A stretch of 64,000 bases of DNA from Salinicoccus sp. Bachu38 (GTDB taxonomy: Bacteria; Bacillota; Bacilli; Staphylococcales; Salinicoccaceae), in the NCBI RefSeq assembly GCF_038561955.2, contig NZ_CP138333.2, positions 744,001-808,000 on the forward strand, given 5' to 3'. The position numbers and the translations under genes are program-made. Within the stretch, counting starts at the first letter, position 1. Each line of letters opens with the position of its first letter. Positions 1 through 64,000 of the stretch are shown one piece after another. A model generated the notes under the pieces. It was not told the DNA's origin. It did no database searches and saw nothing but the letters and a program-made list of their open reading frames with translations.

Positions 1-139
1 GTCACCCAATATATACCCCCTCCCGGGCGGAATTCAATTGGAAAGGGTGTTAAGTCTCCATTACAAACATGACATGCCAGTTACATCTCCATGACAGGTG
101 TGTGTGGTATGATGGGGGCAAATGGAAGGGGGAATGGCC

Positions 140-685
140 ATGGCGCGACGTATCGTATTGGACCTCGCTGTAACATTGGATGGCTATATCGAAGGGGAGC
201 ATGGTGAAATCGACTGGTGCATCATGGACCCGGAGATGAATTTCACGGACTTTCTGAAATCAGTGGATATCATACTTTTCGGCAGGAAGAGCTATGACAT
301 GTGGAAATTGTATGTACCGGATGAAGAGGAATCCGACCTCGACAAAGAAATGATGCAGATGATTGAAGACAAGGAGAAGATCGTCTTTTCACGATTGAAG
401 AGTGAGTCGGAAAACAATGTGACTTTTTCAAATGGGGTTGAAGAGACGGTCGAGGCGCTGAAGTCCCGGGATGGCAAGGATCTCTGGCTGTATGGTGGAG
501 CGGAACTGATCACCGAATTCGTGAACCGGGGCCTTGTTGATGAATACCGACTCTCCATCCACCCGGTCGTACTGGGCAAGGGGAAGCCGCTATTCAGTAA
601 TATAGAAGGGCGATTGAACCTCGCGCTCCAGGAAGTGAACAGGTACCAGTCCGGTGTGGTGCAGCTGGTATACAAAAAGCAGTAA
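140..685 (+). CDS. Dihydrofolate reductase / RibD C-terminal family protein
   Basis: A 181-residue protein of the RibD C-terminal (DHFR-like) superfamily, which binds NADPH. The family signs are the opening strand ending LAVTLDGYIEG, the FGRKSYDMW stretch, LWLYGGAEL in the middle (the nucleotide-binding glycines) and HPVVLGKGKPLF near the end. These proteins resemble B. subtilis YyaP/YwjB, whose substrates are mostly unknown, so a true DHFR role is not claimed. Upstream ATGs exist at 122 and 134, but the AAGGGGG ribosome-binding site at 126-132 fits the ATG at 140 best. It stands alone, reading away from the window start. Confidence 0.85.
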   Translation: MARRIVLDLAVTLDGYIEGEHGEIDWCIMDPEMNFTDFLKSVDIILFGRKSYDMWKLYVPDEEESDLDKEMMQMIEDKEKIVFSRLKSESENNVTFSNGVEETVEALKSRDGKDLWLYGGAELITEFVNRGLVDEYRLSIHPVVLGKGKPLFSNIEGRLNLALQEVNRYQSGVVQLVYKKQ

Positions 686-772
686 TCCAGATCATGGCTG
701 CCGTAATCTCATTGTTTGAATCTGTAAAAAGGTTTGATTATTTCCTGTCAAAGTCGAAGGAGGTGAAATGGC

Positions 773-952
773 ATGAGGACCATCGAATACAAAGGTGTCA
801 CCTACAATGTGATTCAGGCAATTCCTGAAGCAGACCTATTGCTTGTATATAAAGAGGATGAGAGTTTTTCGAGTGGTGTGAACTACCCGGCCAACTGCCT
901 GGTAGTGCCGGATGTCGATCATCCTGACTATCATCAAAATGCTTACGATTGA
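773..952 (+). CDS. Small hypothetical protein, 59 residues
   Basis: A short ORF beginning MRTIEYKGVTYNV, preceded by a strong ribosome-binding site (AAGGAGGTG at about 758-765). An ATG at 768 is out of frame and stops after two codons, so 773 is the start. The product is soluble, acidic and rich in beta-type residues, with no motif I recognise. It ends 69 bases before a bidirectional terminator shared with the convergent gene. Coding status rests on the ribosome-binding site and clean spacing only. Confidence 0.6.
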   Translation: MRTIEYKGVTYNVIQAIPEADLLLVYKEDESFSSGVNYPANCLVVPDVDHPDYHQNAYD

Positions 953-1020
953 ATACAATCTTCTTCTGAGGAGAGATGCCGTCTGACATGAAGCAATTGA
1001 TATAGAGGGCGGTATAAGTA

Positions 1021-1054
1021 AAAATGGCAGGACCTTCAGGTCCTGCCATTTTTG
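1021..1054. terminator. Bidirectional rho-independent terminator
   Basis: A 14-base perfect stem (AAAATGGCAGGACC and its complement) with a TTCA loop. It is flanked by an A-run on the left and a T-run on the right, so it can serve both convergent neighbours. Confidence 0.9.
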
Positions 1055-1055
1055 T

Positions 1056-1361
1056 CTAGCCGATCGGTGCATGATTGATTTTTGAAAGTGGCTCATTGAT
1101 GTCGAAGATCTTGCCGATGACATTGCTGATGCCGAAGCTTGCGAGCCTCTCGGTATGCATCTTCAGATACTTTTCGGCATCCTTCCTCGTTTCGAATACG
1201 TAGATGCCGCCTGCTTCTTTTCCCAGTGCGTTTTCCGTCCATATCTTCCATAGGAATCCGGGTTCCTCATTGATGCTTTCGGCGAGGTCTTTGAACGCTT
1301 CCGACATCTCTTCACCAAAAGGGCCTTTCATTTCGAAATCCACCTGCAATAATGCTGCCAT
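1056..1361 (-). CDS. YdhR-family putative monooxygenase
   Basis: A 101-residue protein matching the YdhR family of small dimeric ferredoxin-fold (ABM-like) proteins annotated as putative monooxygenases. Visible features are LLQVDFEMKGPFGEEM at the start, a central EPGFLWKIWTENALGKEAGGIYVF and the helix with DAEKYLKMHTERL. Length equals the family norm. The biological substrate of YdhR proteins is not established. It is a single gene, convergent with the small ORF at 773 and sharing its terminator. Confidence 0.85.
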   Translation of the reverse strand: MAALLQVDFEMKGPFGEEMSEAFKDLAESINEEPGFLWKIWTENALGKEAGGIYVFETRKDAEKYLKMHTERLASFGISNVIGKIFDINEPLSKINHAPIG

Positions 1362-1515
1362 GAATGTTTTCCCTCCAATTCTTTATTCCTTCCCTTATAC
1401 CCAATTTCACTGGACCCATGTGGCCGGTTATCACTAAGGATCTGATCCGATGTATTTCCCAGCCAAGTTCGGGTAGAGTAAGGGTAGGTATATAACAATA
1501 CAGAGGAGGATCCAT

Positions 1516-2292
1516 ATGAATATTGGAATCATTGGTGCAGGGGCCATCGCAAATGGGATGCTCGAGCGCATCAACCATGACAGTCATGAAAATTTGAAAA
1601 TCAGCAGCGTATTCGTGAGGAACGAAGAGAAGTATCGGCATCTGGAAAATGAGTTTGGTGTCACACTGTACACGGATCTTGATGGCTTCCTGTCATCCGG
1701 CATCGACATCGTGGTGGAAGCGGCGAATGGGGAAGTCGTGAAGGAACATCTGCCTGAGGTGCTTAAACATAAAGATGCCATGCTGATCAGTGTCGGTGCA
1801 TTGGCAGACGGGGAACTTGTGGCCGAGCTGATGCAGGTTGCGAAAAATCATAATCACACTCTGCACCTGCCATCCGGCGCCATCGGGGGCCTCGACCTCC
1901 TTCAGAATGCCCAGTCCCACGGCGATCTGAAAAAGGTCATGCTGACGACGCGGAAGCCGGCGGCTGCGCTCAGCTATGAGAATCTGGAGTCGGAGCGGGT
2001 GGTATTCGAAGGCAGGGCCAAAGACGCCATCACCCTGTATCCGCAAAATATGAATGTGGCCATCATCCTCGGGATGGCAGGCATGGGCATCGAGGAGACG
2101 GAAGTGATGCTGATTGCCGACCCGAATATTGAAAAGAACATCCATCAGATTGAAGTCGAAGGCGCGTTTGGCAGGGCCGAATTCAAAATAGAAAACCAGC
2201 CGCTGCCTGAAAATCCGAAGACAAGCTATCTTGCTGCCATCAGCATCCTGGGTACACTTGAACGGCTCAACAGGAATTTCAGGATCGGGTGA
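1516..2292 (+). CDS. nadX: L-aspartate dehydrogenase
   Basis: A 258-residue NAD(P)-dependent L-aspartate dehydrogenase, which makes iminoaspartate for NAD synthesis or oxidises aspartate. The N-terminus carries the Rossmann motif GIIGAGAIANGM, followed by VVEAANGEVVKEH and LPSGAIGGLD. The C-terminal half carries the family segments LYPQNMNVA and the D-P-N stretch ADPNIEKNIHQIEVEG, close to conserved DUF108 positions. Start ATG at 1516 follows GAGGAGGAT. No nadA or nadC lies nearby, so a link to NAD synthesis is by family only. Confidence 0.88.
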   Translation: MNIGIIGAGAIANGMLERINHDSHENLKISSVFVRNEEKYRHLENEFGVTLYTDLDGFLSSGIDIVVEAANGEVVKEHLPEVLKHKDAMLISVGALADGELVAELMQVAKNHNHTLHLPSGAIGGLDLLQNAQSHGDLKKVMLTTRKPAAALSYENLESERVVFEGRAKDAITLYPQNMNVAIILGMAGMGIEETEVMLIADPNIEKNIHQIEVEGAFGRAEFKIENQPLPENPKTSYLAAISILGTLERLNRNFRIG

Positions 2293-2338
2293 ATTTAGAG
2301 AATTTCATAGGTAAAAGGAATGACAGCAAAAAGTATAG

Positions 2339-2372
2339 AATCCCTGGGACTATTGGTTCCAGGGATTTTCTT
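2339..2372 (+). terminator. Rho-independent terminator after nadX
   Basis: A 9-base perfect stem AATCCCTGG / CCAGGGATT followed by TTTTCTT. Confidence 0.9.
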
Positions 2373-2533
2373 ATGAGTAGTATGTTTTAGTTCCTAACAT
2401 GATAAAATATTAAAAATATTTCATTTGTTTTTCAATTGTGTAAAAAAATTCTAAATCATGATTAATTTCCTACTGAGAAGGTAGACAAGCTATGCAAGAC
2501 CAATCATCTATTATTTAGGAGGAGGAGAATCAT

Positions 2534-3430
2534 ATGAAGATGAGAAGAAGATCACTCATAAAAATTACAGCACCAGCTCTGGCACTTGGTTTGGCATTAT
2601 CTACACAAGGGGACGCTGAAGCAGCGAGTCCAAATGCCAATATCAATGCCAAAGTGAACTCAAATGCACAAATCTCCCACTCAAACGGAGCGAGTCTGGC
2701 ACATCGTCTCAGTCCAGTTGAAAGCAAACTGCAATCAGTGGAACTCGAAGCAAGCTTCATCGCTTCACAGCTTGAGAACGTTGAGTCATTGACTCCTGAA
2801 CAATATGAATATTATCAAGGGGAGCTTGATTCCCTCCTTAACCGTGTCAACGCTTCTACGAATCAATTGAACGCAGTCTCCAAGAAATTTAGTAATGATG
2901 CATCAGGCATAGTAGAAGTGGAAGGTGACATCAACCTGACAATTTCACTCATTCTTGAATTGCAAGACCTGCTGGGAGCAATCGAAGTAGTTCCTGAAGA
3001 ACCGGTTGAAGAAGCACCAGATGAAGAGGCACCTGAAGAAGAAGCACCAGAAGAACCAATTGAAGAACCAACACCAGAAGAACCGGTTGAAGAGCCAACA
3101 CCAGAGGAACCGATTGAAGAACCAACACCAGAAGAACCGGTTGAGGAACCAACACCAGAAGAACCGGTTGAGGAACCAACACCGGAAGAGCCGGTTGAAG
3201 AGCCGACACCGGAAGAGCCGGTTGAAGAGCCGACACCAGAAGAGCCGGTTGAGGAGCCAACACCGGAAGAGCCGGTTGAAGAGCCGACACCAGAAGAGCC
3301 GGTTGAGGAGCCAACACCGGAAGAGCCGGTTGAAGAGCCGACACCAGAAGAGCCGGTTGAAGAACCGACACCGGAAGAGCCGGTTGAAGAACCAACACCA
3401 GAAGAGCCGGTTGAAGAACCGACACAATAA
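2534..3430 (+). CDS. Secreted acidic repeat protein (PEEPVEEPT repeats), no wall anchor
   Basis: A 298-residue exported protein. Residues 1-31 form a signal peptide with a basic MKMRRRSLIK start, a hydrophobic core and an AEA cleavage site. Residues about 32-155 form an Asn/Ser-rich then helical domain (VESKLQSVELEASFIASQLENVESL). The rest is a strongly acidic Pro/Glu tail ending in 14 copies of a nine-residue unit, PEEP(V/I)EEPT. Such tails normally span the cell wall in front of an LPXTG anchor, but here the frame stops one residue after the last repeat (EEPTQ). It is either released or truncated. The start follows GGAGGAGGAG. Confidence 0.8.
   Translation: MKMRRRSLIKITAPALALGLALSTQGDAEAASPNANINAKVNSNAQISHSNGASLAHRLSPVESKLQSVELEASFIASQLENVESLTPEQYEYYQGELDSLLNRVNASTNQLNAVSKKFSNDASGIVEVEGDINLTISLILELQDLLGAIEVVPEEPVEEAPDEEAPEEEAPEEPIEEPTPEEPVEEPTPEEPIEEPTPEEPVEEPTPEEPVEEPTPEEPVEEPTPEEPVEEPTPEEPVEEPTPEEPVEEPTPEEPVEEPTPEEPVEEPTPEEPVEEPTPEEPVEEPTPEEPVEEPTQ
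3047..3424 (+). repeat. 14 tandem 27-bp repeats inside the secreted protein gene
   Basis: Fourteen in-frame 27-base units encoding PEEP(V/I)EEPT. The first copies differ in A/G at third positions. Later copies are nearly identical, with an alternating CCAACACCGGAA / CCGACACCAGAA pattern that suggests recent duplication of 54-base pairs of units. Long antisense and frame-shifted open frames across this tract are by-products of the repeat. Confidence 0.95.
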
Positions 3431-3462
3431 TCGAATCTCAGTTATACAGCGTCTGGAAGTTG

Positions 3463-3488
3463 AAACGGTCCGCACTGCGGGCCGTTTT
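3463..3488 (+). terminator. Rho-independent terminator after the repeat protein gene
   Basis: Stem AAACGG...CCGTTT with an inner CCGC/GCGG pairing, ending in TTTT. Confidence 0.75.
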
Positions 3489-3601
3489 ACTATGTGTTCA
3501 TAGATTTACACATTCTTCTATAGACTATCAGGTGCGTTTTATATTTCTTTTTATGGTTACATAAGTGGAAAGGGAATTTTTAAAGAAATGGAGTGGATAT
3601 T

Positions 3602-4336
3602 ATGAAATGTACAATCGTTGGCATGTGGGGCGGCTTCCCCAAGAAGAGTGAACCGACTTCAGGCTATCTGGTCGAGAAGGACGGATGTGCCATACTGCTC
3701 GATGCAGGGAGTGGGGTGGCTGCACATGTACAGAACCATATCGATCTGAATGATCTGCATCATATTTTCCTGACCCATTACCATTACGACCATTCCGTCG
3801 ATATCGGATCTTTCCTGTTCGGACGCATGATCAGCACACAGCTCGGTCGGGTGGACAAGACGCTCAACTTCTATGGGCCCGCTGACAAGGGTGTAGAGAA
3901 ACAGGTGAATAAAGTGAAGAACAATACTTTCCATCCATATGGCAAGGACAGCACATTCAAAGTCGGACCGTTCTCGATAGAATTCCATAAGAATGCACAT
4001 ACGGTCGAAACCTATGCCATGCGTATTACGGATGATGCGGGGCATGTGCTGGTCTATACTGCCGACACGAGCTACAGGAAGAGCCTTGTGCGTTTTGCAG
4101 AAGATGCGGATGTGCTGATTTCGGAATGCAGCCTATATGCCGGTGAAGACGGTGAGAAGATGGGTCATATGAATGCCGAGGAAGTCGGTGGTCTGGCGGC
4201 CAAAGCGGGTGTTGGGAAACTGGTGCTCTCCCACCTGCCACACTATGGTACTTTGGATGAGCTATCAGCATCTGCCGAGGCCGCTGGCGGGGAGGATGTC
4301 ATGTTGGCAGAAGCGGGAATGGAGATTAAGTTATAG
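3602..4336 (+). CDS. MBL-fold metal-dependent hydrolase (YhfI/RNase Z-like)
   Basis: A 244-residue metallo-beta-lactamase-fold hydrolase. The zinc motif is FLTHYHYDHSVD; later ligands are the His of KNAHTVETYAMR, the Asp of YTADTSY and the His of VLSHLPHYG. The overall plan matches B. subtilis YhfI, a family related to RNase Z and phosphodiesterases, but the substrate is not known. An in-frame GTG at 3593 is possible. The TGGAG ribosome-binding site at 3589-3593 favours the ATG at 3602. Confidence 0.85.
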   Translation: MKCTIVGMWGGFPKKSEPTSGYLVEKDGCAILLDAGSGVAAHVQNHIDLNDLHHIFLTHYHYDHSVDIGSFLFGRMISTQLGRVDKTLNFYGPADKGVEKQVNKVKNNTFHPYGKDSTFKVGPFSIEFHKNAHTVETYAMRITDDAGHVLVYTADTSYRKSLVRFAEDADVLISECSLYAGEDGEKMGHMNAEEVGGLAAKAGVGKLVLSHLPHYGTLDELSASAEAAGGEDVMLAEAGMEIKL

Positions 4337-4483
4337 AGGTTTTAATAGCAATTTTAATCTATTTTCTTTAAAGAGAGTTAATTAAGTGGAAGAGGATGAA
4401 GAAGGAAACATGGTTTTGATCCTTCTGGCAGGCAATCGAGAAACTTTTTATGACCAGTTGGCAAGGTATATGAAATGAAATTG

Positions 4484-4508
4484 GATGGGGCCCTCGTCCC
4501 ATCTTTTT
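4484..4508 (+). terminator. Terminator-like hairpin downstream of the MBL hydrolase
   Basis: Stem GATGGG / CCCATC followed by TTTTT. It lies in the 303-base gap 4337-4639, which otherwise holds only A/T-rich sequence, a doubtful 30-codon frame and the next terminator. Confidence 0.7.
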
Positions 4509-4576
4509 AAATTGATTTATATTCAGGGAGAATACATATCGAGAACAAAGTGAGTTTATGATAAAGATTTAATGAA

Positions 4577-4616
4577 CAAAAAAAGCCGGCCGATTCAATG
4601 AACCAGCCGGCCGAAA
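4577..4616 (-). terminator. Rho-independent terminator after aprX
   Basis: GCCGGC...GCCGGC stem with an inner TTCA/TGAA pairing. The A-run at 4577-4584 becomes a T-run on the minus strand. Confidence 0.85.
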
Positions 4617-4639
4617 ATATTATTTGATAAAGAATGTAT

Positions 4640-5956
4640 CTATAGTGATGGTCCATCCGCCGACGCGGACTTCTGCCGATTTTCTGCATAGCGGATTGCC
4701 ATCTCAACAGCATTTTCCGCATCAATATAGCCCCATTGGCTGCCGAATGACGCTTCACTGGTCATCTGCAGTATGCTTTTCACATCATTCGGGCTCAAGT
4801 CTGGATTCGCTTCAAGCATCAGGGCAACGACTCCTGCACAGATGGGTGTGGCCATGGAAGTGCCGGACATCTGTATATAATTTTCGTCAATGACCTGTTC
4901 CGCCAATTCCGTCACCACCGTGGAGCCCGGGGACAACAGCGAGATGATGTTTGTGCCGGGGGCATAGATATCCGGCTTGACCATCTGGTCGATGGTTGGG
5001 CCCCGGCTGGAGAATTCAGCGATTTCGTCATCAGTGCGCTCGACCGTATTCTGGTCATCCGTTGCCCCGACCGTGATGATGAAGGGATTGATGGCAGGCG
5101 TACCGATGGTAGAAGGCGCCGGTCCGCTGTTTCCCGCAGCGGCACAGACGATCATGCCGGCGTGCCACGCTTCCTGAGCGGCAAGCGACAATGGGTCTCT
5201 TCTGAATGATTCAAGGGCTTTCGAACCAAGAGAAAGGGAGAGGATCCGGATATCATATGCCTCTTTATTTTCCATGCACCATTCGATGCCTTCAATGATG
5301 TTGGACAGGTTGCCGCCTCCGGAACCGTTCAGCACCTTCACGCCCACGATGGATGCTTTTGGTGCCGGTCCTTTGTATTCACCGTCGGATAGTGCCCCAT
5401 TTCCTGCCGCATCACCGGCACAGTGCGTTCCATGTCCATTGTCGTCATAGGGCTCGGTCTCACCCTTGATTACATCGTGGAAGGCGATGATGCGGTTTTC
5501 CGGTGTCGTCAGATCGGCATGGGGATGGATGCCGGTATCAAGCACAGCAATCGTCACACCTTCTCCGCTGAGGTTATGCGTGTCCCTGACCTTCCCGGAT
5601 CCGATCTGCGAGTCCGTGATGTCGAGATATGCTGAGACAGGGCGGTCATAATATATCCGTTCAATGGCATCATGATCCTTGATCTGTTTGATCTTCTCAG
5701 GTGTAAGGGACCCTTTCATGCTATTGATGATGCGTATTTCATGGTCCAGGTGATTGTGGGAATCGATGTTGCATTGTCGGAAGAGGTCATCCTTTTCATC
5801 TTTTCCACACCCCTGCCTGCATTTTATGATGATCGGAATCTCATTGGTGCCTGTTGCGTGGTAGGCATTCCTCCGGTCGATGCGCAGCTGTTCGATCAGG
5901 CCGGGATCCAGTCTGTTGCCACTTTCTTCATACCAGACTCTTTTTCTGTTATTCAT
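4640..5956 (-). CDS. aprX: Subtilisin-like serine protease, AprX type (S8 family)
   Basis: A 438-residue S8 peptidase without a signal peptide, close in length and domain order to the intracellular B. subtilis AprX (442 residues). The catalytic triad is Asp140 (IAVLDTGIHPHADL), His175 (DDNGHGTHCAGD) and Ser367 (MSGTSMATPICAG), with the oxyanion Asn276 in AAGNSGP. The first 120 residues form the AprX-type N-terminal extension. Start ATG follows GGGAGGAG. It is a single gene with its own terminator. Cytoplasmic action is inferred from the missing signal peptide and the AprX resemblance. Confidence 0.9.
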   Translation of the reverse strand: MNNRKRVWYEESGNRLDPGLIEQLRIDRRNAYHATGTNEIPIIIKCRQGCGKDEKDDLFRQCNIDSHNHLDHEIRIINSMKGSLTPEKIKQIKDHDAIERIYYDRPVSAYLDITDSQIGSGKVRDTHNLSGEGVTIAVLDTGIHPHADLTTPENRIIAFHDVIKGETEPYDDNGHGTHCAGDAAGNGALSDGEYKGPAPKASIVGVKVLNGSGGGNLSNIIEGIEWCMENKEAYDIRILSLSLGSKALESFRRDPLSLAAQEAWHAGMIVCAAAGNSGPAPSTIGTPAINPFIITVGATDDQNTVERTDDEIAEFSSRGPTIDQMVKPDIYAPGTNIISLLSPGSTVVTELAEQVIDENYIQMSGTSMATPICAGVVALMLEANPDLSPNDVKSILQMTSEASFGSQWGYIDAENAVEMAIRYAENRQKSASADGPSL

Positions 5957-6149
5957 TATCTTCTCCTCCCTATAGATCTTGATGGCATGGCATCATGATT
6001 GGCAAATTTCCTTTACTTATTAAATTTCCAAATTATAGTTATCTAAACATTTAAAATATTATTGAGTTCCAAATGATGATTAGAGATTCCGCTCACGTGG
6101 TAAATATATAACATGTAAGATGAATGCAAATCAGAAGGAGGCATTATTG

Positions 6150-6575
6150 ATGAAAGTCAGAGAAATTATGACGACTGAAGTCGAAACATGCGGACCTGAA
6201 ACTACCATCCAGGAAGTGGCATCAAAAATGATGGAACTGGATGTCGGTTCCATCCCGGTCACAGAGGATGGCAACTTGAGAGGCATCATCACAGACCGTG
6301 ACCTGGTCATCCGGGGCATTGCTTCCCAGTTCTCGCTTGAGACACCGGTGAACCGCATCCTGTCATCCGACAATGTGACGGGTACACCGGATATGGACGT
6401 GGAAGAAGCGGCAAACCTGATGGCACAGGAACAGATACGCCGGCTGCCGATCATCGAGGACAATAAAGTGGCAGGCATCGTTTCCCTCGGTGATGTGGCA
6501 GTGGACGAGGAAGACCCTGAGGACTCAGAAGTGGCTCTTGAGGAAATCTCCAAACCGGCAGAACCGGACAAATAG
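6150..6575 (+). CDS. CBS-domain pair protein (YhcV-like)
   Basis: A 141-residue protein made of two CBS domains, the usual Bateman module that binds adenine nucleotides. Repeat one covers about residues 1-60 (VREIMTTEVETCGPETTIQEVASKMMELDVGSIPV) and repeat two about residues 70-125 (MAQEQIRRLPIIEDNKVAGIVSLGDVAV). It has an acidic tail. An upstream in-frame ATG at 6120 exists, but AGAAGGAGG at 6133-6141 sets the start at 6150. It resembles the stress-related CBS proteins of Bacillus (YhcV, YlbB). The ligand and partner are unknown. Confidence 0.85.
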   Translation: MKVREIMTTEVETCGPETTIQEVASKMMELDVGSIPVTEDGNLRGIITDRDLVIRGIASQFSLETPVNRILSSDNVTGTPDMDVEEAANLMAQEQIRRLPIIEDNKVAGIVSLGDVAVDEEDPEDSEVALEEISKPAEPDK

Positions 6576-6592
6576 AATATTATGTATGGATG

Positions 6593-6621
6593 TTCCGAGC
6601 CAATAGCCTCGGAATTTTTTT
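6593..6621 (+). terminator. Rho-independent terminator after the CBS gene
   Basis: Stem TTCCGAG / CTCGGAA followed by seven T. The rest of the 308-base gap 6576-6883 is A/T-rich leader of the next gene with no recognisable RNA element. Confidence 0.9.
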
Positions 6622-6883
6622 GTACACTTGTAAAAAAAAGGATATAATAAGAGATAGAAGATATTATAAAAGAAAAATAAGCAAAAAGATAAATATCCTT
6701 ATGCTCCTAATCAGAATCGAACAATCAAGATAGAGAAAATAAAATAGCACCAGCCATAGCTGATGTGACAGACGAAGAAACGACAAATAAGGTGAGTTGA
6801 TTCGTCATGGTGCAATTGGAATTGCTCTCCATCACTGCCGTTCTGTGGATTTACAGATTGTGTAGAAAGGAACGAAATTAAAA

Positions 6884-8602
6884 ATGAATATCGCTATTCG
6901 AATACTGCTTTCACTTTTGCTTGCCGCCTTTCTGGTTGCGCCCATGTCCGCTGTTGCAGAGACCGATGAAATAGAGCAGACGATAGAAGAAACAGATTCA
7001 ATTGAGAATACATCGTCAGAAGAAGTCTCAATAGAGGAAGTGACGGAAGAAGTAAAAACTGAGGAAGTGGACAGTCTGGAGACACCATCGACTGTTGAGG
7101 AACCCATCGAAGCGGAACCCTCAGTAGAAATTTCTGAAGAAGAGACGACTGAGGAAATAGCTGACGAGAAAGCGCAGGCACCTCAGGAAGAATCTGCGGA
7201 ATCCCTACAGACGACAGCTTTGGTGGGAGCGGATATCTTGGGAAATACAAGTTTGACAGCTGCTAAAGCAGACCATCCCTCTCGTATCATCCTTACTTAT
7301 AAAATCACAAGCATTCTAAATTTGGGTCTATTGGATAGAGCTTTTGTAAACTTCTATTTGCCACCGGAAATCATGGAACTCATTTCAAAAAATAATTTGC
7401 AGGCGTCCTATTATGACTCTAGCCTGTTTGATACTGGAGGAGATCCAGAACCTTTTACACCTGAACAAATAAATATTACGGGAAATCAGGTGATTTTGGA
7501 AGCTGAAAGTTTCTTGAATTTAAAGGCAGGGGTTGAAAACACCTTTACTTTGGAAATCATGCTGGATGAATTTCCACCAACAGACACAGGGCAATACACT
7601 TTCTACGCTATAGAAACAGAACAAAGTGGGATTAACTTGGATCTCATCAAGAATGAAGGGAGCGATGCCACACTCCCTTCCCCTGTTATTCCTGGAGCAC
7701 CGCACATCGATGATCCAATCCATACAACCAGTACAGTCGTTACAGGACACGGAGAACCTGGTTCAACGATAGTGCTGAAAATTGATGGAGTGGAACTCCC
7801 AGATTCAGATATTTTGGTGGATGCAGAAGGCAGATTCTCAGTCAATATTCCTGAACAGCCAGCCGGAACCGAAATACGAGGAAGCATTGTAAATGAAGAT
7901 GGCATTGAAAGTGAAGAAGTAGCTGTCACTGTCACTGAGCCTCCGGATACTACTGCGCCGGATGCTCCGGAGATTGATGATGTCCACAGCAATGATACCA
8001 TCATTACCGGAAGCGGTGAGGCGGGTGCAAAAATCATCCTGACCATCAATGATATCGATTATGAAGGGGCTGTTGATGAAAATGGAAGATATTCGATGGA
8101 AGTTCCGGTTGCACTGGAGCCGGGCACACTGATAACAGCATTACTAGTAGACGAGGCTGGAAATTCCAGTGAAGAAACGAAGACACAAGTCATTGAGGCG
8201 ACCATTGTTTTTCACAGAGTTCCAGAAACCCTCTCCTTTGAAAGTGCATCCATAAAACAGGGAGTAACCAAAATCTCAAGACAAGACCCCGATTGGTCGA
8301 TGGAAGTGAGGGATACAAGAGGGGTGGGCAGTACAATCCGTATTCGAGCGGAAGCACAACCCTTGATTACAGAAGATGGTCATACCCTTCCAAATGCTCT
8401 TGTCTATGTAGATGAGAACTTCGAAGCCCATTCTTTGGATGAAGGACCAGTGGAAGTGTTTACAGGGGAGACGAGTGAAGACCCTATCACTACCATACAG
8501 TGGCAACCAGAGCAGGGGCCTATGATTGAAGTAAACCCTATTTTAGCCGCTTCAAAATCCTATAGTACCAACATCACTTGGACAATCGTCAATGAACCTT
8601 AG
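6884..8602 (+). CDS. Secreted WxL-like surface protein with Ig-like domains
   Basis: A 572-residue exported protein. Residues 1-25 are a signal peptide (IRILLSLLLAAFLVAPMSAVAE). A Glu/Thr/Ser-rich acidic stretch runs to about 110, followed by a beta-rich adhesin-like domain to about 260. Two bacterial Ig-like repeats lie at about 265-353 and 354-437, each with (V/I)(V/I)TG(H/S)GE(P/A)G. The C-terminal domain (445-572) has W-S-M-E-V-R-D-T-R and ends TNITWTIVNEP, closely resembling the two W-x-L signatures that bind peptidoglycan in WxL proteins. Here they read WSM and WTI. No LPXTG motif is present. Assignment to WxL is by pattern, not search. Confidence 0.65.
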   Translation: MNIAIRILLSLLLAAFLVAPMSAVAETDEIEQTIEETDSIENTSSEEVSIEEVTEEVKTEEVDSLETPSTVEEPIEAEPSVEISEEETTEEIADEKAQAPQEESAESLQTTALVGADILGNTSLTAAKADHPSRIILTYKITSILNLGLLDRAFVNFYLPPEIMELISKNNLQASYYDSSLFDTGGDPEPFTPEQINITGNQVILEAESFLNLKAGVENTFTLEIMLDEFPPTDTGQYTFYAIETEQSGINLDLIKNEGSDATLPSPVIPGAPHIDDPIHTTSTVVTGHGEPGSTIVLKIDGVELPDSDILVDAEGRFSVNIPEQPAGTEIRGSIVNEDGIESEEVAVTVTEPPDTTAPDAPEIDDVHSNDTIITGSGEAGAKIILTINDIDYEGAVDENGRYSMEVPVALEPGTLITALLVDEAGNSSEETKTQVIEATIVFHRVPETLSFESASIKQGVTKISRQDPDWSMEVRDTRGVGSTIRIRAEAQPLITEDGHTLPNALVYVDENFEAHSLDEGPVEVFTGETSEDPITTIQWQPEQGPMIEVNPILAASKSYSTNITWTIVNEP

Positions 8603-8651
8603 ATTTCATTTGAAATAATAAGCGAAGAAATGTAGTGACTATATCAACATC

Positions 8652-8677
8652 TCGGGGCAGAAGCCCCGGATTTTTTT
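8652..8677 (+). terminator. Rho-independent terminator after the WxL-like gene
   Basis: Stem CGGGGC-AGAA-GCCCCG followed by seven T. Confidence 0.92.
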
Positions 8678-8740
8678 GTTCACTTGTGAATGAAAGGGTA
8701 TATAATATGAAAGGTCTTTGTAAAATCTGAATGAGAGGAA

Positions 8741-9628
8741 GTGTTCCAAATAGATATCAAGCATATGCGGTACTTCGCCGCCATCGTGAAGCATGGCAGC
8801 ATGACGGAAGCGTCGAACCAGCTGTATATTTCACAGCCCACCATCAGCAAGGCAATCCATGATGTGGAGACGGAGCTCGGCATGCAGCTGTTCGACCGCA
8901 ACCGCAAGAAGTTCGTGCTGACGGATGCGGGCAAGGTCTTCTACGACCAGTGCGAGGAGATACTGAGGCGCCATTCGGAGCTTTCGAACGACCTGAAGAA
9001 CATGGTCGGCATGCGGCAGGGACAAATCAAGATCGGGCTACCCCCGATTATGGATGTGGGCAGGCTGATGGGCATCGTCAAGGACTTCCATGCGATGTAT
9101 CCGCAGATCACCTTCCAACTGATCGAGAGCGGCAGCGGCACGATAGAGACAAGGCTCCGCCAGGATGAGATCGACATCGGCATCACGGTGCTGCCGACGG
9201 AAGGGGATGACTTCGACTCCTTCAACTTCCTGACGGAATCGCTGAAGCTCGTGGTCCATAGGGATCATCCGCTTGCCGGTGAGGCATCCATTGATCTGAA
9301 AGCTCTCAAGGATGAGCACTTCGTCATGTTCAACGAGGACTTCTATTTGAATGAAATCATCACTTCCGCCTGCAAAAATGCAGGGTTCACGCCGAAGGTC
9401 ATTTCGAAGACCGCCCAGTGGCATTTCATCGAGGAGATGATCAATGCGGAACTCGGCATCTGCATACTGCCGGACAGTGTCGCGGCGCTTCTCAAGAGCT
9501 CATCGGTGACGGTGGACATCCATGAACCCGTGCTGAAATGGCGGCTCGGCGTCATCTGGAACCGCGATCGATACATGAACTTCATCACGAAGGAATGGAT
9601 GAAGTTCTTTCAGCAATACTATGAATAG
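8741..9628 (+). CDS. LysR-family transcriptional regulator (CidR-like)
   Basis: A full-length (about 295 residue) LysR regulator. The N-terminal winged helix is HMRYFAAIVKHGSMTEASNQLYISQPTISKAIHDVE, the linker helix follows, and the periplasmic-binding-like effector domain runs from about residue 90 (GQIKIGLPP). The opening IDIKHMRYF and overall plan resemble staphylococcal CidR/AlsR, which respond to acetate and pyruvate overflow. No cid, lrg or als genes are in the window, so the target is unknown. The start is unclear: GTG 8741 sits only one base after AGAGGA. The family-typical MDIKHM would need ATA at 8750, and ATG 8765 has no ribosome-binding site. Confidence 0.82.
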   Translation: MFQIDIKHMRYFAAIVKHGSMTEASNQLYISQPTISKAIHDVETELGMQLFDRNRKKFVLTDAGKVFYDQCEEILRRHSELSNDLKNMVGMRQGQIKIGLPPIMDVGRLMGIVKDFHAMYPQITFQLIESGSGTIETRLRQDEIDIGITVLPTEGDDFDSFNFLTESLKLVVHRDHPLAGEASIDLKALKDEHFVMFNEDFYLNEIITSACKNAGFTPKVISKTAQWHFIEEMINAELGICILPDSVAALLKSSSVTVDIHEPVLKWRLGVIWNRDRYMNFITKEWMKFFQQYYE

Positions 9629-9746
9629 GGGTTTAAGACCGCTTTCATAGTTTTTATCTATGGACCTCATGAAATTCCACTATTTTTTGGAAAGGGTTTT
9701 CAGGGTGTAGGATGGGTCCATCAGATAAATGAGAGGTAGAAATGTT

Positions 9747-10271
9747 ATGTCAGATTATAAAAATCCGAAAGACAGTAAAGTGATCAGCATCGATCAGGTA
9801 TTCGCGAACGACTTGAACAACTACGATACGCTGTTTGGCGGCGTATTGATGAAACGCATAGATAATGTCGCCTCCCTTGCTGCAAGAAGACATGCGCGGG
9901 TGAAGGAATGCGTCACGGCTTCCATCGACTCCATCGACTTTCTGCATCCCATCACGCAGGCCGAATCCGTGTGCATCGAGGCATTCGTCACATCCACAGG
10001 AAAACGCAGCATGGAAGTATTCTGCAAAGTCATCACCGAAGATCTCGTGACGGAGGAACGGAAAGTCGCAGCCACCGCCTTCCTCACATTCGTCGCACTC
10101 GATGAAGAGACCAAGCGTCCGATTCCGGTACCAGGCATCGTGCCGGAAACCGAAGAGGAGAAATACCTCTACGAATCCAATGCACAGCGTACGGCAATGC
10201 GCCGGGAACGCCGCGAGCACAGCAAAGAGCTGACGACGAATATCAGCATTGAAAAACCATGGGATATATAG
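9747..10271 (+). CDS. Acyl-CoA thioesterase, hotdog fold (YkhA-like)
   Basis: A 174-residue single-hotdog acyl-CoA thioesterase. The catalytic segment is NDLNNYDTLFGGVLMKRIDNVASLAARRHA; the family-typical helix and strands follow (IDFLHPITQAESVCIEAFVTSTG, and TAFLTFVALDE). Similar Bacillus/Staphylococcus proteins hydrolyse medium to long acyl-CoA. The ATG at 9747 fits the GAGAGG ribosome-binding site better than the in-frame ATG at 9729. It forms a two-gene unit with the next ORF, which starts 14 bases after its stop. Confidence 0.85.
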   Translation: MSDYKNPKDSKVISIDQVFANDLNNYDTLFGGVLMKRIDNVASLAARRHARVKECVTASIDSIDFLHPITQAESVCIEAFVTSTGKRSMEVFCKVITEDLVTEERKVAATAFLTFVALDEETKRPIPVPGIVPETEEEKYLYESNAQRTAMRRERREHSKELTTNISIEKPWDI

Positions 10272-10284
10272 GAGGACGACATTC

Positions 10285-10647
10285 ATGTATGCAAACCAGG
10301 AAACCATCAATCAGGTCCAGAGGGAACTGGCCGAAATCAGCACAGAGCATCCAGCACTCTACGCAAGAATCGAGCACGTCACAAGCTTCGCCAGACAGCT
10401 CCAGGTGAAGTACAGATATCTCGCCGATCTCATTACGGAGGAAGAGCGGGAGCCGCAGCCAATGTTCATCAAGACATCCGTACTCAACCTGCTCATCGAT
10501 GAAGTCGAGAAGCTGCAGGCAACACCGGGATTTGAAATCTTCCGGGACCTGCTCAACAGGAACAAGCACAATGATTCACCGGAAATATTCCTGCTGATCC
10601 TCGGTGCGAAACCGGAAGCGGTCATGAACAACGCAATCATCAGCTAG
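10285..10647 (+). CDS. Hypothetical helical protein co-transcribed with the thioesterase
   Basis: A 120-residue soluble protein that I do not recognise. It is almost entirely predicted helix (NQVQRELAEISTEHPALYARIEHV, LLIDEVEKLQATPGFEIFRDLL) with no cysteine or obvious catalytic motif. The start is fixed by AGGAGGACG seven bases before ATG 10285. The position directly behind the thioesterase, with one shared terminator, implies a common transcript and possibly a related role in lipid metabolism. Confidence 0.7.
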   Translation: MYANQETINQVQRELAEISTEHPALYARIEHVTSFARQLQVKYRYLADLITEEEREPQPMFIKTSVLNLLIDEVEKLQATPGFEIFRDLLNRNKHNDSPEIFLLILGAKPEAVMNNAIIS

Positions 10648-10659
10648 GTATGATAGATG

Positions 10660-10692
10660 AAAGCAGCCATCCAATCGGATGGCTGCTTTTTT
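10660..10692. terminator. Bidirectional rho-independent terminator
   Basis: Stem AAAGCAGCCATCC / GGATGGCTGCTTTT with a T-run. It lies between two convergent genes. Confidence 0.9.
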
Positions 10693-11131
10693 AGTGAGGG
10701 TAGGGAGGTCTATTCGCCTTCTGTTCCCTCAGGCGGGATTCGATCTCCTCGTAGCTTTGGATTTTCCTGTTCTCGAGCAGGTGGACCTTCCCGCTCTTCT
10801 CCATTTTGACACTGTCGGCGGGGCGGAACATATCTATTTCGAAATCGTATTTGTAGCCCCTCTTTTTCATCACTGCTTTGATGGCCCCCTGTGCCCGCAT
10901 CGAATCCGTCCGGTCATGCATATCTTGGAGCTGTTCATTCGAAAACTGCCAGTAGTAATGGTAGCGTGCCGCTTCCCTGATGCTGTTCTCTTCCATTTTC
11001 CTCCGGGTGAGGATGACCGCCGACCGTCCGGCCTTTGCAGAGAACTTCCCGATCTTCCGTGCGATCTCCCTTGGTTGTATTTCCTTACATTTCGACTTTG
11101 AAAACTTCATTTTCTTCTCGATTATCTTCAT
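10691..11131 (-). CDS. Hypothetical basic protein
   Basis: A 146-residue, lysine/arginine-rich soluble protein with no family I can name. An ORF extends upstream to 11218, but the GAGGAGAG ribosome-binding site directly precedes the ATG at 11131 (MKIIEKKMKF). The middle contains REAARYHYYWQFSNEQLQDMHDRTDSMRAQG, a conserved-looking helical pair. The C-terminus is charged and coiled-coil-like (IQSYEEIESRLREQK). The 265 bases upstream are A/T-rich and hold the promoters of this gene and the divergent lipoprotein gene. Confidence 0.6.
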   Translation of the reverse strand: MKIIEKKMKFSKSKCKEIQPREIARKIGKFSAKAGRSAVILTRRKMEENSIREAARYHYYWQFSNEQLQDMHDRTDSMRAQGAIKAVMKKRGYKYDFEIDMFRPADSVKMEKSGKVHLLENRKIQSYEEIESRLREQKANRPPYPH

Positions 11132-11483
11132 GATTCTCTCCTCGATCAAAATAGCTTCATCTTCAAAATTGAAGGTCCTGTATTTATTAGGAATAACCCG
11201 CTTATTTTTTATTATCATTCAGATTAGAACAATTATCAATAGTGCTGTACTGATTTGTTGAAAATAAGACGAAAGGATGAAATATGCATATATATAATAA
11301 AAATAGATTGCAAATTTTAAAAAAATGCATCGATAACATCCATATTTTCTGAAAATTGTAATAATGTATGGTTTTTTAATGTATACTGGGTTGTATAAAA
11401 TAAGTCTATGACTTATAAGGTTTGAGTATCATGTAAGGACTTACTGGAAGATTACGAAGGAAATTGAACAAGGGGGACGGAAG

Positions 11484-12302
11484 ATGAAGCATGGTTTCAT
11501 TCTTAGAAGTCTGATCGGGGTGCTGTTGCTGATGACATTGGGTGCATGTACATCAGATGACGGGACCGGAGTTTCCATGGATCAGAACCAAGATGATGTG
11601 ACAGAAGAAGCAGCCCCGACGGAGGAATCATCACCTCCGGAAGAGGATGCTGGGAATGCAGACGCCACAAATGGCGGTACTGCCGAGGCATCGGAAAGCA
11701 TCAGCAAGGAAGTATTGCTGCAGAAGGCTTCGGAGGTGGATCAACTGATGGAAAACTATTATCTTGAGTCGAAGGTCACCATGTATACGGACGAGCAGAC
11801 GGATGAAACGTTGACTCGGGAATGGTTCTACTGGAAGAATGGGGAACTGCATTTCCGCAAGGAGATAGAGCGGGCGGGTGTGCCGACCCAATATATCACG
11901 GGCAACGACCAGGATTCGACGATCTATACGGAAGGGGAGGACATCGCAATACGTACAGAGACCCTTGTGCCGGGAGCAGATCTGCCCTCGCCGTCGAAAG
12001 CGATGAAGGAACGGATCTCAAGCTACAAGATGTCCCATGATTCTGAAGTTGTGGGGCAGGAAGAGGTGAATGGCCGAAAAGGCCATCATCTGGTCTTCAC
12101 GCCGAAGGAAGAGGCAATGGAGAGCGGCACGACGATGGAGCTCTGGATCGATTCCGAGCACTGGCTGACGCTGAAGGAAGTGCTGGACCAGGGCGATATG
12201 CGCATGGAGTATGAGGTTGTTACATTCGTCGAAGGCATCGAGCCGTCGATGGACCTCTTCCATATGGAACTGCCGGCAGATGTGGAGATCATCGACCAGT
12301 AG
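11484..12302 (+). CDS. Lipoprotein with LolA/RseB-like fold
   Basis: A 272-residue lipoprotein. The signal peptide ends in the lipobox LGAC (Cys22), followed by an acidic low-complexity spacer (residues 25-75). The remainder looks like the concave beta-sheet fold of LolA/RseB-related Gram-positive lipoproteins (ESKVTMYTDE, EWFYWKNGELHFRKE, GHHLVFTPKE, TMELWIDSEHWLTLKE). Such proteins sit on the outer face of the membrane and probably bind lipid or peptide ligands. The function of this one is unknown. ATG follows GGGGGACGG. Confidence 0.7.
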   Translation: MKHGFILRSLIGVLLLMTLGACTSDDGTGVSMDQNQDDVTEEAAPTEESSPPEEDAGNADATNGGTAEASESISKEVLLQKASEVDQLMENYYLESKVTMYTDEQTDETLTREWFYWKNGELHFRKEIERAGVPTQYITGNDQDSTIYTEGEDIAIRTETLVPGADLPSPSKAMKERISSYKMSHDSEVVGQEEVNGRKGHHLVFTPKEEAMESGTTMELWIDSEHWLTLKEVLDQGDMRMEYEVVTFVEGIEPSMDLFHMELPADVEIIDQ

Positions 12303-12321
12303 CAGTGAGTGTGAATAGAAA

Positions 12322-12356
12322 GCGGGCAGGGCCGATTGATGGCCCTGCCCGTCTTC
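12322..12356. terminator. Terminator between convergent lipoprotein and ysnF-like genes
   Basis: Perfect 10-base stem GGGCAGGGCC / GGCCCTGCCC. Only short T-rich tails are seen on either side. Confidence 0.8.
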
Positions 12357-12360
12357 TATG

Positions 12361-13296
12361 CTATCTTCTATGGTCATCGAAATTTTCCCGCGTATTGTTG
12401 TGCTCCGTGATGTCGACTTCCTCCTTGCGGAGTTCTTCAGAGATATGCTCCTTGTCCGTGACGATATCCTTCCGGATGACGATCTCTTCGGTGACGACCG
12501 TCTCTTTGATGACTTTCACACGCTCTTCGGTGAGCGGGATGCGCATGACGTTCTCATCATCGTCCGCATCATCCCTACTGTAGACATCGAGCGTCGGATT
12601 GCCGTCCACCGGCCGCCGTTCAACCGTCACATCCTCGCGGTCGACCGGCACGTCGAATTCCTCGAGCTTTGTCGTCACCCGCTTGTCGACACCGACTTCG
12701 CCCACCTGGACGTTCTCCTTGTCGATATTCAGGCGCTCCTCACGGAGGGTCATCCGCTCTTCATTTTCACGGTCGTTCCGGCGCGCCTCCGTGGCAGGGC
12801 GCTCCTGGTCGTACGCCCGAGTGTCCGCCGTATCCGGCATCTTATCCTTGTCGGCATCGAAGTCCTCCATGCTGTTGATATCGTTGCGTGTTGTATTATA
12901 GTCGTATTCGTCGACTGATGCGCCCTTTCTGCGTTCAACCCTTCTGGTTTCCTTTTCCTTCATTACTTGATCACCTGTCCTTCCACTGTTCTCGATATGG
13001 AGCAGCAGCATGCCGTCTTCGAGTGCCTGTGTATATTCCTTCTGCTCGCGCGGTGTGAGCTGCATGCTGTTCATCACCTGATCTCCGGCGTCCTCGTCGG
13101 CAAACCATGCGACGATCCGGTCCCAAGTATCCACTTCGGTGCTCTTCCGTCTGATGTCGAGGTGGGCGAGCAGCGTTTCATCCAGGCTCTCCCTGGATAT
13201 CACCGTCATCTGTTCCTCCTCCACACCGTTCAGTTTCAGATGCTCGATTCTGCCGAGCAGATCACTGTTGTTTCCGAATGTTTCAATTCTCCCCAT
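12361..13296 (-). CDS. General stress protein with YflT-like and YsnF/AvaK (DUF2382) domains
   Basis: A 311-residue, very hydrophilic protein. Residues 1-110 resemble the YflT/17M general-stress domain (IEHLKLNGVEEEQMTVISRE...WDRIVAWF). Residues about 170-300 are the YsnF/AvaK (DUF2382) domain, with MTLREERLNIDKENVQVGEV, KRVTTKLEEFDVPVDREDVTVERRP and EERVKVIKETVVTEEIVIRKD. Proteins of this type are sigma-B general-stress products of unknown mechanism in Bacillus and staphylococci. A near-perfect sigma-B promoter lies 54 bases upstream, supporting the assignment. Confidence 0.85.
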   Translation of the reverse strand: MGRIETFGNNSDLLGRIEHLKLNGVEEEQMTVISRESLDETLLAHLDIRRKSTEVDTWDRIVAWFADEDAGDQVMNSMQLTPREQKEYTQALEDGMLLLHIENSGRTGDQVMKEKETRRVERRKGASVDEYDYNTTRNDINSMEDFDADKDKMPDTADTRAYDQERPATEARRNDRENEERMTLREERLNIDKENVQVGEVGVDKRVTTKLEEFDVPVDREDVTVERRPVDGNPTLDVYSRDDADDDENVMRIPLTEERVKVIKETVVTEEIVIRKDIVTDKEHISEELRKEEVDITEHNNTRENFDDHRR

Positions 13297-13349
13297 GGAT
13301 CAGGCCTCCAATATATGTGTCCTTCAAATGCATTCAGCTTAGTAGTTAA

Positions 13350-13374
13350 TTACCCCTGTATGAAGCGGTTAAAC
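13350..13374 (-). promoter_or_regulatory. Sigma-B promoter for the YsnF-type stress gene
   Basis: Read on the minus strand: GTTTAA, a 13-base spacer, then GGGTAA. This is one base from the Bacillales sigma-B consensus (GTTTAA N13-15 GGGTAT). It points towards the gene at 12361-13296. Confidence 0.85.
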
Positions 13375-13488
13375 AGAGGGAAGACAGCGAATCCGCACAT
13401 GACTTTCTTATTTATCCACGTTTGATATATAATTGGAGTACTATCTGCAACAGGTATTCAAATAAAGTGTCGGGAGAAGGATGATCAT

Positions 13489-15090
13489 ATGAAACCGAGA
13501 ATCTTGTTTTTACTCAACTCCGTGGACGTGAACCGGGGTGGCCTGACGCATGCATCCTTGAGGCAGGCGAGCACTTTCGCAGATGCCGGTTACGACACCG
13601 AGCTTCTGACGTTCAGGTACGACCCGAGATTCCCATTGATATGCAGGAAGCTCGTGCATATGGGCAAGGTCAGCAAAAATGTACGCATCCGCAACCTGTT
13701 CCATGAACGCGCATTGTATGACAGGACGGACAGGATTCAGAGGAAGCGTGTGAAAGTCGACATCTCCGAGTACGAAGGAGCGTACAAGGTGTCGAAACGA
13801 CCGAAACATAATGCATACAGGCTGTATCAGGATGGCAGGTACGTAAAATATATCTCCCTGCGGGAGGACGACACACTTGATTTCATCGACTACTATGGTG
13901 AGTACGAACGCCGCGAGCGGAGGGAGTTCTTCGACTACTATGGACAGATGACACGCCTCCAGCGTTTCAGCCCTGAGGAGAACAAGCTGGAGGAGGAGCA
14001 CTTCTACAATCGGAACGGGGATACGATCCTCACCATGCGGCATGATCCGGAAACGAACAAAATCATCCATGTAAAGAACTTCGGGGAGGGCGATAGGACG
14101 CTCTCCGAAACCGACGGTGACCAGACCCCCTACAGGAAGGATTGGCTGGATCAGGTCCTCGGTGAATCCGACCGCGATACCGTGGTCATCTCGGATACCA
14201 GACCGACTGATGAACTCGTGGTACTGCTCGATGACAGCAGGGTGAAGGGTGTCATCCGCCCCCACAGCAACCATCTTCGGAACCCCGATGACCCATCCTC
14301 CGAATTGAACCGCCGCAACAAATACGCCATCGAAAGCGTCAAGGATATTGATGCGCTTGTTGTTCTGACGGAAAAGCAGCGACAGGACATCATCAGCCGG
14401 TTCGGCCATCCGGAGAAGGTGTTCGTCGTCCCGAACTACTACGATCCCGGGCCGCCGAAGGTCACCGGCCTGCGCTCTTTCCTGATGAATGTGCGGCAAC
14501 GGAGCCGGAAGATCGAACGCGACATGAAAAAAGTGGTCATCGTCTCCAGATTCTCAAGCATCAAAAGCATCGACCACACCATCAGGGCCTTCAAGGATGT
14601 GGTGGAAGCCGTTCCGGAAGCGAAGCTTGAAATATGGGGGAAGGGCGATAAGAAGCAGGAGTACAAGGATCTGATCAAAAAGCTGGACCTCGATGGTAAT
14701 GTAAAGGTGAAGGGGTATACCCAGCACCCCGAGAACGTCTACCGCTCGGGTGCGATGTCCGTCGTCACATCGAAGGCGGAAGGGTTTTCACTGTCCGTCA
14801 TGGAAAGCATGGTCAATGAGACGCCGGTCGTCAGCTATGACATCCGGTACGGTCCTTCGGATATGATCGAAGATGGTGAAAATGGATTCCTGATTAAAAA
14901 AGGGGATACCGGGATGCTTGCGGAAAGAATGATCCATATGCTTCAAAACCCCGAGGAGACCCGGGCGATGGGTGTGGCGGCAGGCAAAACGATGCGGACG
15001 AAGTTCGGCATCGACAGCTATCAGAAAAAATGGTTCTCCCTGGTGAATCACCTGTTGGAGAACGATGAAAGTCGAGGTGCGCAAGAATAA
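13489..15090 (+). CDS. TarM/TagE-like glycosyltransferase (teichoic-acid glycosylation)
   Basis: A 533-residue GT4 glycosyltransferase of the poly(glycerol-phosphate)/poly(ribitol-phosphate) glycosyltransferase type. The N-terminal half holds a beta-rich insertion (residues about 100-190, rich in Tyr/Arg, for example DFIDYYGEYERRERREFFDYYG) typical of TarM/TagE. The C-terminal GT-B half carries VSRFSSIKSIDHTIRAF, LEIWGKGDKK, and the donor-site motif SKAEGFSLSVMESM (EX7E). Such enzymes attach sugars to wall teichoic acid at the inner membrane face. The next gene overlaps its end by 26 bases, so the two are translationally coupled. Confidence 0.82.
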   Translation: MKPRILFLLNSVDVNRGGLTHASLRQASTFADAGYDTELLTFRYDPRFPLICRKLVHMGKVSKNVRIRNLFHERALYDRTDRIQRKRVKVDISEYEGAYKVSKRPKHNAYRLYQDGRYVKYISLREDDTLDFIDYYGEYERRERREFFDYYGQMTRLQRFSPEENKLEEEHFYNRNGDTILTMRHDPETNKIIHVKNFGEGDRTLSETDGDQTPYRKDWLDQVLGESDRDTVVISDTRPTDELVVLLDDSRVKGVIRPHSNHLRNPDDPSSELNRRNKYAIESVKDIDALVVLTEKQRQDIISRFGHPEKVFVVPNYYDPGPPKVTGLRSFLMNVRQRSRKIERDMKKVVIVSRFSSIKSIDHTIRAFKDVVEAVPEAKLEIWGKGDKKQEYKDLIKKLDLDGNVKVKGYTQHPENVYRSGAMSVVTSKAEGFSLSVMESMVNETPVVSYDIRYGPSDMIEDGENGFLIKKGDTGMLAERMIHMLQNPEETRAMGVAAGKTMRTKFGIDSYQKKWFSLVNHLLENDESRGAQE

Positions 15091-17212
15091 AGTGATTTCA
15101 ATCATTACACCTGCAGAAAAAAATGAAAACTATATCGACAGGGCACTCGAGTCGATAGTGGATCAGACCTATACGGCGTTTGAAGCATTGATCCTCCATT
15201 CAGACATCGATGCACTGAAGCGCGCAGTGGGCGAGAAGTATCTTGAAGATGAACGGTTCAGGTTCATCGAAACTCCGAAGGACATTACGGCAGGCGCCGC
15301 CCGCAACATCGGCATCGAAGCCTCGGAAGGGGAATATGTCTATTTCCTGGACAGCGATGACTATATATCTGATGATACGCTCCAGCTGCTCACCGACAAC
15401 ATTGAGGGCCGTCCGGTCGTCCGTGGCAGGGTACGAAGGACCAATTTGGATTCGAGCGCACTCGAGAATGTAACGGATCAGAGACGGATCAGCATCTTCC
15501 ATCGGAACAGATACAACCTGGTGAAGAACCATTCGGCACTCAACTTCCTCGTCTCAAAGGACTACATCGACCGACTGGATCTGAGATTCGCTGAAGAAGA
15601 GCAGACGTACTCGGACCTTTCGTTCATCGTTCCATTGCTGGAATCGGTGGAAGTGGTGGCGTTCGTCTATGAAGCGGTCTATTTCAGGAGACGAAGGAAT
15701 GATCCGATCACCCATCCATCCCTCCGGCAGCTGCCTGTGGAGCAGCGCATGCATGACCTTTTTTCCATCTACAACCGCCTGAAGCACTCCCGCCTCAGTT
15801 TTGAAGCTGAAGAGTTCCTGGATAACCTGCTGCTCAACTTCTACCGGAAGCATCTGATAGTGGAGTTCAAGGACAAAGCCCAGATCGACCAGCACTTCGA
15901 AGGCCTGCGGGAAGCCATTCGGAAGGTCAGTCCGGCAGTACTGAACGGCAAAGACAGGGTGCTGCGGCTCGACGTCCGCACCATCCAGTCGAGAAGCATG
16001 CGTACATTCAAAAGGCTGAGCATATTCAGAGACCTCATCAGGGATGTCAAAAAAGCCGTCACGACGAGGAACGGGCGTAAGGAATTCATCTATAAACGGT
16101 TCTTCAAGAACATGGACCTGATGGATGACCTGGTCGTCTTCGAGAGCTTCCAGGGCAAATCCTATTCCGACAGTCCCAAATATATATACCAGCAGATGCT
16201 CAAGAGCAGAAGCGGATACAACTATGTCTGGGTGATGAACAAGAAACAGAAGATCCCCGGCAATCCGGTGACCGTGAAGCGGTTTTCATTGAAATACTAC
16301 CGTTATATGGCACGAGCGAAATATATCGTGAGCAACGTCAGGATGCCGAACAGCTACATCAAAAAGGATGGGCAGAAGTATCTCCAGACATGGCATGGTA
16401 CGCCGCTGAAGCGTCTCGCGGGGGATATGGATGACGTACATATGCCCGGAACGAACGCAGCACGCTATAAGCAGAACTTCAGCCGTGAGACGGACAAATG
16501 GGACTATCTCATCGCCCCGAATGCGTACTCATCCGCCATATTCAAAAGGGCATTCTGGTTCAGCAACACCATGCTCGAGACCGGCTACCCTAGAAATGAT
16601 ATCCTGACCAATGACAACAATCCCGTCATCATCCAGGACATCAAGGAGAAGCTCGGACTTTCCGCAGATAAAAAGGTCGTCCTCTACGCACCGACATGGC
16701 GGGATGATGAATACTACAAAGTGGGGCAGTACAAGTTTTCCCTGCAGCTCGATCTCGAGCGGCTGAAGGAGCGGTTCGGCGATGATCACATCATCCTGCT
16801 CAGGATGCACTATGTCGTCGCGTCCAAGATGAATCTCGCCGGACTGGAAGGCTTCGCATATGATGTCTCCAAATACGATGACGTCAGCGAACTCTATCTC
16901 GTCTCCGATATGCTCATCACGGACTATTCATCCGTATTCTTCGATTATGCCAACCTGAAGCGGCCGGTCCTGTTCTTTACGTATGACATCGAGAAATACA
17001 GGGAACAGCTGCGCGGCTTCTATATCGACATGGAAGAGGAGCTGCCCGGCCCGTTGCTCATGACGAACGATGAAGTGGTCAATGCGATAGAGAACATCAA
17101 TCAGATAGAGAAGAAATACAAGGAAAGATATGAAGCATTCCATGAACGCTTCTGCAGCTGGGATGACGGCAGGGCGTCGGAGAAGGTTGTGGATGCGGTG
17201 TTCAGGGAATAG
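15065..17212 (+). CDS. GT2 glycosyltransferase fused to CDP-glycerol glycerophosphotransferase (TagF-like)
   Basis: A 715-residue two-domain enzyme. Residues 1-230 are a GT-A family 2 domain (ISIITPAEKNENYIDRALESIVDQT, AARNIGIEASEGEYVYFLDSDDY). From about residue 340 to the end runs a TagF/TarF/TarL-type polyglycerol- or polyribitol-phosphate polymerase domain, with TWHGTPLKRLAGD (catalytic His about 443), LYAPTWRDDEYY, RMHY and ITDYSSVFFDYANLKRPVLFF. It most likely adds glycerol- or ribitol-phosphate to teichoic acid. The start lies inside the upstream glycosyltransferase gene. A decayed copy of its last 99 bases occurs at 20203, beyond the defence insert. Confidence 0.85.
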   Translation: MKVEVRKNKVISIITPAEKNENYIDRALESIVDQTYTAFEALILHSDIDALKRAVGEKYLEDERFRFIETPKDITAGAARNIGIEASEGEYVYFLDSDDYISDDTLQLLTDNIEGRPVVRGRVRRTNLDSSALENVTDQRRISIFHRNRYNLVKNHSALNFLVSKDYIDRLDLRFAEEEQTYSDLSFIVPLLESVEVVAFVYEAVYFRRRRNDPITHPSLRQLPVEQRMHDLFSIYNRLKHSRLSFEAEEFLDNLLLNFYRKHLIVEFKDKAQIDQHFEGLREAIRKVSPAVLNGKDRVLRLDVRTIQSRSMRTFKRLSIFRDLIRDVKKAVTTRNGRKEFIYKRFFKNMDLMDDLVVFESFQGKSYSDSPKYIYQQMLKSRSGYNYVWVMNKKQKIPGNPVTVKRFSLKYYRYMARAKYIVSNVRMPNSYIKKDGQKYLQTWHGTPLKRLAGDMDDVHMPGTNAARYKQNFSRETDKWDYLIAPNAYSSAIFKRAFWFSNTMLETGYPRNDILTNDNNPVIIQDIKEKLGLSADKKVVLYAPTWRDDEYYKVGQYKFSLQLDLERLKERFGDDHIILLRMHYVVASKMNLAGLEGFAYDVSKYDDVSELYLVSDMLITDYSSVFFDYANLKRPVLFFTYDIEKYREQLRGFYIDMEEELPGPLLMTNDEVVNAIENINQIEKKYKERYEAFHERFCSWDDGRASEKVVDAVFRE

Positions 17213-17227
17213 AGGGGGATTTAAATC

Positions 17228-17260
17228 GAGGGAGGCATATATAAAGCCTTCCTCATCTTT
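17228..17260 (+). terminator. Hairpin after the teichoic-acid operon
   Basis: Stem GAGGGAGGC / GCCTTCCTC with a short T-rich tail (ATCTTT). A weak terminator, just before the A/T-rich insert begins. Confidence 0.6.
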
Positions 17261-17351
17261 ATAAATTTTAGCTCTTATAAAACGATTATATTAAAAGTAA
17301 GATAATGAAAACTGTAAAAGCTATTCTAAAGATTATGTAATAAGGGGGATA

Positions 17352-19121
17352 ATGATGGAAGTAATAGCTGTATACATAGGATTATTTAAGGGGATAGAAG
17401 GTCAACTCTTCAACTTCAGTAAGCATTATAAGGTAGAAAGAAAGAGTGACACTTTCAAAATCAGCAATAAAGAAAATGAAAATACTATTGATAACAAAAC
17501 TCTTATTATTGGGAAGAATGGGTCAGGTAAGACTACTATATTAGAAGCATTGGATATATCTAAAGAAATATATTATTATCATGAAGATATAATAGTTTTT
17601 GTGAGTTCAGAAAAAGAAATATACGGTGTTTATTCAAGTAATAATCCCCCTTCCGTTAGTAATGACTTAAAAATGTTAGATAAAAGTGAAAATCTTGCAA
17701 ATGGTAAAAGGATAGTTCTCAATATAGCGAATTCGAATGAGGTTTTGAAGTTCACTAAGATTGGAGAAGCTATCTATGAAGAAGAAAAATATAAAAAAAG
17801 CTTATTGAATATCACTAAAATTTCTGGTGACATTCAATCCACTGATTCAATTCAAGAAATTAAAATTATTGAAAGATTAGATAAGGACAGAGACTTGTTT
17901 GATGAATTTATAAATATCCCTGAAGCCTTAGAATTGAATATAGAAGTTTTTGGTTCTTTTACGCTAGGAGAGCGTGAACAAGGTAGAGAGGAGATTCAGA
18001 AAGGATATTTCAAAAGAGGCCATCCTCCTTTCTTTAACAATTCAGGAGAAAAGCGTGCTAAGTTCAAAAATTTACCTAGTAATCAAAGGTTGATTTATTT
18101 ATGGGACCATCGGATTTTGTATAATATAATATGGCAGTCAAAAAAGTTCAACCTGACTAATAATGACAAAATGTTCAAGAGTTTAGATGGTATTTCTTCT
18201 CTTTATGAAAAAATAGACTTTAAAAAATATGATTATGAATTTGATTTATTAGTTTCTAAATTAAGGGAAGAATTTGAGGATAATAAAACTTATAAATTCT
18301 TAAAGATGGAAGCTAAATTATCAAATAGCGTTAAGTATAGCTTTGAGGAAGTATTGGAAAAGTATAAACATGTCAGAGATATTATTAAACAAATAGATAA
18401 TATTAAAGGAAATGATAGAAGACTTTTGTTCTCTTTCTCCTATGCTGAAGAGATAGCAGATGCTTTACAAGATCTAGTAAAGGCTGACAGTAGGGGTATA
18501 ATAAATAATATTTTTACAGAATACCTAGAGATAAAAAATAACATCCAATCTACAGGGATGAAAAAAGTTTTAAAAATGTTTATATCTATAGAAGAAAGTA
18601 TAAAAGATAATTCTGTTATTTTACTCGATGAGATAGATGCATTTCTTTACCCAGAATTAAGTAGGAGGTTCATGTACATACTTTATGATTTTTTCAAAGA
18701 GGATAAACTTGCCGAGAAGCAGTTAATTCTTACTTCTCATTCACCATTTATTTTGAGTGATTTTTTTGAAGATCAAGTTATAAAATTAAAAAGTTTGAAT
18801 GATGAAAATTCGAACAGAGAACCTGCGATTGAAGAAATCAAAAGTAAATATTTCGCTTCAAACTTTAATGAAATACTTTCAGAGGTTTTTATTTTGGAAG
18901 GACTCGTAGGTGAGTATTCTGAAAGTATAATTAGAAATATAGAAGAGTATTCTCCTGTAAAAAAGATGTTCGTAATAAATAGTGTATCAGATCCAATGAT
19001 TAAAAGTGTCTTGAGGAAAAAGTATATAGATAGTATTGAAAAAGAAGATATAATGAATATGTCTTCTACAGAAATCGATAATATACAAAAATGGATTAAT
19101 CAAAGAAGAAAAGGTGAATGA
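17352..19121 (+). CDS. Septu-like defence ATPase (PtuA-like, AAA15/21)
   Basis: A 589-residue ABC/SMC-like ATPase of the OLD/AAA15 type without a transport domain. Walker A is GKNGSGKT at residues 54-61. Walker B is SVILLDEIDAFLYPE at about 421-435. The switch region LTSHSPFILSDF follows at about 460-471. The middle is a long helical insertion. It is immediately followed by an HNH nuclease gene; this order and pairing is that of Septu (PtuA-PtuB) anti-phage systems. Codon use is strongly A/T-rich, unlike the GC-balanced neighbours, which indicates transfer. Start ATG 17352 or 17355 after AGGGGGAT. A retron-linked PtuAB is unlikely because no reverse transcriptase is present. Confidence 0.75.
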   Translation: MMEVIAVYIGLFKGIEGQLFNFSKHYKVERKSDTFKISNKENENTIDNKTLIIGKNGSGKTTILEALDISKEIYYYHEDIIVFVSSEKEIYGVYSSNNPPSVSNDLKMLDKSENLANGKRIVLNIANSNEVLKFTKIGEAIYEEEKYKKSLLNITKISGDIQSTDSIQEIKIIERLDKDRDLFDEFINIPEALELNIEVFGSFTLGEREQGREEIQKGYFKRGHPPFFNNSGEKRAKFKNLPSNQRLIYLWDHRILYNIIWQSKKFNLTNNDKMFKSLDGISSLYEKIDFKKYDYEFDLLVSKLREEFEDNKTYKFLKMEAKLSNSVKYSFEEVLEKYKHVRDIIKQIDNIKGNDRRLLFSFSYAEEIADALQDLVKADSRGIINNIFTEYLEIKNNIQSTGMKKVLKMFISIEESIKDNSVILLDEIDAFLYPELSRRFMYILYDFFKEDKLAEKQLILTSHSPFILSDFFEDQVIKLKSLNDENSNREPAIEEIKSKYFASNFNEILSEVFILEGLVGEYSESIIRNIEEYSPVKKMFVINSVSDPMIKSVLRKKYIDSIEKEDIMNMSSTEIDNIQKWINQRRKGE

Positions 19122-20144
19122 ATGATACATATCCAAATATCAAATGAACAGTTAAACAGATGTAAAGAAGTTTATTTTGAATGGATAGAGAAAATTTTTG
19201 AAAAGCAAGGAAACAAATTGCAAATAAGTAATCTAATTGACTATTTTAACCTTAAAATACCCAGAAAAAGCGAGTACGACTTAACTAATAAAGTACGCAC
19301 AGTTGAATTTTTGAAAAGCAATAAAAATGAAATCCTTAACATTGCATTTAATAAAGACTTAGAAGCAGCTAACTCTTTACAAAGACAGAATGGGGCAGCC
19401 CAAACTAGCGAAGGTGAAAATTATATTCCGCGAAACCGGTCCTCGAGAATATATTTTGGTGAAACTTTATATAATAAATTGAGATCCAGCACAATACCTT
19501 ATCAATTATATAAAGAAATTTTAGGTATCAATGTGTGTCCTTATTGCAATAAGAATTCACTAGAATACATTGAATATACTAGCGAAGAGACAGGTGAAAT
19601 TACTGGTAAAATTAGTAGAATAGATATTGATCATATCAAACCAAAAAGTGATTTTAGCAATTTAACTATACATTTCTATAATTTAATGCCATGTTGTCAT
19701 ACTTGTAATTTAACTAAACTTGCAAATTCCTATCCCTCTCTATTTGAGGAGAATGAAGGAAGATTCCTATTTAAATTTGATTTTAGTAAAATGAGTTATG
19801 AGGCTATTATTCAGGCGCACCTTAGTGATAATCTCAATATAAAAATTGAAGGCCTAAATGACGACCTTTTAAAATTAGAGAAACGCTATAATAGCGATAA
19901 AGGCAAGATTAAAAGTGTTCTTAAAAGAAGATATTGGTACAATGAGCACTATCTGAAGCTCATAGAAAAAACTCTTGATGAAGCAGGATTGAGTGAATAT
20001 AACTCATCAGAATTAAGACAGTTGGATATACATGAATTGTTAGAATTACATTTAAGTGAAAAAGATTACCTGACTACTCCTTACTCAAAAATGACTAAAG
20101 ATTTACTTAATGATATGGATGATATTATGCAGGCTTACCAATGA
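19122..20144 (+). CDS. Septu-like HNH endonuclease (PtuB-like)
   Basis: A 340-residue protein with a central HNH nuclease. Zinc cysteines are CPYC at 139-142 and CCHTC at 191-195. The catalytic core is RIDIDHIKPKS (His171) followed by Asn187 and the C-terminal NLTKL. N- and C-terminal helical regions probably contact the ATPase. Its ATG directly follows the stop of the ATPase gene (TGAATG), so the two are translated together. In Septu systems the ATPase controls the nuclease, which cuts nucleic acid on phage infection. That role here is inferred from pairing and motifs. Base composition is as A/T-rich as that of its partner. Confidence 0.78.
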   Translation: MIHIQISNEQLNRCKEVYFEWIEKIFEKQGNKLQISNLIDYFNLKIPRKSEYDLTNKVRTVEFLKSNKNEILNIAFNKDLEAANSLQRQNGAAQTSEGENYIPRNRSSRIYFGETLYNKLRSSTIPYQLYKEILGINVCPYCNKNSLEYIEYTSEETGEITGKISRIDIDHIKPKSDFSNLTIHFYNLMPCCHTCNLTKLANSYPSLFEENEGRFLFKFDFSKMSYEAIIQAHLSDNLNIKIEGLNDDLLKLEKRYNSDKGKIKSVLKRRYWYNEHYLKLIEKTLDEAGLSEYNSSELRQLDIHELLELHLSEKDYLTTPYSKMTKDLLNDMDDIMQAYQ

Positions 20145-20202
20145 GTTCAATACTTGCGATTTAACACAAAAAGAGAGGTAACCATTATATTCTCCTATAG
20201 TG

Positions 20203-20301
20203 AAGTACAGGGAAAGATATGACGCATTCTAAGAACGCTTCTGCAACTGGGATGATGGCAGGGCGTCGGAGAAGGTAGTGGAAGCATTTTTTAAGGAGTA
20301 G
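20203..20301 (+). pseudogene. Decayed 3' fragment of a second TagF-like gene
   Basis: These 99 bases align without gaps to the last 99 bases of the teichoic polymerase gene (17113-17211), with about 84 matches. The reading frame is kept (KYRERYDAF, stop, ERFCNWDDGRASEKVVEAFFKE) except for one internal TAA. Homology starts abruptly at 20203, right where the A/T-rich defence insert ends. It is therefore either the remnant of a former tandem paralogue or a target duplication made when the insert arrived. There is no start codon or ribosome-binding site. Confidence 0.88.
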
Positions 20302-20304
20302 TAG

Positions 20305-20345
20305 AAAGGCAGGGGGTATCTGACGATATCTCCTGCCTTATTTTT
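20305..20345 (+). terminator. Rho-independent terminator after the TagF-like remnant
   Basis: Stem AAGGCAGG / CCTGCCTT followed by ATTTTT. It was probably the terminator of the lost gene and may now end the defence operon. Confidence 0.85.
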
Positions 20346-20424
20346 AATGGGCCGTACTCCATTAACAGATTTATTACACCCGGATTACTGTTTGATGACA
20401 ATTAGAGCCAGATCGATTTTCCAT

Positions 20425-20449
20425 GTTTTATGATATTTATGCGGGGTAT
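20425..20449 (+). promoter_or_regulatory. Sigma-B promoter for the GlsB-like gene
   Basis: GTTTTA, 13-base spacer, GGGTAT: five of six plus six of six matches to the sigma-B consensus with ideal spacing. It lies 53 bases before the start of the gene at 20503. Confidence 0.85.
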
Positions 20450-20502
20450 CTGACTTATGTATTCAGTTATGATAATAAAAAGATTGTACGGAGGTTTTAT
20501 TA

Positions 20503-20763
20503 ATGGGTTGGATTATTACATTGATCGTAGGCGGCATCATCGGATGGCTCGCCGGTCTTATTCTCGGAAAAGATGTGCCATTCGGCATCATCGGTAACAT
20601 CATCGCAGGACTTGTAGGTGCTGCAATTGCGAACGCAATCGGACTCAGTTTCGGTCCCGAAGTCGGCGGCGTCAGCATCATCGGTGGACTATTAGGTGCC
20701 ATCATACTGATTCTGATCGTATCCTTCATCATGAAGGCGCTCGGCGGCAACGATAGAGCATAA
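20503..20763 (+). CDS. GlsB/YeaQ/YmgE family stress-response membrane protein
   Basis: An 86-residue protein with three glycine-rich membrane segments (GWIITLIVGGIIGWLAGLILG, FGIIGNIIAGLVGAAIANAIG, SIIGGLLGAIILILIVSFIMK). These match the transglycosylase-associated/GlsB family of small stress-induced membrane proteins. ATG follows GGAGG. The sigma-B promoter upstream explains stress control. The molecular role of the family is unknown. Confidence 0.9.
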   Translation: MGWIITLIVGGIIGWLAGLILGKDVPFGIIGNIIAGLVGAAIANAIGLSFGPEVGGVSIIGGLLGAIILILIVSFIMKALGGNDRA

Positions 20764-20773
20764 ACGAAGATAT

Positions 20774-20803
20774 AGGTCATTCCCATGGGGAGTGGCCTTT
20801 TAT
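20774..20803 (+). terminator. Rho-independent terminator after the GlsB-like gene
   Basis: Stem AGGTCATTCC / GGAGTGGCCT, using G-U pairs, followed by TTTTATT. Confidence 0.75.
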
Positions 20804-20845
20804 TGTGCTTGAAGAAAGAGTATCTGATGCAGCAGCATCACTGCT

Positions 20846-21745
20846 TCAAGATGGATGACGGTACCAGGACGGCATGACCGACTGCATGTCATCATGCCAG
20901 CCCAGAACTTCACGTGCCTGCTTCATGAAAATTTCAATCTGTGCCCGGCCGAAAGGGATGCCCCAGGGAAGAGAAGAAAGTGTGTTGGCACAGATATAGA
21001 GAAGGAGCAGCTGCCAGAAATCGTCAGGAACGCCGTTCTTGAAATATCCATCAACCTGGCCCGAGGCGAAAGCCGGGCTCACCTGGGCGCTCCAGACGAT
21101 CCGGTTGAATTCCTCCCAAGGCTCCCCTATGTCGTGACGGTTGAAATCTATGATGTGGAAGCCATGATCAGCATCGATGATCATATTGCCGACATGGTAA
21201 TCCCCATGATGGAGAACCTGTCTACGATTCTTGAGAAGATGACGGTGCGTTTCTATATATTCAAGGAACAGGTGCCCCTTTTCATATTTATAGTCACATT
21301 CATTATACATACTTATTTTCCGGTGTATTTTTCTTGTTGCCTTTGATTCCCAGGTTTCTTCAGGCTGTTCCAAGTTGATCTGATGCATCTTCCATAAATT
21401 TTTTCCTGCTTCGACACCCAACTTGTACTGCTCCGCTTCAGGCAGGCGGGGAAGTCTGTCTGTTGCCTCGTCCCCTTCAATCCATTCGAGCAGAAGATAG
21501 TAGTGGCAGTCTGTTTCTCCATGTGCAATCGGCTTCTGTACAGGGATGCCTGCTGCAAAGCATTTTTGAATCAAGTCATACTCCCTCATTTTCTTATCTT
21601 TCTGATCGAGGTCACTCAGGCGTATCAGATACTTTCTATTCTCATCATCTCTCAGGATGTACTTGGAGTCATTTGACCAGCCTTTATCCAGCTTTTCTAT
21701 ATGTGTAATGGTGAGATGCGGGAACATTTTATTGAATGTGTGCAT
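20846..21745 (-). CDS. APH-family phosphotransferase
   Basis: A 299-residue kinase-like protein of the aminoglycoside phosphotransferase/choline kinase superfamily. The catalytic loop is VLHHGDYHVGNMI and the metal-binding DFG-equivalent is FHIIDFNRHDIGEPWEEF. The N-terminal lobe holds GWSNDSKYIL and the nucleotide-contact LLLEWIEGD hinge. Many such genes in Bacillales are not antibiotic-resistance enzymes but kinases of unknown small molecules, so no resistance is inferred. ATG follows GAGGAGC. It is a single minus-strand gene, divergent from cutC. Confidence 0.85.
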   Translation of the reverse strand: MHTFNKMFPHLTITHIEKLDKGWSNDSKYILRDDENRKYLIRLSDLDQKDKKMREYDLIQKCFAAGIPVQKPIAHGETDCHYYLLLEWIEGDEATDRLPRLPEAEQYKLGVEAGKNLWKMHQINLEQPEETWESKATRKIHRKISMYNECDYKYEKGHLFLEYIETHRHLLKNRRQVLHHGDYHVGNMIIDADHGFHIIDFNRHDIGEPWEEFNRIVWSAQVSPAFASGQVDGYFKNGVPDDFWQLLLLYICANTLSSLPWGIPFGRAQIEIFMKQAREVLGWHDDMQSVMPSWYRHPS

Positions 21746-21880
21746 AATAGCTCCTCATGGTAAAAAATTTGTAGCTTTACTATAAAAACTGCTTCTTGAA
21801 ACTTAGTATGGATATTTCATCTTACTAACGATTATACTCTATGTATGTGCAAGTCATAAACGTTATATGGAGGTGACGGT

Positions 21881-22564
21881 ATGATTATAGAAGGTATCGC
21901 AACAAACATACAGGACATTCACGACCTGAATCGGTTTGGTGCAGACAGGGTCGAACTCTGTGGGGAGATGGAGAAGGATGGCCTTACCCCTGAAATGAAC
22001 CTGGTGGAAGAAGCGGTGAAGGTATCGGACATTCCAATCAATGTCATGATCAGACCCCATGATGATTCATTCCATTATACTGATGAGGAAATTCAACAGA
22101 TGGCGGAGCAAATAGAGGAAGTAGGAAGCTATGGTGCAAACGGCATCGTCATTGGTGTACTGACAGAAGATGGGCACATTGATGTCCGCGCCTTGGACAA
22201 ATTCATTTCGGTTTGTGGAGGGATGGATATCACATTCCATAAGGCGTTCGATGCATTGGAAGATCAGTCTGAAGGGCTGGATGTACTTCTTGAATATCCA
22301 GAGGTTAGGACCATACTCACTTCAGGCGGTCCTGGAGGGGTCACTGATAACTTTGAGAACCTGCAGAAACTGATGAAGGGGGCAGGTATTCATATGAACA
22401 TCATGCCTGGCGGAGGACTCAGTACGGAAAATGTCACTGAAGTGGTTGATGGGCTGAACCCGGACAGTCTTCATTTCGGTACGGGCATCAGAATTGGCAA
22501 GTCCTATGATGAGGGGATTTCCAAGGAGAAGATCGAGTTCATCAGGAGTGTGGTACATAAATAA
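21881..22564 (+). CDS. cutC: CutC-family protein (copper homeostasis)
   Basis: A 227-residue CutC TIM-barrel protein. Conserved elements are FGADRVELCGEMEKDGLTPE, NVMIRPHDDSFHYTDEE, ANGIVIGVLTEDGHID, TFHKAFDAL, ILTSGGP and IMPGGGLSTENV. CutC was linked genetically to copper tolerance in E. coli, but the direct biochemical role is disputed. The ATG follows TGGAGGTGA. It is a single gene, convergent with the M24 hydrolase gene across a strong terminator. The 251 bases between them show nothing else convincing. Confidence 0.88.
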   Translation: MIIEGIATNIQDIHDLNRFGADRVELCGEMEKDGLTPEMNLVEEAVKVSDIPINVMIRPHDDSFHYTDEEIQQMAEQIEEVGSYGANGIVIGVLTEDGHIDVRALDKFISVCGGMDITFHKAFDALEDQSEGLDVLLEYPEVRTILTSGGPGGVTDNFENLQKLMKGAGIHMNIMPGGGLSTENVTEVVDGLNPDSLHFGTGIRIGKSYDEGISKEKIEFIRSVVHK

Positions 22565-22778
22565 GAGTTTGTTCCGTACTAATATTACAGGATGGCGTTA
22601 ACTTCGTGTGGAGTACCTTTGTGAATAATAGAGATGTTTCTAAAATTGAGCTTACTATGGGTTAGTGGCGCAAATAATTTTTAATTGGATGCTTGAACCT
22701 TTTGCAGGATTTATAGTTTTGCTGATTATCCCATTAGGAAAAGTTCAGTATTGAACGTTTCGTTGAGTTGTGAAAACA

Positions 22779-22817
22779 ATAAGTCTCAGTCCTTTACGGA
22801 CTGAGACTTATTGTTTC
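22779..22817. terminator. Bidirectional rho-independent terminator
   Basis: A 15-base perfect stem AATAAGTCTCAGTCC / GGACTGAGACTTATT between convergent cutC and the M24 hydrolase gene. Confidence 0.92.
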
Positions 22818-23949
22818 ATTTAATTATTAAACTATCTATATCTCTCGGATATTCTGTAATCAGCTCGGTACCATTTTCTTTGAGAACAACGGTATCTGAA
22901 TGTCTGAATCCACCGACATCCGGAATATAGATCCCTGGTTCAATGCAGAACACCATGCCGGCTTCCAACATCAAATCATTATCGAATCTTAAAGAAGGTT
23001 CTTCGTGAACACCTATACCAATTCCATGTCCTGTTCTATGGACAACATACTCTTCAAGACCTGCCTCTTTAATAACCTCCAATGCCTTTTGATTTACCTC
23101 TTTAGCTGTAACCCCCACTTTAATGAAATCCAATGCTGCTTTTTGAGCGGCTACCATTACATTGAAGACTTCTCTTTGACGATCTGTAGGATCTCCAATG
23201 AAGAAAGTGCGTTCACATTCTGCTCGATATCCATTGAGTCCGACTTGACGACTGTGTATGATGATATCCTGGGAACGGAGCTTTCTTGTGTTCGAGAAGA
23301 CATGGGGCATGTTTGTTCTTTCCAAACCGGAAGGGGACATTACGAAATAATCTAGTGTAGAATCAGGGAAATGTTTCGGTATTTCCTTGAACAGGTATTC
23401 ATTGCCATAGTAGTCGATTTCAAGTTCGGTCTTATTCTCCCCCGCATTTTCAATGGTATGTTTTAACGCATTACTGACAAGTTGACCCGAATGTGTAATC
23501 ATATCGATCTCTTCCTTGCTCTTTATGGCTCGCATTGCAGTGATATCTTCTTGAATATTCTTTATTTCAGCATTCTCGTCTTTCAGCATCAATGTGATTT
23601 CAGTGGGCAGAGCATTATATTCAACGCCTACCGTACTTCCAGATTTTAATGTAGAGAGCACTGCTTTCACTTGTTCATGGTAGGAAGTCTCTCCTTCTTT
23701 GCCTTCAACCTCATGATAAACATAAAGCTGGTCTATATCTGTTTTTTCTTTCGCATGTTCTTCCTCCAAAGCAGGGATGATGAGGCTTTCTTCGTCTTTT
23801 CCTATAATCAGGAGTATTGGCCGGGAATATGTGATGGCTTTAAGTCCACTGAAGTAATATTGATTCTCGAAGTTGGATATCAGCGCAACATCCAAGTTTT
23901 TATTCTTCATTATAGACTTCAATTCATCCGATCTTGACTTGGTCTTCAT
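22816..23949 (-). CDS. M24-family pita-bread hydrolase with atypical metal site (creatinase/prolidase-like)
   Basis: A 377-residue two-domain protein of the creatinase/prolidase (M24B) family: N-terminal creatinase domain to about 130, pita-bread domain after. Conserved are His307/His309 in VVHRTGHGIGIGVHEEP, His315 and Glu337 (FCIEPGIYIP). The two Asp metal ligands are replaced (His232 and Glu244 in IIIHSRQ...RAECERT) and the last Glu is Ser351 (GFRHSDTVV). This fits metal-independent members such as creatinase better than true Xaa-Pro dipeptidases. Its start lies inside the end of the upstream amidohydrolase gene (26-base overlap), so it belongs to that operon. Confidence 0.8.
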   Translation of the reverse strand: MKTKSRSDELKSIMKNKNLDVALISNFENQYYFSGLKAITYSRPILLIIGKDEESLIIPALEEEHAKEKTDIDQLYVYHEVEGKEGETSYHEQVKAVLSTLKSGSTVGVEYNALPTEITLMLKDENAEIKNIQEDITAMRAIKSKEEIDMITHSGQLVSNALKHTIENAGENKTELEIDYYGNEYLFKEIPKHFPDSTLDYFVMSPSGLERTNMPHVFSNTRKLRSQDIIIHSRQVGLNGYRAECERTFFIGDPTDRQREVFNVMVAAQKAALDFIKVGVTAKEVNQKALEVIKEAGLEEYVVHRTGHGIGIGVHEEPSLRFDNDLMLEAGMVFCIEPGIYIPDVGGFRHSDTVVLKENGTELITEYPRDIDSLIIK

Positions 23950-25129
23950 GATGCTCCACTCCTTGTCTTATGAGTTTTCCTTTGGCGAACACGCTTTTTA
24001 CGCCTTCAATATATTCCAGGTCATTCAATGGGTTATTTTCCAATAAGACGAGATCTGCATCGTACCCTTCCTTCAACATGCCAACCTTCTTATCCAGAAT
24101 GCGTCCCGCATTGACTGTCGCCGTCTTCAGGGTTTCTGTCGTATTCTGGATTGTTTCATGCATCGCATAGAGTTCATCTTGCAGCGCATGATGGCTTACT
24201 CCTGGAGAACCAGCATCTGAACCAGCACCAATCAGAATGTCTCGGCGATGATACTTTTTAAAAGCTGAATCATGTATTTTTACAATATCTATAGCCTTAT
24301 TTTTTGCATACTCCGGTATGCCTGACTGATTGGCGACCTGCCTATACACATAGAGTGTAGGGTGCCAGGACACACCATGCTGTTCCATCAGGGAAATGAG
24401 TTCATCATCCATGTAATGACCATGTTCAATCGTATCAACACCTGCTAAAATTGAATTTCTGATGCCTTCACGACCTATTGCATGGGAGGCGACTTTCAAT
24501 CCAAACTTATGAGCTTCTTCACAAATAACTGCGAGTTCTGCCAATCCTAGTTCAGAGTTGCCCACATCTTCTCCTTCTGTTCGGCCATAGACACCGCCTG
24601 TGGCACTGACTTTTATGACAGTGGCCCCTTTATAAATCTGTTCCCGCACGCCTTTCAATGCTTCGTCCGTACCATCTACAAACCTTGCCCAGAATGGATC
24701 GTGCCCACCCGTCATGGTCAGGGTCTTTCCGCAGGCGATGATATCCGGACCTTCAATCAGCCCGCGTCTGACTGCTTTTGCGACATGTAATGAAATATCA
24801 TCTATGGAGCCGATGTCACGGACAGTGGTGATGCCATGATTGAGATAATGCCTAGCATTGGCGACAGCACGTATCAGCATCTGTTCATATCCTTCCGCTT
24901 CTGTCATCTGCACCGGATTGATGGAGCCGTCCCACATCATATGCACGTGAAGATCTATGAGACCTGGAATAAGATAATTCTCCTTTCCATCGATTACTTC
25001 GTCGCCAACTTTATTGCTCTCTGGCTGTATGGATGTAATTTCCCCATTTTCCATCCATAGTTCGTATCCTTCCAGCACTTCCAAATCTTCACCAACAAGC
25101 ATTTTAGCATTACGAATAACTGCTGCCAT
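23924..25129 (-). CDS. Metal-dependent amidohydrolase (Xaa-Pro/Xaa-Arg dipeptidase-like clade)
   Basis: A 401-residue amidohydrolase of the imidazolonepropionase-like/Cc2672 clade. Metal and catalytic positions are visible: GLIDLHVHMMWDG (HxH), VIKVSATGG (bridging Lys), VASHAIGREGI (His), TIEHGHYMDDEL (His) and IGAGSDAGSPG (Asp). Clade members hydrolyse dipeptides, N-acylated amino acids or organophosphate-like esters. The substrate here is unknown. A strong AAAGGAGGAT ribosome-binding site precedes the ATG. It lies between the symporter and the M24 gene and is one of two related amidohydrolases in this operon. Confidence 0.85.
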   Translation of the reverse strand: MAAVIRNAKMLVGEDLEVLEGYELWMENGEITSIQPESNKVGDEVIDGKENYLIPGLIDLHVHMMWDGSINPVQMTEAEGYEQMLIRAVANARHYLNHGITTVRDIGSIDDISLHVAKAVRRGLIEGPDIIACGKTLTMTGGHDPFWARFVDGTDEALKGVREQIYKGATVIKVSATGGVYGRTEGEDVGNSELGLAELAVICEEAHKFGLKVASHAIGREGIRNSILAGVDTIEHGHYMDDELISLMEQHGVSWHPTLYVYRQVANQSGIPEYAKNKAIDIVKIHDSAFKKYHRRDILIGAGSDAGSPGVSHHALQDELYAMHETIQNTTETLKTATVNAGRILDKKVGMLKEGYDADLVLLENNPLNDLEYIEGVKSVFAKGKLIRQGVEHHEDQVKIG

Positions 25130-25150
25130 TTGTATCCTCCTTTTATCTGG

Positions 25151-26560
25151 TTATTGAACTTCAGCGTTCTCCCCAAGTGGCTGCTCTTTCTTCTGCGTCA
25201 ACAGGCTGATTGTTATTAAGGAGAGGACAGATAATGGCAGAGCAAAGAGTACGCTGTTCCAATCCATCGGGCGATTTAGTACAAGCTCCCAGAACATTGT
25301 CGCTGATCCTCCAATCAGGATGGAAGTAAGCACACCTGCTTTAGTAGCTTTCTTCCATAGCAGGGCAGCGAGAATGGCGGGAGTGATGGCTGCACCATAC
25401 ATAGTATAGGAATACATCTGAATCGCGAGTACACTTGGAAAGAATTGTCCAAGCACATAAGCAAATAACCCGAGAATCAATACGGTGGCACGGCTATACC
25501 ATAGCATCTGTTTTTCAGATAATGGTTCTCTATCTCCGCGAATGTAATAGAAAAGGTCATAGACGATATTTCCGGATGCCGAGAGAAGGTATGAAGTGGC
25601 TGTAGTGATCAGAAACGCTACAGCTGCGCAAAGGATCAATACACCGATGATAATAGGCAGACCTTCTATTGCGAGCGTCAGAATTGCAGCATCCGCTTCA
25701 ATGTTCGGGAAGAGCACGATTGCTGTTGTTGCCAGAAGAATTGTCAGAGTAATGACGATCAGGTTACCGAATATGAAGCCAATGACTGAATTCTTCGCAA
25801 CTTTTCCATCTTTGGCTGCAGAAAATCTCTGGTACATATTCTGGTCACCAAGTACAAGGAGGAAAAGGGGGAGGAAGAAGCCAAGCAGTTGAGGGATGCT
25901 CAATCCTCCATTCCAGCTTTTTGTGTTTTCCGGCAATGAAAGGGTCAGTCCCTCAAGGCCGCCAACGGCATTAAAGGCGAAAGGCACACCGATGATGAAC
26001 CCGATAAGGATCAGTACAGCACTTAATGCATCGGAATATGCAACTGAAAACAACCCGCCGCTCATCGTCAGGAAAATGACCAGGAAACACATGATGATGG
26101 CACCGATCTCAAGCGGGATACCCGTTGTAAGCTGCAAGACATAAGCACCGCCGGTAAATTGATATGCGGTGATTCCGACATATGCCAGCAGTATGAATAG
26201 AGAGGCAATGAGCCGTGTCGTCCGGCCAAAGCGCTTTTCCATCAATTGTGGAACTGTATATGTTTCACTCATACGTACTTTTTCAGCGATGAAATACAGA
26301 ATGATGGCACCGATAAAACCACCGGACAAGTTGAAGATAGCAGCAAACGGTCCATATTGATAGATGAAGCTGGCGCCACCCACCACTGTACCGGAACCGA
26401 CAAATGTGGCGAGCAATGTACCGATTACAACGAATAGAGGCAGTCGCCTGCCGGCCACCATAAAGTCATCATTGTTTTTTACTGATGTTCTTGCAAAGAA
26501 AATACCAATCCCAGCCATTATCAAAAGATACAGAATGACAGCAACCAGATAGATATTCAT
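25151..26560 (-). CDS. Sodium:solute symporter (SSS family)
   Basis: An integral membrane transporter of about 469 residues with roughly 13 hydrophobic helices and the SSS signatures (FMVAGRRLPLFVVIGTLLATFVGSGTVVGGASFIYQYG, and GDQNMYQRFSAAKDGKVAKNS). Sodium-coupled uptake of an organic solute is the family role. Its place between two amidohydrolases suggests it imports their substrate or product. The frame opens at 26569, but AAAGGGGATGGGG best serves the ATG at 26560 (MNIYLVAV). Confidence 0.88.
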   Translation of the reverse strand: MNIYLVAVILYLLIMAGIGIFFARTSVKNNDDFMVAGRRLPLFVVIGTLLATFVGSGTVVGGASFIYQYGPFAAIFNLSGGFIGAIILYFIAEKVRMSETYTVPQLMEKRFGRTTRLIASLFILLAYVGITAYQFTGGAYVLQLTTGIPLEIGAIIMCFLVIFLTMSGGLFSVAYSDALSAVLILIGFIIGVPFAFNAVGGLEGLTLSLPENTKSWNGGLSIPQLLGFFLPLFLLVLGDQNMYQRFSAAKDGKVAKNSVIGFIFGNLIVITLTILLATTAIVLFPNIEADAAILTLAIEGLPIIIGVLILCAAVAFLITTATSYLLSASGNIVYDLFYYIRGDREPLSEKQMLWYSRATVLILGLFAYVLGQFFPSVLAIQMYSYTMYGAAITPAILAALLWKKATKAGVLTSILIGGSATMFWELVLNRPMDWNSVLFALPLSVLSLITISLLTQKKEQPLGENAEVQ

Positions 26561-26582
26561 AAACCCCATCCCCTTTGTTTGT

Positions 26583-27758
26583 TTACTTTACGACTGTGCC
26601 ATTTTTGACTACAATTTTTTCTTCCCGCAACACACCCAAGTTTTCTGTAGGATCCTGATCCACAATCAACAGGTCTGCTTTCTTGCCAGGTGCAAGCTCT
26701 CCAATATCGTGTGCATCAATACATTCTGCAGCTACGCTCGTCGAGGCTTTAATGACTGACATCGCGTTCATCCCGGCATCCTGCATGACCTGCATTTCAT
26801 CAAAATAATAGCGTGGGGGAGTGAGTGGAGCACCGCAATCTGTGCCTGTCGCCACCTTCACACCAATATCAATCGCCTGTTTCAGCATGTTGAAATGGGG
26901 TTCCAGAACCTTTTCCGCTTTTTCCAATGCCCATGCCGGTATATCCGGACTGCTCGTCAACTGGCGCATGACAGTAATCGTAGGAACAAGGAAAGTGCCC
27001 TGGTTCTTCATGATTTCAAGCGCATTCCTGTCTGCGTAGATCCCATGTTCTATCGTGTCGATGCCGACTTCAAGACAATTCATGATGCCTTCCAGTCCAT
27101 CTGCATGGGCGGCAACCTTTTTATTCTTCTTCAGAGCTTCCTCTTTTGCAGCACTTAATTCTTCCAAGGTCAGCTGAACGGATCCGGGTTCCTCCCCTAA
27201 AGTATAGATACCGCCCGTGGCCATGACTTTTATAAGGTCTGCACCTTCTTTCAGTACCTTTCTCGTGTGCTTCCGGACTTCATCTGAACCATCCGATTCA
27301 TATCCCAGGTAATGGACGTGTCCGCCAGTCATGACAATCGGGGGACCGGAAGAGATGATCGTCGGACCAACCAGCTTGCCTGAGTCGATTTTATTTCTTA
27401 ATCCGATTACGGTACCTCTTGGTGCACCGAGGTCGCGGACTGCGGTAATACCAAGTTTCAACGTATCCATCGCATGGGCGTAAGCATCCAGGATCACATT
27501 CTCATCCGGCTCATGGGAGATGACCGATTGCGGATTTGCACTGCCATCCCACACCAGGTGGACATGGGCGTCAATCAGTCCAGGCAGTATGTATTTTCCG
27601 GTACAATCGATGACTTCATCTGATGAGTGCTGTTCTGGTGGGGTGGAAGAGATTTCAGTGATACGGCCTTCTTCAATGACGATGTGACGATCCTGATGGA
27701 CATCGTCACTTACTCCATCAATCAAGTTACAGTGCGACAAAATTGTTCTTTGAGACAT
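26583..27758 (-). CDS. Metal-dependent amidohydrolase, paralogue of the 23924 gene
   Basis: A 391-residue amidohydrolase of the same clade as its operon partner: GLIDAHVHLVWDGSANP (HxH), LIKVMATGGIY (Lys), VAAHADGLEGI (His), TIEHGIYAD (His) and VATGTDCGAPL (Asp). The WDGS(A/I)NP segment after the HxH motif is shared by both. The pair arose by duplication and may take related substrates. The ATG follows TAGGAGGAAT. It is the first gene of a four-gene minus-strand operon (amidohydrolase, symporter, amidohydrolase, M24 hydrolase). Confidence 0.85.
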   Translation of the reverse strand: MSQRTILSHCNLIDGVSDDVHQDRHIVIEEGRITEISSTPPEQHSSDEVIDCTGKYILPGLIDAHVHLVWDGSANPQSVISHEPDENVILDAYAHAMDTLKLGITAVRDLGAPRGTVIGLRNKIDSGKLVGPTIISSGPPIVMTGGHVHYLGYESDGSDEVRKHTRKVLKEGADLIKVMATGGIYTLGEEPGSVQLTLEELSAAKEEALKKNKKVAAHADGLEGIMNCLEVGIDTIEHGIYADRNALEIMKNQGTFLVPTITVMRQLTSSPDIPAWALEKAEKVLEPHFNMLKQAIDIGVKVATGTDCGAPLTPPRYYFDEMQVMQDAGMNAMSVIKASTSVAAECIDAHDIGELAPGKKADLLIVDQDPTENLGVLREEKIVVKNGTVVK

Positions 27759-27828
27759 AACTATTCCTCCTAATATAAGTTATCTGAATTGTAGCAATAT
27801 ACAGAACCCGGGTCATTGAAGTTTTCGA

Positions 27829-27877
27829 CAAAAAAAGTACTGCCCTTTTGTGGCATATGCACAAAAGGGCAGTACTT
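27829..27877 (-). terminator. Strong terminator after pucR-like gene
   Basis: An 18-base stem AAGTACTGCCCTTTTGTG / CACAAAAGGGCAGTACTT with a T-run on the minus strand. It separates the regulator transcript from the amidohydrolase operon that it precedes. Confidence 0.9.
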
Positions 27878-29441
27878 AATTCTCATGCTTGGAGTGATGG
27901 ATTTCAAATGCCATGACCAGCAAAGCAAAGTGAGAAGGGTGACGGATATCAAGTTTCAAAAGTCTGGTGATCTGTTTCAGTCTGTACTTTACAGTATTGG
28001 AATGGACATAGAGGGACTCGCTCGCCGCTTTCAAGTTGAAGAAGTGTTTCAGGCAGCATTCCAATGTCTCCAGCAGATGCCCATTCTTTTCATTATCATA
28101 ATCGATGATCGGCCCGAGAATATCCGTGTCGAGCGCCCGGAACAACTCCATATCACCTATGCTCCGGGTGACTTTTTCTATACCCATTGCCGACCAGGAT
28201 ACATAAGCTTCCTCACGCTCTCTGCCATGGGCCAGAGCGATTTCGGCCTGCTCATTCATCAGTTGCAGATCATAGAGTGTTGGCTGCTTGAATCGGGCGC
28301 TTACCCCCATTACTGCGTCGGAATGGAAAGCAAGAGCATCCGACAATTTCTTCAAATCTGCTTCCGAATCCATGAAAGCAATCAGTGTACCGTTGTAGAT
28401 CCATAACAGTGACTCGGATGATTTGGAAAGAAACGTGTCGCTCAATGATTGGAAGACATAATCGAGGTCATGATCGGACGTAAAGTCAGCACGCACGCAG
28501 TATTTCAAATCAGAAAGTGTCGTATGGAATGCCTTAGGGGAAACCTCGTCAAACCTGCCTTCCAGTACTGCCTCGAATCGTTTGAAATCGCGCATTTTAT
28601 AGTGGTCTTCCGATTCAGACCTGCTTTGGGCAGACATGGCAATCGCCCTCAGCCCGCTTTTGACGACCTCCTGTACATAGATGTTATCCATGACTGATGT
28701 ATTGACGATCAGATATCCGTAGAACTTTCCATTTGCCGAAATGGGCATCACTTGGAGTGCCAAGTCATCGGATGTATTGCTGGAAGAGATGAGCAGTTTC
28801 GTCTGTCTTTTGAAGAAACGGGTCTGTAAGATATTCTTTTTATATTTCGAAGTGAGTGAGGCGGTGAGTGCGTCCATATCTTCTTGTGAAAAGGTGGGCT
28901 TTTTCCATACACCTTTTATTTTCAGGTATGCATCCAAAAGAATGACAGTCTCTTTGATATAGTTGCCAACCAGGTTGAGTATGTACCCTGAGTCCTTCTT
29001 CAACGAAACAGATTCCATTAATTTATCGTTGATGCGATAGACTTCATATGTCCTAAGGTTGAGATCCTTGTTTTCCATTTCGTTGAATATATCCAGTATC
29101 CTATGGTAGGGCACATCTGAAGGGATACTGAACAAAGGCAGGTCGGCTTCGTTGGCCCAGTGAATCAATTCGTCCGGTACAGATTTATAATGGGCGGTAT
29201 GGAATCCTATGCCGGCAATCCCAAGACTCTTGAGCCATATCATGTGATCCTTTATTTCCTCAACATCCCTAAATGACTGGAATGTGCTCAGTACAAGTCC
29301 ACGTGTTTTAAAACGTCCTGTTTTCTCTGGCAGTTCCAGAATTGTAATATAGTCTACGGTTTTATCAACGCCCATATAGCCGGCAACCAATTTCATATTC
29401 AATACGGAGAGTTCTTCGGACAATTCTTTAATCGTAGTCAT
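27876..29441 (-). CDS. PucR-family transcriptional regulator
   Basis: A 521-residue regulator with an N-terminal PucR purine-catabolism sensor domain (residues 1-125, LVAGYMGVDKTVDYITILELPE, RGLVLSTFQSF) and a middle GGDEF-like/CdaR region. The C-terminal helix-turn-helix (HTH_30) reads LLETLECCLKHFFNLKAASESLYVHSNTVKYRLKQITRLLKLD. PucR/CdaR-type proteins activate catabolic operons on binding a pathway metabolite. It sits just upstream of, and in the same direction as, the amidohydrolase-symporter operon and is its likely activator. Confidence 0.87.
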   Translation of the reverse strand: MTTIKELSEELSVLNMKLVAGYMGVDKTVDYITILELPEKTGRFKTRGLVLSTFQSFRDVEEIKDHMIWLKSLGIAGIGFHTAHYKSVPDELIHWANEADLPLFSIPSDVPYHRILDIFNEMENKDLNLRTYEVYRINDKLMESVSLKKDSGYILNLVGNYIKETVILLDAYLKIKGVWKKPTFSQEDMDALTASLTSKYKKNILQTRFFKRQTKLLISSSNTSDDLALQVMPISANGKFYGYLIVNTSVMDNIYVQEVVKSGLRAIAMSAQSRSESEDHYKMRDFKRFEAVLEGRFDEVSPKAFHTTLSDLKYCVRADFTSDHDLDYVFQSLSDTFLSKSSESLLWIYNGTLIAFMDSEADLKKLSDALAFHSDAVMGVSARFKQPTLYDLQLMNEQAEIALAHGREREEAYVSWSAMGIEKVTRSIGDMELFRALDTDILGPIIDYDNEKNGHLLETLECCLKHFFNLKAASESLYVHSNTVKYRLKQITRLLKLDIRHPSHFALLVMAFEIHHSKHEN

Positions 29442-29679
29442 GGTTGATTCTCCTTTAATCAGAGGGAGTCATTTATTCCAGTTTTGTTAAAAAAAGAACG
29501 ACCCTTCATCATTACTTTTATTATCCTCTTCTGGAAAAAACAATGCAAGATGATCCACTCTATGTATTCAGTGCTATTATCTTCCCAAGGGAAGATTTTA
29601 TTTTTAACATTCATAGCATGAAAGCCGGTCTACTGATAATATGGAAAGTAAAGTGCATAACTATGACGGGAGGTCCATC

Positions 29680-30420
29680 ATGTCCGGAAGCAACTTCAGC
29701 GTATCAAATGAAAGTATCATCAGGAACACCATCCAGGAACGGATTCTGAGCAATGAACTGAAACCAGGGGACAGGCTGCCGAGTGAAAACGTGCTGGCGG
29801 ATGAATTCGGGATGAAGCGGATTGTGGTAAGGAATGCACTGGTGCAGCTCGAGAAGATGGGGCTGCTTGATAGCCGGCAGGGAATCGGGCGGTTTGTGAA
29901 GGAGAAGCGCCCGGTGATTGAACTGGATATGAGCGGCAGGCGGAGCTTTTCCGACAAGATGCGGGAACAGGGTGTGCATTACGAAAGCAGGGTGATCTTT
30001 GCGGGATATGCAACAGAAAATGAGCAGGAGAAGTACCGCCGGGCACTTGGGATGGACGATGATGTCTCCATTTTTAAAGTGGCGCGGCTGCGCATCGTCA
30101 ACCATACACCCTGTGCCATCCATTTTTCCTATATACGTGAGGATGCGGTACCTGATATTAATGAAGAAACGAAGCAGCTCGCCTCCATGTTCAACTACTA
30201 TGGGAAGAATGGCTACACGAACCTGAAGTCGATGGATACACATATCCATACGGCGTTTCCGACATTGGATGAACAGCGACATCTGGAGTGCGAGGAGCTG
30301 GTGCCGCTGATCGTGTATGAATCGCAGACGATGGATCTCGATACGAACCGAATACTGGAACAGACACGGATACTCTACCGGAGCGACCTTTTCAAGCATG
30401 CGCTCGGGTCCGTGAACTGA
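29680..30420 (+). CDS. phnF: GntR/UTRA regulator of the phosphonate cluster (PhnF-like)
   Basis: A 246-residue GntR regulator. The winged helix is IRNTIQERILSNELKPGDRLPSENVLADEFGMKRIVVRNALVQLEKMGLL. From about residue 90 a UTRA ligand domain follows (RSFSDKMREQGVHYESRVIF, ARLRIVNHTPCAIHFSYI). PhnF-type repressors of this HutC subfamily control phn operons, and this gene directly precedes phnG in the same orientation. GGGAGGT at 29668-29674 sets the start at 29680, although the frame opens at 29641. A terminator separates it from phnG, so the structural operon has its own promoter. Confidence 0.82.
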   Translation: MSGSNFSVSNESIIRNTIQERILSNELKPGDRLPSENVLADEFGMKRIVVRNALVQLEKMGLLDSRQGIGRFVKEKRPVIELDMSGRRSFSDKMREQGVHYESRVIFAGYATENEQEKYRRALGMDDDVSIFKVARLRIVNHTPCAIHFSYIREDAVPDINEETKQLASMFNYYGKNGYTNLKSMDTHIHTAFPTLDEQRHLECEELVPLIVYESQTMDLDTNRILEQTRILYRSDLFKHALGSVN

Positions 30421-30425
30421 TTGGG

Positions 30426-30452
30426 GGATGACTTTACGTCATCCTCTTTTTA
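30426..30452 (+). terminator. Terminator between phnF and phnG
   Basis: Stem GGATGAC-TTTAC-GTCATCC followed by TCTTTTTAT. Confidence 0.85.
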
Positions 30453-30474
30453 TATTCACAAAATCAACCGGCTC

Positions 30475-30500
30475 TTTACAGATTTTACAGACTCTTAAAG
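30475..30500 (+). promoter_or_regulatory. TTTACA-type repeats upstream of phnG (possible Pho box)
   Basis: TTTACA at 30475, TTTACA at 30484 and TTAAAG at 30495. Spaced TT(A/C/T)A(C/T)A hexamers are the PhoP-binding pattern of Bacillus, but the spacing here (9 and 11 bases) is only approximate, so this is tentative. Confidence 0.3.
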
Positions 30501-30548
30501 GTCACCAGCTTGGCAACAAGTTAGGATGTAGTTAAGGGAGGCATGATG

Positions 30549-30968
30549 ATGAATAAAAAACGCTGGACATCTCTATTTATAAAATACGGCAAGGAGGAGG
30601 CCACCGATTTCCTGGATACATACCGGAATGCAGTGCCTTTTCAGATCATCTCGGAACCGGCTGAAGGGCTGACGATGATCAAGGTCAGGGAGCATGCGGA
30701 GAACAGTCTTTTCTATATCGGGGAAATGCTGGTGACGGAAACGAAGATCAGACAGGAGCAGACGGTCGGGCTTGGCGTGGTGAAGGGCTCCGACAGGAAT
30801 CTCAGCATGGCAGTCGCCTTCATCGATCTGTGCTTCAGTCTGGATGTGCTCGCGGATGAACTGGAACAGATTCTGGAATCGCTGGAAATGAAAGAAGCGG
30901 CATATATCAAGGAACGGACGCAGAAGATACTTAAAACCAAAGTGGATTTCGACATGATGGCAGAATAG
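30549..30968 (+). CDS. phnG: C-P lyase subunit PhnG
   Basis: A 139-residue PhnG. With PhnH, PhnI and PhnJ it forms the carbon-phosphorus lyase core complex. PhnG and PhnI act in coupling phosphonate to ATP ribose (displacing adenine). Recognisable segments are RWTSLFIKYGKEEATDFLDTY, LTMIKVREHAENSLFYIGEMLVTETKI and GLGVVKGSDRNLSMAVAFIDL. Three ATGs lie in a row; GGGAGG at 30535-30541 favours the third (30549). It is the first gene of the phnGHIJKML operon, 12 bases from phnH. Confidence 0.88.
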   Translation: MNKKRWTSLFIKYGKEEATDFLDTYRNAVPFQIISEPAEGLTMIKVREHAENSLFYIGEMLVTETKIRQEQTVGLGVVKGSDRNLSMAVAFIDLCFSLDVLADELEQILESLEMKEAAYIKERTQKILKTKVDFDMMAE

Positions 30969-30979
30969 GAGGCATATAT

Positions 30980-31540
30980 ATGACAACACTGGTACATGAG
31001 ACACAGAGACACTACCGGGAACTCGTGGATCTCTTCAGCCGGCCGGGGGAGGTCAGGCGTTCGAAGTTCGATACACCGAACTTCACTTCATACTCGGATG
31101 CAGTGCTGGCGACGGTGCTGACACTGTTCGACAATGAGATATTCTTCAATACGGCAGATCGCAAGGATGCGGATGAGTTTCTGACACTGACGGGCGGCCA
31201 GCATACAAAAGATTTTGGAAAGAGCGACTTCATCGTCGTGAAGGCCGAAGAACTGAATGCAGGACTGATGGAAGGGGCAAGGATCGGCACTTTGGCCTCT
31301 CCTGAAAAGTCGACGACATTCATCATCGAAGTGGCATCCATCGGGGAAGGGCACGCGTACATACTCCAGGGTCCCGGCATAAAGACGGCGAACACGCTTG
31401 AGATGACGCTTGACCCGGAATGGATCGTGTGGCGCAACACGCTGTGCAGTGAATTCCCCCTCGGGGTCGATCTGGTCATCATCGACCGGACGGACCGGAT
31501 GGCGGTCATACCAAGAACAACGACAGTGGAGGTGATGTAG
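30980..31540 (+). CDS. phnH: C-P lyase subunit PhnH
   Basis: A 186-residue PhnH, a structural core subunit of C-P lyase needed for triphosphate transfer. Conserved pieces are HYRELVDLFSRPGEVRRS at the start, AVLATVLTLFDNEIFF, GTLASPEKSTTFIIEVASIG, YILQGPGIKTANTLEM and the C-terminal LCSEFPLGVDLVIID. The ATG follows AGGAGGCAT. Its stop is directly followed by the phnI ATG. Confidence 0.9.
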   Translation: MTTLVHETQRHYRELVDLFSRPGEVRRSKFDTPNFTSYSDAVLATVLTLFDNEIFFNTADRKDADEFLTLTGGQHTKDFGKSDFIVVKAEELNAGLMEGARIGTLASPEKSTTFIIEVASIGEGHAYILQGPGIKTANTLEMTLDPEWIVWRNTLCSEFPLGVDLVIIDRTDRMAVIPRTTTVEVM

Positions 31541-32614
31541 ATGGGCTACGTTGCAGTGAAGGGCGGTACGAAGGCCATCGAGGCATCGGTTGAAATGTAT
31601 CGGAATAAATCGCAGCACGACGAGGAGCTGGATGTCGGCGTGGTCAGGACGCACATGAATCAGCTGATCAACCAGGTCATGTCGGAAGCGAGCCTTTACG
31701 ACCGCGATCTTGCGGCACTGGCAGTCAGGCAGGCCGAAGGGAATATGGAGGAGGCGGTGTTCCTTCTCCGTGCCCATCGGTCGACGCTGCCGAGGCTCCA
31801 TTATTCCACGGTGACGAACACACGCGACATGTTCGTCGAACGCCGTGTGTCGGCAAGCTTCAAGGATATCCCGGGTGGACAGATCCTCGGTGCATCCCCG
31901 GACTTCACCCATCGTCTGCTGGATGATTCGGATGTATATGACAGTGGAGCGCTCCACGAGGAGACCGATGTTTCTGCATACGGCTATCGTCTCGATGACC
32001 TGCCGAAGGTGGTCGACTACCTCGAGCAGGAGGGGCTGTTCGAAAAATACCCGGAAGATGACAGGGAACCGGATGACATCACGAAGCGAAGCATCGAATT
32101 CCCGAGTTCGAGAAGCGAGCGGCTCCAGTCGCTGACACGCGGACAGACGGGAGCAGTGACTTCACTCGGATATGCAGAAATCAGGGGATATGGCTATTCC
32201 TCCCATCCGAACATCGGCGAAGTGCGGGTCGGCCAGCAGCCGGTCCACATCGATCCATTCGATGATGGGGATGCATACTATGTCGGTGACGTAGAACTGA
32301 CGGAAGTGGAGGCATTCATGCCAGCGGACGGTGCAGAGGAAGAATCAGAAGGCGGCCAGGAGAAGACATTCAGAATCGGCTACGGCCTCACATTCGGTCA
32401 GAATGAAACGAAGGCCATAGCGATGAGTGTGCTCGACTACAGTCTGAGCCACCCGATCGAAGGGGTGGCGACATGCGATGACGAGTTCGTCCTCCTCCAT
32501 GTGGATTCCGTGGAATCGACCGGATTCATCTCGCACTTGAAGCTGCCGCACTATGTCACCTTCCAATCCGTACTGGACCGGGTGAGACAGACGAAAGGAG
32601 AGAAATCGGAATGA
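31541..32614 (+). CDS. phnI: C-P lyase subunit PhnI
   Basis: A 357-residue PhnI, the nucleosidase-like subunit that, with PhnG, H and L, makes ribose 1-methylphosphonate 5-triphosphate from ATP and phosphonate. Start MGYVAVKGGTKAIEAS is typical. Further hallmarks are SLTRGQTGAVTSLGYAEIRGYGYSSHP, GEVRVG, YGLTFGQNETKAIAMSVLD and the C-terminal GFISHLKLPHYVTFQSVLDR. Length is normal, nothing appears missing, and the gene overlaps phnJ by four bases. Confidence 0.93.
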   Translation: MGYVAVKGGTKAIEASVEMYRNKSQHDEELDVGVVRTHMNQLINQVMSEASLYDRDLAALAVRQAEGNMEEAVFLLRAHRSTLPRLHYSTVTNTRDMFVERRVSASFKDIPGGQILGASPDFTHRLLDDSDVYDSGALHEETDVSAYGYRLDDLPKVVDYLEQEGLFEKYPEDDREPDDITKRSIEFPSSRSERLQSLTRGQTGAVTSLGYAEIRGYGYSSHPNIGEVRVGQQPVHIDPFDDGDAYYVGDVELTEVEAFMPADGAEEESEGGQEKTFRIGYGLTFGQNETKAIAMSVLDYSLSHPIEGVATCDDEFVLLHVDSVESTGFISHLKLPHYVTFQSVLDRVRQTKGEKSE

Positions 32615-33453
32615 AACAGAACTATGCCTTTCTCGATGAGAACTCCAAGAAGGAGATCAGACGCAAAACATTGAAGGCCATCGCAATCCCCGGCTACCAG
32701 GTCCCGTTCGCTTCGAGGGAACTGCCGATTGCACGGGGCTGGGGGACCGGCGGACTGCAGCTGACCCTCTCCCTTGTCGGACAAAGCGATGTGCTGAAGG
32801 TGATCGACCAGGGCGCCGACGAATCGGTCAATGCCGTCAACATCAGGAAGCTGATCCAGGATACGACATGTGTGCCGGATACCATTCATACGAGTGAGGC
32901 GACACTCATCCAGTCGCGCCACCGTGTGCCGGAAGTGCCGCTCGAACCCTACCAGATACTCGTGCTCCAGGTGCCGCTGCCGGAACCGCTCCGGCCGGTC
33001 GAACCGAGCGAGCGCATCACCAAGCAGCTCCATGCGGACAGGGAGTACAGCGGCGCCTGGCTCAGGCTGTTCGAGCAGATCATGAAGTACGGCTCGATTA
33101 CGGATGATGCGGACTATCCCGTCCTCGTCAACGGCCGCTATGTCATGGCACCGAGTCCGATTCCACGGTTCGATAATCCGAAGCTCGATGACAATGACGG
33201 ACTCATCCTGCTCGGGGCCGGACGCGAGAAGAAGATATATGCCATCCCGCCATACACGAAGGTGAGCTCGCTCGCATTCGACGATCATCCATTCGAAGTT
33301 GAATCCTTCGATGACGTATCCTGCCGGGAGTCCGGACTCACAGGTGTCTACATGGACGAGCTGGTCGACGACGAGACGGGGGAAACGTATTACGTGACGA
33401 ACGATACAAGCTATATGCTTGAACAACTCAACAAGGCAGGTTCTGTGCGATGA
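32611..33453 (+). CDS. phnJ: C-P lyase subunit PhnJ with degenerate Fe-S cysteine motif
   Basis: A 280-residue PhnJ, normally the radical-SAM subunit that breaks the carbon-phosphorus bond. It aligns with E. coli PhnJ along its full length, including the radical glycine (Gly28 in AIPGYQVPF), GWGTGGLQLT, VIDQGADES, LIQSRHRVPE, VNGRYVM, PSPIPRFDNPK and GAGREKKIYAIPPYT. However, of the four essential C-terminal cysteines (E. coli Cys241, 244, 266, 272) only the first remains (Cys238). The others are Ser241, Thr263 and Met269, with spacing unchanged. The only other Cys is Cys87. A standard 4Fe-4S cluster cannot be bound by this motif. The rest of the operon is intact. Confidence 0.92.
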   Translation: MKQNYAFLDENSKKEIRRKTLKAIAIPGYQVPFASRELPIARGWGTGGLQLTLSLVGQSDVLKVIDQGADESVNAVNIRKLIQDTTCVPDTIHTSEATLIQSRHRVPEVPLEPYQILVLQVPLPEPLRPVEPSERITKQLHADREYSGAWLRLFEQIMKYGSITDDADYPVLVNGRYVMAPSPIPRFDNPKLDDNDGLILLGAGREKKIYAIPPYTKVSSLAFDDHPFEVESFDDVSCRESGLTGVYMDELVDDETGETYYVTNDTSYMLEQLNKAGSVR

Positions 33454-34292
33454 AGACAGCAGATAATTTGGCGATCAGCGTCAGCAACGTCAGCAAATTC
33501 TATGGGGACAGGTGCAGCTACTGTGTAGAGGACGATGCCGTGCTCAACAGGAACATGTGCCCCGAGTGCCATACTGTCTTCGCCTGCGATGATGTCTCCT
33601 TCGACCTCCATAACGGCGAGATCCTCGGCATCGTGGGCGAGAGCGGCAGCGGCAAGAGCACACTGATGAAGATGCTCTACTTCGACCAGACGCCTTCGGA
33701 AGGCGAATACCGTATATCGGGATTCGATGGGCGGCAGACGGATGTCTTCGGATTATCCAGCCAGGCGAAGCGGCAGATACGGAACGAGATCCTCGGCATG
33801 GTTTACCAGAACCCGGTATATGGGCTGAAGATGGAGTTCTCCTCCATGAGCAACATTGCAGAAAAGCTCATTGCAAGCGGCTCCCGTCATGTCGGCGGGA
33901 TGACGGAGGTCGGCGACCACTTCCTCGGAAAGGTCAACATCCCACTCAGCCGCAAGTTCGATCCACCGAAAAACTTCTCGGGCGGGATGCAGCAAAGGGT
34001 CCAGATCGCCAAGGCGCTCTCCAACTATCCGCCCGTACTGCTGCTCGATGAAGTGACGACCGGCCTCGACCTGTCCGTCCAGGCGGACGTACTCGAGCTG
34101 ATCAAGGAAATCCAGCGGGAGCTCGGCATCAGCATGATCGTCGTCTCCCATGACCTGGCCATCATCCGCATGCTATGCGACCGGACGATGGTCATGCTCG
34201 ACGGCAGTGTCATCGAGACGGGCATCACCGACCAGATTCTCGAGGACCCGCAGCACGCCTACACGCAGCAGCTCGTATATTCAATCCTTTAA
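33450..34292 (+). CDS. phnK: C-P lyase ATP-binding subunit PhnK with four-Cys insertion
   Basis: A 280-residue ABC-type ATPase that docks on the C-P lyase core. Motifs: Walker A GESGSGKST, signature FSGGMQQRVQIAKAL, Walker B PVLLLDEVTTGLDLSVQ, switch VVSHDLA. Between the first strand (SVSNVSKFYG) and the next (FACDDVSFDLHNGEI) it carries an insertion with CSYC (22-25) and CPEC (37-40), shaped like a zinc ribbon, which E. coli PhnK lacks. It overlaps phnJ by four bases and is separated from phnM by a short ribosome-binding region. Confidence 0.9.
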   Translation: MKTADNLAISVSNVSKFYGDRCSYCVEDDAVLNRNMCPECHTVFACDDVSFDLHNGEILGIVGESGSGKSTLMKMLYFDQTPSEGEYRISGFDGRQTDVFGLSSQAKRQIRNEILGMVYQNPVYGLKMEFSSMSNIAEKLIASGSRHVGGMTEVGDHFLGKVNIPLSRKFDPPKNFSGGMQQRVQIAKALSNYPPVLLLDEVTTGLDLSVQADVLELIKEIQRELGISMIVVSHDLAIIRMLCDRTMVMLDGSVIETGITDQILEDPQHAYTQQLVYSIL

Positions 34293-34306
34293 GGGAGGGC
34301 CTGATT

Positions 34307-35503
34307 TTGAAAGCAATCATAAACGGCAACATCATCACCGAAACGGAAGTCATGCACCATGCAGCAGTGATTATGGAGGACCAGTACATCGTGGACATCC
34401 TTCCGATGGATGAAGCGGAAGAGATGCTCGATGGGACGGCGGAAGTCATCGATGCGAACGGCGGATACGTGTCCCCGGGATTCATCGACATCCATTCCGA
34501 CTATATCGAAGGCATCGTCGCCCCGCGGCCGACGTCCCTCATGGACGTCACGATCGGCATCCGTGAATCGGAACGCATACTCAGCTCCCACGGCATCACG
34601 ACCATGTTCCATTCACTGTCGATCTACCGGGAGGACCTGTTCGGACACAAACCCATCCGGGAACCGCAGAATGTGGAGAAGCTCATCCAGGCGATCGCCC
34701 GGACACACAATGAGAAGCACCTCATCCGCCACCGTCTGCATGCCCGGTTCGAGCTGGACGCAGTAGAACAGCTGCCGGCGCTGAAGGCGCATATCGAAGC
34801 GGGCAATGTCCATCTGCTCAGCTTCATGGACCACACCCCTGGACAGGGGCAGTACCGCAACATTTCGGTATACCGGAACACGATGAAGAGCTACCAGAAC
34901 ATGAGTGACATCGAAATCGATCAGAAGATGCTCGAGAAGCAGGACTATGAACAAATCGGCTATGAGGAGATGAAGACGGTGGGCGATATGGCCCGTGCCC
35001 GCAACATCGCAGTGGCCTCCCATGATGACGACCATGTCGGACGCATCGATCTCAACGGGACGCTTGGGGCGACGATCAGCGAATTTCCGATCACCATCGA
35101 AGTGGCGAAGTATGCCCATCAGAAGGGCATGCATACAATCGCCGGTGCACCGAACATCATGCTCGGCGGCTCCCATTCCGGGAATCTGAATGCAGCGGAT
35201 GCCATCAGGGAGGGCTGCATCTCCATATTGTGCAGCGACTACTATCCGGCAGCGATGCTGCATTCCATCTTCAAACTTCATGATGAGTGCGGGCTGCCGT
35301 TGGAAGAGGCGATGAAGCTTATCACCCTCAATCCGGCCCGGGCGGTCAATATGGACCATGAAATCGGTTCGGTCAGAGTCGGCAAGAAGGCCGATCTCAA
35401 CGTCATCCAGTTCAACGGAGACTATCCGGTCATAACGGAATGCATCGTTGATGGGGCCATCATTTCACAATATCACTATAGAATCGATGAGGAGGCAGAG
35501 TGA
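34307..35503 (+). CDS. phnM: PhnM, alpha-D-ribose 1-methylphosphonate 5-triphosphate diphosphatase
   Basis: A 398-residue amidohydrolase-superfamily enzyme that releases pyrophosphate from the C-P lyase triphosphate intermediate. Conserved: GFIDIHSDYIEGIVAPRPTSLMD, ITTMFHSLSIY, IRHRLHARFE, LLSFMDHTPGQGQYRN, VASHDDDH, GAPNIMLGGSHSGN and LCSDYYPAAMLH. The frame is open from 34175 inside phnK, but GGGAGGGC at 34293-34300 points to a TTG start at 34307 (KAIINGNIITE). It ends by overlapping the phnL start. Confidence 0.92.
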   Translation: MKAIINGNIITETEVMHHAAVIMEDQYIVDILPMDEAEEMLDGTAEVIDANGGYVSPGFIDIHSDYIEGIVAPRPTSLMDVTIGIRESERILSSHGITTMFHSLSIYREDLFGHKPIREPQNVEKLIQAIARTHNEKHLIRHRLHARFELDAVEQLPALKAHIEAGNVHLLSFMDHTPGQGQYRNISVYRNTMKSYQNMSDIEIDQKMLEKQDYEQIGYEEMKTVGDMARARNIAVASHDDDHVGRIDLNGTLGATISEFPITIEVAKYAHQKGMHTIAGAPNIMLGGSHSGNLNAADAIREGCISILCSDYYPAAMLHSIFKLHDECGLPLEEAMKLITLNPARAVNMDHEIGSVRVGKKADLNVIQFNGDYPVITECIVDGAIISQYHYRIDEEAE

Positions 35504-36195
35504 TGCTGAGCGTAGAGAATATATCCAAATCATTTACCATCCACCACCTCGGACAGACCCGGTCGGCGATCTCCGGCATCGACCTGCATGTCGCAAAGGG
35601 CGAGTTCCTCGGCATCGTCGGGAAGAGCGGCAGCGGCAAGTCGACCATCCTGAAGAGCATCTACGGTACATACAGGCCGGAAGCGGGTGCCATCATATAC
35701 GACTCCAGGGACGAAGGGCCGGTGAACATGATGGAGATGGCAGACCATGACCTGATCCGTCTGAGAAAGACGGAAATCGGCTACGTCTCCCAGTTCCTCA
35801 AAGTCATGCCCCGGACGACGAGCCTTGAACTGGTCACCCAATCGCTGCTCGAAATGGGAAAGGACCCGGAGGAAGCCCGGCAGAAGGCGGAAGCGGCACT
35901 CAGACACTTTGATATTCCGGAGAGTCTGTGGGACAACTATCCAAACACATTCAGCGGCGGAGAAAAATTGAGGCTGAACATCGCCCGGGCCACGGTCAAA
36001 TCCCCCCGGCTGCTGCTGCTCGACGAACCGACGGCATCGCTCGACAACGACTCCAAGCTGAAAGTCAGGGATGCCATCGCCAAGCTCAAGGCGGATGGTA
36101 CGACGCTCATCGGCATCTTCCATGACCTTGAGTTCATGGAGGGGCTGTGCGACAGGGTGTACGATATGACGAGCGGGAAAGCGGGGAAGATGTGA
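35503..36195 (+). CDS. phnL: C-P lyase ATP-binding subunit PhnL
   Basis: A 230-residue ABC-type ATPase partner of PhnK and PhnI. Motifs: Walker A GKSGSGKST, Q-loop ETEIGYVSQFLKVMPRTTSLELV, signature FSGGEKLRLNIARA, Walker B LLLLDEPTASLD and switch GIFHDLEFM. The ATG overlaps the phnM stop (TGATG) behind GAGGAGG; a GTG three bases earlier is less likely. Its own stop overlaps the PHP gene in the same way, showing tight coupling. Confidence 0.92.
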   Translation: MLSVENISKSFTIHHLGQTRSAISGIDLHVAKGEFLGIVGKSGSGKSTILKSIYGTYRPEAGAIIYDSRDEGPVNMMEMADHDLIRLRKTEIGYVSQFLKVMPRTTSLELVTQSLLEMGKDPEEARQKAEAALRHFDIPESLWDNYPNTFSGGEKLRLNIARATVKSPRLLLLDEPTASLDNDSKLKVRDAIAKLKADGTTLIGIFHDLEFMEGLCDRVYDMTSGKAGKM

Positions 36196-37028
36196 TGGCG
36201 CGGATTGATCTGCACGTCCACAGCACATTATCCGACGGCGGGGACACCATCGACCAAGTGCTCGAGGCTGCGCACAAGCGGGGTGTGAAGATGCTGAGCT
36301 TCGTGGACCATGACATGACGCTGACCTACCATGTGGCAAAAAGGAAACCGGCCGCCCGCGACATCACTCTGGTCCCCGGGATAGAACTGTCCGCCTATGA
36401 CTTCAAACGGGACAGGAAAGTCCATGTGCTCGGCTATGACTATAACCTCGATGGCAGCCAAATGCAGCAGTTGACCGTTCCGCTGCTCGAACGGCGGCAC
36501 CAGCATTCACTCTGGCAGGTCGAACAGATCAGGCAATATGGCTTCGACATCGACGTGGAGCAGGTCGAGGCGCAGCTCTTGCCCGGGCAGACGGTCTACA
36601 AGCAGCACATCATGGCGGCATTGACGGATGCACACTATGCGACGGATGAATACCGGTCTTTGTACCGTGTCCTTTTCAAAGGAGATGGTCCTGCCGCCGG
36701 CGATATAGAGTATATGGATGTGCACGATGCCGTACGCGCGGTGAAGGCGGATGGCGGCATGGCCGTCATTGCCCATCCCGGTCAGCTCGACAGCTACGAT
36801 CTGATCGAAGAACTCGTTGAACTTGGCATCGACGGCATCGAGCAGTACCATCCGGATCATACGGAAGACGATGTGAGACGGGTGGGCGAACTGTGCGACA
36901 GCTACGGGCTGGTCACAACCGGCGGGTCGGACTACCATGGCGACTTCGGTGTACCGGTGGAGATCGGCATGGATGCGGATTTGTTAACGCATCGTCCATT
37001 TGATGAAGTTCCCTTTAAGAAATGTTAA
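36195..37028 (+). CDS. PHP-domain cyclic phosphodiesterase (PhnPP-like)
   Basis: A 277-residue PHP-family phosphoesterase. Metal ligands are visible in RIDLHVHSTLSDGGD, SFVDHDMTL, LVPGIELSA, VIAHPGQLD and TGGSDYHGD. A PHP enzyme of this type in Eggerthella lenta phn operons (PhnPP) converts 5-phosphoribosyl 1,2-cyclic phosphate, the C-P lyase product, to ribose 5-phosphate and phosphate. That would replace PhnP and PhnN, neither of which is present. The ATG at 36195 overlaps the phnL stop; the frame opens earlier at 36147. The role is assigned from operon position and family. Confidence 0.82.
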   Translation: MARIDLHVHSTLSDGGDTIDQVLEAAHKRGVKMLSFVDHDMTLTYHVAKRKPAARDITLVPGIELSAYDFKRDRKVHVLGYDYNLDGSQMQQLTVPLLERRHQHSLWQVEQIRQYGFDIDVEQVEAQLLPGQTVYKQHIMAALTDAHYATDEYRSLYRVLFKGDGPAAGDIEYMDVHDAVRAVKADGGMAVIAHPGQLDSYDLIEELVELGIDGIEQYHPDHTEDDVRRVGELCDSYGLVTTGGSDYHGDFGVPVEIGMDADLLTHRPFDEVPFKKC

Positions 37029-37109
37029 GTAAGCGTAAATGGTGTTTATTTATCGAACCCAATCGATTTTAATGGAATAGAATCAAAAAAATGAAGGAGT
37101 TGCATATCA

Positions 37110-38156
37110 ATGAAGAAATGGTTGGTTGGCCTGGCATCACTGTCCCTTTTACTCTCCGCATGCAGTAATGATTCGGAGGGAGAGGCGAATGCCGAAGGCG
37201 CAGATAGCAGCGGAGAACCGCTTACGGTCGTCTGGTATCCGAATGAATCCGGAAACGAACTCTCTGACGCGAGGGATGAGATCGGCAGCATCATAGAAGA
37301 TGCCACGGGCCAGGAAGTCGAACATGAACTGACGACGGACTATGCCATCGCGATAGAGAGCCTCGTCAATGACAATGCGGACCTTGCATTCACCGGAGCT
37401 GAAGGCTACGTACAGGCGAAAGAAAGGAACGACGCGCTCACTCCACTTGCGGTGCCATCCGGCCCAAGCGGCACGGAAGAAGATGCCCTGTACCACAGCT
37501 GGTTCGCGGCACTGCCTGAAAACATGGAGCAGTATGAAGATGGAAACGGTGAATATGCACTCGATAATTTTGAAGGCAAAAAGTTCTCCTTCGTCTCACC
37601 ATCCTCCACATCCGGTTTCAAGGTGCCGGGCAGCACGCTGGTCAGCCACTTCGGTGAGCAGGAAGGCTATGAAGATCTTGAAATCGACCAGATTGCAGAA
37701 AACGGCAATGTATTCAGTGAAGTGATGTTCGGCAACTCCCACCAGGGCTCGGCAGTAAATCTGCTGAACGGCAAAGCGGACCTCGCAGCGTTCTGTGATA
37801 CATGCCTCGACAACTACGTCGAAGTGTCGGAAGGCGAGGAAAACGCACCGGGTGCCATCTATACGGTTTCTGAAGGTGCAGCGGCACCATTCGAGAATCT
37901 TGCAGGCGAAGAGTTCGGCATCCTTTCCGCCACACCGGTACTGAACGCGCCATTCGTCGCCAACGGCAATACATTGAGCGAAGAACAGATCAAGGAACTG
38001 CAGGATGCCTTCACTTCCGAGGAAGTGGCGAACAACGAGAACATCTTCCTGCCTGAGGATTCCGAAGAGACGGGCCTCTTTACAAAATCTGCGGATGAGC
38101 AGTTCGTTGTCGTGGAAGATGAATGGTTCGACCCGATCAGGGAACTTGGCCAATAG
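37110..38156 (+). CDS. phnD: Phosphonate ABC transporter substrate-binding lipoprotein PhnD
   Basis: A 348-residue lipoprotein: signal peptide with lipobox LSAC (Cys18), an acidic linker, then the PhnD/SsuA-type binding fold (LTVVWYPNESGNELSDARDEIG, VEHELTTDYAIAIESLVNDNADLAFTGAEGYVQ, FSFVSPSSTSGFKVPGS, NLLNGKADLAAFCDTCLDNY). It captures phosphonate outside the membrane for PhnC/PhnE. Start follows GAAGGAG. It is 81 bases behind the PHP gene, and a terminator hairpin separates it from phnC. Confidence 0.92.
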   Translation: MKKWLVGLASLSLLLSACSNDSEGEANAEGADSSGEPLTVVWYPNESGNELSDARDEIGSIIEDATGQEVEHELTTDYAIAIESLVNDNADLAFTGAEGYVQAKERNDALTPLAVPSGPSGTEEDALYHSWFAALPENMEQYEDGNGEYALDNFEGKKFSFVSPSSTSGFKVPGSTLVSHFGEQEGYEDLEIDQIAENGNVFSEVMFGNSHQGSAVNLLNGKADLAAFCDTCLDNYVEVSEGEENAPGAIYTVSEGAAAPFENLAGEEFGILSATPVLNAPFVANGNTLSEEQIKELQDAFTSEEVANNENIFLPEDSEETGLFTKSADEQFVVVEDEWFDPIRELGQ

Positions 38157-38168
38157 GGAATGAAAATG

Positions 38169-38198
38169 AAGGGAGCCGCACTCCCTTTATTTATTTTT
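38169..38198 (+). terminator. Intercistronic terminator/attenuator between phnD and phnC
   Basis: Stem AAGGGAG-CCGCA-CTCCCTT followed by TATTTATTTTT. It probably lets more phnD than phnC-phnE transcript accumulate. Confidence 0.8.
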
Positions 38199-38210
38199 GG
38201 AGGGATACGG

Positions 38211-39083
38211 ATGAGTGTTAAAACACTTGATAGAACAGACAGGGCAGTGGAGAAGGAAACGGATGAAGTCATCTTTCCTTTCTTCGAGGAAGCGGAAAAA
38301 CCAAAAAGGCGCACTCTGCCGACGATCATGGAAATAAAGAGCATCGACAAGTCCTACACCGGAAACAAGCGCGTATTGAAGGACATTTCATTCAACATCG
38401 GGAAGGGGGAGCTGCTCTCCATCATCGGGCCATCGGGCGCCGGCAAGTCGACGCTGCTCCGGGTCATCAACCGCATGATCGAACCGAGCGGCGGTGCCAT
38501 CCATTTTGAAGGGCAGGACACACTCGCGATGCGCGGGCGCGGTCTGCGCCGCATGCGGACGGACATCGGCATGATCTTCCAGCACTACAACCTGGTGGAC
38601 CGGCTCAGTGTATTCGAGAATGTACTGCATGGTCTGCTCGGGTACAAGAACAGCCTCCAAGGCATATTTTCCATGTATACGGAGGATGAAAAGCGGCGGG
38701 CACTGGACATCATTTCGGAACTCGGCATCGGGGAGCACATCTATAAGCGCTGTGATGAACTGAGTGGTGGACAGAAGCAGCGGGTCGGCATCGCCCGCGC
38801 CCTCATCCAGGATCCGAAGATCATCCTCTGCGATGAACCGATCGCTTCGCTCGACCCGAACGCATCCCGCGTCATCATGGAGTACCTGAAGCGGATATCA
38901 GAGGAGCGGGGCATCACGATTATCGTCAACCTCCACCAGCTGGAAGTGGCAAGGAAGTATTCCGACCGCATCATCGGGCTCAATGATGGCACTGTCGTCT
39001 TCGACGATGCGCCGGATGCAATCACTTCAGAATCGGTCAGCCGGATCTATGGATCCCAGCTGGACGAACTGATTACGGAATAG
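38211..39083 (+). CDS. phnC: Phosphonate ABC transporter ATPase PhnC
   Basis: A 290-residue ABC ATPase: Walker A GPSGAGKST, signature LSGGQKQRVGIARAL, Walker B KIILCDEPIASLDPN, switch VNLHQLE. The PhnC hallmark RVINRMIEPSGGAI is present. A GGAGGG ribosome-binding site sets the start at 38211, which gives a charged N-terminal extension of about 39 residues before the ABC fold begins (MEIKSIDKSYTG). Shorter PhnC proteins would start near 38328, where no ribosome-binding site is visible. Confidence 0.92.
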   Translation: MSVKTLDRTDRAVEKETDEVIFPFFEEAEKPKRRTLPTIMEIKSIDKSYTGNKRVLKDISFNIGKGELLSIIGPSGAGKSTLLRVINRMIEPSGGAIHFEGQDTLAMRGRGLRRMRTDIGMIFQHYNLVDRLSVFENVLHGLLGYKNSLQGIFSMYTEDEKRRALDIISELGIGEHIYKRCDELSGGQKQRVGIARALIQDPKIILCDEPIASLDPNASRVIMEYLKRISEERGITIIVNLHQLEVARKYSDRIIGLNDGTVVFDDAPDAITSESVSRIYGSQLDELITE

Positions 39084-39093
39084 GCGGGTGGCT

Positions 39094-39906
39094 ATGGAAA
39101 AGACAAACCCACAGCATGTAGTTGATGTGAACATCATCAGAAAGAAGCACATTCGGCTGTCCGTCATTGCGCTGATCATACTCGCACTGATCATCCTTTC
39201 CGGAATGGTCACAGAGTATGATCATATCGAAGGACTTGTTGCGATACCGGCTGCACTTGAATGGCTGCTCGCCAACATGTTCTTCAGCGGCAGCACCCTC
39301 AGCCGGCTGCCGACCGTACTGAACCTGCTCTGGCAGACGGTGCTGATCTCCGTCGTGTCGACGACGACCGCCGCCTTCTTTGCGGTCATCTTCGCCATCA
39401 CCGGCTCGAAGCTCACTGCAGTCAATGCGCCGCTGATGTACATATCCAAACTCGTGGCCTCCATCAGCCGGAATGTTCCCGTCGTCGCCTGGGCGCTGAT
39501 CCTGGTCATCAGTTTCGGAACGAATGCCGCGACAGGATTCCTGGCACTCTTCTTCACGACATTCGGCTTCCTGGTCCGTGCATTCATCGAGACGATTGAT
39601 GAAGCATCCAGTGACACCGTCGAGGCGCTGAAGGCGACGGGGGCGACATACCCGCAGGTGATTGCCAAGGCCGTCATTCCGGAAAGCATGCCGCAGATGT
39701 TCAGCTGGGTTCTCTTCATGATCGAAACGAACATACGCAGTGCCACACTGGTGGGGCTTCTGACCGGCACCGGCATCGGATACCTGTTCGACCTCTATTA
39801 CAAGCAGCTCGACTATGAGATGGTGTCGCTCATCACGCTCGCCATCGTCATCGCCGTGCTCCTGATCGAATGGGTATCCAACTGGATAAGGAGGGAGATA
39901 CTATGA
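39094..39906 (+). CDS. phnE: Phosphonate ABC transporter permease PhnE (first copy)
   Basis: A 270-residue membrane permease with about six transmembrane helices and the ABC-permease EAA loop (DTVEALKATGATYPQVIAKAVIPE). PhnE motifs include SKLVASISRNVPVVAWALI and LLTGTGIGYLFD. A GTG at 39088 is possible but GGCGGGTGG better serves ATG 39094. Its stop overlaps the second permease start (ATGA), consistent with a PhnE1-PhnE2 heterodimer. Confidence 0.9.
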   Translation: MEKTNPQHVVDVNIIRKKHIRLSVIALIILALIILSGMVTEYDHIEGLVAIPAALEWLLANMFFSGSTLSRLPTVLNLLWQTVLISVVSTTTAAFFAVIFAITGSKLTAVNAPLMYISKLVASISRNVPVVAWALILVISFGTNAATGFLALFFTTFGFLVRAFIETIDEASSDTVEALKATGATYPQVIAKAVIPESMPQMFSWVLFMIETNIRSATLVGLLTGTGIGYLFDLYYKQLDYEMVSLITLAIVIAVLLIEWVSNWIRREIL

Positions 39907-40727
39907 TGGACAGCCATCTGGAAACCACAGGCAACGGAAAGATCAAGATCAATAAGGCGAACAGGGGACAGATGCGGTTCCGTGCACTGATGATCGGGAC
40001 GCTCCTCTTCACCATCATCGGGTTCTTCCTGCTGGACTACCAGGGACTCGAACTTGTCCCGGCCATCATCGGTACACTCGATAATCTGAAGACGATGTTC
40101 CTCACGCCCCAGTTCAATCAGGTCACATTCGGTACAGCCATGTGGCAGGTGCTTGTGACACTATCACTCGCCTTCCTCTCCACCGTCATCGGTGCCGTCA
40201 TCTCGCTGTTCCTGGCCTTCGGCACGGCTATGAACCTGTCGAAGCCATGGCTCAGCATGACGATAAAGACATTCATCACAGTCATCCGTGCCGTGCCGAC
40301 CGTACTGTGGGTACTCATCTTTGCCATCGCGGCGGGACTCGGTTCCGTCGCCGCCGTCATCGGGATGCTGTTCCATTCCGTTGCCTACCTTGTCAAAGCA
40401 TACTCCGAGGCGTTCGAGGAGATTGATGCAGGCAAGATTGAAGCACTGAGAGCCACAGGATCCAGCTACACCCACATCCTGTTCCAGGTCGTCCTGCCCC
40501 AGACCAAATCATATCTGATCGCATGGACATTCCTGCGTTTTGAGACCAACTTCGGCATCGCCGTTGCCATGGGCGCCGCAGCGGGTGCAGGAGGCATTGG
40601 CTACGAACTCTTCATGTCCAGTACATTCTACTATGACATGCATGAAGTCGGCATGATCACCTACCTTATCCTCATTGTCGCCATCCTTCTTGAACTTGTG
40701 GCGAATAGATTGAAGCAGGCAGCTTAG
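39903..40727 (+). CDS. phnE: Phosphonate ABC transporter permease PhnE (second copy)
   Basis: A 274-residue permease paralogous to the preceding one, with about six membrane helices and the EAA loop GKIEALRATGSSYTHILFQVVLPQ. Also typical are FITVIRAVPTVLWVLIFA and AAAGAGGIGYELFMSS. The ATG overlaps the first permease stop after AAGGAGGGAG. A strong terminator follows, closing the phosphonate region. Confidence 0.9.
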   Translation: MMDSHLETTGNGKIKINKANRGQMRFRALMIGTLLFTIIGFFLLDYQGLELVPAIIGTLDNLKTMFLTPQFNQVTFGTAMWQVLVTLSLAFLSTVIGAVISLFLAFGTAMNLSKPWLSMTIKTFITVIRAVPTVLWVLIFAIAAGLGSVAAVIGMLFHSVAYLVKAYSEAFEEIDAGKIEALRATGSSYTHILFQVVLPQTKSYLIAWTFLRFETNFGIAVAMGAAAGAGGIGYELFMSSTFYYDMHEVGMITYLILIVAILLELVANRLKQAA

Positions 40728-40740
40728 AGCAGATAGCCCA

Positions 40741-40783
40741 CCCGCACTTCCAGGCTACCATCCGGGAGTGCGGGTTTTCTTTT
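40741..40783 (+). terminator. Rho-independent terminator after the phosphonate transporter
   Basis: Stem CCCGCACT / AGTGCGGG followed by TTTTCTTTT. Confidence 0.88.
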
Positions 40784-40833
40784 GAAAACCATTATAATGG
40801 TAGTATGAAGGAATGAAAGAAAGGGGAAATTAA

Positions 40834-41256
40834 ATGACCATCCAAGGCATCAATCATCTGTTGTTTTCCGTGTCCGACCTTGAGAAGTCCGTCACATTCT
40901 ATAGAAACGTCTTTGGGGCAGACCTGAAAGTGAAAGGGAGGACCACCGCCTATTTCGATCTGGACGGCATATGGCTCGCTTTGAATGAAGAGCGGGGAAT
41001 TCCAAGGAATGAAATTCGCGACTCCTATACACATATCGCTTTCTCGATTGATGAGGTGGATTTTGACGATATGGTGAAGAAGCTACATTCCTGCAATGTC
41101 AATATACTGGAAGGTCGGAAGCGGGACACCCGGGATCGACGCTCAATCTATTTCACTGATCCGGATGGTCATAAATTTGAATTTCATACCGGCACCATGA
41201 AGGACAGGCTTGAGTATTATAAGGAAGCCAAGCCCCATATGGAGTTTTATGAATAG
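40834..41256 (+). CDS. fosB: FosB-type metallothiol transferase (VOC family)
   Basis: A 140-residue glyoxalase/VOC-fold protein that matches FosB closely in sequence plan: [24 protein letters not shown] (metal His7), [30 protein letters not shown] (metal His), [17 protein letters not shown] (metal Glu) and the C-terminal [16 protein letters not shown]. FosB opens the fosfomycin epoxide with bacillithiol. The phn operon next door may be coincidental, though fosfomycin is itself a phosphonate. The ATG follows AAAGGGGA. Confidence 0.88.
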
Positions 41257-41323
41257 TAGATATGATGGTAAATTTATTCAATGACATAGATCTATTATAA
41301 TGTAATATAAAGGGTCGATAGAT

Positions 41324-41554
41324 ATGAGCAATTCTGAAACAATAACAATCAGAGTATCTAAGGAAGATAAAGAAATTATCAGTCACTACTCCAAGGTGTA
41401 CGGTCTCAGTACATTCGAATTTATAAAAAGGTTAACTATCGAAAAGGTCGAAGACGAAATCGATATCCAGATTCATCAGAAAGCAATGGAAGCATATAAT
41501 AAAGATGAGACGGTGTACAGCTTGGACGAAAGTGAACGCATGCTTGGTCTTTAG
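41324..41554 (+). CDS. RelB/DUF6290-type ribbon-helix-helix protein (orphan antitoxin-like)
   Basis: A 76-residue protein. Residues 1-45 look like a ribbon-helix-helix DNA-binding unit (ETITIRVSKEDKEIISHYSKVYGLSTFEFIKRL). The tail resembles the toxin-binding part of RelB/DinJ-like antitoxins (IHQKAMEAYNKDETVYSLDESERML). No RelE/ParE-like toxin follows: the next 90 bases are non-coding and then comes a GIY-YIG gene. It is probably an orphan antitoxin or a relic. Confidence 0.7.
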   Translation: MSNSETITIRVSKEDKEIISHYSKVYGLSTFEFIKRLTIEKVEDEIDIQIHQKAMEAYNKDETVYSLDESERMLGL

Positions 41555-41646
41555 ATCACATAAGAACACAGGCCTGGATACCATGGCAATCATTTTTAAT
41601 GTGTGGAATCGGGATACTGGGGAATAGGTATCTTGAGGTGATTATT

Positions 41647-42204
41647 ATGGCGAGACAGCTCAGAAACATGAATAAGCAGCTAGACAGGGTAATGAAGAAC
41701 TTTGGCAAGGAATCGAAAAGAATCTGGAAGAAGGGGATCGAGTCGGGTCAGATTGCTCCTTCAATTATTAAGACGAGTGATGGGCGACGGGCGGTCGACC
41801 ACAAGGATCTCGATGAAAAGATTCAGAAGCAATTCAAATTGTCCAACGATGAGGCGCTGGTTGGTGTCTATCTGATCTACAAGGGTTCGGATCTCTTCTA
41901 TGTTGGCCACAGTACGAACATCGCAAGGCGACTGAAGCGCCACTTCAGCAAGCCGTTCGAGAAGAAGCCGTCGAAAGAGGAGAAGCGTCTGAAGCCGTTC
42001 AATGGCGTGCTGGAGAAGAGGAACATGAACATCGTCATCTACAGGATTACAGACGAGCAGAACTACATGTTCAGAAAGCGGCTCGAGAAGATCATCGCCT
42101 ACAACTATGTTCCCGAATATCTTAAATGGGCATATGGTTCAGGTGAGGATAAAGATGTAAGAAAGCAGAAGATACGTACGAGCCACAAGCGGACGACGGC
42201 GTAA
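41647..42204 (+). CDS. GIY-YIG domain protein
   Basis: A 185-residue basic protein. Residues about 70-150 form a GIY-YIG nuclease-type domain: LVGVYLIYKGSDLFYVGHSTNIARRLKRHF (GVY, YVG, Arg) and a later Glu-containing helix RKRLEKIIAYNYVPEY. The N-terminal helix is Lys/Arg-rich and may bind nucleic acid. A frame opens at 41599, but TTGAGGTGA before ATG 41647 marks the start. No intron, transposon or UvrC partner is near, so the role (DNA repair, mobile nuclease or other) is open. Confidence 0.75.
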   Translation: MARQLRNMNKQLDRVMKNFGKESKRIWKKGIESGQIAPSIIKTSDGRRAVDHKDLDEKIQKQFKLSNDEALVGVYLIYKGSDLFYVGHSTNIARRLKRHFSKPFEKKPSKEEKRLKPFNGVLEKRNMNIVIYRITDEQNYMFRKRLEKIIAYNYVPEYLKWAYGSGEDKDVRKQKIRTSHKRTTA

Positions 42205-42210
42205 TATCAG

Positions 42211-42237
42211 GGAGGGCCATTCGGCGCTCCTTTTTTA
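42211..42237 (+). terminator. Hairpin terminator after the GIY-YIG gene
   Basis: GGAG-g-GCC-ATTC-GGC-g-CTCC stem followed by six T; it contains one mismatch. Confidence 0.65.
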
Positions 42238-42371
42238 TTGCAAGTTTCTAAAAGGAATGTGTGCTTTTCTGATGAAGGGGTTACATTTTGATAGTAGAGA
42301 ATGTTAAACTGTATTAAACCATAATATGGAAAGTAACCCAAATTAACACAACATCATGAAAGGACGGTTTT

Positions 42372-42926
42372 ATGACAAGTTTTACCAAGGTGGTTTTATG
42401 GAGCGTGGCAGTTGTCGCAGTACTCGGGGTGATTGCTGTAGGTGTAATAGCGTTCAACTTCTCCGATGTGAGAAACAGCATCGGAAATGCACTCGACCAA
42501 TCTGTTGCGGAAGAAGCGGAAATGCCTGAAGAGGATGAAGAACTTGCGGCACTGGCCGACTCCAGCTCGGAAGGCGAGTTTAAAGTATCTGATGAGAAAT
42601 CGGATGATGGCCTGCCGAGTGAACGCCAGTTCGCAGACAGTCTACACCATATGACACACCAGAAGGTCAAGGCGACACAGAAATGGGGCCATCTTGAAAT
42701 TACGGATGAGCGAATCGAGCAGAAGTACGAAACAGCCAAGGAATCGAATTATGCATATAGGGAGTTCTATATGAAGGCTCTTGAGGAATGGATGGAGGGA
42801 GACTTCTCAAATGCTGTGCAGGTGCACAACACCATATGGAATGAACAGAACGGCAATGTTGGTAAGGCAAGAGGCTTTATGACGCCGGAAGAAGAAATGG
42901 AATATAAAATCAGACATTTTGATTGA
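42372..42926 (+). CDS. DUF6241-like membrane-anchored protein
   Basis: A 184-residue protein with an N-terminal membrane anchor (residues 6-28, KVVLWSVAVVAVLGVIAVGVIAF) and an acidic linker. The globular part reads MTHQKVKATQKWGHLEITDERI...ALEEWMEGDFSNAVQVHNTIWNEQNGNVGKARGFMTPEEE. The HQKV, KWG, W-x-x-GDFS and HN-x-IW-x-x-Q-x-GxVGKA positions are those I associate with DUF6241, a Bacillales family of unknown function. Most of it would face outside the cell. It is a single gene between terminators. Confidence 0.7.
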   Translation: MTSFTKVVLWSVAVVAVLGVIAVGVIAFNFSDVRNSIGNALDQSVAEEAEMPEEDEELAALADSSSEGEFKVSDEKSDDGLPSERQFADSLHHMTHQKVKATQKWGHLEITDERIEQKYETAKESNYAYREFYMKALEEWMEGDFSNAVQVHNTIWNEQNGNVGKARGFMTPEEEMEYKIRHFD

Positions 42927-42951
42927 GCAGGTCATGGGCCTGCTTTTTTAT
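42925..42951 (+). terminator. Rho-independent terminator after the DUF6241-like gene
   Basis: Stem AGCAGG / CCTGCT followed by TTTTTT. Confidence 0.88.
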
Positions 42952-43131
42952 TTGGATTAAAGTATGCTAACTCCACTACAAAATTTAAATTCTAAATTTT
43001 TTAAATTCTTCACGAATTACATTGTAAAAATTTTCAATGTATAGGATAATATTTACATAATAGCAAGTTACATAATGTCATTAGCGATCAAATATATATG
43101 AACGCAACAAGATAATTGGAGGAGATCGTAC

Positions 43132-46100
43132 TTGAAAAGTAAAAAAAGACAGCGTTTAATGAAAGCATCATTGGCAAGTGTACTGGCACTGACAATAGCA
43201 ACACCACTGGCAGGAACAGTTGATGCATCAGAAACGGATGATTGGGTAGATGGCAGTCAGGAAATTGGGGGAGGGGATGAATCACATAGTGTAGGAGATC
43301 CTGAAGACCATGTAGAATTCCCTGATTGGTATGACGAGGATGCAGTATATGATAACGAAGGAAATGTAATTTACACAGGTGAAGAGGCAAATCATTTCAG
43401 AAGCGTTCTTGATACTGTGTTAGCGAATCCAAATCAGTATATTGTAGACGGTGGGGTATATACTGTCACTTACGAGGTAGACGAGGGTGGATATGCTTAT
43501 AACTATACTATAGGCGAGGAAGTCATCCCGACGCAGTTTGTTAACTATGAACTGACTCTCGATCAAATTAATGTAATAGGGGCAAGTATTCCACAGCAAA
43601 GATCAACCGAATTAGACGGTGAGGCTACTGAAGAGGGAAATGAGGAGGAAGTTGTAGCACCTGAAGGTTCAAACCAAGAATCCGAAGAAGGGGAGTATCC
43701 AGAAGAGACACCAGTAGACGAAGCTGAGGAATCGACTGAATCACCACTAGAAGATGAACCTACCGAGGAAGTCGAACCTTCAGAACCCTCAGTAGAAGAG
43801 GAGAGTGTTGAAGGATCAACTGAAGAGGAGTTCGCTGGTGGTGAGGTCGATGAAGAAGTTGTAGAAGAAGAATTAATCGAGGAATCTTCAGAAGAAAATT
43901 CAAATCAAGAAGGGACTAATGAGGAATCTAATGAAGAAGCGTCAGATGAAGCACCTTCTGATGAGGAATACGATGAGAATGCCATCTACCAGAATGGTGA
44001 ATTACTATATACTGCTGTAGAGGTGGATCATTATGTTGCTGTGCTATCTAGAGTCATGCAAAATCCAGATAAATATATCTATTTGGAAAATGGTATATAT
44101 GAATATCATTATGAAGTTGATGAGGAAGGCTACGCTACAGAGGTCGTTCAAGGAGATCTCATCATTCCTGCAGCTTTCATAGAAATAGAACTTAACGATG
44201 ATGAGATAGCGAAAATAGGAGCAGACATTCCTAAACAAAATCCAGAAGAAGTCGACGATGACCTTAACGAAGAAGATAATTCTAGTGGATCCCAAAATGA
44301 TGATGAGGTATACCATGACATTCTGGATAAAGTGCTGAATGATAGAGCAGGTTACATCTATTTGGATGATGGGGTATACGAATACTCTTATGATATTGAT
44401 GAGTATGGGTTTGCTGTCAACGAACAAGTAGGCCAAAAAGTACTTCCTAAAGACTTTGTTGAAGAGATGATTCCTGGATATATTCGAGATGTAGTAGGTA
44501 CTGAGGTTCCACCAAGCCGAAGCATTGAGGAACAGGAAAATAAGGAAGGATATACCACTGAATACAAGAATCATATTACCTTGCAGATAAAAATCGGAAA
44601 TGAAAATTATGATCTTGATTATAAGATAACAAAAGGTGAGAATTACAAATCTGATATAGTCTCAATTATTGATGAACTGAATGCAGAAAATGATACAAAC
44701 TACACTGTTGATAAACTTAATGAGCACAATATAGGTATCTATAGTCGAGTGGATGAAGACGCAAAAAAACAAATAGTAACCAGAAACCATATTGTGGTCA
44801 CTTTGATTGATAATAATATGCCGAATTTAAAAGATTTGGTTCCGGAAGAGGAACTGATTGACGATATTGTACCTAGAACAGGACAAGTCATAATGCGGTT
44901 CTTTAATATGGATAAAGGTGGTGTAGATGATACTCGTTATTTAGAAACTTGGGGAGGCACCATAGACAATCAAATTCGTCGGGAATTTCAAGAAATGATT
45001 GTTGACTCTGTGAACAATGATGCTCCATTTTTTAAATATGTGGATGCTGAAATGGAAGAAGGAATGGAATATGGTTCAGAAGTTCGTCCCGTGTATGATG
45101 TTATTGTCTATTATGAAGCATATAACCCTTCTGAAGCATACCTCCAACAAGTGGAAGAGAAAAAATATTATTATGAAAATGAGGATGCAAATTCGGATGT
45201 CAAAAATGAGTTGACATTGATTGACGAAGAAACAGGTAAGACAGTCATGTCCTTGGAAGTATATGGTCAGTTCTTTTCCCAAAGGTTAAGCAGTATCATA
45301 GATGAATACAACCAAATTAATAATGTAAATATGATGGTTTCCAATACCGAACTGACTGATTATGAAGTGCATACCGATGACTACTACTACAGTACCAGTA
45401 ATAGAAAATATAATATTTATGTAGACGGGTTGGGACCAGATGAGGATAATGACATGATTCTACCAGGTGTCCCTGAAGAAGAATTGTATGATGACTCAAC
45501 ATCTGAAATGGTATACCGATCGATTCGTATCATTGATGGTGATGGTTTGAAATACGACAGGGAGTATGTACGCACTGAAACAATGGATGAATCGATTAAA
45601 GGAGCCCTATCAGAGTATTATATGTCCCATCCAACATATTTTAATATTGATGAGCTTCATGTCTATGAAGATGTTGTGGAAAAGTATATAAATCAAGATA
45701 GCGCGGGCTATGGGGACTTATATGAAGGAAGAGGATATTTCATTGAAGTATATCTTGATTCCTTGAATCAAAACGATAAAATCGAAAAAAACCCTGAAAA
45801 GATTGATATTGAAAAAAATTATATGGGGAATCTGGCATTTATAGATTATTACACTGGTCAAGATCTTGGGAGAATTAAGTTTGAGAAAGGTTCATACTCA
45901 AAGCAACTTGATGGATATCTAGAACAGCTTAAAGAAGAAACAGGAAAGAATTACAGAGTTGTTACTAGAAAAGCCGGACGTGTTGGTGGTGGAGGTGGAG
46001 GCGGACCGTACCCAGGGTTTATGGAAGTAAACTATGTGACCAATATGACTGTGTATATTACTGATGAGTGGGAAGAAGATAAGGAAGGTGTAGTTGATGG

Positions 46101-47487
46101 TAAGCCAATACAAAACTATGACTATCTGATCAAGCCACTTCCTGAAGGTGTTACACCACAAGACGAGATTACAGTTACTAAGAACTATACAGTGGGAGAA
46201 GAAGTGTTCGAAGATTTCTCTGAATTGTATAAACAATATGAAACTTATTATACCGGGAGTGAATTTACTGAAATAGAAGTTCCCAGTGATATGGAAATAG
46301 GCTTTGCCTACGCTACCAGTCCATATTTCATTTACAATGGCTTTTATGTGACAGGTGTTGCCGAAACTCCCGGAAGCCACTCTCTTAGTTACTATGAGTT
46401 TAATGAAAAGGAGAATGACCTAACTCTACACAACGTAAATATCAATGTCTGGGAAAAGGGAGAAAATCCTGACGATTTCGAAAGTGAAGAACCGACTGAC
46501 GAGGAACCAGTCGACGAACCAACGGAAGAGGAACCGACTGAGGAAGAGCCAGTCGACGAACCAACGGAAGAGGAACCGACTGAGGAAGAGCCAGTCGACG
46601 AACCAACGGAAGAGGAACCGACTGAGGAAGAGCCGGTTGATGAGCCTACGGAAGAGGAGCCGACTGAGGAAGAACCGGTCGATGAGCCTACCGAAGAGGA
46701 ACCAACTGATGAAGAACTGACTGGTGAAGATAATTCTACAGAGGCGCCTCCAGCAAGTGAGGGAGACAATGAAGTTGAAGATGATTCTGATGCCCCTTCC
46801 GACGACTCTGGTACTGGTACACAGGAAGAGAATGAAACCGGGACTACAATTGAAGGATCTTCTGTTGTCGACGAGGCAAGCGGTATAACGGTTTCAAGTG
46901 CTACCGGTGAACTTGAGGGCGTTCAGGTGTCAGTCGAAGTTCTTGAGGACTCCGGCCTGATCTCAAATCCACACGACCTCTATGACATCGAACTGCTCGA
47001 TGCAGACGGCAATGAATACGAGCCTGAAGCATCCGTAACAGTTTCCATCCCGGCCAATGGCACGGTTTCAAATGTCTATTACCTTGGCGAATCCGGAGAG
47101 ACATTGACTGAACTGGCCTTTGAAGTGATGGATGGCTACGTTGTATTTACAAAAGACAGCTTCAGCCAATTTGCTGTTGAATATGGTGAGTTGACTGAAG
47201 AGGGTGCAGAAGAAGATTCTGAGAACGCGACTACAGACGATGATGTGGTGGTAACTGAAGTGAACTCCGATGGTACATCCGGAGAAGAGACGACTTCTGG
47301 AAGTGAAACTGCTGAGAGTAGCGAAGCATCCACAGACACGACTGTTGCTGCAGCTGAGAAAAATGACACTGAGCAGGAAATGTTGCCGGATACGGGAATT
47401 GCTGCCAAGAATGTCGCAATCCCAGCAGCACTGCTTATGGCCATTGGTGGCGCTGTAATCTACTTCACGAGACGTCGACCAAACTAG
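43132..47487 (+). CDS. Large LPDTG-anchored surface protein
   Basis: A 1451-residue wall protein. TTG start (43132) after GGAGGAG; signal peptide about residues 1-33. Three related repeats of about 90 residues lie near 66-158, 278-372 and 390-463 (shared pattern: V-L-x-x-V-x-x-N-P-x-x-Y-I, G-x-Y-x-Y-x-Y-E-V-D-E-x-G-Y, I-P-x-x-F). They are separated by acidic spacers. Several beta-rich modules follow to about 1110, including a Gly-rich loop (RVGGGGGGGPYPG). Next is a Pro/Glu repeat tail (about 1118-1193), an Asp/Ser-rich domain, and the sortase signal LPDTG at 1418 with a membrane helix and RRRPN tail. The repeats match nothing I recognise; an adhesive role is likely. Confidence 0.88.
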   Translation: MKSKKRQRLMKASLASVLALTIATPLAGTVDASETDDWVDGSQEIGGGDESHSVGDPEDHVEFPDWYDEDAVYDNEGNVIYTGEEANHFRSVLDTVLANPNQYIVDGGVYTVTYEVDEGGYAYNYTIGEEVIPTQFVNYELTLDQINVIGASIPQQRSTELDGEATEEGNEEEVVAPEGSNQESEEGEYPEETPVDEAEESTESPLEDEPTEEVEPSEPSVEEESVEGSTEEEFAGGEVDEEVVEEELIEESSEENSNQEGTNEESNEEASDEAPSDEEYDENAIYQNGELLYTAVEVDHYVAVLSRVMQNPDKYIYLENGIYEYHYEVDEEGYATEVVQGDLIIPAAFIEIELNDDEIAKIGADIPKQNPEEVDDDLNEEDNSSGSQNDDEVYHDILDKVLNDRAGYIYLDDGVYEYSYDIDEYGFAVNEQVGQKVLPKDFVEEMIPGYIRDVVGTEVPPSRSIEEQENKEGYTTEYKNHITLQIKIGNENYDLDYKITKGENYKSDIVSIIDELNAENDTNYTVDKLNEHNIGIYSRVDEDAKKQIVTRNHIVVTLIDNNMPNLKDLVPEEELIDDIVPRTGQVIMRFFNMDKGGVDDTRYLETWGGTIDNQIRREFQEMIVDSVNNDAPFFKYVDAEMEEGMEYGSEVRPVYDVIVYYEAYNPSEAYLQQVEEKKYYYENEDANSDVKNELTLIDEETGKTVMSLEVYGQFFSQRLSSIIDEYNQINNVNMMVSNTELTDYEVHTDDYYYSTSNRKYNIYVDGLGPDEDNDMILPGVPEEELYDDSTSEMVYRSIRIIDGDGLKYDREYVRTETMDESIKGALSEYYMSHPTYFNIDELHVYEDVVEKYINQDSAGYGDLYEGRGYFIEVYLDSLNQNDKIEKNPEKIDIEKNYMGNLAFIDYYTGQDLGRIKFEKGSYSKQLDGYLEQLKEETGKNYRVVTRKAGRVGGGGGGGPYPGFMEVNYVTNMTVYITDEWEEDKEGVVDGKPIQNYDYLIKPLPEGVTPQDEITVTKNYTVGEEVFEDFSELYKQYETYYTGSEFTEIEVPSDMEIGFAYATSPYFIYNGFYVTGVAETPGSHSLSYYEFNEKENDLTLHNVNINVWEKGENPDDFESEEPTDEEPVDEPTEEEPTEEEPVDEPTEEEPTEEEPVDEPTEEEPTEEEPVDEPTEEEPTEEEPVDEPTEEEPTDEELTGEDNSTEAPPASEGDNEVEDDSDAPSDDSGTGTQEENETGTTIEGSSVVDEASGITVSSATGELEGVQVSVEVLEDSGLISNPHDLYDIELLDADGNEYEPEASVTVSIPANGTVSNVYYLGESGETLTELAFEVMDGYVVFTKDSFSQFAVEYGELTEEGAEEDSENATTDDDVVVTEVNSDGTSGEETTSGSETAESSEASTDTTVAAAEKNDTEQEMLPDTGIAAKNVAIPAALLMAIGGAVIYFTRRRPN
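46485..46710 (+). repeat. Tandem 42-bp repeats encoding EEEPTEEEPVDEPT
   Basis: About five in-frame 42-base units in the wall-spanning tail of the LPDTG protein, very similar to each other at the DNA level. They are similar in style, but not in unit, to the 27-base repeats at 3047-3424. Confidence 0.9.
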
Positions 47488-47498
47488 GAATGATGAAA

Positions 47499-47535
47499 TA
47501 GACCTGTGGGAATTTCCTGCAGGTCTTCTATTTTG
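47499..47535 (+). terminator. Rho-independent terminator after the LPDTG protein gene
   Basis: Stem AGACCTG / CAGGTCT followed by TCTATTTT. Confidence 0.75.
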
Positions 47536-47585
47536 TGAAAAATCTTGAATGATATAATGAGTAAAACCAGATAGGGGAGATACAT

Positions 47586-48140
47586 ATGCAGCATCTTGGC
47601 ACACAAAAATTGGAGACGGAACGACTCGTGCTCCGGAAGCTCACTTCGGATGATGCAGAAGCAATGTATCACAAATGGGCATCGGATCCGGAGGTGACGG
47701 AATACCTGACCTGGCCGCCGCATGGGTCTTTGGAAGTGACCAGGCAACTGATCGGCCACTGGACAGAAGAATATAAGAAATATGATTTCTATCAATGGGC
47801 CATCGTGCCAAAGGAGTTGAACGCACCGGTCGGCACAATCAGTGTAGTGGATGCGGATGACTCTGTCGGGATGGTCCATATCGGCTACTGCATCGGCAAG
47901 GCGTGGTGGGGGAAGGGGTACACGACGGAAGCGTTCGGACGGCTGATCCGCTTCTTCTTCGAAGACGTCGGATTAAACCGCATCGAAACGAAGCATGACA
48001 CCAGAAATCCCGGTTCCGGCAGGGTGATGGAGAAGTGCGGTCTGCTGTATGAAGGGACGACCCGGCAGTCGGACCGCAATAATCAGGGCATCTGTGACAG
48101 TGCACTCTATGGCATCGTTAGGCGCGACTATTATAAATAG
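47586..48140 (+). CDS. GNAT N-acetyltransferase (RimJ/RimL type)
   Basis: A 184-residue GNAT protein of the ribosomal-protein/aminoglycoside-like acetyltransferase group. The start LETERLVLRKLTSDDAEAMYHKWASDPEV is typical. The acetyl-CoA site is IGKAWWGKGYTTEAFGRLIRFFFE, followed by RIETKHDTRNPGSGRVMEKCGLLYEG. The substrate cannot be told. The ATG follows AGGGGAG. It is a single gene convergent with the heparinase-like gene. Confidence 0.85.
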   Translation: MQHLGTQKLETERLVLRKLTSDDAEAMYHKWASDPEVTEYLTWPPHGSLEVTRQLIGHWTEEYKKYDFYQWAIVPKELNAPVGTISVVDADDSVGMVHIGYCIGKAWWGKGYTTEAFGRLIRFFFEDVGLNRIETKHDTRNPGSGRVMEKCGLLYEGTTRQSDRNNQGICDSALYGIVRRDYYK

Positions 48141-48146
48141 AACTTT

Positions 48147-48180
48147 GATGGGCGGATACCTGCGACAGGGTACCCGCCCA
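48147..48180. terminator. Hairpin between convergent GNAT and heparinase-like genes
   Basis: Stem ATGGGCGGATACCTG / CAGGGTACCCGCCCAT, nearly perfect, but T-runs on either side are weak. Confidence 0.6.
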
Positions 48181-48190
48181 TTCGTTTCCA

Positions 48191-49831
48191 TCACTTTCTC
48201 TTCATCGGCTCAAGTGGGATGTCAAATGTCCTGCCATTGATGTCGAAGGAGACGGCGTCCTCATCTGAAGCATTGAGTGTCACCACGTCGCCTTCCGGTA
48301 CAAAGCTTGTGAAAAAGCGTGCGCGGTCGCCCTTCATACTGATTTCAATCCGGTGGGTATCGGTCAACTGACCGAATTGTTTTGAGATGACGGCCATGTC
48401 TTTTTTGCCCTGGAATATAGATGTTTCCATCCCTCCCATATGGCTTTTAAAGAGGTAGGTATTGTCTGCAGTGGAGAGCTTCATCGCATGGGCATCCGTC
48501 TGCTCCACGTGGACACCGTCATCAAGCACGAAATTTTGTATGAAACTTTTGGGTGTTTCCGAAGCCGCATCATCGACGATGAACAGTTTGTCCCCGTCTA
48601 TCAGTATCAGATGACGCTTCAATGAAACGCCGTCATACAGGTTGTTTTCGCCACTGACGTATTTGTATCTGCCGGTGGTGTAGTAGTTTGTCAGACCTAC
48701 GTCCCCGATCACGTCCATCGGGTAGTCCTCACCTTCGACGCACAGTGTGGTATGGGCGGCTGGAGAGATGACATGTGACCGGAAGGGATCGTTCTTTGCA
48801 TAGCTGTATTTGCCGGAGTCTGCAAAGATGCTTTCCCGGTTCACTGAAAATATGAAGGACAGATCATCCAGATGCTTATGGGCTTTGTTGTGGAAGCCGG
48901 CACTGAATACGAGTGTCGAGCGTTTGGCTTCATCATTGAATATGCTCACCCCCGCTTCGGCATCGAAGAAGTCGTCATGCACTTTATCGACTGACATGTT
49001 GACGGTTCCGGTATCACCAAGCAATGGCAGCTGATGGTTATAATCGATGACTGAGCCCAGGTAGTCTTTTGCACGCTTGATCTTATTGTAGTAGGTCCGA
49101 TGGAAGCCGGCATCCATTTCCTTCAGAAGCTTTGACAGTTCTGTAAACCACCGCACCGCGAGGCGGTGGTACTCGGGCGAGTTTTCCAGGTGGACATGCT
49201 GATGGCTGAAGTCGCGCAGCAGTACTTTTTCCAACCGTGTCTTGGCGATGGTGATGTAGGGACTTCTGGCCTCTACGTTTTCCATGAACAGGGCGATGAT
49301 GAGGATTGCCTTGTCCATCATGATGCCGTGGTTGTTTTCCATATAATTTGTATCATCGGCCAGAAAGTCCAGATGCTGCCGGATGAACGTCTCGAACTGA
49401 TCATCGGATTCAAGTGCATCGGGCTTGTGGGCCTTCAGCCACAGCGCATTGACAACGCGGCTTGAGACGGCGTGTTCATTCCATGCCAGATTGGTTTTCG
49501 TCTCATGCTTCCCTGCATCGGCATGGTGGTGATGCCAATCCTCAAGGAGTGCCTTTCCCTTCTCCAGATACCTGTCTTCGCCTGTCTCGTTATGGGCATA
49601 GACCAGGTAGTTCAAGTAGTCCATCGAATGCAGATAGATCTGTGCGGTTCTTGGGTTCTTTTCCGTCTGGATGTCCCAGTCCACCGTGCTTTCAAACTTC
49701 AGTCCGTCGAGGCTCGGGTGGACGAGATATCTGCCTTCGAGCAGTTCATCTGCATACTGGAGAAATTTGCTGTTCTGCTGGATGTTCCGCTTCAGAAGCG
49801 CGGTTTTGTGTACGTCAAAATTCAAATTCAT
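48191..49831 (-). CDS. Heparinase II/III-like polysaccharide lyase
   Basis: A 546-residue protein with an N-terminal (alpha/alpha) toroid (to about 300; TNYMENNHGIMMDKAIL with its NNH motif, and HLENSPEYHRLAVRWF with the Tyr/His pair). A C-terminal heparinase II/III beta-sheet domain follows (GFHNKAHKHLDDLSFIFSVNRESIFADSGKYSY, with the HxHxD-type metal/active site). Such lyases cleave uronic-acid polysaccharides. No signal peptide is seen, so it acts on intracellular or self-made chains. Its ATG directly follows the stop of the glycosyltransferase gene, indicating one operon and perhaps editing of the polymer. Confidence 0.82.
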   Translation of the reverse strand: MNLNFDVHKTALLKRNIQQNSKFLQYADELLEGRYLVHPSLDGLKFESTVDWDIQTEKNPRTAQIYLHSMDYLNYLVYAHNETGEDRYLEKGKALLEDWHHHHADAGKHETKTNLAWNEHAVSSRVVNALWLKAHKPDALESDDQFETFIRQHLDFLADDTNYMENNHGIMMDKAILIIALFMENVEARSPYITIAKTRLEKVLLRDFSHQHVHLENSPEYHRLAVRWFTELSKLLKEMDAGFHRTYYNKIKRAKDYLGSVIDYNHQLPLLGDTGTVNMSVDKVHDDFFDAEAGVSIFNDEAKRSTLVFSAGFHNKAHKHLDDLSFIFSVNRESIFADSGKYSYAKNDPFRSHVISPAAHTTLCVEGEDYPMDVIGDVGLTNYYTTGRYKYVSGENNLYDGVSLKRHLILIDGDKLFIVDDAASETPKSFIQNFVLDDGVHVEQTDAHAMKLSTADNTYLFKSHMGGMETSIFQGKKDMAVISKQFGQLTDTHRIEISMKGDRARFFTSFVPEGDVVTLNASDEDAVSFDINGRTFDIPLEPMKRK

Positions 49832-52684
49832 CTATTCCGTCGCCTCGCTTTCCTCTTTGCTCTCATTTGTGTCGGGGGCAGCAGGCAGCAGTTCCAACAG
49901 ATTCCTGATGACTACATTCCAGTCCCTGTTGGCGACGACCCATTCCCTTGTCCGGACACCCAGCTGTTCATCATCGACGGTTTCGAGTATTGCACTGATG
50001 AGGGATTCCACATCTTCTGCCTTGAATATTTTGCCGTTGACGTCTTCAATCACCATATCCTTCAGGGCAGCGACATCACTGACGATGACCTTCTTCCCCA
50101 TTGCCATGGCCTCATACGGCTTCAGTGGCGTCACTAGCTGGCAGAGCGGTTCATTTTTCCTTGGAAAGGGGGCGATGTCCATGACGGAGTAGTGGCTCTG
50201 GACGTCTTCCCGCGGAATTTTTCCGGGAAAGATGGCCTGGTCCGTCATGTTCAAGGTCCGTGCCTTTTTGATGAGGGCCTCTTTGGCAGGGCCCTTGCCG
50301 ACGATCATGCAGACAAATTCCTTGGGATGCAGTTGATTCCTGTTGATTGAATGGACCGCTTCAAGCACCAGGTCGAGGCCTTCATAGTCCGTGATGGAAC
50401 CGATGAATCCGAGCACGACCTTGTCTTCCAGGGTATATTTCCGGATGAGTGTCTCGTCCTTGTGGACCGGTGTGAGTGCAGCTGTGTTCACGCCATTGGT
50501 CAGGACGGTGATTTTGGAGTCCTCGATGCCTCTGCTCACCAGAAAGTCCTTAAGGCTTTCGCTGATGCAGGTGATCCGATCGGCGAGTTCACAGCATTTC
50601 AGTTCAAATTTTTCATGCAGATAGAACCGTTCGGACTGGTAGAAATAATGATTCTTTGTACTCTGTGTATACTGCCACAGCCCCCTGACTTCGTAGATGG
50701 TCGGGATGTCCATCCGTCTCCCGACTGCGAGGGCGGCGTAGGCGTTCTGGAAATTGGAGGCGGCATAGATGATGTGCGGCCGTTCCCTCTCCACGATGGT
50801 CGTGATTTCCCTGGCATACTGTTCGAAGTATGTCCTGAGCGGTGTACGGTATGTCAGATATTCGTCCGAGCGGTCGATATAGTGGGCATCGATTCCGTCA
50901 TCATACCGAGCCGGCGTGTCGTACCCTTCATGTTCCGGAGTCCAGCCGAGCCGCGTGGCAATGATGGGATGATAGCCGTGCTCCTTCACCCTCTGGATCA
51001 TTTCATCCGAACGGACGGTGTAGCCGTTGATGACCGGATAGGCCTTGTTCAACACGAACAGTATCTTTGATGGATCGGGGTCATCAAGTGGCGGCGTATC
51101 GATATCGAGGTTCCATTCCTCGCGGAACAGGATGTATTCATCCTCGGCCATCTCATATTCCCGGTCGATCAGTCTGTTCGGGAAGTCTTTCTGCATCTTC
51201 TTTACATACTTGAAGCGGTTTGTAATGTCGCCGGTATAATGATGGATGCGGATGAAGTGGCGGAACAGGTCCGGGTCCCTTTCCCTGATACGCTGTGCCG
51301 CCTCGACCTGGGCGAGGGCATCCTCGAGTTCGCCAAAGCTGAACTGGATTTTGGCCAGATACAGCCTCAGTTTGAACTGCTCCTCCGGTACGAGTTCATT
51401 GATGTACACCTCGGCCTGGGTCGTGGCTCCCGTCCGGTAGGCATGCCGGACGAGAATATACATATTGAAGAGCTTCTTGTGGCGATTATTTTCCAGATGG
51501 CGCAAGAAGTGCCTCGGCAACCGGGTCTTTTCAGTCGACTGGACAAGTGCGTTGACCACCGGCTGGAATATCCGCTCGCGTGTCCGGCCCGGGAAATTGG
51601 AGTGGATGAAGTCATCCACCTTCCGATTGACTGCCGGATCGATGAACATGGCGGAATCCTGGAATACGGTATAAGCCCGTCTGTCTTTTTTGAAGAGCCG
51701 GATTACCCTTTCATCCTCAAGGTCCAGGGTACCGTCCAGAACCATTTTTCTCAGCGAACGGATATGGTTGCGGGTCAGTTTGACCTGCGGAAGCAGTTCA
51801 TGGATGGCGTGGATGATTTCTCTGCTGTCATTGCCGCCGTGGTAGTGCTCGAAAAGTCTTTCCAGCTGTGAGGTGGCGGAGTCTGTCTGTGGTATTTTGA
51901 ATTCGAGGGTATGGAGTGCTTCAAGTGATACATATTGAAGGAGATCCGGTTTGTCATTTAGATAACTGACGGATGTGCTGTCGAGTGCATTTTTATATTC
52001 AGGCTGATCATGGAACCTGTTGACCAGTAATACATGTGCCGCATCCTGGAGGGGGGTGTCAAGCGACTCTATGACAGGAGCCAGTGCCGGGAAGTCTTCC
52101 GGTCCGGGGTCCTGTGCCATATTCAGATGTTTTTCCCTGAATGGATGCCATCTGTACTTGGCGATCGCCTGGCTGCTCTCAGTATGGAATAGAGTTCGAA
52201 GGCGTGCCCGGTGCTGCTTCGTCTGTTCGATCATCCTTTCCGCTTCATTAAAATGGTGTGCCCTGAGCATGAATGCCAGCAGGGTCTCCTTCTGGTGACG
52301 GTCCAGGTGTCCCAGCACATCCACTTTTTCGCCGGAAAGTTCGATCAGCTTGTCGAGCTGCTTCATGTCGTAGAGGATCCGGATCTTGAGCGGAAGCAGG
52401 GACGGCTCATGGATATCCCTGATCCTCATCCAGGCTTCCTCATATTTTTTCTCATGTTTCAGCACGATGCTTTTGAGATATGCGCGGTATGTCCCGTCAA
52501 GGCTGAGCGTGTCCAGCTGGTTGTAAACGAACGCATGGCGGGAGCGTCTCAAGTATATGCTCAGCACCGGCTCGCGTGCATTCAGCCGATGGGTCAATCC
52601 TTTTTTGAATAGCCGGGACGCCCGACCCTGCATGCCGGCATTCAATGCAGCGTAGGACGCTGCAGCATAAAAGTAGCTCATCAT
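49832..52684 (-). CDS. Glycosyltransferase family 4 with long helical N-terminal region
   Basis: A 950-residue fusion. Residues 1 to about 540 are helical, repeat-like (TPR-type) sequence, starting MMSYFYAAASYAALNAGMQGRASRLFKKGLTHRL. From about 548 on is a GT-B glycosyltransferase: KILFVLNKAYPVINGYTVRSDEMIQ, IYEVRGLWQYT, TVLTNGVNTAAL, LGFIGSITDYEGLDLVLEAV and PRKNEPLCQLVTPLKPYEAMAMGKKVIVSD. The GG-x-S-like substrate loop and E-x7-type donor site fit GT4. It is coupled to the heparinase-like gene. The N-terminal half is clearly paralogous to the whole product of the next gene upstream. An in-frame GTG at 52690 overlaps the ribosome-binding site, so ATG 52684 is chosen. Confidence 0.83.
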   Translation of the reverse strand: MMSYFYAAASYAALNAGMQGRASRLFKKGLTHRLNAREPVLSIYLRRSRHAFVYNQLDTLSLDGTYRAYLKSIVLKHEKKYEEAWMRIRDIHEPSLLPLKIRILYDMKQLDKLIELSGEKVDVLGHLDRHQKETLLAFMLRAHHFNEAERMIEQTKQHRARLRTLFHTESSQAIAKYRWHPFREKHLNMAQDPGPEDFPALAPVIESLDTPLQDAAHVLLVNRFHDQPEYKNALDSTSVSYLNDKPDLLQYVSLEALHTLEFKIPQTDSATSQLERLFEHYHGGNDSREIIHAIHELLPQVKLTRNHIRSLRKMVLDGTLDLEDERVIRLFKKDRRAYTVFQDSAMFIDPAVNRKVDDFIHSNFPGRTRERIFQPVVNALVQSTEKTRLPRHFLRHLENNRHKKLFNMYILVRHAYRTGATTQAEVYINELVPEEQFKLRLYLAKIQFSFGELEDALAQVEAAQRIRERDPDLFRHFIRIHHYTGDITNRFKYVKKMQKDFPNRLIDREYEMAEDEYILFREEWNLDIDTPPLDDPDPSKILFVLNKAYPVINGYTVRSDEMIQRVKEHGYHPIIATRLGWTPEHEGYDTPARYDDGIDAHYIDRSDEYLTYRTPLRTYFEQYAREITTIVERERPHIIYAASNFQNAYAALAVGRRMDIPTIYEVRGLWQYTQSTKNHYFYQSERFYLHEKFELKCCELADRITCISESLKDFLVSRGIEDSKITVLTNGVNTAALTPVHKDETLIRKYTLEDKVVLGFIGSITDYEGLDLVLEAVHSINRNQLHPKEFVCMIVGKGPAKEALIKKARTLNMTDQAIFPGKIPREDVQSHYSVMDIAPFPRKNEPLCQLVTPLKPYEAMAMGKKVIVSDVAALKDMVIEDVNGKIFKAEDVESLISAILETVDDEQLGVRTREWVVANRDWNVVIRNLLELLPAAPDTNESKEESEATE

Positions 52685-52728
52685 CTTCACCTCAGCAATT
52701 CTAGTAGCGGTTCATTTATATTCCCCCT

Positions 52729-52778
52729 GCATATATATACTTTTACCCTAAATGTGTAAAATTACTTATATGAATGAG
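52729..52778 (-). promoter_or_regulatory. Conserved upstream element, copy A
   Basis: About 50 bases, 45 upstream of the ATG at 52684. They align almost base for base with a second copy at 54481-54530, upstream of the paralogous gene. On the minus strand the core reads ATAAGTAA, a variable stretch, then TAGGGTAAAA and TATATA. It probably holds a shared promoter or operator; GGGTAA is sigma-B-like but no matching -35 is found. Confidence 0.6.
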
Positions 52779-52812
52779 AAGTTTGTGATCTGAAAACTAC
52801 GATGATGAAGCG

Positions 52813-52857
52813 ATAAAAGAAGAAGCGGACGTCTGCATAAAGACGTCCGCTTCTTCC
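52813..52857 (-). terminator. Strong terminator after the GT-less paralogue gene
   Basis: A 16-base perfect stem GAAGAAGCGGACGTCT / AGACGTCCGCTTCTTC; the minus strand continues with TTTTAT. It ends the transcript of the upstream minus-strand gene. Confidence 0.9.
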
Positions 52858-52867
52858 AAGTACTCCT

Positions 52868-54439
52868 CTAATTCCTATTCAGCCTTTCATACGCTGCCTT
52901 TGCCTTTTCGTATTCACGGTCCGGCAGCGCCTTCGGATAGTGTTCCCTCATTTTCCCCATATATTTCAGCAGGTTCTCCGAATCTCCCAGCCGCCTGTAG
53001 ATTTTGATGAAGCTCATGTAGAGTTCCGAATGCTGATCGGTAAGCTTTTCGGCCGCCTTGACCTCTTCCAGGGCCTCCTCGAGTTCACCGAAGCCGTAGA
53101 GGAATTTCGCCAGATAGAGCCTTATTTTGAACTGGTTATCCGGTATCAATTCCCTGATGTATTTTTCGACCTGGGCCTTGTCGCCGCTGCGGTATGTGTG
53201 GCGGACGAGGATGCACATGCTGGAAAAATTTCTGTGCCTCGTCCGCTCCAGATAGTGGACGAAATAGCGTGGCAGAGTGGTCTTTTCGGTCGATTCGACA
53301 AGTTCATTTACAAGGGGGCGGAAAATCTTTTCCCGCACCTTGCTCGAAAAATGAAAATAGACGAAGTTGTCGACGGCCCTGTTTATTCTGGTGTTGAGGA
53401 AGAGGGCAGGATACTGGAAGACCGTATAGGCCTTCTTATCCTCCCTGAACATCTGAATCAATCGTTCGTTGTAGAGGTCGAGCGTGCCATAGAGTATCAT
53501 CTTTCTCATCGAACGGATATGGCTGTCGGTCAATTTGGCTTCCGGCAGCAGCTGATGGATGGCCCGGATGACGGCCTGACCGCGATTGCCGCTGTGATAG
53601 TATTCGAACAGCAGATCAAGCTGTGAAGATGGTGTTCCCAGAAGTGATGCATTGAAATTGAGCGTATAGAGGGCTTCAATACTGATGTATTGGAGCAGAT
53701 CCGCCTTGTTGTTCATATGCGCGACGGAAGTCCTGTTGAGCATCCGGTGATACTGTGATTCGTCATGGAACCGGTTGATGAGGTGGACATGTGCCGCATC
53801 CTGCAGAGTGGCCTCCAAAGATTCTATTGTACTCATCAATGAAGAGAAGTCCTCCGGCTGCGGGTCGGATTTCATGCCGAGATGTGCATTCCTGAATGTT
53901 TCCCAGTCGTATCTGATGACCGGATGGCTGCTTTCCGTTTCGAACAGGGTACGCAGCCGCTCCTTGTCAGGTTCGGTCCTGCTGATCATCTGTTCCGCCC
54001 TCTCTGTGTCATGATTCCGGATCATGTGCCGGATCAGGGCCTCTTTCCGTTCAATTTTCAGGTGTGCAAGTATGTCCACACCCTCATCGGAAAGTTCGAT
54101 CAGTTCATCCTTTTTCCTCATATCACAGAGGAGGCCCACCTTGAGCGGGATGAGTGCCTCGTCGGGAATCCATTCTATCATTTCCCAGGCCGCCTGATAG
54201 TTTTTCTCATGACGATATACAAGGCTTCTGAGATAGCTTCTGTATTCCTCCTTGAGGTCCAGCAGGTCCAGCTGGCTGTGCAGATATGCATGCTGGGAAA
54301 ATCTCAGATATATTCTGATGACCGGTTCATCGGCACCCAGACGATGGGTCAGCCCCTTTTTGAAAAGTTCCCGGGCACGCTCATACATCCCCGCCTTCAA
54401 TGCAGCATGGGATGCTGCAGCATATGGATATTTCATCAT
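52868..54439 (-). CDS. Helical repeat protein, paralogue of the glycosyltransferase N-terminus
   Basis: A 523-residue protein colinear with the first half of the 950-residue glycosyltransferase: KYPYAAASHAALKAGMYERARELFKKGLTHRL at the start, then SLEATLQDAAHVHLINRFHDE, LTDSHIRSMRKMILYGTLDL, VESTEKTTLPRYFVHYLE and a final TPR-like part (GFGELEEALEEVKAAEKL, RLGDSENLLKYMGKM). It stops where the sugar-transfer domain would begin, so it carries no visible catalytic domain. It could be a scaffold or regulator of the same machinery. GAGGTG before ATG 54439 sets the start; the frame opens at 54484. Confidence 0.75.
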   Translation of the reverse strand: MMKYPYAAASHAALKAGMYERARELFKKGLTHRLGADEPVIRIYLRFSQHAYLHSQLDLLDLKEEYRSYLRSLVYRHEKNYQAAWEMIEWIPDEALIPLKVGLLCDMRKKDELIELSDEGVDILAHLKIERKEALIRHMIRNHDTERAEQMISRTEPDKERLRTLFETESSHPVIRYDWETFRNAHLGMKSDPQPEDFSSLMSTIESLEATLQDAAHVHLINRFHDESQYHRMLNRTSVAHMNNKADLLQYISIEALYTLNFNASLLGTPSSQLDLLFEYYHSGNRGQAVIRAIHQLLPEAKLTDSHIRSMRKMILYGTLDLYNERLIQMFREDKKAYTVFQYPALFLNTRINRAVDNFVYFHFSSKVREKIFRPLVNELVESTEKTTLPRYFVHYLERTRHRNFSSMCILVRHTYRSGDKAQVEKYIRELIPDNQFKIRLYLAKFLYGFGELEEALEEVKAAEKLTDQHSELYMSFIKIYRRLGDSENLLKYMGKMREHYPKALPDREYEKAKAAYERLNRN

Positions 54440-54480
54440 TTTCACCTCACAATCGTGCGCAGATATATTATATACATATC

Positions 54481-54530
54481 GCATTTATATAATTTTACCC
54501 TATATACGGGAATTTACTTATTGAATGGGG
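54481..54530 (-). promoter_or_regulatory. Conserved upstream element, copy B
   Basis: Second copy of the element at 52729-52778, 42 bases upstream of the ATG at 54439: GCATTTATATA, TTTTACCCTA, a variable stretch, TTTACTTAT and TGAATG on the plus strand. Conservation outside the coding region implies common control of both genes. Confidence 0.6.
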
Positions 54531-54584
54531 AATAATTGGTGAAGCAGTCATCCGGGTGTGTTGGAATGGAGCAGGCATATCGGA

Positions 54585-55997
54585 CTACTTTGCGACGGCC
54601 CTGTACAGTCTTGCAACGCTTTCTTCTATCAGATCCGGATCCAGATTGGCAAACCCGAGTATCAGTTTTTTGCAGTCGCTGCCATAGTCCAGGGAATTGA
54701 AGGAGAACCGCCTCATATCATAGATTTCAATCTTTTCTGCAACGGCCCTCTTCATTATTTCCTCGTAGCTTTTGTCTGTTCTGAACTCTGCAAGGAAATG
54801 GAGACCGGCAGGGATGTCGTTTATTTTCACATCCTCTCCAAAGTATTCATACAGTTTGCTGATGAGCAGCTGCCTGTTGGAGAAGTGGTGGAGGTTCATT
54901 TTGCGTACATGTTTGCTGTAGTCCCCCTTGTCGATGAAATGCTTCAACGCGAGCAGTTGGAGCGTGTTGTTCCCCTGGATCCATTCACGGTACAGTGATT
55001 TATACCGGTTTATTACAGGGATCGGAAGGACAGCATAGCTGAACCTGAAGCTTGGGAGCAGTGTCTTCGAAAATGTACCGCAATATATGACCTTCTGATT
55101 CTTATCCAGACTTTGCAGGGAGGGGATGTTGTCCGTCGTATACTTGAATTCACTGTCATAGTCATCTTCCAATATGAATCTGTTGGGCTTCCCGGCGGCC
55201 CAGTTCAACAGGTCTATCCGTCTTGATATCGGCATGATGGTGCCGGTCGGAAACTGGTGGGAAGGGGTGACGAAGACATAGTCCGGGTCTTCTTTTTCCA
55301 GTACTTCCATGTTGATTCCCTTATCATCAAGAGGGATCGGGATGACAGTGAAGTTTTTATTTTTCAACAGTGTATACATCCTGGAGTAGCCGGGATCCTC
55401 AATGGCGATTCTGGCCCCTTCCTCCGCCATATCGAGAATCTGGTTTATCAGGGGGAGTGTACCCGTACTCAGCACGAGCTGTTCGGGAAAGCAGGAGACC
55501 CCTCTCGTAACGGCGATGAGATCCCGGATCGATTCCCTCACAATGTATGGTCCCTGGAAATGATTGAGTCCGGAAATATAATGCCTGTAGTTCCTTATCG
55601 CGTGATTTTCTGCAGCAATCCACTTTTTGAAGGGGAACAGTGCAACATTCGTCGTAATGTGGGTGAAGGATAGCCAGTCCTCTTCAAGGGTTTCGTCCTC
55701 CTTCAACTCTTCGGGCAGCTGGTCCACAGCCTGTTCATGTATTTTGAATGGATTGATTGCCTCGACGTAATATCCGCTTTTTTCTATGCTGTAAAGATAC
55801 CCTTCAGCGATCAGCTGTTCATAGGCGTTCGCAACAGAGTTCGTACTGACCCCGAGGTCCTTTGCCAGAACCCGTTTGGAGGGCAGCCTGTACCCTTGGG
55901 TGAGCCTGCCCTGCATAATCATTTCCTTGATTCCTTCGTAAACCTGCCTATAGATGAAGCCGGCATTCCTTTCATGATCGATCTTCAGTTTGAGCAT
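54585..55997 (-). CDS. gabR: MocR-family regulator (GabR-like)
   Basis: A 470-residue MocR protein. The N-terminal GntR winged helix (residues about 10-78, RQVYEGIKEMIMQGRLTQGYRLPSKRVLAKDLGVSTNSVANAYEQLIAEGYL) is fused to a class I aminotransferase fold. The latter has FVTPSHQFPTGTIMPISRR, LEDDYDSEF and the PLP lysine in IYCGTFSKTLLPSFRFSYAV. GabR of B. subtilis binds GABA and PLP and activates the divergent gabTD operon. Here it is likewise divergent from gabT-gabD, with two GGTACC sites in between. EnuR (ectoine) is a related alternative. Confidence 0.83.
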   Translation of the reverse strand: MLKLKIDHERNAGFIYRQVYEGIKEMIMQGRLTQGYRLPSKRVLAKDLGVSTNSVANAYEQLIAEGYLYSIEKSGYYVEAINPFKIHEQAVDQLPEELKEDETLEEDWLSFTHITTNVALFPFKKWIAAENHAIRNYRHYISGLNHFQGPYIVRESIRDLIAVTRGVSCFPEQLVLSTGTLPLINQILDMAEEGARIAIEDPGYSRMYTLLKNKNFTVIPIPLDDKGINMEVLEKEDPDYVFVTPSHQFPTGTIMPISRRIDLLNWAAGKPNRFILEDDYDSEFKYTTDNIPSLQSLDKNQKVIYCGTFSKTLLPSFRFSYAVLPIPVINRYKSLYREWIQGNNTLQLLALKHFIDKGDYSKHVRKMNLHHFSNRQLLISKLYEYFGEDVKINDIPAGLHFLAEFRTDKSYEEIMKRAVAEKIEIYDMRRFSFNSLDYGSDCKKLILGFANLDPDLIEESVARLYRAVAK

Positions 55998-56013
55998 GAC
56001 ATCCCCCTTGATG

Positions 56014-56038
56014 AGGTACCTGTGGACATCTGGTACCT
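56014..56038. promoter_or_regulatory. Paired GGTACC sites in the gabR-gabT intergenic region
   Basis: AGGTACCT at 56014 and TGGTACCT at 56031, 17 bases apart. They lie 17 bases upstream of the regulator gene in the 127-base divergent region. MocR regulators bind paired repeats in such places (B. subtilis GabR uses ATACCA repeats), so this is the likely operator. Confidence 0.55.
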
Positions 56039-56124
56039 AAAAAAATGAAAAATTGGTGCTTTTAATTGTATCAGTGTTTGCGATAATAATCTATAAATTC
56101 GCAATTTTGAAAGGAGTTACGGCA

Positions 56125-57420
56125 ATGAGTGATATCGTTAAGGATCTGCAGAGGAAAAGAGAAGCATTCATCCCCAGAGGAGTCGGCAATGGAAACCTGA
56201 ATATAGCCGATCATGCAGAAGGGGCGACTGTAACAGACCTCGATGGCAACAGATGGATCGATTTTGCAGGTGCCATCGGCACACTGAATGTTGGGCACAG
56301 TCATCCGAAAGTGACGGAAGCGGTCAAATCCCAGGTGGACAAGTTCCTGCATCCCGGCTTCAATGTCATCATGTATGAAAGCTACATCAACCTTGCAGAA
56401 AAACTCTGTAAAATCACTCCGGGTGAGTTTGACAAGCAGGCCCTGCTGGCAAATTCGGGAGCCGAGGCTGTGGAGAATGCAGTGAAGGTCTCAAGGAAAT
56501 ATACACGCCGGCAGGCCGTCGTTTCATTCGAAAGGGGATTCCACGGGCGGACGAACCTGACCATGGGACTCACAAGCAAGGTAAAACCATATAAGTATGG
56601 GTTCGGCCCTTTTGCTTCGGAACTGTATAAGGCACCTTTTCCTGACGTTTCGAGGAAGCCGGAACAGATGAGTGAAGAAGAGTATATTGATTTCATCATC
56701 CAGCAATTCGACAGTTTCTTCGTCTCAAGCGTGGACCCCGAAACGGTGGCCTGTGTCATAATGGAGCCGGTCCAGGGGGAAGGAGGCTTCATCATCCCCC
56801 CGAAAAGGTTCGTCAAATATGTCAGTGACTTCTGCAAGGAACATGGCATCGTTTTTGTGGCGGATGAGATACAGACAGGATTCGGACGGACAGGAACCAT
56901 GTTTGCGATGGAACAGTTTGATGTTGTGCCGGACCTCATCACGGTATCAAAATCATTGGCAGCGGGTCTGCCATTGAGTGGCGTCGTGGGGCGGAAGGAA
57001 ATAATGGAGGCAGCGAGTCCGGGTGAACTCGGGGGCACCTATGCCGGAAACCCCGTGGCCTGTGCAGCAGCGCTGGCTGTAATAGAGACGATAGAGGAAG
57101 AAGATCTGCTCGAGAGGTCTGAAACGCTGGGACAGAAACTGGAAGAAAAGATGAAGGCATTCAGGGAGCAGCACGCTTTCATCGGCGACATAAGAAGAAT
57201 GGGGTCCATGGTGGCGATGGAAATCATAGAAGAGGGAAGCAGAAACACGCCTGACAAGCAGAAGACGGGACGGATCGCCAAGTATGCAAATGATAATGGC
57301 CTGCTCCTGTTGACTGCGGGCGTCAGCGGAAACGTCGTCCGTTTCCTGGCACCGCTTGTAATTACAGATGAAGAACTGGACGCCGGTCTGGATATTCTGG
57401 AGAAAGCACTTGAAGCCTGA
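56125..57420 (+). CDS. gabT: Class III omega-aminotransferase, 4-aminobutyrate type
   Basis: A 431-residue class III PLP aminotransferase. Typical elements: DLDGNRWIDFAGAIGTLNVGHSHPKV, LLANSGAEAVENAVKVSRKYT, SFERGFHGRTNLTMGLTSK, IMEPVQGEGGFI, VADEIQTGFGRTG and the PLP lysine in LITVSKSLAAGLPLSGVVG. GabT converts GABA and 2-oxoglutarate to succinate semialdehyde and glutamate. Beta-alanine or diaminobutyrate are possible other substrates. The upstream open frame from 56053 has no ribosome-binding site, whereas AAGGAG precedes ATG 56125. First gene of the divergent operon. Confidence 0.87.
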   Translation: MSDIVKDLQRKREAFIPRGVGNGNLNIADHAEGATVTDLDGNRWIDFAGAIGTLNVGHSHPKVTEAVKSQVDKFLHPGFNVIMYESYINLAEKLCKITPGEFDKQALLANSGAEAVENAVKVSRKYTRRQAVVSFERGFHGRTNLTMGLTSKVKPYKYGFGPFASELYKAPFPDVSRKPEQMSEEEYIDFIIQQFDSFFVSSVDPETVACVIMEPVQGEGGFIIPPKRFVKYVSDFCKEHGIVFVADEIQTGFGRTGTMFAMEQFDVVPDLITVSKSLAAGLPLSGVVGRKEIMEAASPGELGGTYAGNPVACAAALAVIETIEEEDLLERSETLGQKLEEKMKAFREQHAFIGDIRRMGSMVAMEIIEEGSRNTPDKQKTGRIAKYANDNGLLLLTAGVSGNVVRFLAPLVITDEELDAGLDILEKALEA

Positions 57421-57435
57421 AGGAGGCACATGGCA

Positions 57436-58827
57436 ATGATGGAAGTTAGCAATCCCGCTACGGGAGAAGTGATTGAAGTACTGAAGACCGATTCGGAGAA
57501 TGAAGTGCTGGAGAAGATCAGAAGGGGGCACGCTGCCCAATCCGACTGGAAGCGGCTGGACGCCCATGAGAAATCCCGGCTGTTGAAGGAATGGTCCCGG
57601 CTTGTTGAAGACAATAAGGAAGCGCTTGCCAATATAATCACCAGTGAAAGCGGAAAGCCGATCAGGGAATCAATAGGGGAAGTTGCCTATGCGAAGAGCT
57701 ACATCGACTGGTATGCAGAAGAGGCGAAAAGGATCTACGGGAGAACCATCCCTGCCAATTCCGCGAACAAGGAGATCCTCATTGCCAAGCAGCCTGTAGG
57801 GCTGGCCATCGGCATCGCCCCGTGGAACTTTCCGGCAGCGATGATCACCCGTAAGGCGGCGCCGGCACTTGCTGCTGGCTGTACATTCATTGCCAAGCCG
57901 GCTGAAGAGACGCCGTTGACTACGGTGAAGCTGGTAGAACTGGCTCTTGAAGCGGGCATCCCGGAGGATGTATTCCAGTATATCAATGGATATGGGCATG
58001 AAATCGGCCATCTGTTCACCGGTAGTGAACTGGTGAGGAAGATCAGCTTTACCGGTTCCACTGAAGTGGGCAAGAAGCTCATACAGGCCAGTGCCAATAC
58101 GGTGAAGCATGTATCCATGGAACTGGGTGGACATGCGCCCCTGATCGTCAACGCGGATGCCGACCTCGATTTTGCGGTCGATCAGACCCTCGCCGCCAAA
58201 TTCAGGAATGCCGGGCAGACATGCATATGTCCAAACCGGGTCATTGTGCATGAAAGCATCGAAGCGGCCTTCACAGAGAAACTGAGGGAGAAGGTGGCGG
58301 CCCTGAAAATGGGCAATGGACTCGAGGCGGATACGGATATTGGTCCGGTAATCAACGAAGAAGGGTATAATAAAATTTATAACCAGATTCGTGAGGCGGA
58401 ATCGAAGGGGGCAACTGTCGTCTGTGGCAATGCATTCGACACCGACCCGGAAAAACAGACATATTTCATTGAGCCGACAGTGCTGTCGAATGTCAGTGAG
58501 GATATGCTCATAATGCAGGAGGAGACGTTCGGTCCAGTGATTCCCATAACGACTTTCAACAGTATCGACAGGGCGATAGAGATAGCGAATGGGACGCCGT
58601 ATGGTCTGGCTGCATACTTCTTTACGAATGACTACCGGCTGGGCAAGTACCTTCATGAAAACCTTGAATTTGGGGTGATCGGCTGGAATGATGGCGCACC
58701 TTCGGCGGCACATGCACCATTTGGCGGCATGAAGGAAAGCGGTCTCGGCCGGGAAGGCGGCATCGAAGGGATTGAAGGATACCTCGAGACGAAATATATA
58801 TCCATCGGGAACCATATCCAGAAATAA
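57436..58827 (+). CDS. gabD: NAD(P)-dependent succinate-semialdehyde dehydrogenase
   Basis: A 463-residue aldehyde dehydrogenase close to Gab[42 protein letters not shown], catalytic Glu in [12 protein letters not shown], catalytic Cys in [17 protein letters not shown], and [10 protein letters not shown]. It oxidises succinate semialdehyde (or a similar semialdehyde) made by the preceding aminotransferase. GAAGGAGG at 57419-57426 favours ATG 57436 over ATG 57430, which would sit too close. The spacing of 15 bases to gabT indicates one operon. Confidence 0.88.
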
Positions 58828-58851
58828 AGCATGCAAAAGGGGACAGGATAA

Positions 58852-59052
58852 ATGAATATTGATGTATTGATCCTCTTCTTTAATGCCACACTTGTAACCA
58901 TCATCTCGTGTGTGGTTGTCATAGGCATTCTCAAAAAGCAGTATCTGCCTGTGATTCAGGAAGAGGAGAACAAACAGAGGAACGCACAGAATAATAACCG
59001 GGCGAACGAGACAATCACCAATGATCCAGAACAGAAAGAGGGTGTGCGCTGA
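58852..59052 (+). CDS. Small single-pass membrane protein preceding the SSS symporter
   Basis: A 66-residue protein with one N-terminal membrane helix (VLILFFNATLVTIISCVVVIGIL) and a polar Asn/Gln/Glu tail. The final codon shares a base with the symporter start (TGATG), so translation is coupled. I do not know a named family. Small membrane proteins paired with sodium symporters are known in other cases and act as stabilising or regulatory subunits, which is the likely role here. Start follows GGGGACAGG. Confidence 0.72.
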   Translation: MNIDVLILFFNATLVTIISCVVVIGILKKQYLPVIQEEENKQRNAQNNNRANETITNDPEQKEGVR

Positions 59053-60647
59053 TGGCAGTAGGCATAATGATCGGAGTTCTTGCTTTGTACGTTGGCGTTG
59101 GCTTGGCCCTTGTGAAAGTCATAAAAACGGAAGACGATTTCTATACCATGGGTGGAAGGGGCTCGACCGTGCTGATCGTGGGTACGCTTGCCGCAACCTA
59201 CCTGAGTGCGACCACCCTTCTCGGAATCGCGGGACAGTCCTATACTGAAGGACCGCTCGTCATATCGGCCCTCGGCTCATTCGGGGCATGGGTCGGCACG
59301 CTGCTCGCCGTCGTATACGTCGGCAGAAAGATGAAGGCGTATGGATGCTCGACGATGCCGGATTTCTTCGACAAGCGCTTCAATAATAAATGGGTGAGTG
59401 TCGTTGCGATCATCATCATGATTGTTGGGCTGATCGGCTACGGTGTCATCCAGTTCATCGGTGCAGGCATTGTCCTGAGTGAAGTGACAGGGGTCGACTA
59501 CAGGATCATCGTCATCATCTTCACGATTGCCATGCTCGTGTTTACAGCAGTCGGCGGTATGTACGGCATCGTGGTTACAGATACAATGATGTTCTTCACA
59601 ATGCTCATGATTTCCGTCGTGATTGCACCTATACTTATCGGTCAGGCAGGATTCGACCAGATGAAGAATCTGGCTGAAACATTGCCGGGCTACTGGTCTA
59701 TTGCCGGTACAGAAGACAGGCATATCGGCTGGTCAATCTCCCAGTTCCTTGTATGGATACTCTTCTTTACATGTATCCCTGCACTGGTTTCACGGATATT
59801 CCCGGCCAAGAATGACTTTGTCATCCTGAAAGTGGCCATCATCGGCATATTTTTTGCACCGTTCATGCAGATTACAGTATTCCTTGCTGCAGCTGCCGTC
59901 AGGGTACTGGATCCGAACATCTCAGATCCGGACTACGCGATGGTCATCGGGTTCCTTGACTATACGCCACCTGCGATTGCCGGCATCGGACTTGCCGCAT
60001 TGATGGCCTCGATCATGTCCACGGCATCCACGCTCTTTGTACTCGTCGGATTCGCCCTTTCCAGGGACTTGTACGAAAGACTGTTTGATAAGAAATTGAA
60101 TACGAAAGAAAGCCTGGGCGCAGCGAGGATCGGCCAGATAATCGTTGGTATCGTCGTCTGTATCATCACCATCATCAGACCTTCAGCCATCTATTGGATT
60201 TCCATCTATGCCGGATCGATCTTCGCAGTCGGCTGGTTGCCGACGATCGTTGCCTCATTCGAATGGAGAAGGATGAACTCCAAGGCGGCCCTGGCCAGCA
60301 TGATCCTTGGGGTCACGGCCTTCGTACTTGTGGGCGAAGCCATTCGCTTCAACTGGCTCCCGGTACCGGAAGGCATTGACGCACTGATGATTTCACTGGT
60401 GATTTCTGTCGGCGCATTGATTGTCGCCGCATTCCTTACGAAGCCGAACGAATATGAACTGAGATATTATGATACGATGAAATCAACGAGCATGGCAAAA
60501 ATTACGCTAAATGAATTCATGAAAAGGCCGGATGGTCTGGCGCAGATCAAAAGGCAATACAAGCAGATATATGCAATAGCAATCATAATGACGATAATAA
60601 CCATAGGCGTCTGGGGATATCTGTTCTTCATGCTGGGATTCAATTAA
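59052..60647 (+). CDS. Sodium:solute symporter (SSS family), GABA operon
   Basis: A 531-residue transporter with about 13 membrane helices. SSS signs: KTEDDFYTMGGRGSTVLIVGTLAATYLSATTLLGIAGQSYTEG, FLWISQFLVWI-type segments and the sodium-site region ALMASIMSTASTLFVLVGFALSRDLYERLF. The substrate is unknown. From the operon it should import an amino acid, carbamoyl or acyl amino acid that feeds the aminotransferase. It is only distantly similar to the symporter at 25151. Confidence 0.87.
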   Translation: MAVGIMIGVLALYVGVGLALVKVIKTEDDFYTMGGRGSTVLIVGTLAATYLSATTLLGIAGQSYTEGPLVISALGSFGAWVGTLLAVVYVGRKMKAYGCSTMPDFFDKRFNNKWVSVVAIIIMIVGLIGYGVIQFIGAGIVLSEVTGVDYRIIVIIFTIAMLVFTAVGGMYGIVVTDTMMFFTMLMISVVIAPILIGQAGFDQMKNLAETLPGYWSIAGTEDRHIGWSISQFLVWILFFTCIPALVSRIFPAKNDFVILKVAIIGIFFAPFMQITVFLAAAAVRVLDPNISDPDYAMVIGFLDYTPPAIAGIGLAALMASIMSTASTLFVLVGFALSRDLYERLFDKKLNTKESLGAARIGQIIVGIVVCIITIIRPSAIYWISIYAGSIFAVGWLPTIVASFEWRRMNSKAALASMILGVTAFVLVGEAIRFNWLPVPEGIDALMISLVISVGALIVAAFLTKPNEYELRYYDTMKSTSMAKITLNEFMKRPDGLAQIKRQYKQIYAIAIIMTIITIGVWGYLFFMLGFN

Positions 60648-60664
60648 AAAAGGTGGAACTTTAA

Positions 60665-61921
60665 ATGAGTGTGGAAAACGCAAAAATTGATTTCAAACGC
60701 TTCAGGGAGACCATGGAGGCAAGTTCGGAAATCGGCAGAGTCAAAGATACAGGATTGTATAGACTGGCACTCTCTGATAAAGACAAAGAGATGCGTGATC
60801 TGTTCAGAAAATGGATGGAAGAAGCGGGGCTTGAAGTGCGGATCGATGACGTCGGAACCATGTATGGCAGAAGAGCCGGGAAGGAAGACCTTCCCCCGGT
60901 CCTCATCGGGTCCCACCTCGATACGCAGCCCTATGGCGGCCGCTATGATGGGGTCATCGGTGTATTGATGGCCCTGGAAGCGATCCGGACGATGAATGAT
61001 TACAACATCGAAACACGGCGGCCGATTGAAATCGTGAATTTCACGAATGAAGAAGGCGCCCGCTTTGAACCGCCGATGATGGCCTCCGGACTGCTCGCAG
61101 GAGAGTTCACCAAGGAATTCGTCCATTCGAGAAAGGACGCTGAAGGGCTTGAATTTGGCGAGGAACTTGGAAGGATCGGCTACAGGGGTACAGAAGAGAA
61201 CCGCATCAAGGATATCCATTCCTTTGTGGAGGTCCATATCGAACAGGGACCGAGACTGGAAAAGGAAGGCCGGGATATCGGTATTGTCAGAGGCATCCAG
61301 GGGGTCAGTTGGTTCGAGGTGACCGTTCAGGGCAAATCCAACCACGCAGGATCGACTCCGATGCACCTGAGGAAAGATCCCATGATGGCTGCTGCCCGGC
61401 TCATCAGCGATCTTGAGGAATTGGCGCTGGAAGAGTCCGTACTCATGACAATCGGCAAAATCAGTGCCTCACCGGGCGCTGTCAATGTCATTCCAGAAAC
61501 GGTGAATTTCTCAATCGACGTCCGTTCTGAGGACGATGAAGAAAGAAATGGATTCATAAGGCTGCTGGAAGAAAGGGTAGGGGCGATCGCATCCCTGAAA
61601 AATGTCGACATCGACGTTGATCACACCTGGACTTCTCCAGTCACCCATTTCAACAGTGATGTTCTGGAGGTCATTTCGAGTAAAAGTGAGAGTCTCGGCT
61701 ACAGCACGCTTGATATAGTGAGCGGGGCAGGACATGATGCCCGGTACATCAACGACATTGCGCCAACAGCGATGATATTCGCACCGAGCGTCGGCGGCAT
61801 CAGCCACGATATTGCAGAACTTACTCTGGACGCATATCTGGAGAAGTGCGGCACTTTACTTTTCGAAGTCGTCAGGGAACTGGCTGACAGGGACGAAATA
61901 GCATTCGATCAGGAGGGGTAA
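60665..61921 (+). CDS. M20 carbamoylase/allantoate amidohydrolase family hydrolase
   Basis: A 418-residue zinc-dependent amidase of the AllC/N-carbamoyl-L-amino-acid hydrolase/beta-ureidopropionase group. Metal motifs: LIGSHLDTQPYGGRYDGVIGV, FTNEEGARFEPPMMASG, FVEVHIEQGPRLE; dimerisation-lid segment QGKSNHAGSTPMHLRKDPMMAAARL; and SGAGHDARYINDIAPTAMIFAPSVGGISH. It removes a carbamoyl (or related) group from an amino acid, releasing ammonia and CO2. Within this operon beta-ureidopropionate or another carbamoyl amino acid is plausible. Confidence 0.85.
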   Translation: MSVENAKIDFKRFRETMEASSEIGRVKDTGLYRLALSDKDKEMRDLFRKWMEEAGLEVRIDDVGTMYGRRAGKEDLPPVLIGSHLDTQPYGGRYDGVIGVLMALEAIRTMNDYNIETRRPIEIVNFTNEEGARFEPPMMASGLLAGEFTKEFVHSRKDAEGLEFGEELGRIGYRGTEENRIKDIHSFVEVHIEQGPRLEKEGRDIGIVRGIQGVSWFEVTVQGKSNHAGSTPMHLRKDPMMAAARLISDLEELALEESVLMTIGKISASPGAVNVIPETVNFSIDVRSEDDEERNGFIRLLEERVGAIASLKNVDIDVDHTWTSPVTHFNSDVLEVISSKSESLGYSTLDIVSGAGHDARYINDIAPTAMIFAPSVGGISHDIAELTLDAYLEKCGTLLFEVVRELADRDEIAFDQEG

Positions 61922-61923
61922 CC

Positions 61924-63192
61924 ATCAATCTTGAAATTAATGAATCTGTAGAGAAGGCAATCGATAGCTTATGGAACGAGGAGCTGCTGTTTTTAAAGAC
62001 GGTGGCTTCCTACGACAGCACGTTGGGCAATGAAAGGGAAGTACAGCTTTTCATTGAAGAATATTTGAAGGACATGGGATTGCAGACCGACTCCTTTGAT
62101 GTCGATACCGACAAGGTTTCAAAATACAGAAACTACGGACAGCCGGAATGGGGATACAAGGATCGGCCGGTAGTCGTCGGTACGCGTAAGAGTGAAGGCG
62201 ATGGGAAAAGCCTGATTCTCCAGGCGCATATCGATGTGGTGGATGCCGGTCCGGAAAGCCACTGGGAGGGTCATGCATATACCCCGCGGATAAAGGACGG
62301 CAGAATGTACGGACGCGGTGTGCTGGATATGAAGGGTGGTCTGGCAGCCAATATCTTTGCGCTGAAGGCCCTTGAGGCCGCCGGAGTCTCCTTGGGGGGC
62401 GATGTCCAGATCCAGACCGTGATAGAGGAGGAGGTCACCGGCAATGGTGCACTGGCACTCCTGGAAGCGGGCTATACAGCCGATGGGGCACTCATACCCG
62501 AACCGACCCAGCACAGGATACTCACTTCCCAGGTGGGTGTAATCTACCTCAGGGTTACGGTCAAAGGTGCCGGCGCCCATGTGGAAAGAGCGGAGCAGGC
62601 ACAGAATGCAGTCATGAAGGCATACAAGGTGATAGAAGCTCTTGAAGGCTACAGGGAACATATCAACGGCCAGGAAAAGCACCCGGCTTTCAAAAGCCAC
62701 CCGCATCCACTGAATGTGAATGTCGGAAAGATGAAGGGTGGGGACTGGACGTCGAGCGTGCCGGTCGAATGCGTCTTCGAGGCACGTGTCGGCTGCTATC
62801 CGGGCACAGATCCGAAGGATATACAAAAAGAAGTCAAAAGTTGGCTGCTCAAGGCGAGCGAAGAAGATGAATGGCTCAGAGAGAATCCGCCGGAAATAGA
62901 ATTCTTCGGGTTCAACGCCCATGGATTCGAGATGGACACTGGGAGCGAGCTGTATGAAACAATGGCTGCAAGCCACAGGCGGGTAAAAGGAAGTGATGTA
63001 GAGAACCTTTCCTTTACCGCTACCACTGACGTCAGAGCCTTTGATGAGTTCGGCATCCCGGTAACATGCTACGGCCCAACCGGTGGAGACATGCATGCCC
63101 CAAATGAATATATGGATCTTGAAAGCCTGAAGGACACTACAAAAGCCATCGCCTATTTTATGATGGACTGGTGCAATAGCAGGAAGGATTAG
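61924..63192 (+). CDS. M20 peptidase/deacetylase (ArgE/DapE/ACY1 type), apparent ATC start
   Basis: A 422-residue M20 metallohydrolase: LILQAHIDVVDAGPESHW (His/Asp), YGRGVLDMKGGLAANIFALKALE, TVIEEEVTGNGALALLEAGY, and a dimerisation domain (VTVKGAGAHVERAEQAQNAV). Such enzymes remove N-acyl groups from amino acids. The conserved N-terminal helix (ESVEKAIDSLWNEELLFLKTVASYDS) is in frame back to 61924, but no ATG, GTG or TTG occurs there. A perfect AGGAGGGG lies five bases before an ATC. The next GTG (62002) would delete the helix. Either ATC is used or an ATG was lost. Confidence 0.8.
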   Translation: MNLEINESVEKAIDSLWNEELLFLKTVASYDSTLGNEREVQLFIEEYLKDMGLQTDSFDVDTDKVSKYRNYGQPEWGYKDRPVVVGTRKSEGDGKSLILQAHIDVVDAGPESHWEGHAYTPRIKDGRMYGRGVLDMKGGLAANIFALKALEAAGVSLGGDVQIQTVIEEEVTGNGALALLEAGYTADGALIPEPTQHRILTSQVGVIYLRVTVKGAGAHVERAEQAQNAVMKAYKVIEALEGYREHINGQEKHPAFKSHPHPLNVNVGKMKGGDWTSSVPVECVFEARVGCYPGTDPKDIQKEVKSWLLKASEEDEWLRENPPEIEFFGFNAHGFEMDTGSELYETMAASHRRVKGSDVENLSFTATTDVRAFDEFGIPVTCYGPTGGDMHAPNEYMDLESLKDTTKAIAYFMMDWCNSRKD

Positions 63193-63289
63193 AATTACGA
63201 ACAACGGATAGTGGATACCCATTATCCGTTTTCCTGTGCCATGATATGATAAACTACAGGTAATATTATTTGAAAACAGGTGATTCATT

Positions 63290-63490
63290 TTGGCAGGATT
63301 TTTCATCACCATCTCCTTCATCATGTTCGGCATCGGGGCAATCGCCTTTGCTTTTGCCTCGATAACGGCGATGCTCGGGAAATTGGGTGTGGTTGAATAC
63401 AGTTCAAGGGGCTACTGGATCAATACAGCTGTACTGATTGCGGCTGGCCTCGTCAGCTATCTCATATCGGTAGTGATAAATTTATTATAG
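63290..63490 (+). CDS. Small membrane protein, 66 residues
   Basis: Two hydrophobic segments (FFITISFIMFGIGAIAFAFASITAML and WINTAVLIAAGLVSYLISVVINLL) joined by a short polar loop (GKLGVVEYSSRGY). It has a TTG start at 63290 behind CAGGTG. No family is recognised. It ends just before a strong terminator. It could be a late member of the upstream operon or independent, since about 100 bases separate it from the M20 gene. Confidence 0.6.
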   Translation: MAGFFITISFIMFGIGAIAFAFASITAMLGKLGVVEYSSRGYWINTAVLIAAGLVSYLISVVINLL

Positions 63491-63493
63491 AAG

Positions 63494-63524
63494 AAAGCAC
63501 AGTCCGTATCGACTGTGCTTTTTT
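63494..63524 (+). terminator. Rho-independent terminator
   Basis: An 11-base stem AAAGCACAGTC / GACTGTGCTTT followed by TTTTT. Confidence 0.9.
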
Positions 63525-63611
63525 GGTATTCATTCTAAATCCTAAATTATATATTAGATTACTCCCCAATACCTGTATTTCTAACAGGTCTTTGGGAGCT
63601 GTACTTCTCTA

Positions 63612-64000
63612 TTATGAAGAATGAAGATATTCAAGCCATAGACTCTCCATCCTCTCTTTACCCGATGTAAGACCTGAATGGAAGCGTACCTTTGCATTTT
63701 GTCTTTCATCATTGATTTTTCTGAGAACCGCTTCGGAACCATCGCTGTCATCCTGGATCTGTAAAGCTGCAAGTTTTCCCTGCAGTATGGCAATTTTTGC
63801 ATTCTCAATCCCGGTGATGTTGCCGGCGACAAACAAGTTTTCTATTTCAGTTTCCATATATCTGCTGTGAAGCGGAACATACCCGCCAAGAGATTCGATG
63901 TATACATGTTTCATATTCAAAAGAGAACATATTTCACTCAATGGAGCAAGTCCATCGGATATACAGACGAAGTCACAAAGTATTTCTTTTTCAGTACCTT
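63612..64000 (-). CDS. FAD-dependent oxidoreductase, C-terminal part (cut by window end)
   Basis: An open minus-strand frame that runs off the right edge; its 5' part is not in the window. The visible 129 or so residues show the C-terminal FAD-binding signature of NAD(P)/FAD oxidoreductases of the opine/sarcosine oxidase alpha (HcnB-like) type: DFVCISDGLAPLSEICSLL, GGYVPLHSRYMETEIENLFVAGNITGIENAKIAILQGKLAAL. In that group the second FAD motif reads T..(V/L)FAAGD.(A/T)GI. It converges with the preceding small membrane protein gene. The likely substrate is an amino acid or opine, but this is open. Confidence 0.72.
   Translation of the reverse strand, partial: GTEKEILCDFVCISDGLAPLSEICSLLNMKHVYIESLGGYVPLHSRYMETEIENLFVAGNITGIENAKIAILQGKLAALQIQDDSDGSEAVLRKINDERQNAKVRFHSGLTSGKERMESLWLEYLHSS

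Follow-up and report, generated by a model that had tools for sequence, protein, structure and literature searches.

The phn operon and its PhnJ

The window, a 64,000-nucleotide stretch of contig NZ_CP138333.2 from Salinicoccus sp. Bachu38 (positions 744,001 to 808,000 of the forward strand), contains a complete C-P lyase operon at 29641-40727 on the plus strand, which runs from the regulator through PhnE2 in the order F-G-H-I-J-K-M-L-PHP-D-C-E1-E2. Its genes, and the four phnJ codons that correspond to the hallmark cysteines of E. coli PhnJ, are listed below in window coordinates.

29641..30420, plus strand: PhnF-type GntR/UTRA regulator (PF07702 and PF00392)
30543..30968, plus strand: phnG (PF06754, 91.7 bits)
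30980..31540, plus strand: phnH (PF05845, 133 bits)
31541..32614, plus strand: phnI, with the zinc ligands His222, His332 and His337 kept (PF05861, 429 bits; alignment to E. coli PhnI)
32611..33453, plus strand: phnJ, with one of the four hallmark cysteines (PF06007, 440 bits; alignment to E. coli PhnJ)
33322..33324, plus strand: Cys238 codon TGC, equivalent to E. coli Cys241, the sole hallmark cysteine kept (sequence and alignment)
33331..33333, plus strand: Ser241 codon TCC, equivalent to E. coli Cys244 (sequence and alignment)
33397..33399, plus strand: Thr263 codon ACG, equivalent to E. coli Cys266 (sequence and alignment)
33415..33417, plus strand: Met269 codon ATG, equivalent to E. coli Cys272, the thiyl cysteine (sequence and alignment)
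33450..34292, plus strand: phnK, with an N-terminal C-x2-C ... C-x2-C knuckle (TIGR02323, 211 bits, below the cut-off of 303)
34304..35503, plus strand: phnM, putative start codon (TIGR02318, 404 bits, over the cut-off)
35500..36195, plus strand: phnL (TIGR02324, 262 bits, over the cut-off)
36195..37028, plus strand: PHP-domain phosphodiesterase (best match NF041661, 300 bits, below the cut-off of 500)
37110..38156, plus strand: phnD-type binding protein (PF12974, 138 bits)
38160..39083, plus strand: phnC-type transporter ATPase (open reading frame; equal place in relatives)
39088..39906, plus strand: phnE1 permease (open reading frame; equal place in relatives)
39870..40727, plus strand: phnE2 permease (open reading frame; equal place in relatives)

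The original prediction had described the operon as otherwise intact, and Pfam and NCBIfam matches to phnG, H, I, J, K, L and M bear this out. The PHP-domain protein is likely to act on phosphoribosyl 1,2-cyclic phosphate, as judged from its profile match, and the names phnC, phnE1 and phnE2 are presumed from position. Directly downstream of phnE2, at 40834-41256, lies a FosM/FosB-like fosfomycin resistance gene, which scores 247 bits with the FosM model (just under the cut-off of 255) and 240 bits with the FosB model (over the cut-off of 171).

The phnJ gene is an ATG open reading frame of 280 amino acids that overlaps phnI and phnK by 4 bases each. Its product matches PF06007 over the full length, covering 2-274 of the 275 profile positions, and scores 440 bits where 25 are required; it aligns with E. 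coli PhnJ (7z15_D) with an E value of 1.7e-98. In this alignment Cys241, Cys244, Cys266 and Cys272 of E. coli pair with Cys238, Ser241, Thr263 and Met269, so that codons and alignment agree on the substitutions originally predicted; the accompanying claim of a gap-free alignment from DDHPF onwards needs correcting, as a one-residue gap precedes Cys241, and the spacing from Cys241 to Cys272 is exact. The canonical motif C-x2-C-x21-C-x5-C (Cys241, 244, 266 and 272; E. coli numbering is used for these positions below) is thus reduced to Cys241 alone. A count confirmed that the whole protein has just two cysteines, and the radical-site Gly32 is retained as Gly28, again as predicted. The window protein is accordingly a PhnJ family member that fails the radical-SAM motif. 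A profile search of the source genome (1 contig, 2.62 Mb) returned this single PhnJ match and no second copy.

An AlphaFold2 model of the window PhnJ (pLDDT 79) reproduces the E. coli PhnJ fold with a TM score of 0.83 to 7z19_H, and the mean pLDDT in ten-residue blocks from 231 to 270 is 85-91; on these two grounds the model indicates that the cysteine site has lost ligands but retained its fold. The E. coli C-P lyase and the window's system are alike in family, fold, operon partners, Gly32 and the residues of the zinc/PRcP site, whereas the window PhnJ lacks three of the four hallmark cysteines, and the window PhnK carries a knuckle that E. coli PhnK does not have.

Distribution, origins and selection of cysteine-depleted PhnJ

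We found phnJ in 17 of the 33 genomes searched in the window's family (source genome included), and all 17 read C-x2-S ... [T/A]ND-T-S-[YF]-M. Cysteine loss in this family is more than chance, and its sharing by relatives excludes the sequencing error that had been named as a possible refutation; a second canonical phnJ, named likewise, was not found in the source genome, and PhnJ is present exactly once in each of eight further depleted genomes (named or MAG loci). Across the window's order phnJ occurs in 20 of 157 genomes, the three outside the family showing the same depleted state, and the depleted rows of the Staphylococcus order include Staphylococcus equorum (L090) and Macrococcoides caseolyticum (L091). 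A class-wide draw (INTERMEDIATES) yielded phnJ in 25 of 398 genomes; outside the window's order PhnJ was canonical there except in two genomes (L024, with a stop inside, was left out), which have Thr for Cys244 and Met or Leu for Cys272 and keep Cys266. Within a second Bacilli family (f6), whose members include Caryophanon tenue, Solibacillus palustris and a Ureibacillus MAG, 54 of 261 genomes carry phnJ, and 21 of the 53 read are depleted, 19 of them in a two-cysteine state and 2, of one genus, with Thr at 266 too. Three MAG contigs, labelled Anaerolineaceae, Bacillota and Erysipelotrichaceae subject to the usual binning doubt, are depleted as well. The canonical PhnJ of other Bacillota, about 60-75% identical to the window PhnJ, shares with it a largely equal operon order and the PhnK knuckle but has all four cysteines, and the depleted Bacillota rows are nested among the canonical ones.

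The 189 PhnJ rows compiled, a sample centred on the window and its kin rather than a census, comprise 130 with all four cysteines and 59 without both Cys244 and Cys272, 38 of which also lack Cys266; Cys241, Gly32, Arg107, His108 and Gln124 are invariant in 189 of 189. In a 167-row set (118 with all four cysteines, 49 depleted), every depleted row keeps Cys241 and has lost both Cys244 and Cys272, Cys266 is kept in 21 of the 49, and no row among the 167 has lost just one of Cys244 and Cys272. The 189 rows contain ten identical-sequence pairs, five canonical and five depleted, in which a genome was reached twice. Omitted before counting were L001 (the window again), L024 (internal stop) and L157 (cut); L042 was counted by its PhnJ part alone, L216 (canonical) stands outside the 189, and a broken PhnJ of genome G628 was left out. 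For the ligand, knuckle, dN/dS and cysteine-column counts ten rows were dropped, namely six doubles and the canonical L105, L122, L131 and L154, whose genomes are present elsewhere as short loci; the PhnI histidine counts keep all rows, doubles included.

Some unusual frames were encountered along with these rows. In L042, from genome G239, phnJ and phnK are naturally fused into a single open frame of 665 codons, and the cysteines are canonical; no other phnJ was found among the six genomes searched in its order. Broken PhnJ frames are those of G205 (L024), with an internal TAG, and G628, in two overlapping pieces (G628:C2:180998-181812).

A second depleted group came from control rows drawn out of plasmid records. 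PhnJ matches were present in 215 such records, and among the 45 records listed 16 were clearly nearer to this group by identity, eight alphaproteobacterial and eight from Thermus. From these, two Thermus records were read, along with eight places spread over seven of the alphaproteobacterial records; the thirteen other plasmid PhnJ read were all canonical. At the four hallmark positions, the PhnJ of Thermus thermophilus HB8 pVV8, which is described as enriched in phosphonate metabolism genes (PMC5529391), has Cys-Thr-Val-Met, and the PhnJ of an alphaproteobacterial plasmid lineage (Haematobacter, Nitratireductor, Rhizobium, Sinorhizobium, Mesorhizobium and Microvirga) has Cys-Ser-Leu/Val-Gly/Ala. 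These proteins resemble the window PhnJ in the loss of cysteines and in keeping Cys241 and the zinc-site residues, but they lie on a separate branch, replace Cys272 with Met, Gly or Ala, and are accompanied by a PhnK without the knuckle. The annotated plasmid records label them as ordinary C-P lyase PhnJ, and none of 41 translated second-group proteins contains an internal stop. Cys241 of PhnJ is the only cysteine conserved at 80% across PhnG, H, I, J, K, L and M of this group (6 operons; 5 for PhnK), so that a cysteine-ligated Fe4S4 cluster would hardly fit inside the Thermus/alphaproteobacterial complex; in Thermus strain SNM1-1, PhnG to PhnM together contain just two cysteines.

Canonical and depleted PhnJ occur together in Haematobacter massiliensis (on one plasmid) and Microvirga sp. 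VF16 (on two plasmids), pairs that would fit a division of labour. On the Haematobacter plasmid NZ_CP035515.1 the canonical and depleted phnJ (L203 and L196) lie about 18 kb apart, and NZ_CP069355.1 (Microvirga sp. VF16 pMVF16-1) has nine PhnJ-matching places, of which the two read (L208 and L214) are both depleted. An unannotated PhnJ-like stretch is also present in Pseudomonas phage Y12 (OQ572413.1, 6928-7809), with 49% identity to the L203 PhnJ.

PhnJ trees were built on residues 1 to about 231, excluding the cysteine region. The first tree, of 114 rows, gathers the 33 depleted Bacillota-type rows in a single clade (SH-aLRT 87) nested among canonical rows; the depleted state needs one change there, against a shuffled-label mean of 29. 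The larger tree (135 rows, with plasmid rows) needs three changes against a shuffled-label mean of 36: the 9 rows from Thermus and alphaproteobacteria group together (SH-aLRT 98), and the depleted Bacillota-type rows split into 18 rows of the Staphylococcus order plus the three MAGs (SH-aLRT 89), apart from 15 f6 rows. The starred branches of this tree force two changes, yet a single clade was not rejected when an AU test was run on 70 selected rows, 26 of them depleted (p 0.138, lnL difference 25). Overall, the trees allow one to three origins of the cysteine loss.

For Bacillota-type depleted PhnJ the median dN/dS was 0.064 (64 pairs, dS 0.1-1.5), and three pairs of the second group gave 0.185, 0.114 and 0.161; the canonical rows, at 0.28 to 0.52, offer no comparison with the depleted rows, since their pairs have diverged much further and saturation of dS is likely. 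The pN/pS of depleted Bacillota-type PhnJ was 0.176 in region 230-272 against 0.111 in residues 1-229, and in canonical rows the cysteine region is likewise faster than the rest (0.554 against 0.365). Depleted loci of the window's order and of f6 follow the arrangement F-G-H-I-J-K-M-L-PHP-D-C-E1-E2 up to where the stretch or contig ends, except that an F match is absent from L076, L080, L170, L171 and L173. The three depleted MAG contigs keep G-H-I-J-K-M-L-PHP, with deviations in an F match on the opposite strand (L099), reordered transporter genes (L111) and no transporter match (L128). These results indicate that the depleted phn operons are not decaying and that their PhnJ is under strong purifying selection. 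The original prediction had named operon decay as a further refutation, and decay is contradicted by the complete operons and these low ratios.

The zinc site and the search for substitute ligands

The E. coli complex has a zinc site between PhnI and PhnJ, formed by PhnI His328 and His333, plus His219 in the open state, and bound 5-phosphoribosyl 1,2-cyclic phosphate is held there by PhnJ Arg107, Gln124 and His108 (PMC9947105). By alignment, His219, His328 and His333 correspond to His222, His332 and His337 of the window PhnI. Equivalents of His328 and His333 are kept in 43/43 Bacillota-type depleted, 6/6 Thermus/alphaproteobacterial depleted and 84/84 canonical rows, and that of His219 in 43/43, 6/6 and 83/84, respectively. 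Alignment thus indicates that the residues of the PhnI/PhnJ zinc and PRcP site are retained in both depleted groups.

We screened for positions that vary in step with the loss of cysteines, defined as a state present in at least 90% of 38 depleted Bacillota-type loci and at most 10% of canonical loci (52 to 71). Two such positions lie in PhnG, four in PhnI (90, 92, 95 and 233), two in PhnJ (243 and 269) and one in PhnM, with none in PhnH, PhnK, PhnL, PHP or PhnD; the reverse test adds PhnJ 241 and PhnI 224. At the latter, two residues past the zinc ligand His222, Thr has become Asn in 33 of the 38 loci, whereas Thr is unchanged in 6 of 6 loci of the Thermus/alphaproteobacterial group. Positions 90, 92, 95, 224 and 233 of PhnI (gene 31541-32614) therefore change together with the cysteine loss in Bacillota-type rows.

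No gained compensating cysteine was found in the nine proteins compared across the 38 depleted loci (PhnG, H, I, J, K, M, L, PHP and PhnD). The cysteines conserved at 80% in these loci are PhnJ 238, PhnK 22, 25, 37 and 40, PhnL 217 and PhnM 310, with none in PhnG, H, I or PHP. The idea of new compensating ligands was rejected.

The PhnK knuckle, C-x2-C ... C-P-x-C, lies at 33513-33569 of the window (Cys22, 25, 37 and 40); its four cysteines are invariant in 58 aligned sequences, E. coli PhnK being without it, and AlphaFold2 predicts it confidently as an insertion between strands 1 and 2. By pattern, all 38 depleted Bacillota-type loci have it, as do 68 of 71 canonical ones, the remaining three having no PhnK match, an unrelated ATPase picked, or a shorter loop. 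A migration of the cysteines to PhnK as a general replacement was rejected, as canonical Bacillota share the knuckle and the second group is without it.

Proposed bond cleavage without a PhnJ cluster

Sequence comparison shows that the cysteines are lost, that relatives share this loss, that the operon is intact, that selection is purifying and that the zinc-site residues are kept, and with these findings we consider it somewhat probable that depleted PhnJ belongs to a working C-P-lyase-type complex that acts at the PhnI/PhnJ zinc site without a PhnJ-bound cluster, the cleavage itself being putative. PhnI with PhnGHL would still join the phosphorus compound to ribose, PhnM would trim the ribosylated compound, and the zinc site would release 5-phosphoribosyl 1,2-cyclic phosphate, a product we infer because its likely enzyme is kept; release at that site would in turn mean bond cleavage without a PhnJ-bound cluster. 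The most likely route, to which we give on its own slightly less than even weight, would be non-radical, the ribose 2-OH attacking phosphorus with the help of zinc. As methyl is a poor leaving group, a shift of substrate is expected, favouring compounds with better leaving groups such as activated phosphonates, phosphate esters and perhaps phosphite, and Cys241 would have a structural role or act as a single thiol.

Several points count against this zinc-site reading. An unactivated C-P bond is chemically difficult to cleave without a radical, and the invariant Gly32 would be needless in non-radical chemistry unless structural. The NF041661 match reaches 300 of 500 bits, and the evidence from a cyclic-phosphate hydrolase is limited to Bacillota-type operons; the cysteine region evolves faster (pN/pS 0.176 against 0.111), although canonical rows behave alike. 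Reviews also describe the PhnJ reaction as a SAM-dependent radical reaction (PMC10574752; PMC7916636).

A radical route with Cys241 as the thiol is possible. In its full form, which we consider unlikely, depleted PhnJ would be a true radical C-P lyase with Gly32 and Cys241 as a glycyl/thiyl pair, the radical being installed by another protein (a radical-SAM activase or other source). A glycyl-radical enzyme started by a separate activase keeps at minimum one Gly and one Cys, and both residues are found in 59 of 59 depleted rows; the likeness to enzymes such as pyruvate formate-lyase ends there, as a radical role is putative here and no activase for depleted PhnJ was found with PF04055. PF04055 domains number 2 in seven and 3 in one of eight 99%-complete phnJ-bearing g3 genomes (in G019 a SPASM-domain protein gives the third match) and 1 in a ninth that is 81% complete, and both PF04055 proteins of g3 genome G017 are MoaA and HemW. 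Within the window's genus there is no enrichment, with 7-10 matches in six phnJ-free and 3-10 in six phnJ-bearing genomes. This PF04055 survey of 33 genomes, with complete counts for each genome, thus gave no candidate for a dedicated radical-SAM activase, non-canonical radical-SAM families lying beyond the reach of that profile. That the PhnK knuckle supplies a cluster in trans in Bacillota is highly improbable. It accompanies every depleted Bacillota-type PhnJ as a confidently predicted insertion, but is as common beside canonical PhnJ, extends to two haloarchaea, Thiothrix and Methylibium, and is absent despite a depleted PhnJ from both Thermus PhnK and three alphaproteobacterial PhnK read from annotated starts. 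Its C-x2-C/C-P-x-C motif also resembles what we take to be a zinc knuckle, which counts against a cluster role. In favour of a supply in trans, E. coli PhnK is touched by PhnJ Asp226, Asp228 and Asp229, which stand some 12 residues ahead of Cys241 (PMC9947105).

It is improbable, in our estimate, that PhnJ is catalytically dead and serves as a scaffold for the PhnGHI nucleosidase, with the operon used for an earlier step or for detoxification. The earlier steps are indeed carried out by PhnI with PhnGHL and by PhnM (PMC10574752), and an E. coli phnJ mutant still forms ribosyl intermediates (PMC3463581); yet Bacillota-type operons keep the likely hydrolase for the PhnJ product, and the zinc-site residues of PhnJ, which a scaffold would not need, are invariant. 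Early pseudogenisation or sequencing error, suggested by the three missing hallmark cysteines, has a negligible probability and is already refuted for the group: the loss is common to 59 of 189 rows across genera and phyla, with low dN/dS, intact operons and no internal stop in the 41 second-group proteins. The original prediction had left a choice between a dead enzyme and a different way to break C-P bonds. Its first branch is disfavoured by the 17/17 sharing, the complete operon and the strong constraint; the second fits as a reading of the sequence data, a change of substrate being as likely as new C-P chemistry.

For glyphosate, papers on Lysinibacillus sphaericus reportedly describe a route via sarcosine. 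AMPA still has its C-P bond. A Salinicoccus sp. is listed with AMPA as its glyphosate product (PMC7602795), and for that reason the record gives no support for a C-P lyase.

The four PhnJ cysteines have been described as conserved and functional (PMC11978286; PMC7916636) and were checked as support for methane production (PMC11978286), and phnJ has been called strictly conserved, with primers aimed at the four-cysteine region (PMC12413358). Among the matches listed in a literature search, whose coverage leaves out most subscription journals, no title or abstract start mentions a cysteine-depleted PhnJ. Rows without the full cysteine set are common (59 of 189, in a sample around the window and its kin that is not a census), which affects environmental phnJ surveys.

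The C-P lyase mechanism has been termed an unresolved conundrum (PMC9947105), and one puzzle is the distance of about 30 Å between Cys272 and the radical glycine Gly32 (PMC7916636), on which depleted PhnJ bears. A more far-reaching possibility, which we hold to be doubtful, is that C-P cleavage needs neither a PhnJ-bound Fe4S4 cluster nor Cys272, one thiol (Cys241) and the zinc site sufficing to cleave true phosphonates, a solution perhaps evolved more than once; if true, the zinc site would be the real bond-breaking site, and the E. coli cysteine site an accessory for activation or oxygen sensing. Whether complexes found in nature function in the absence of these cysteines could settle at which site the bond is broken.
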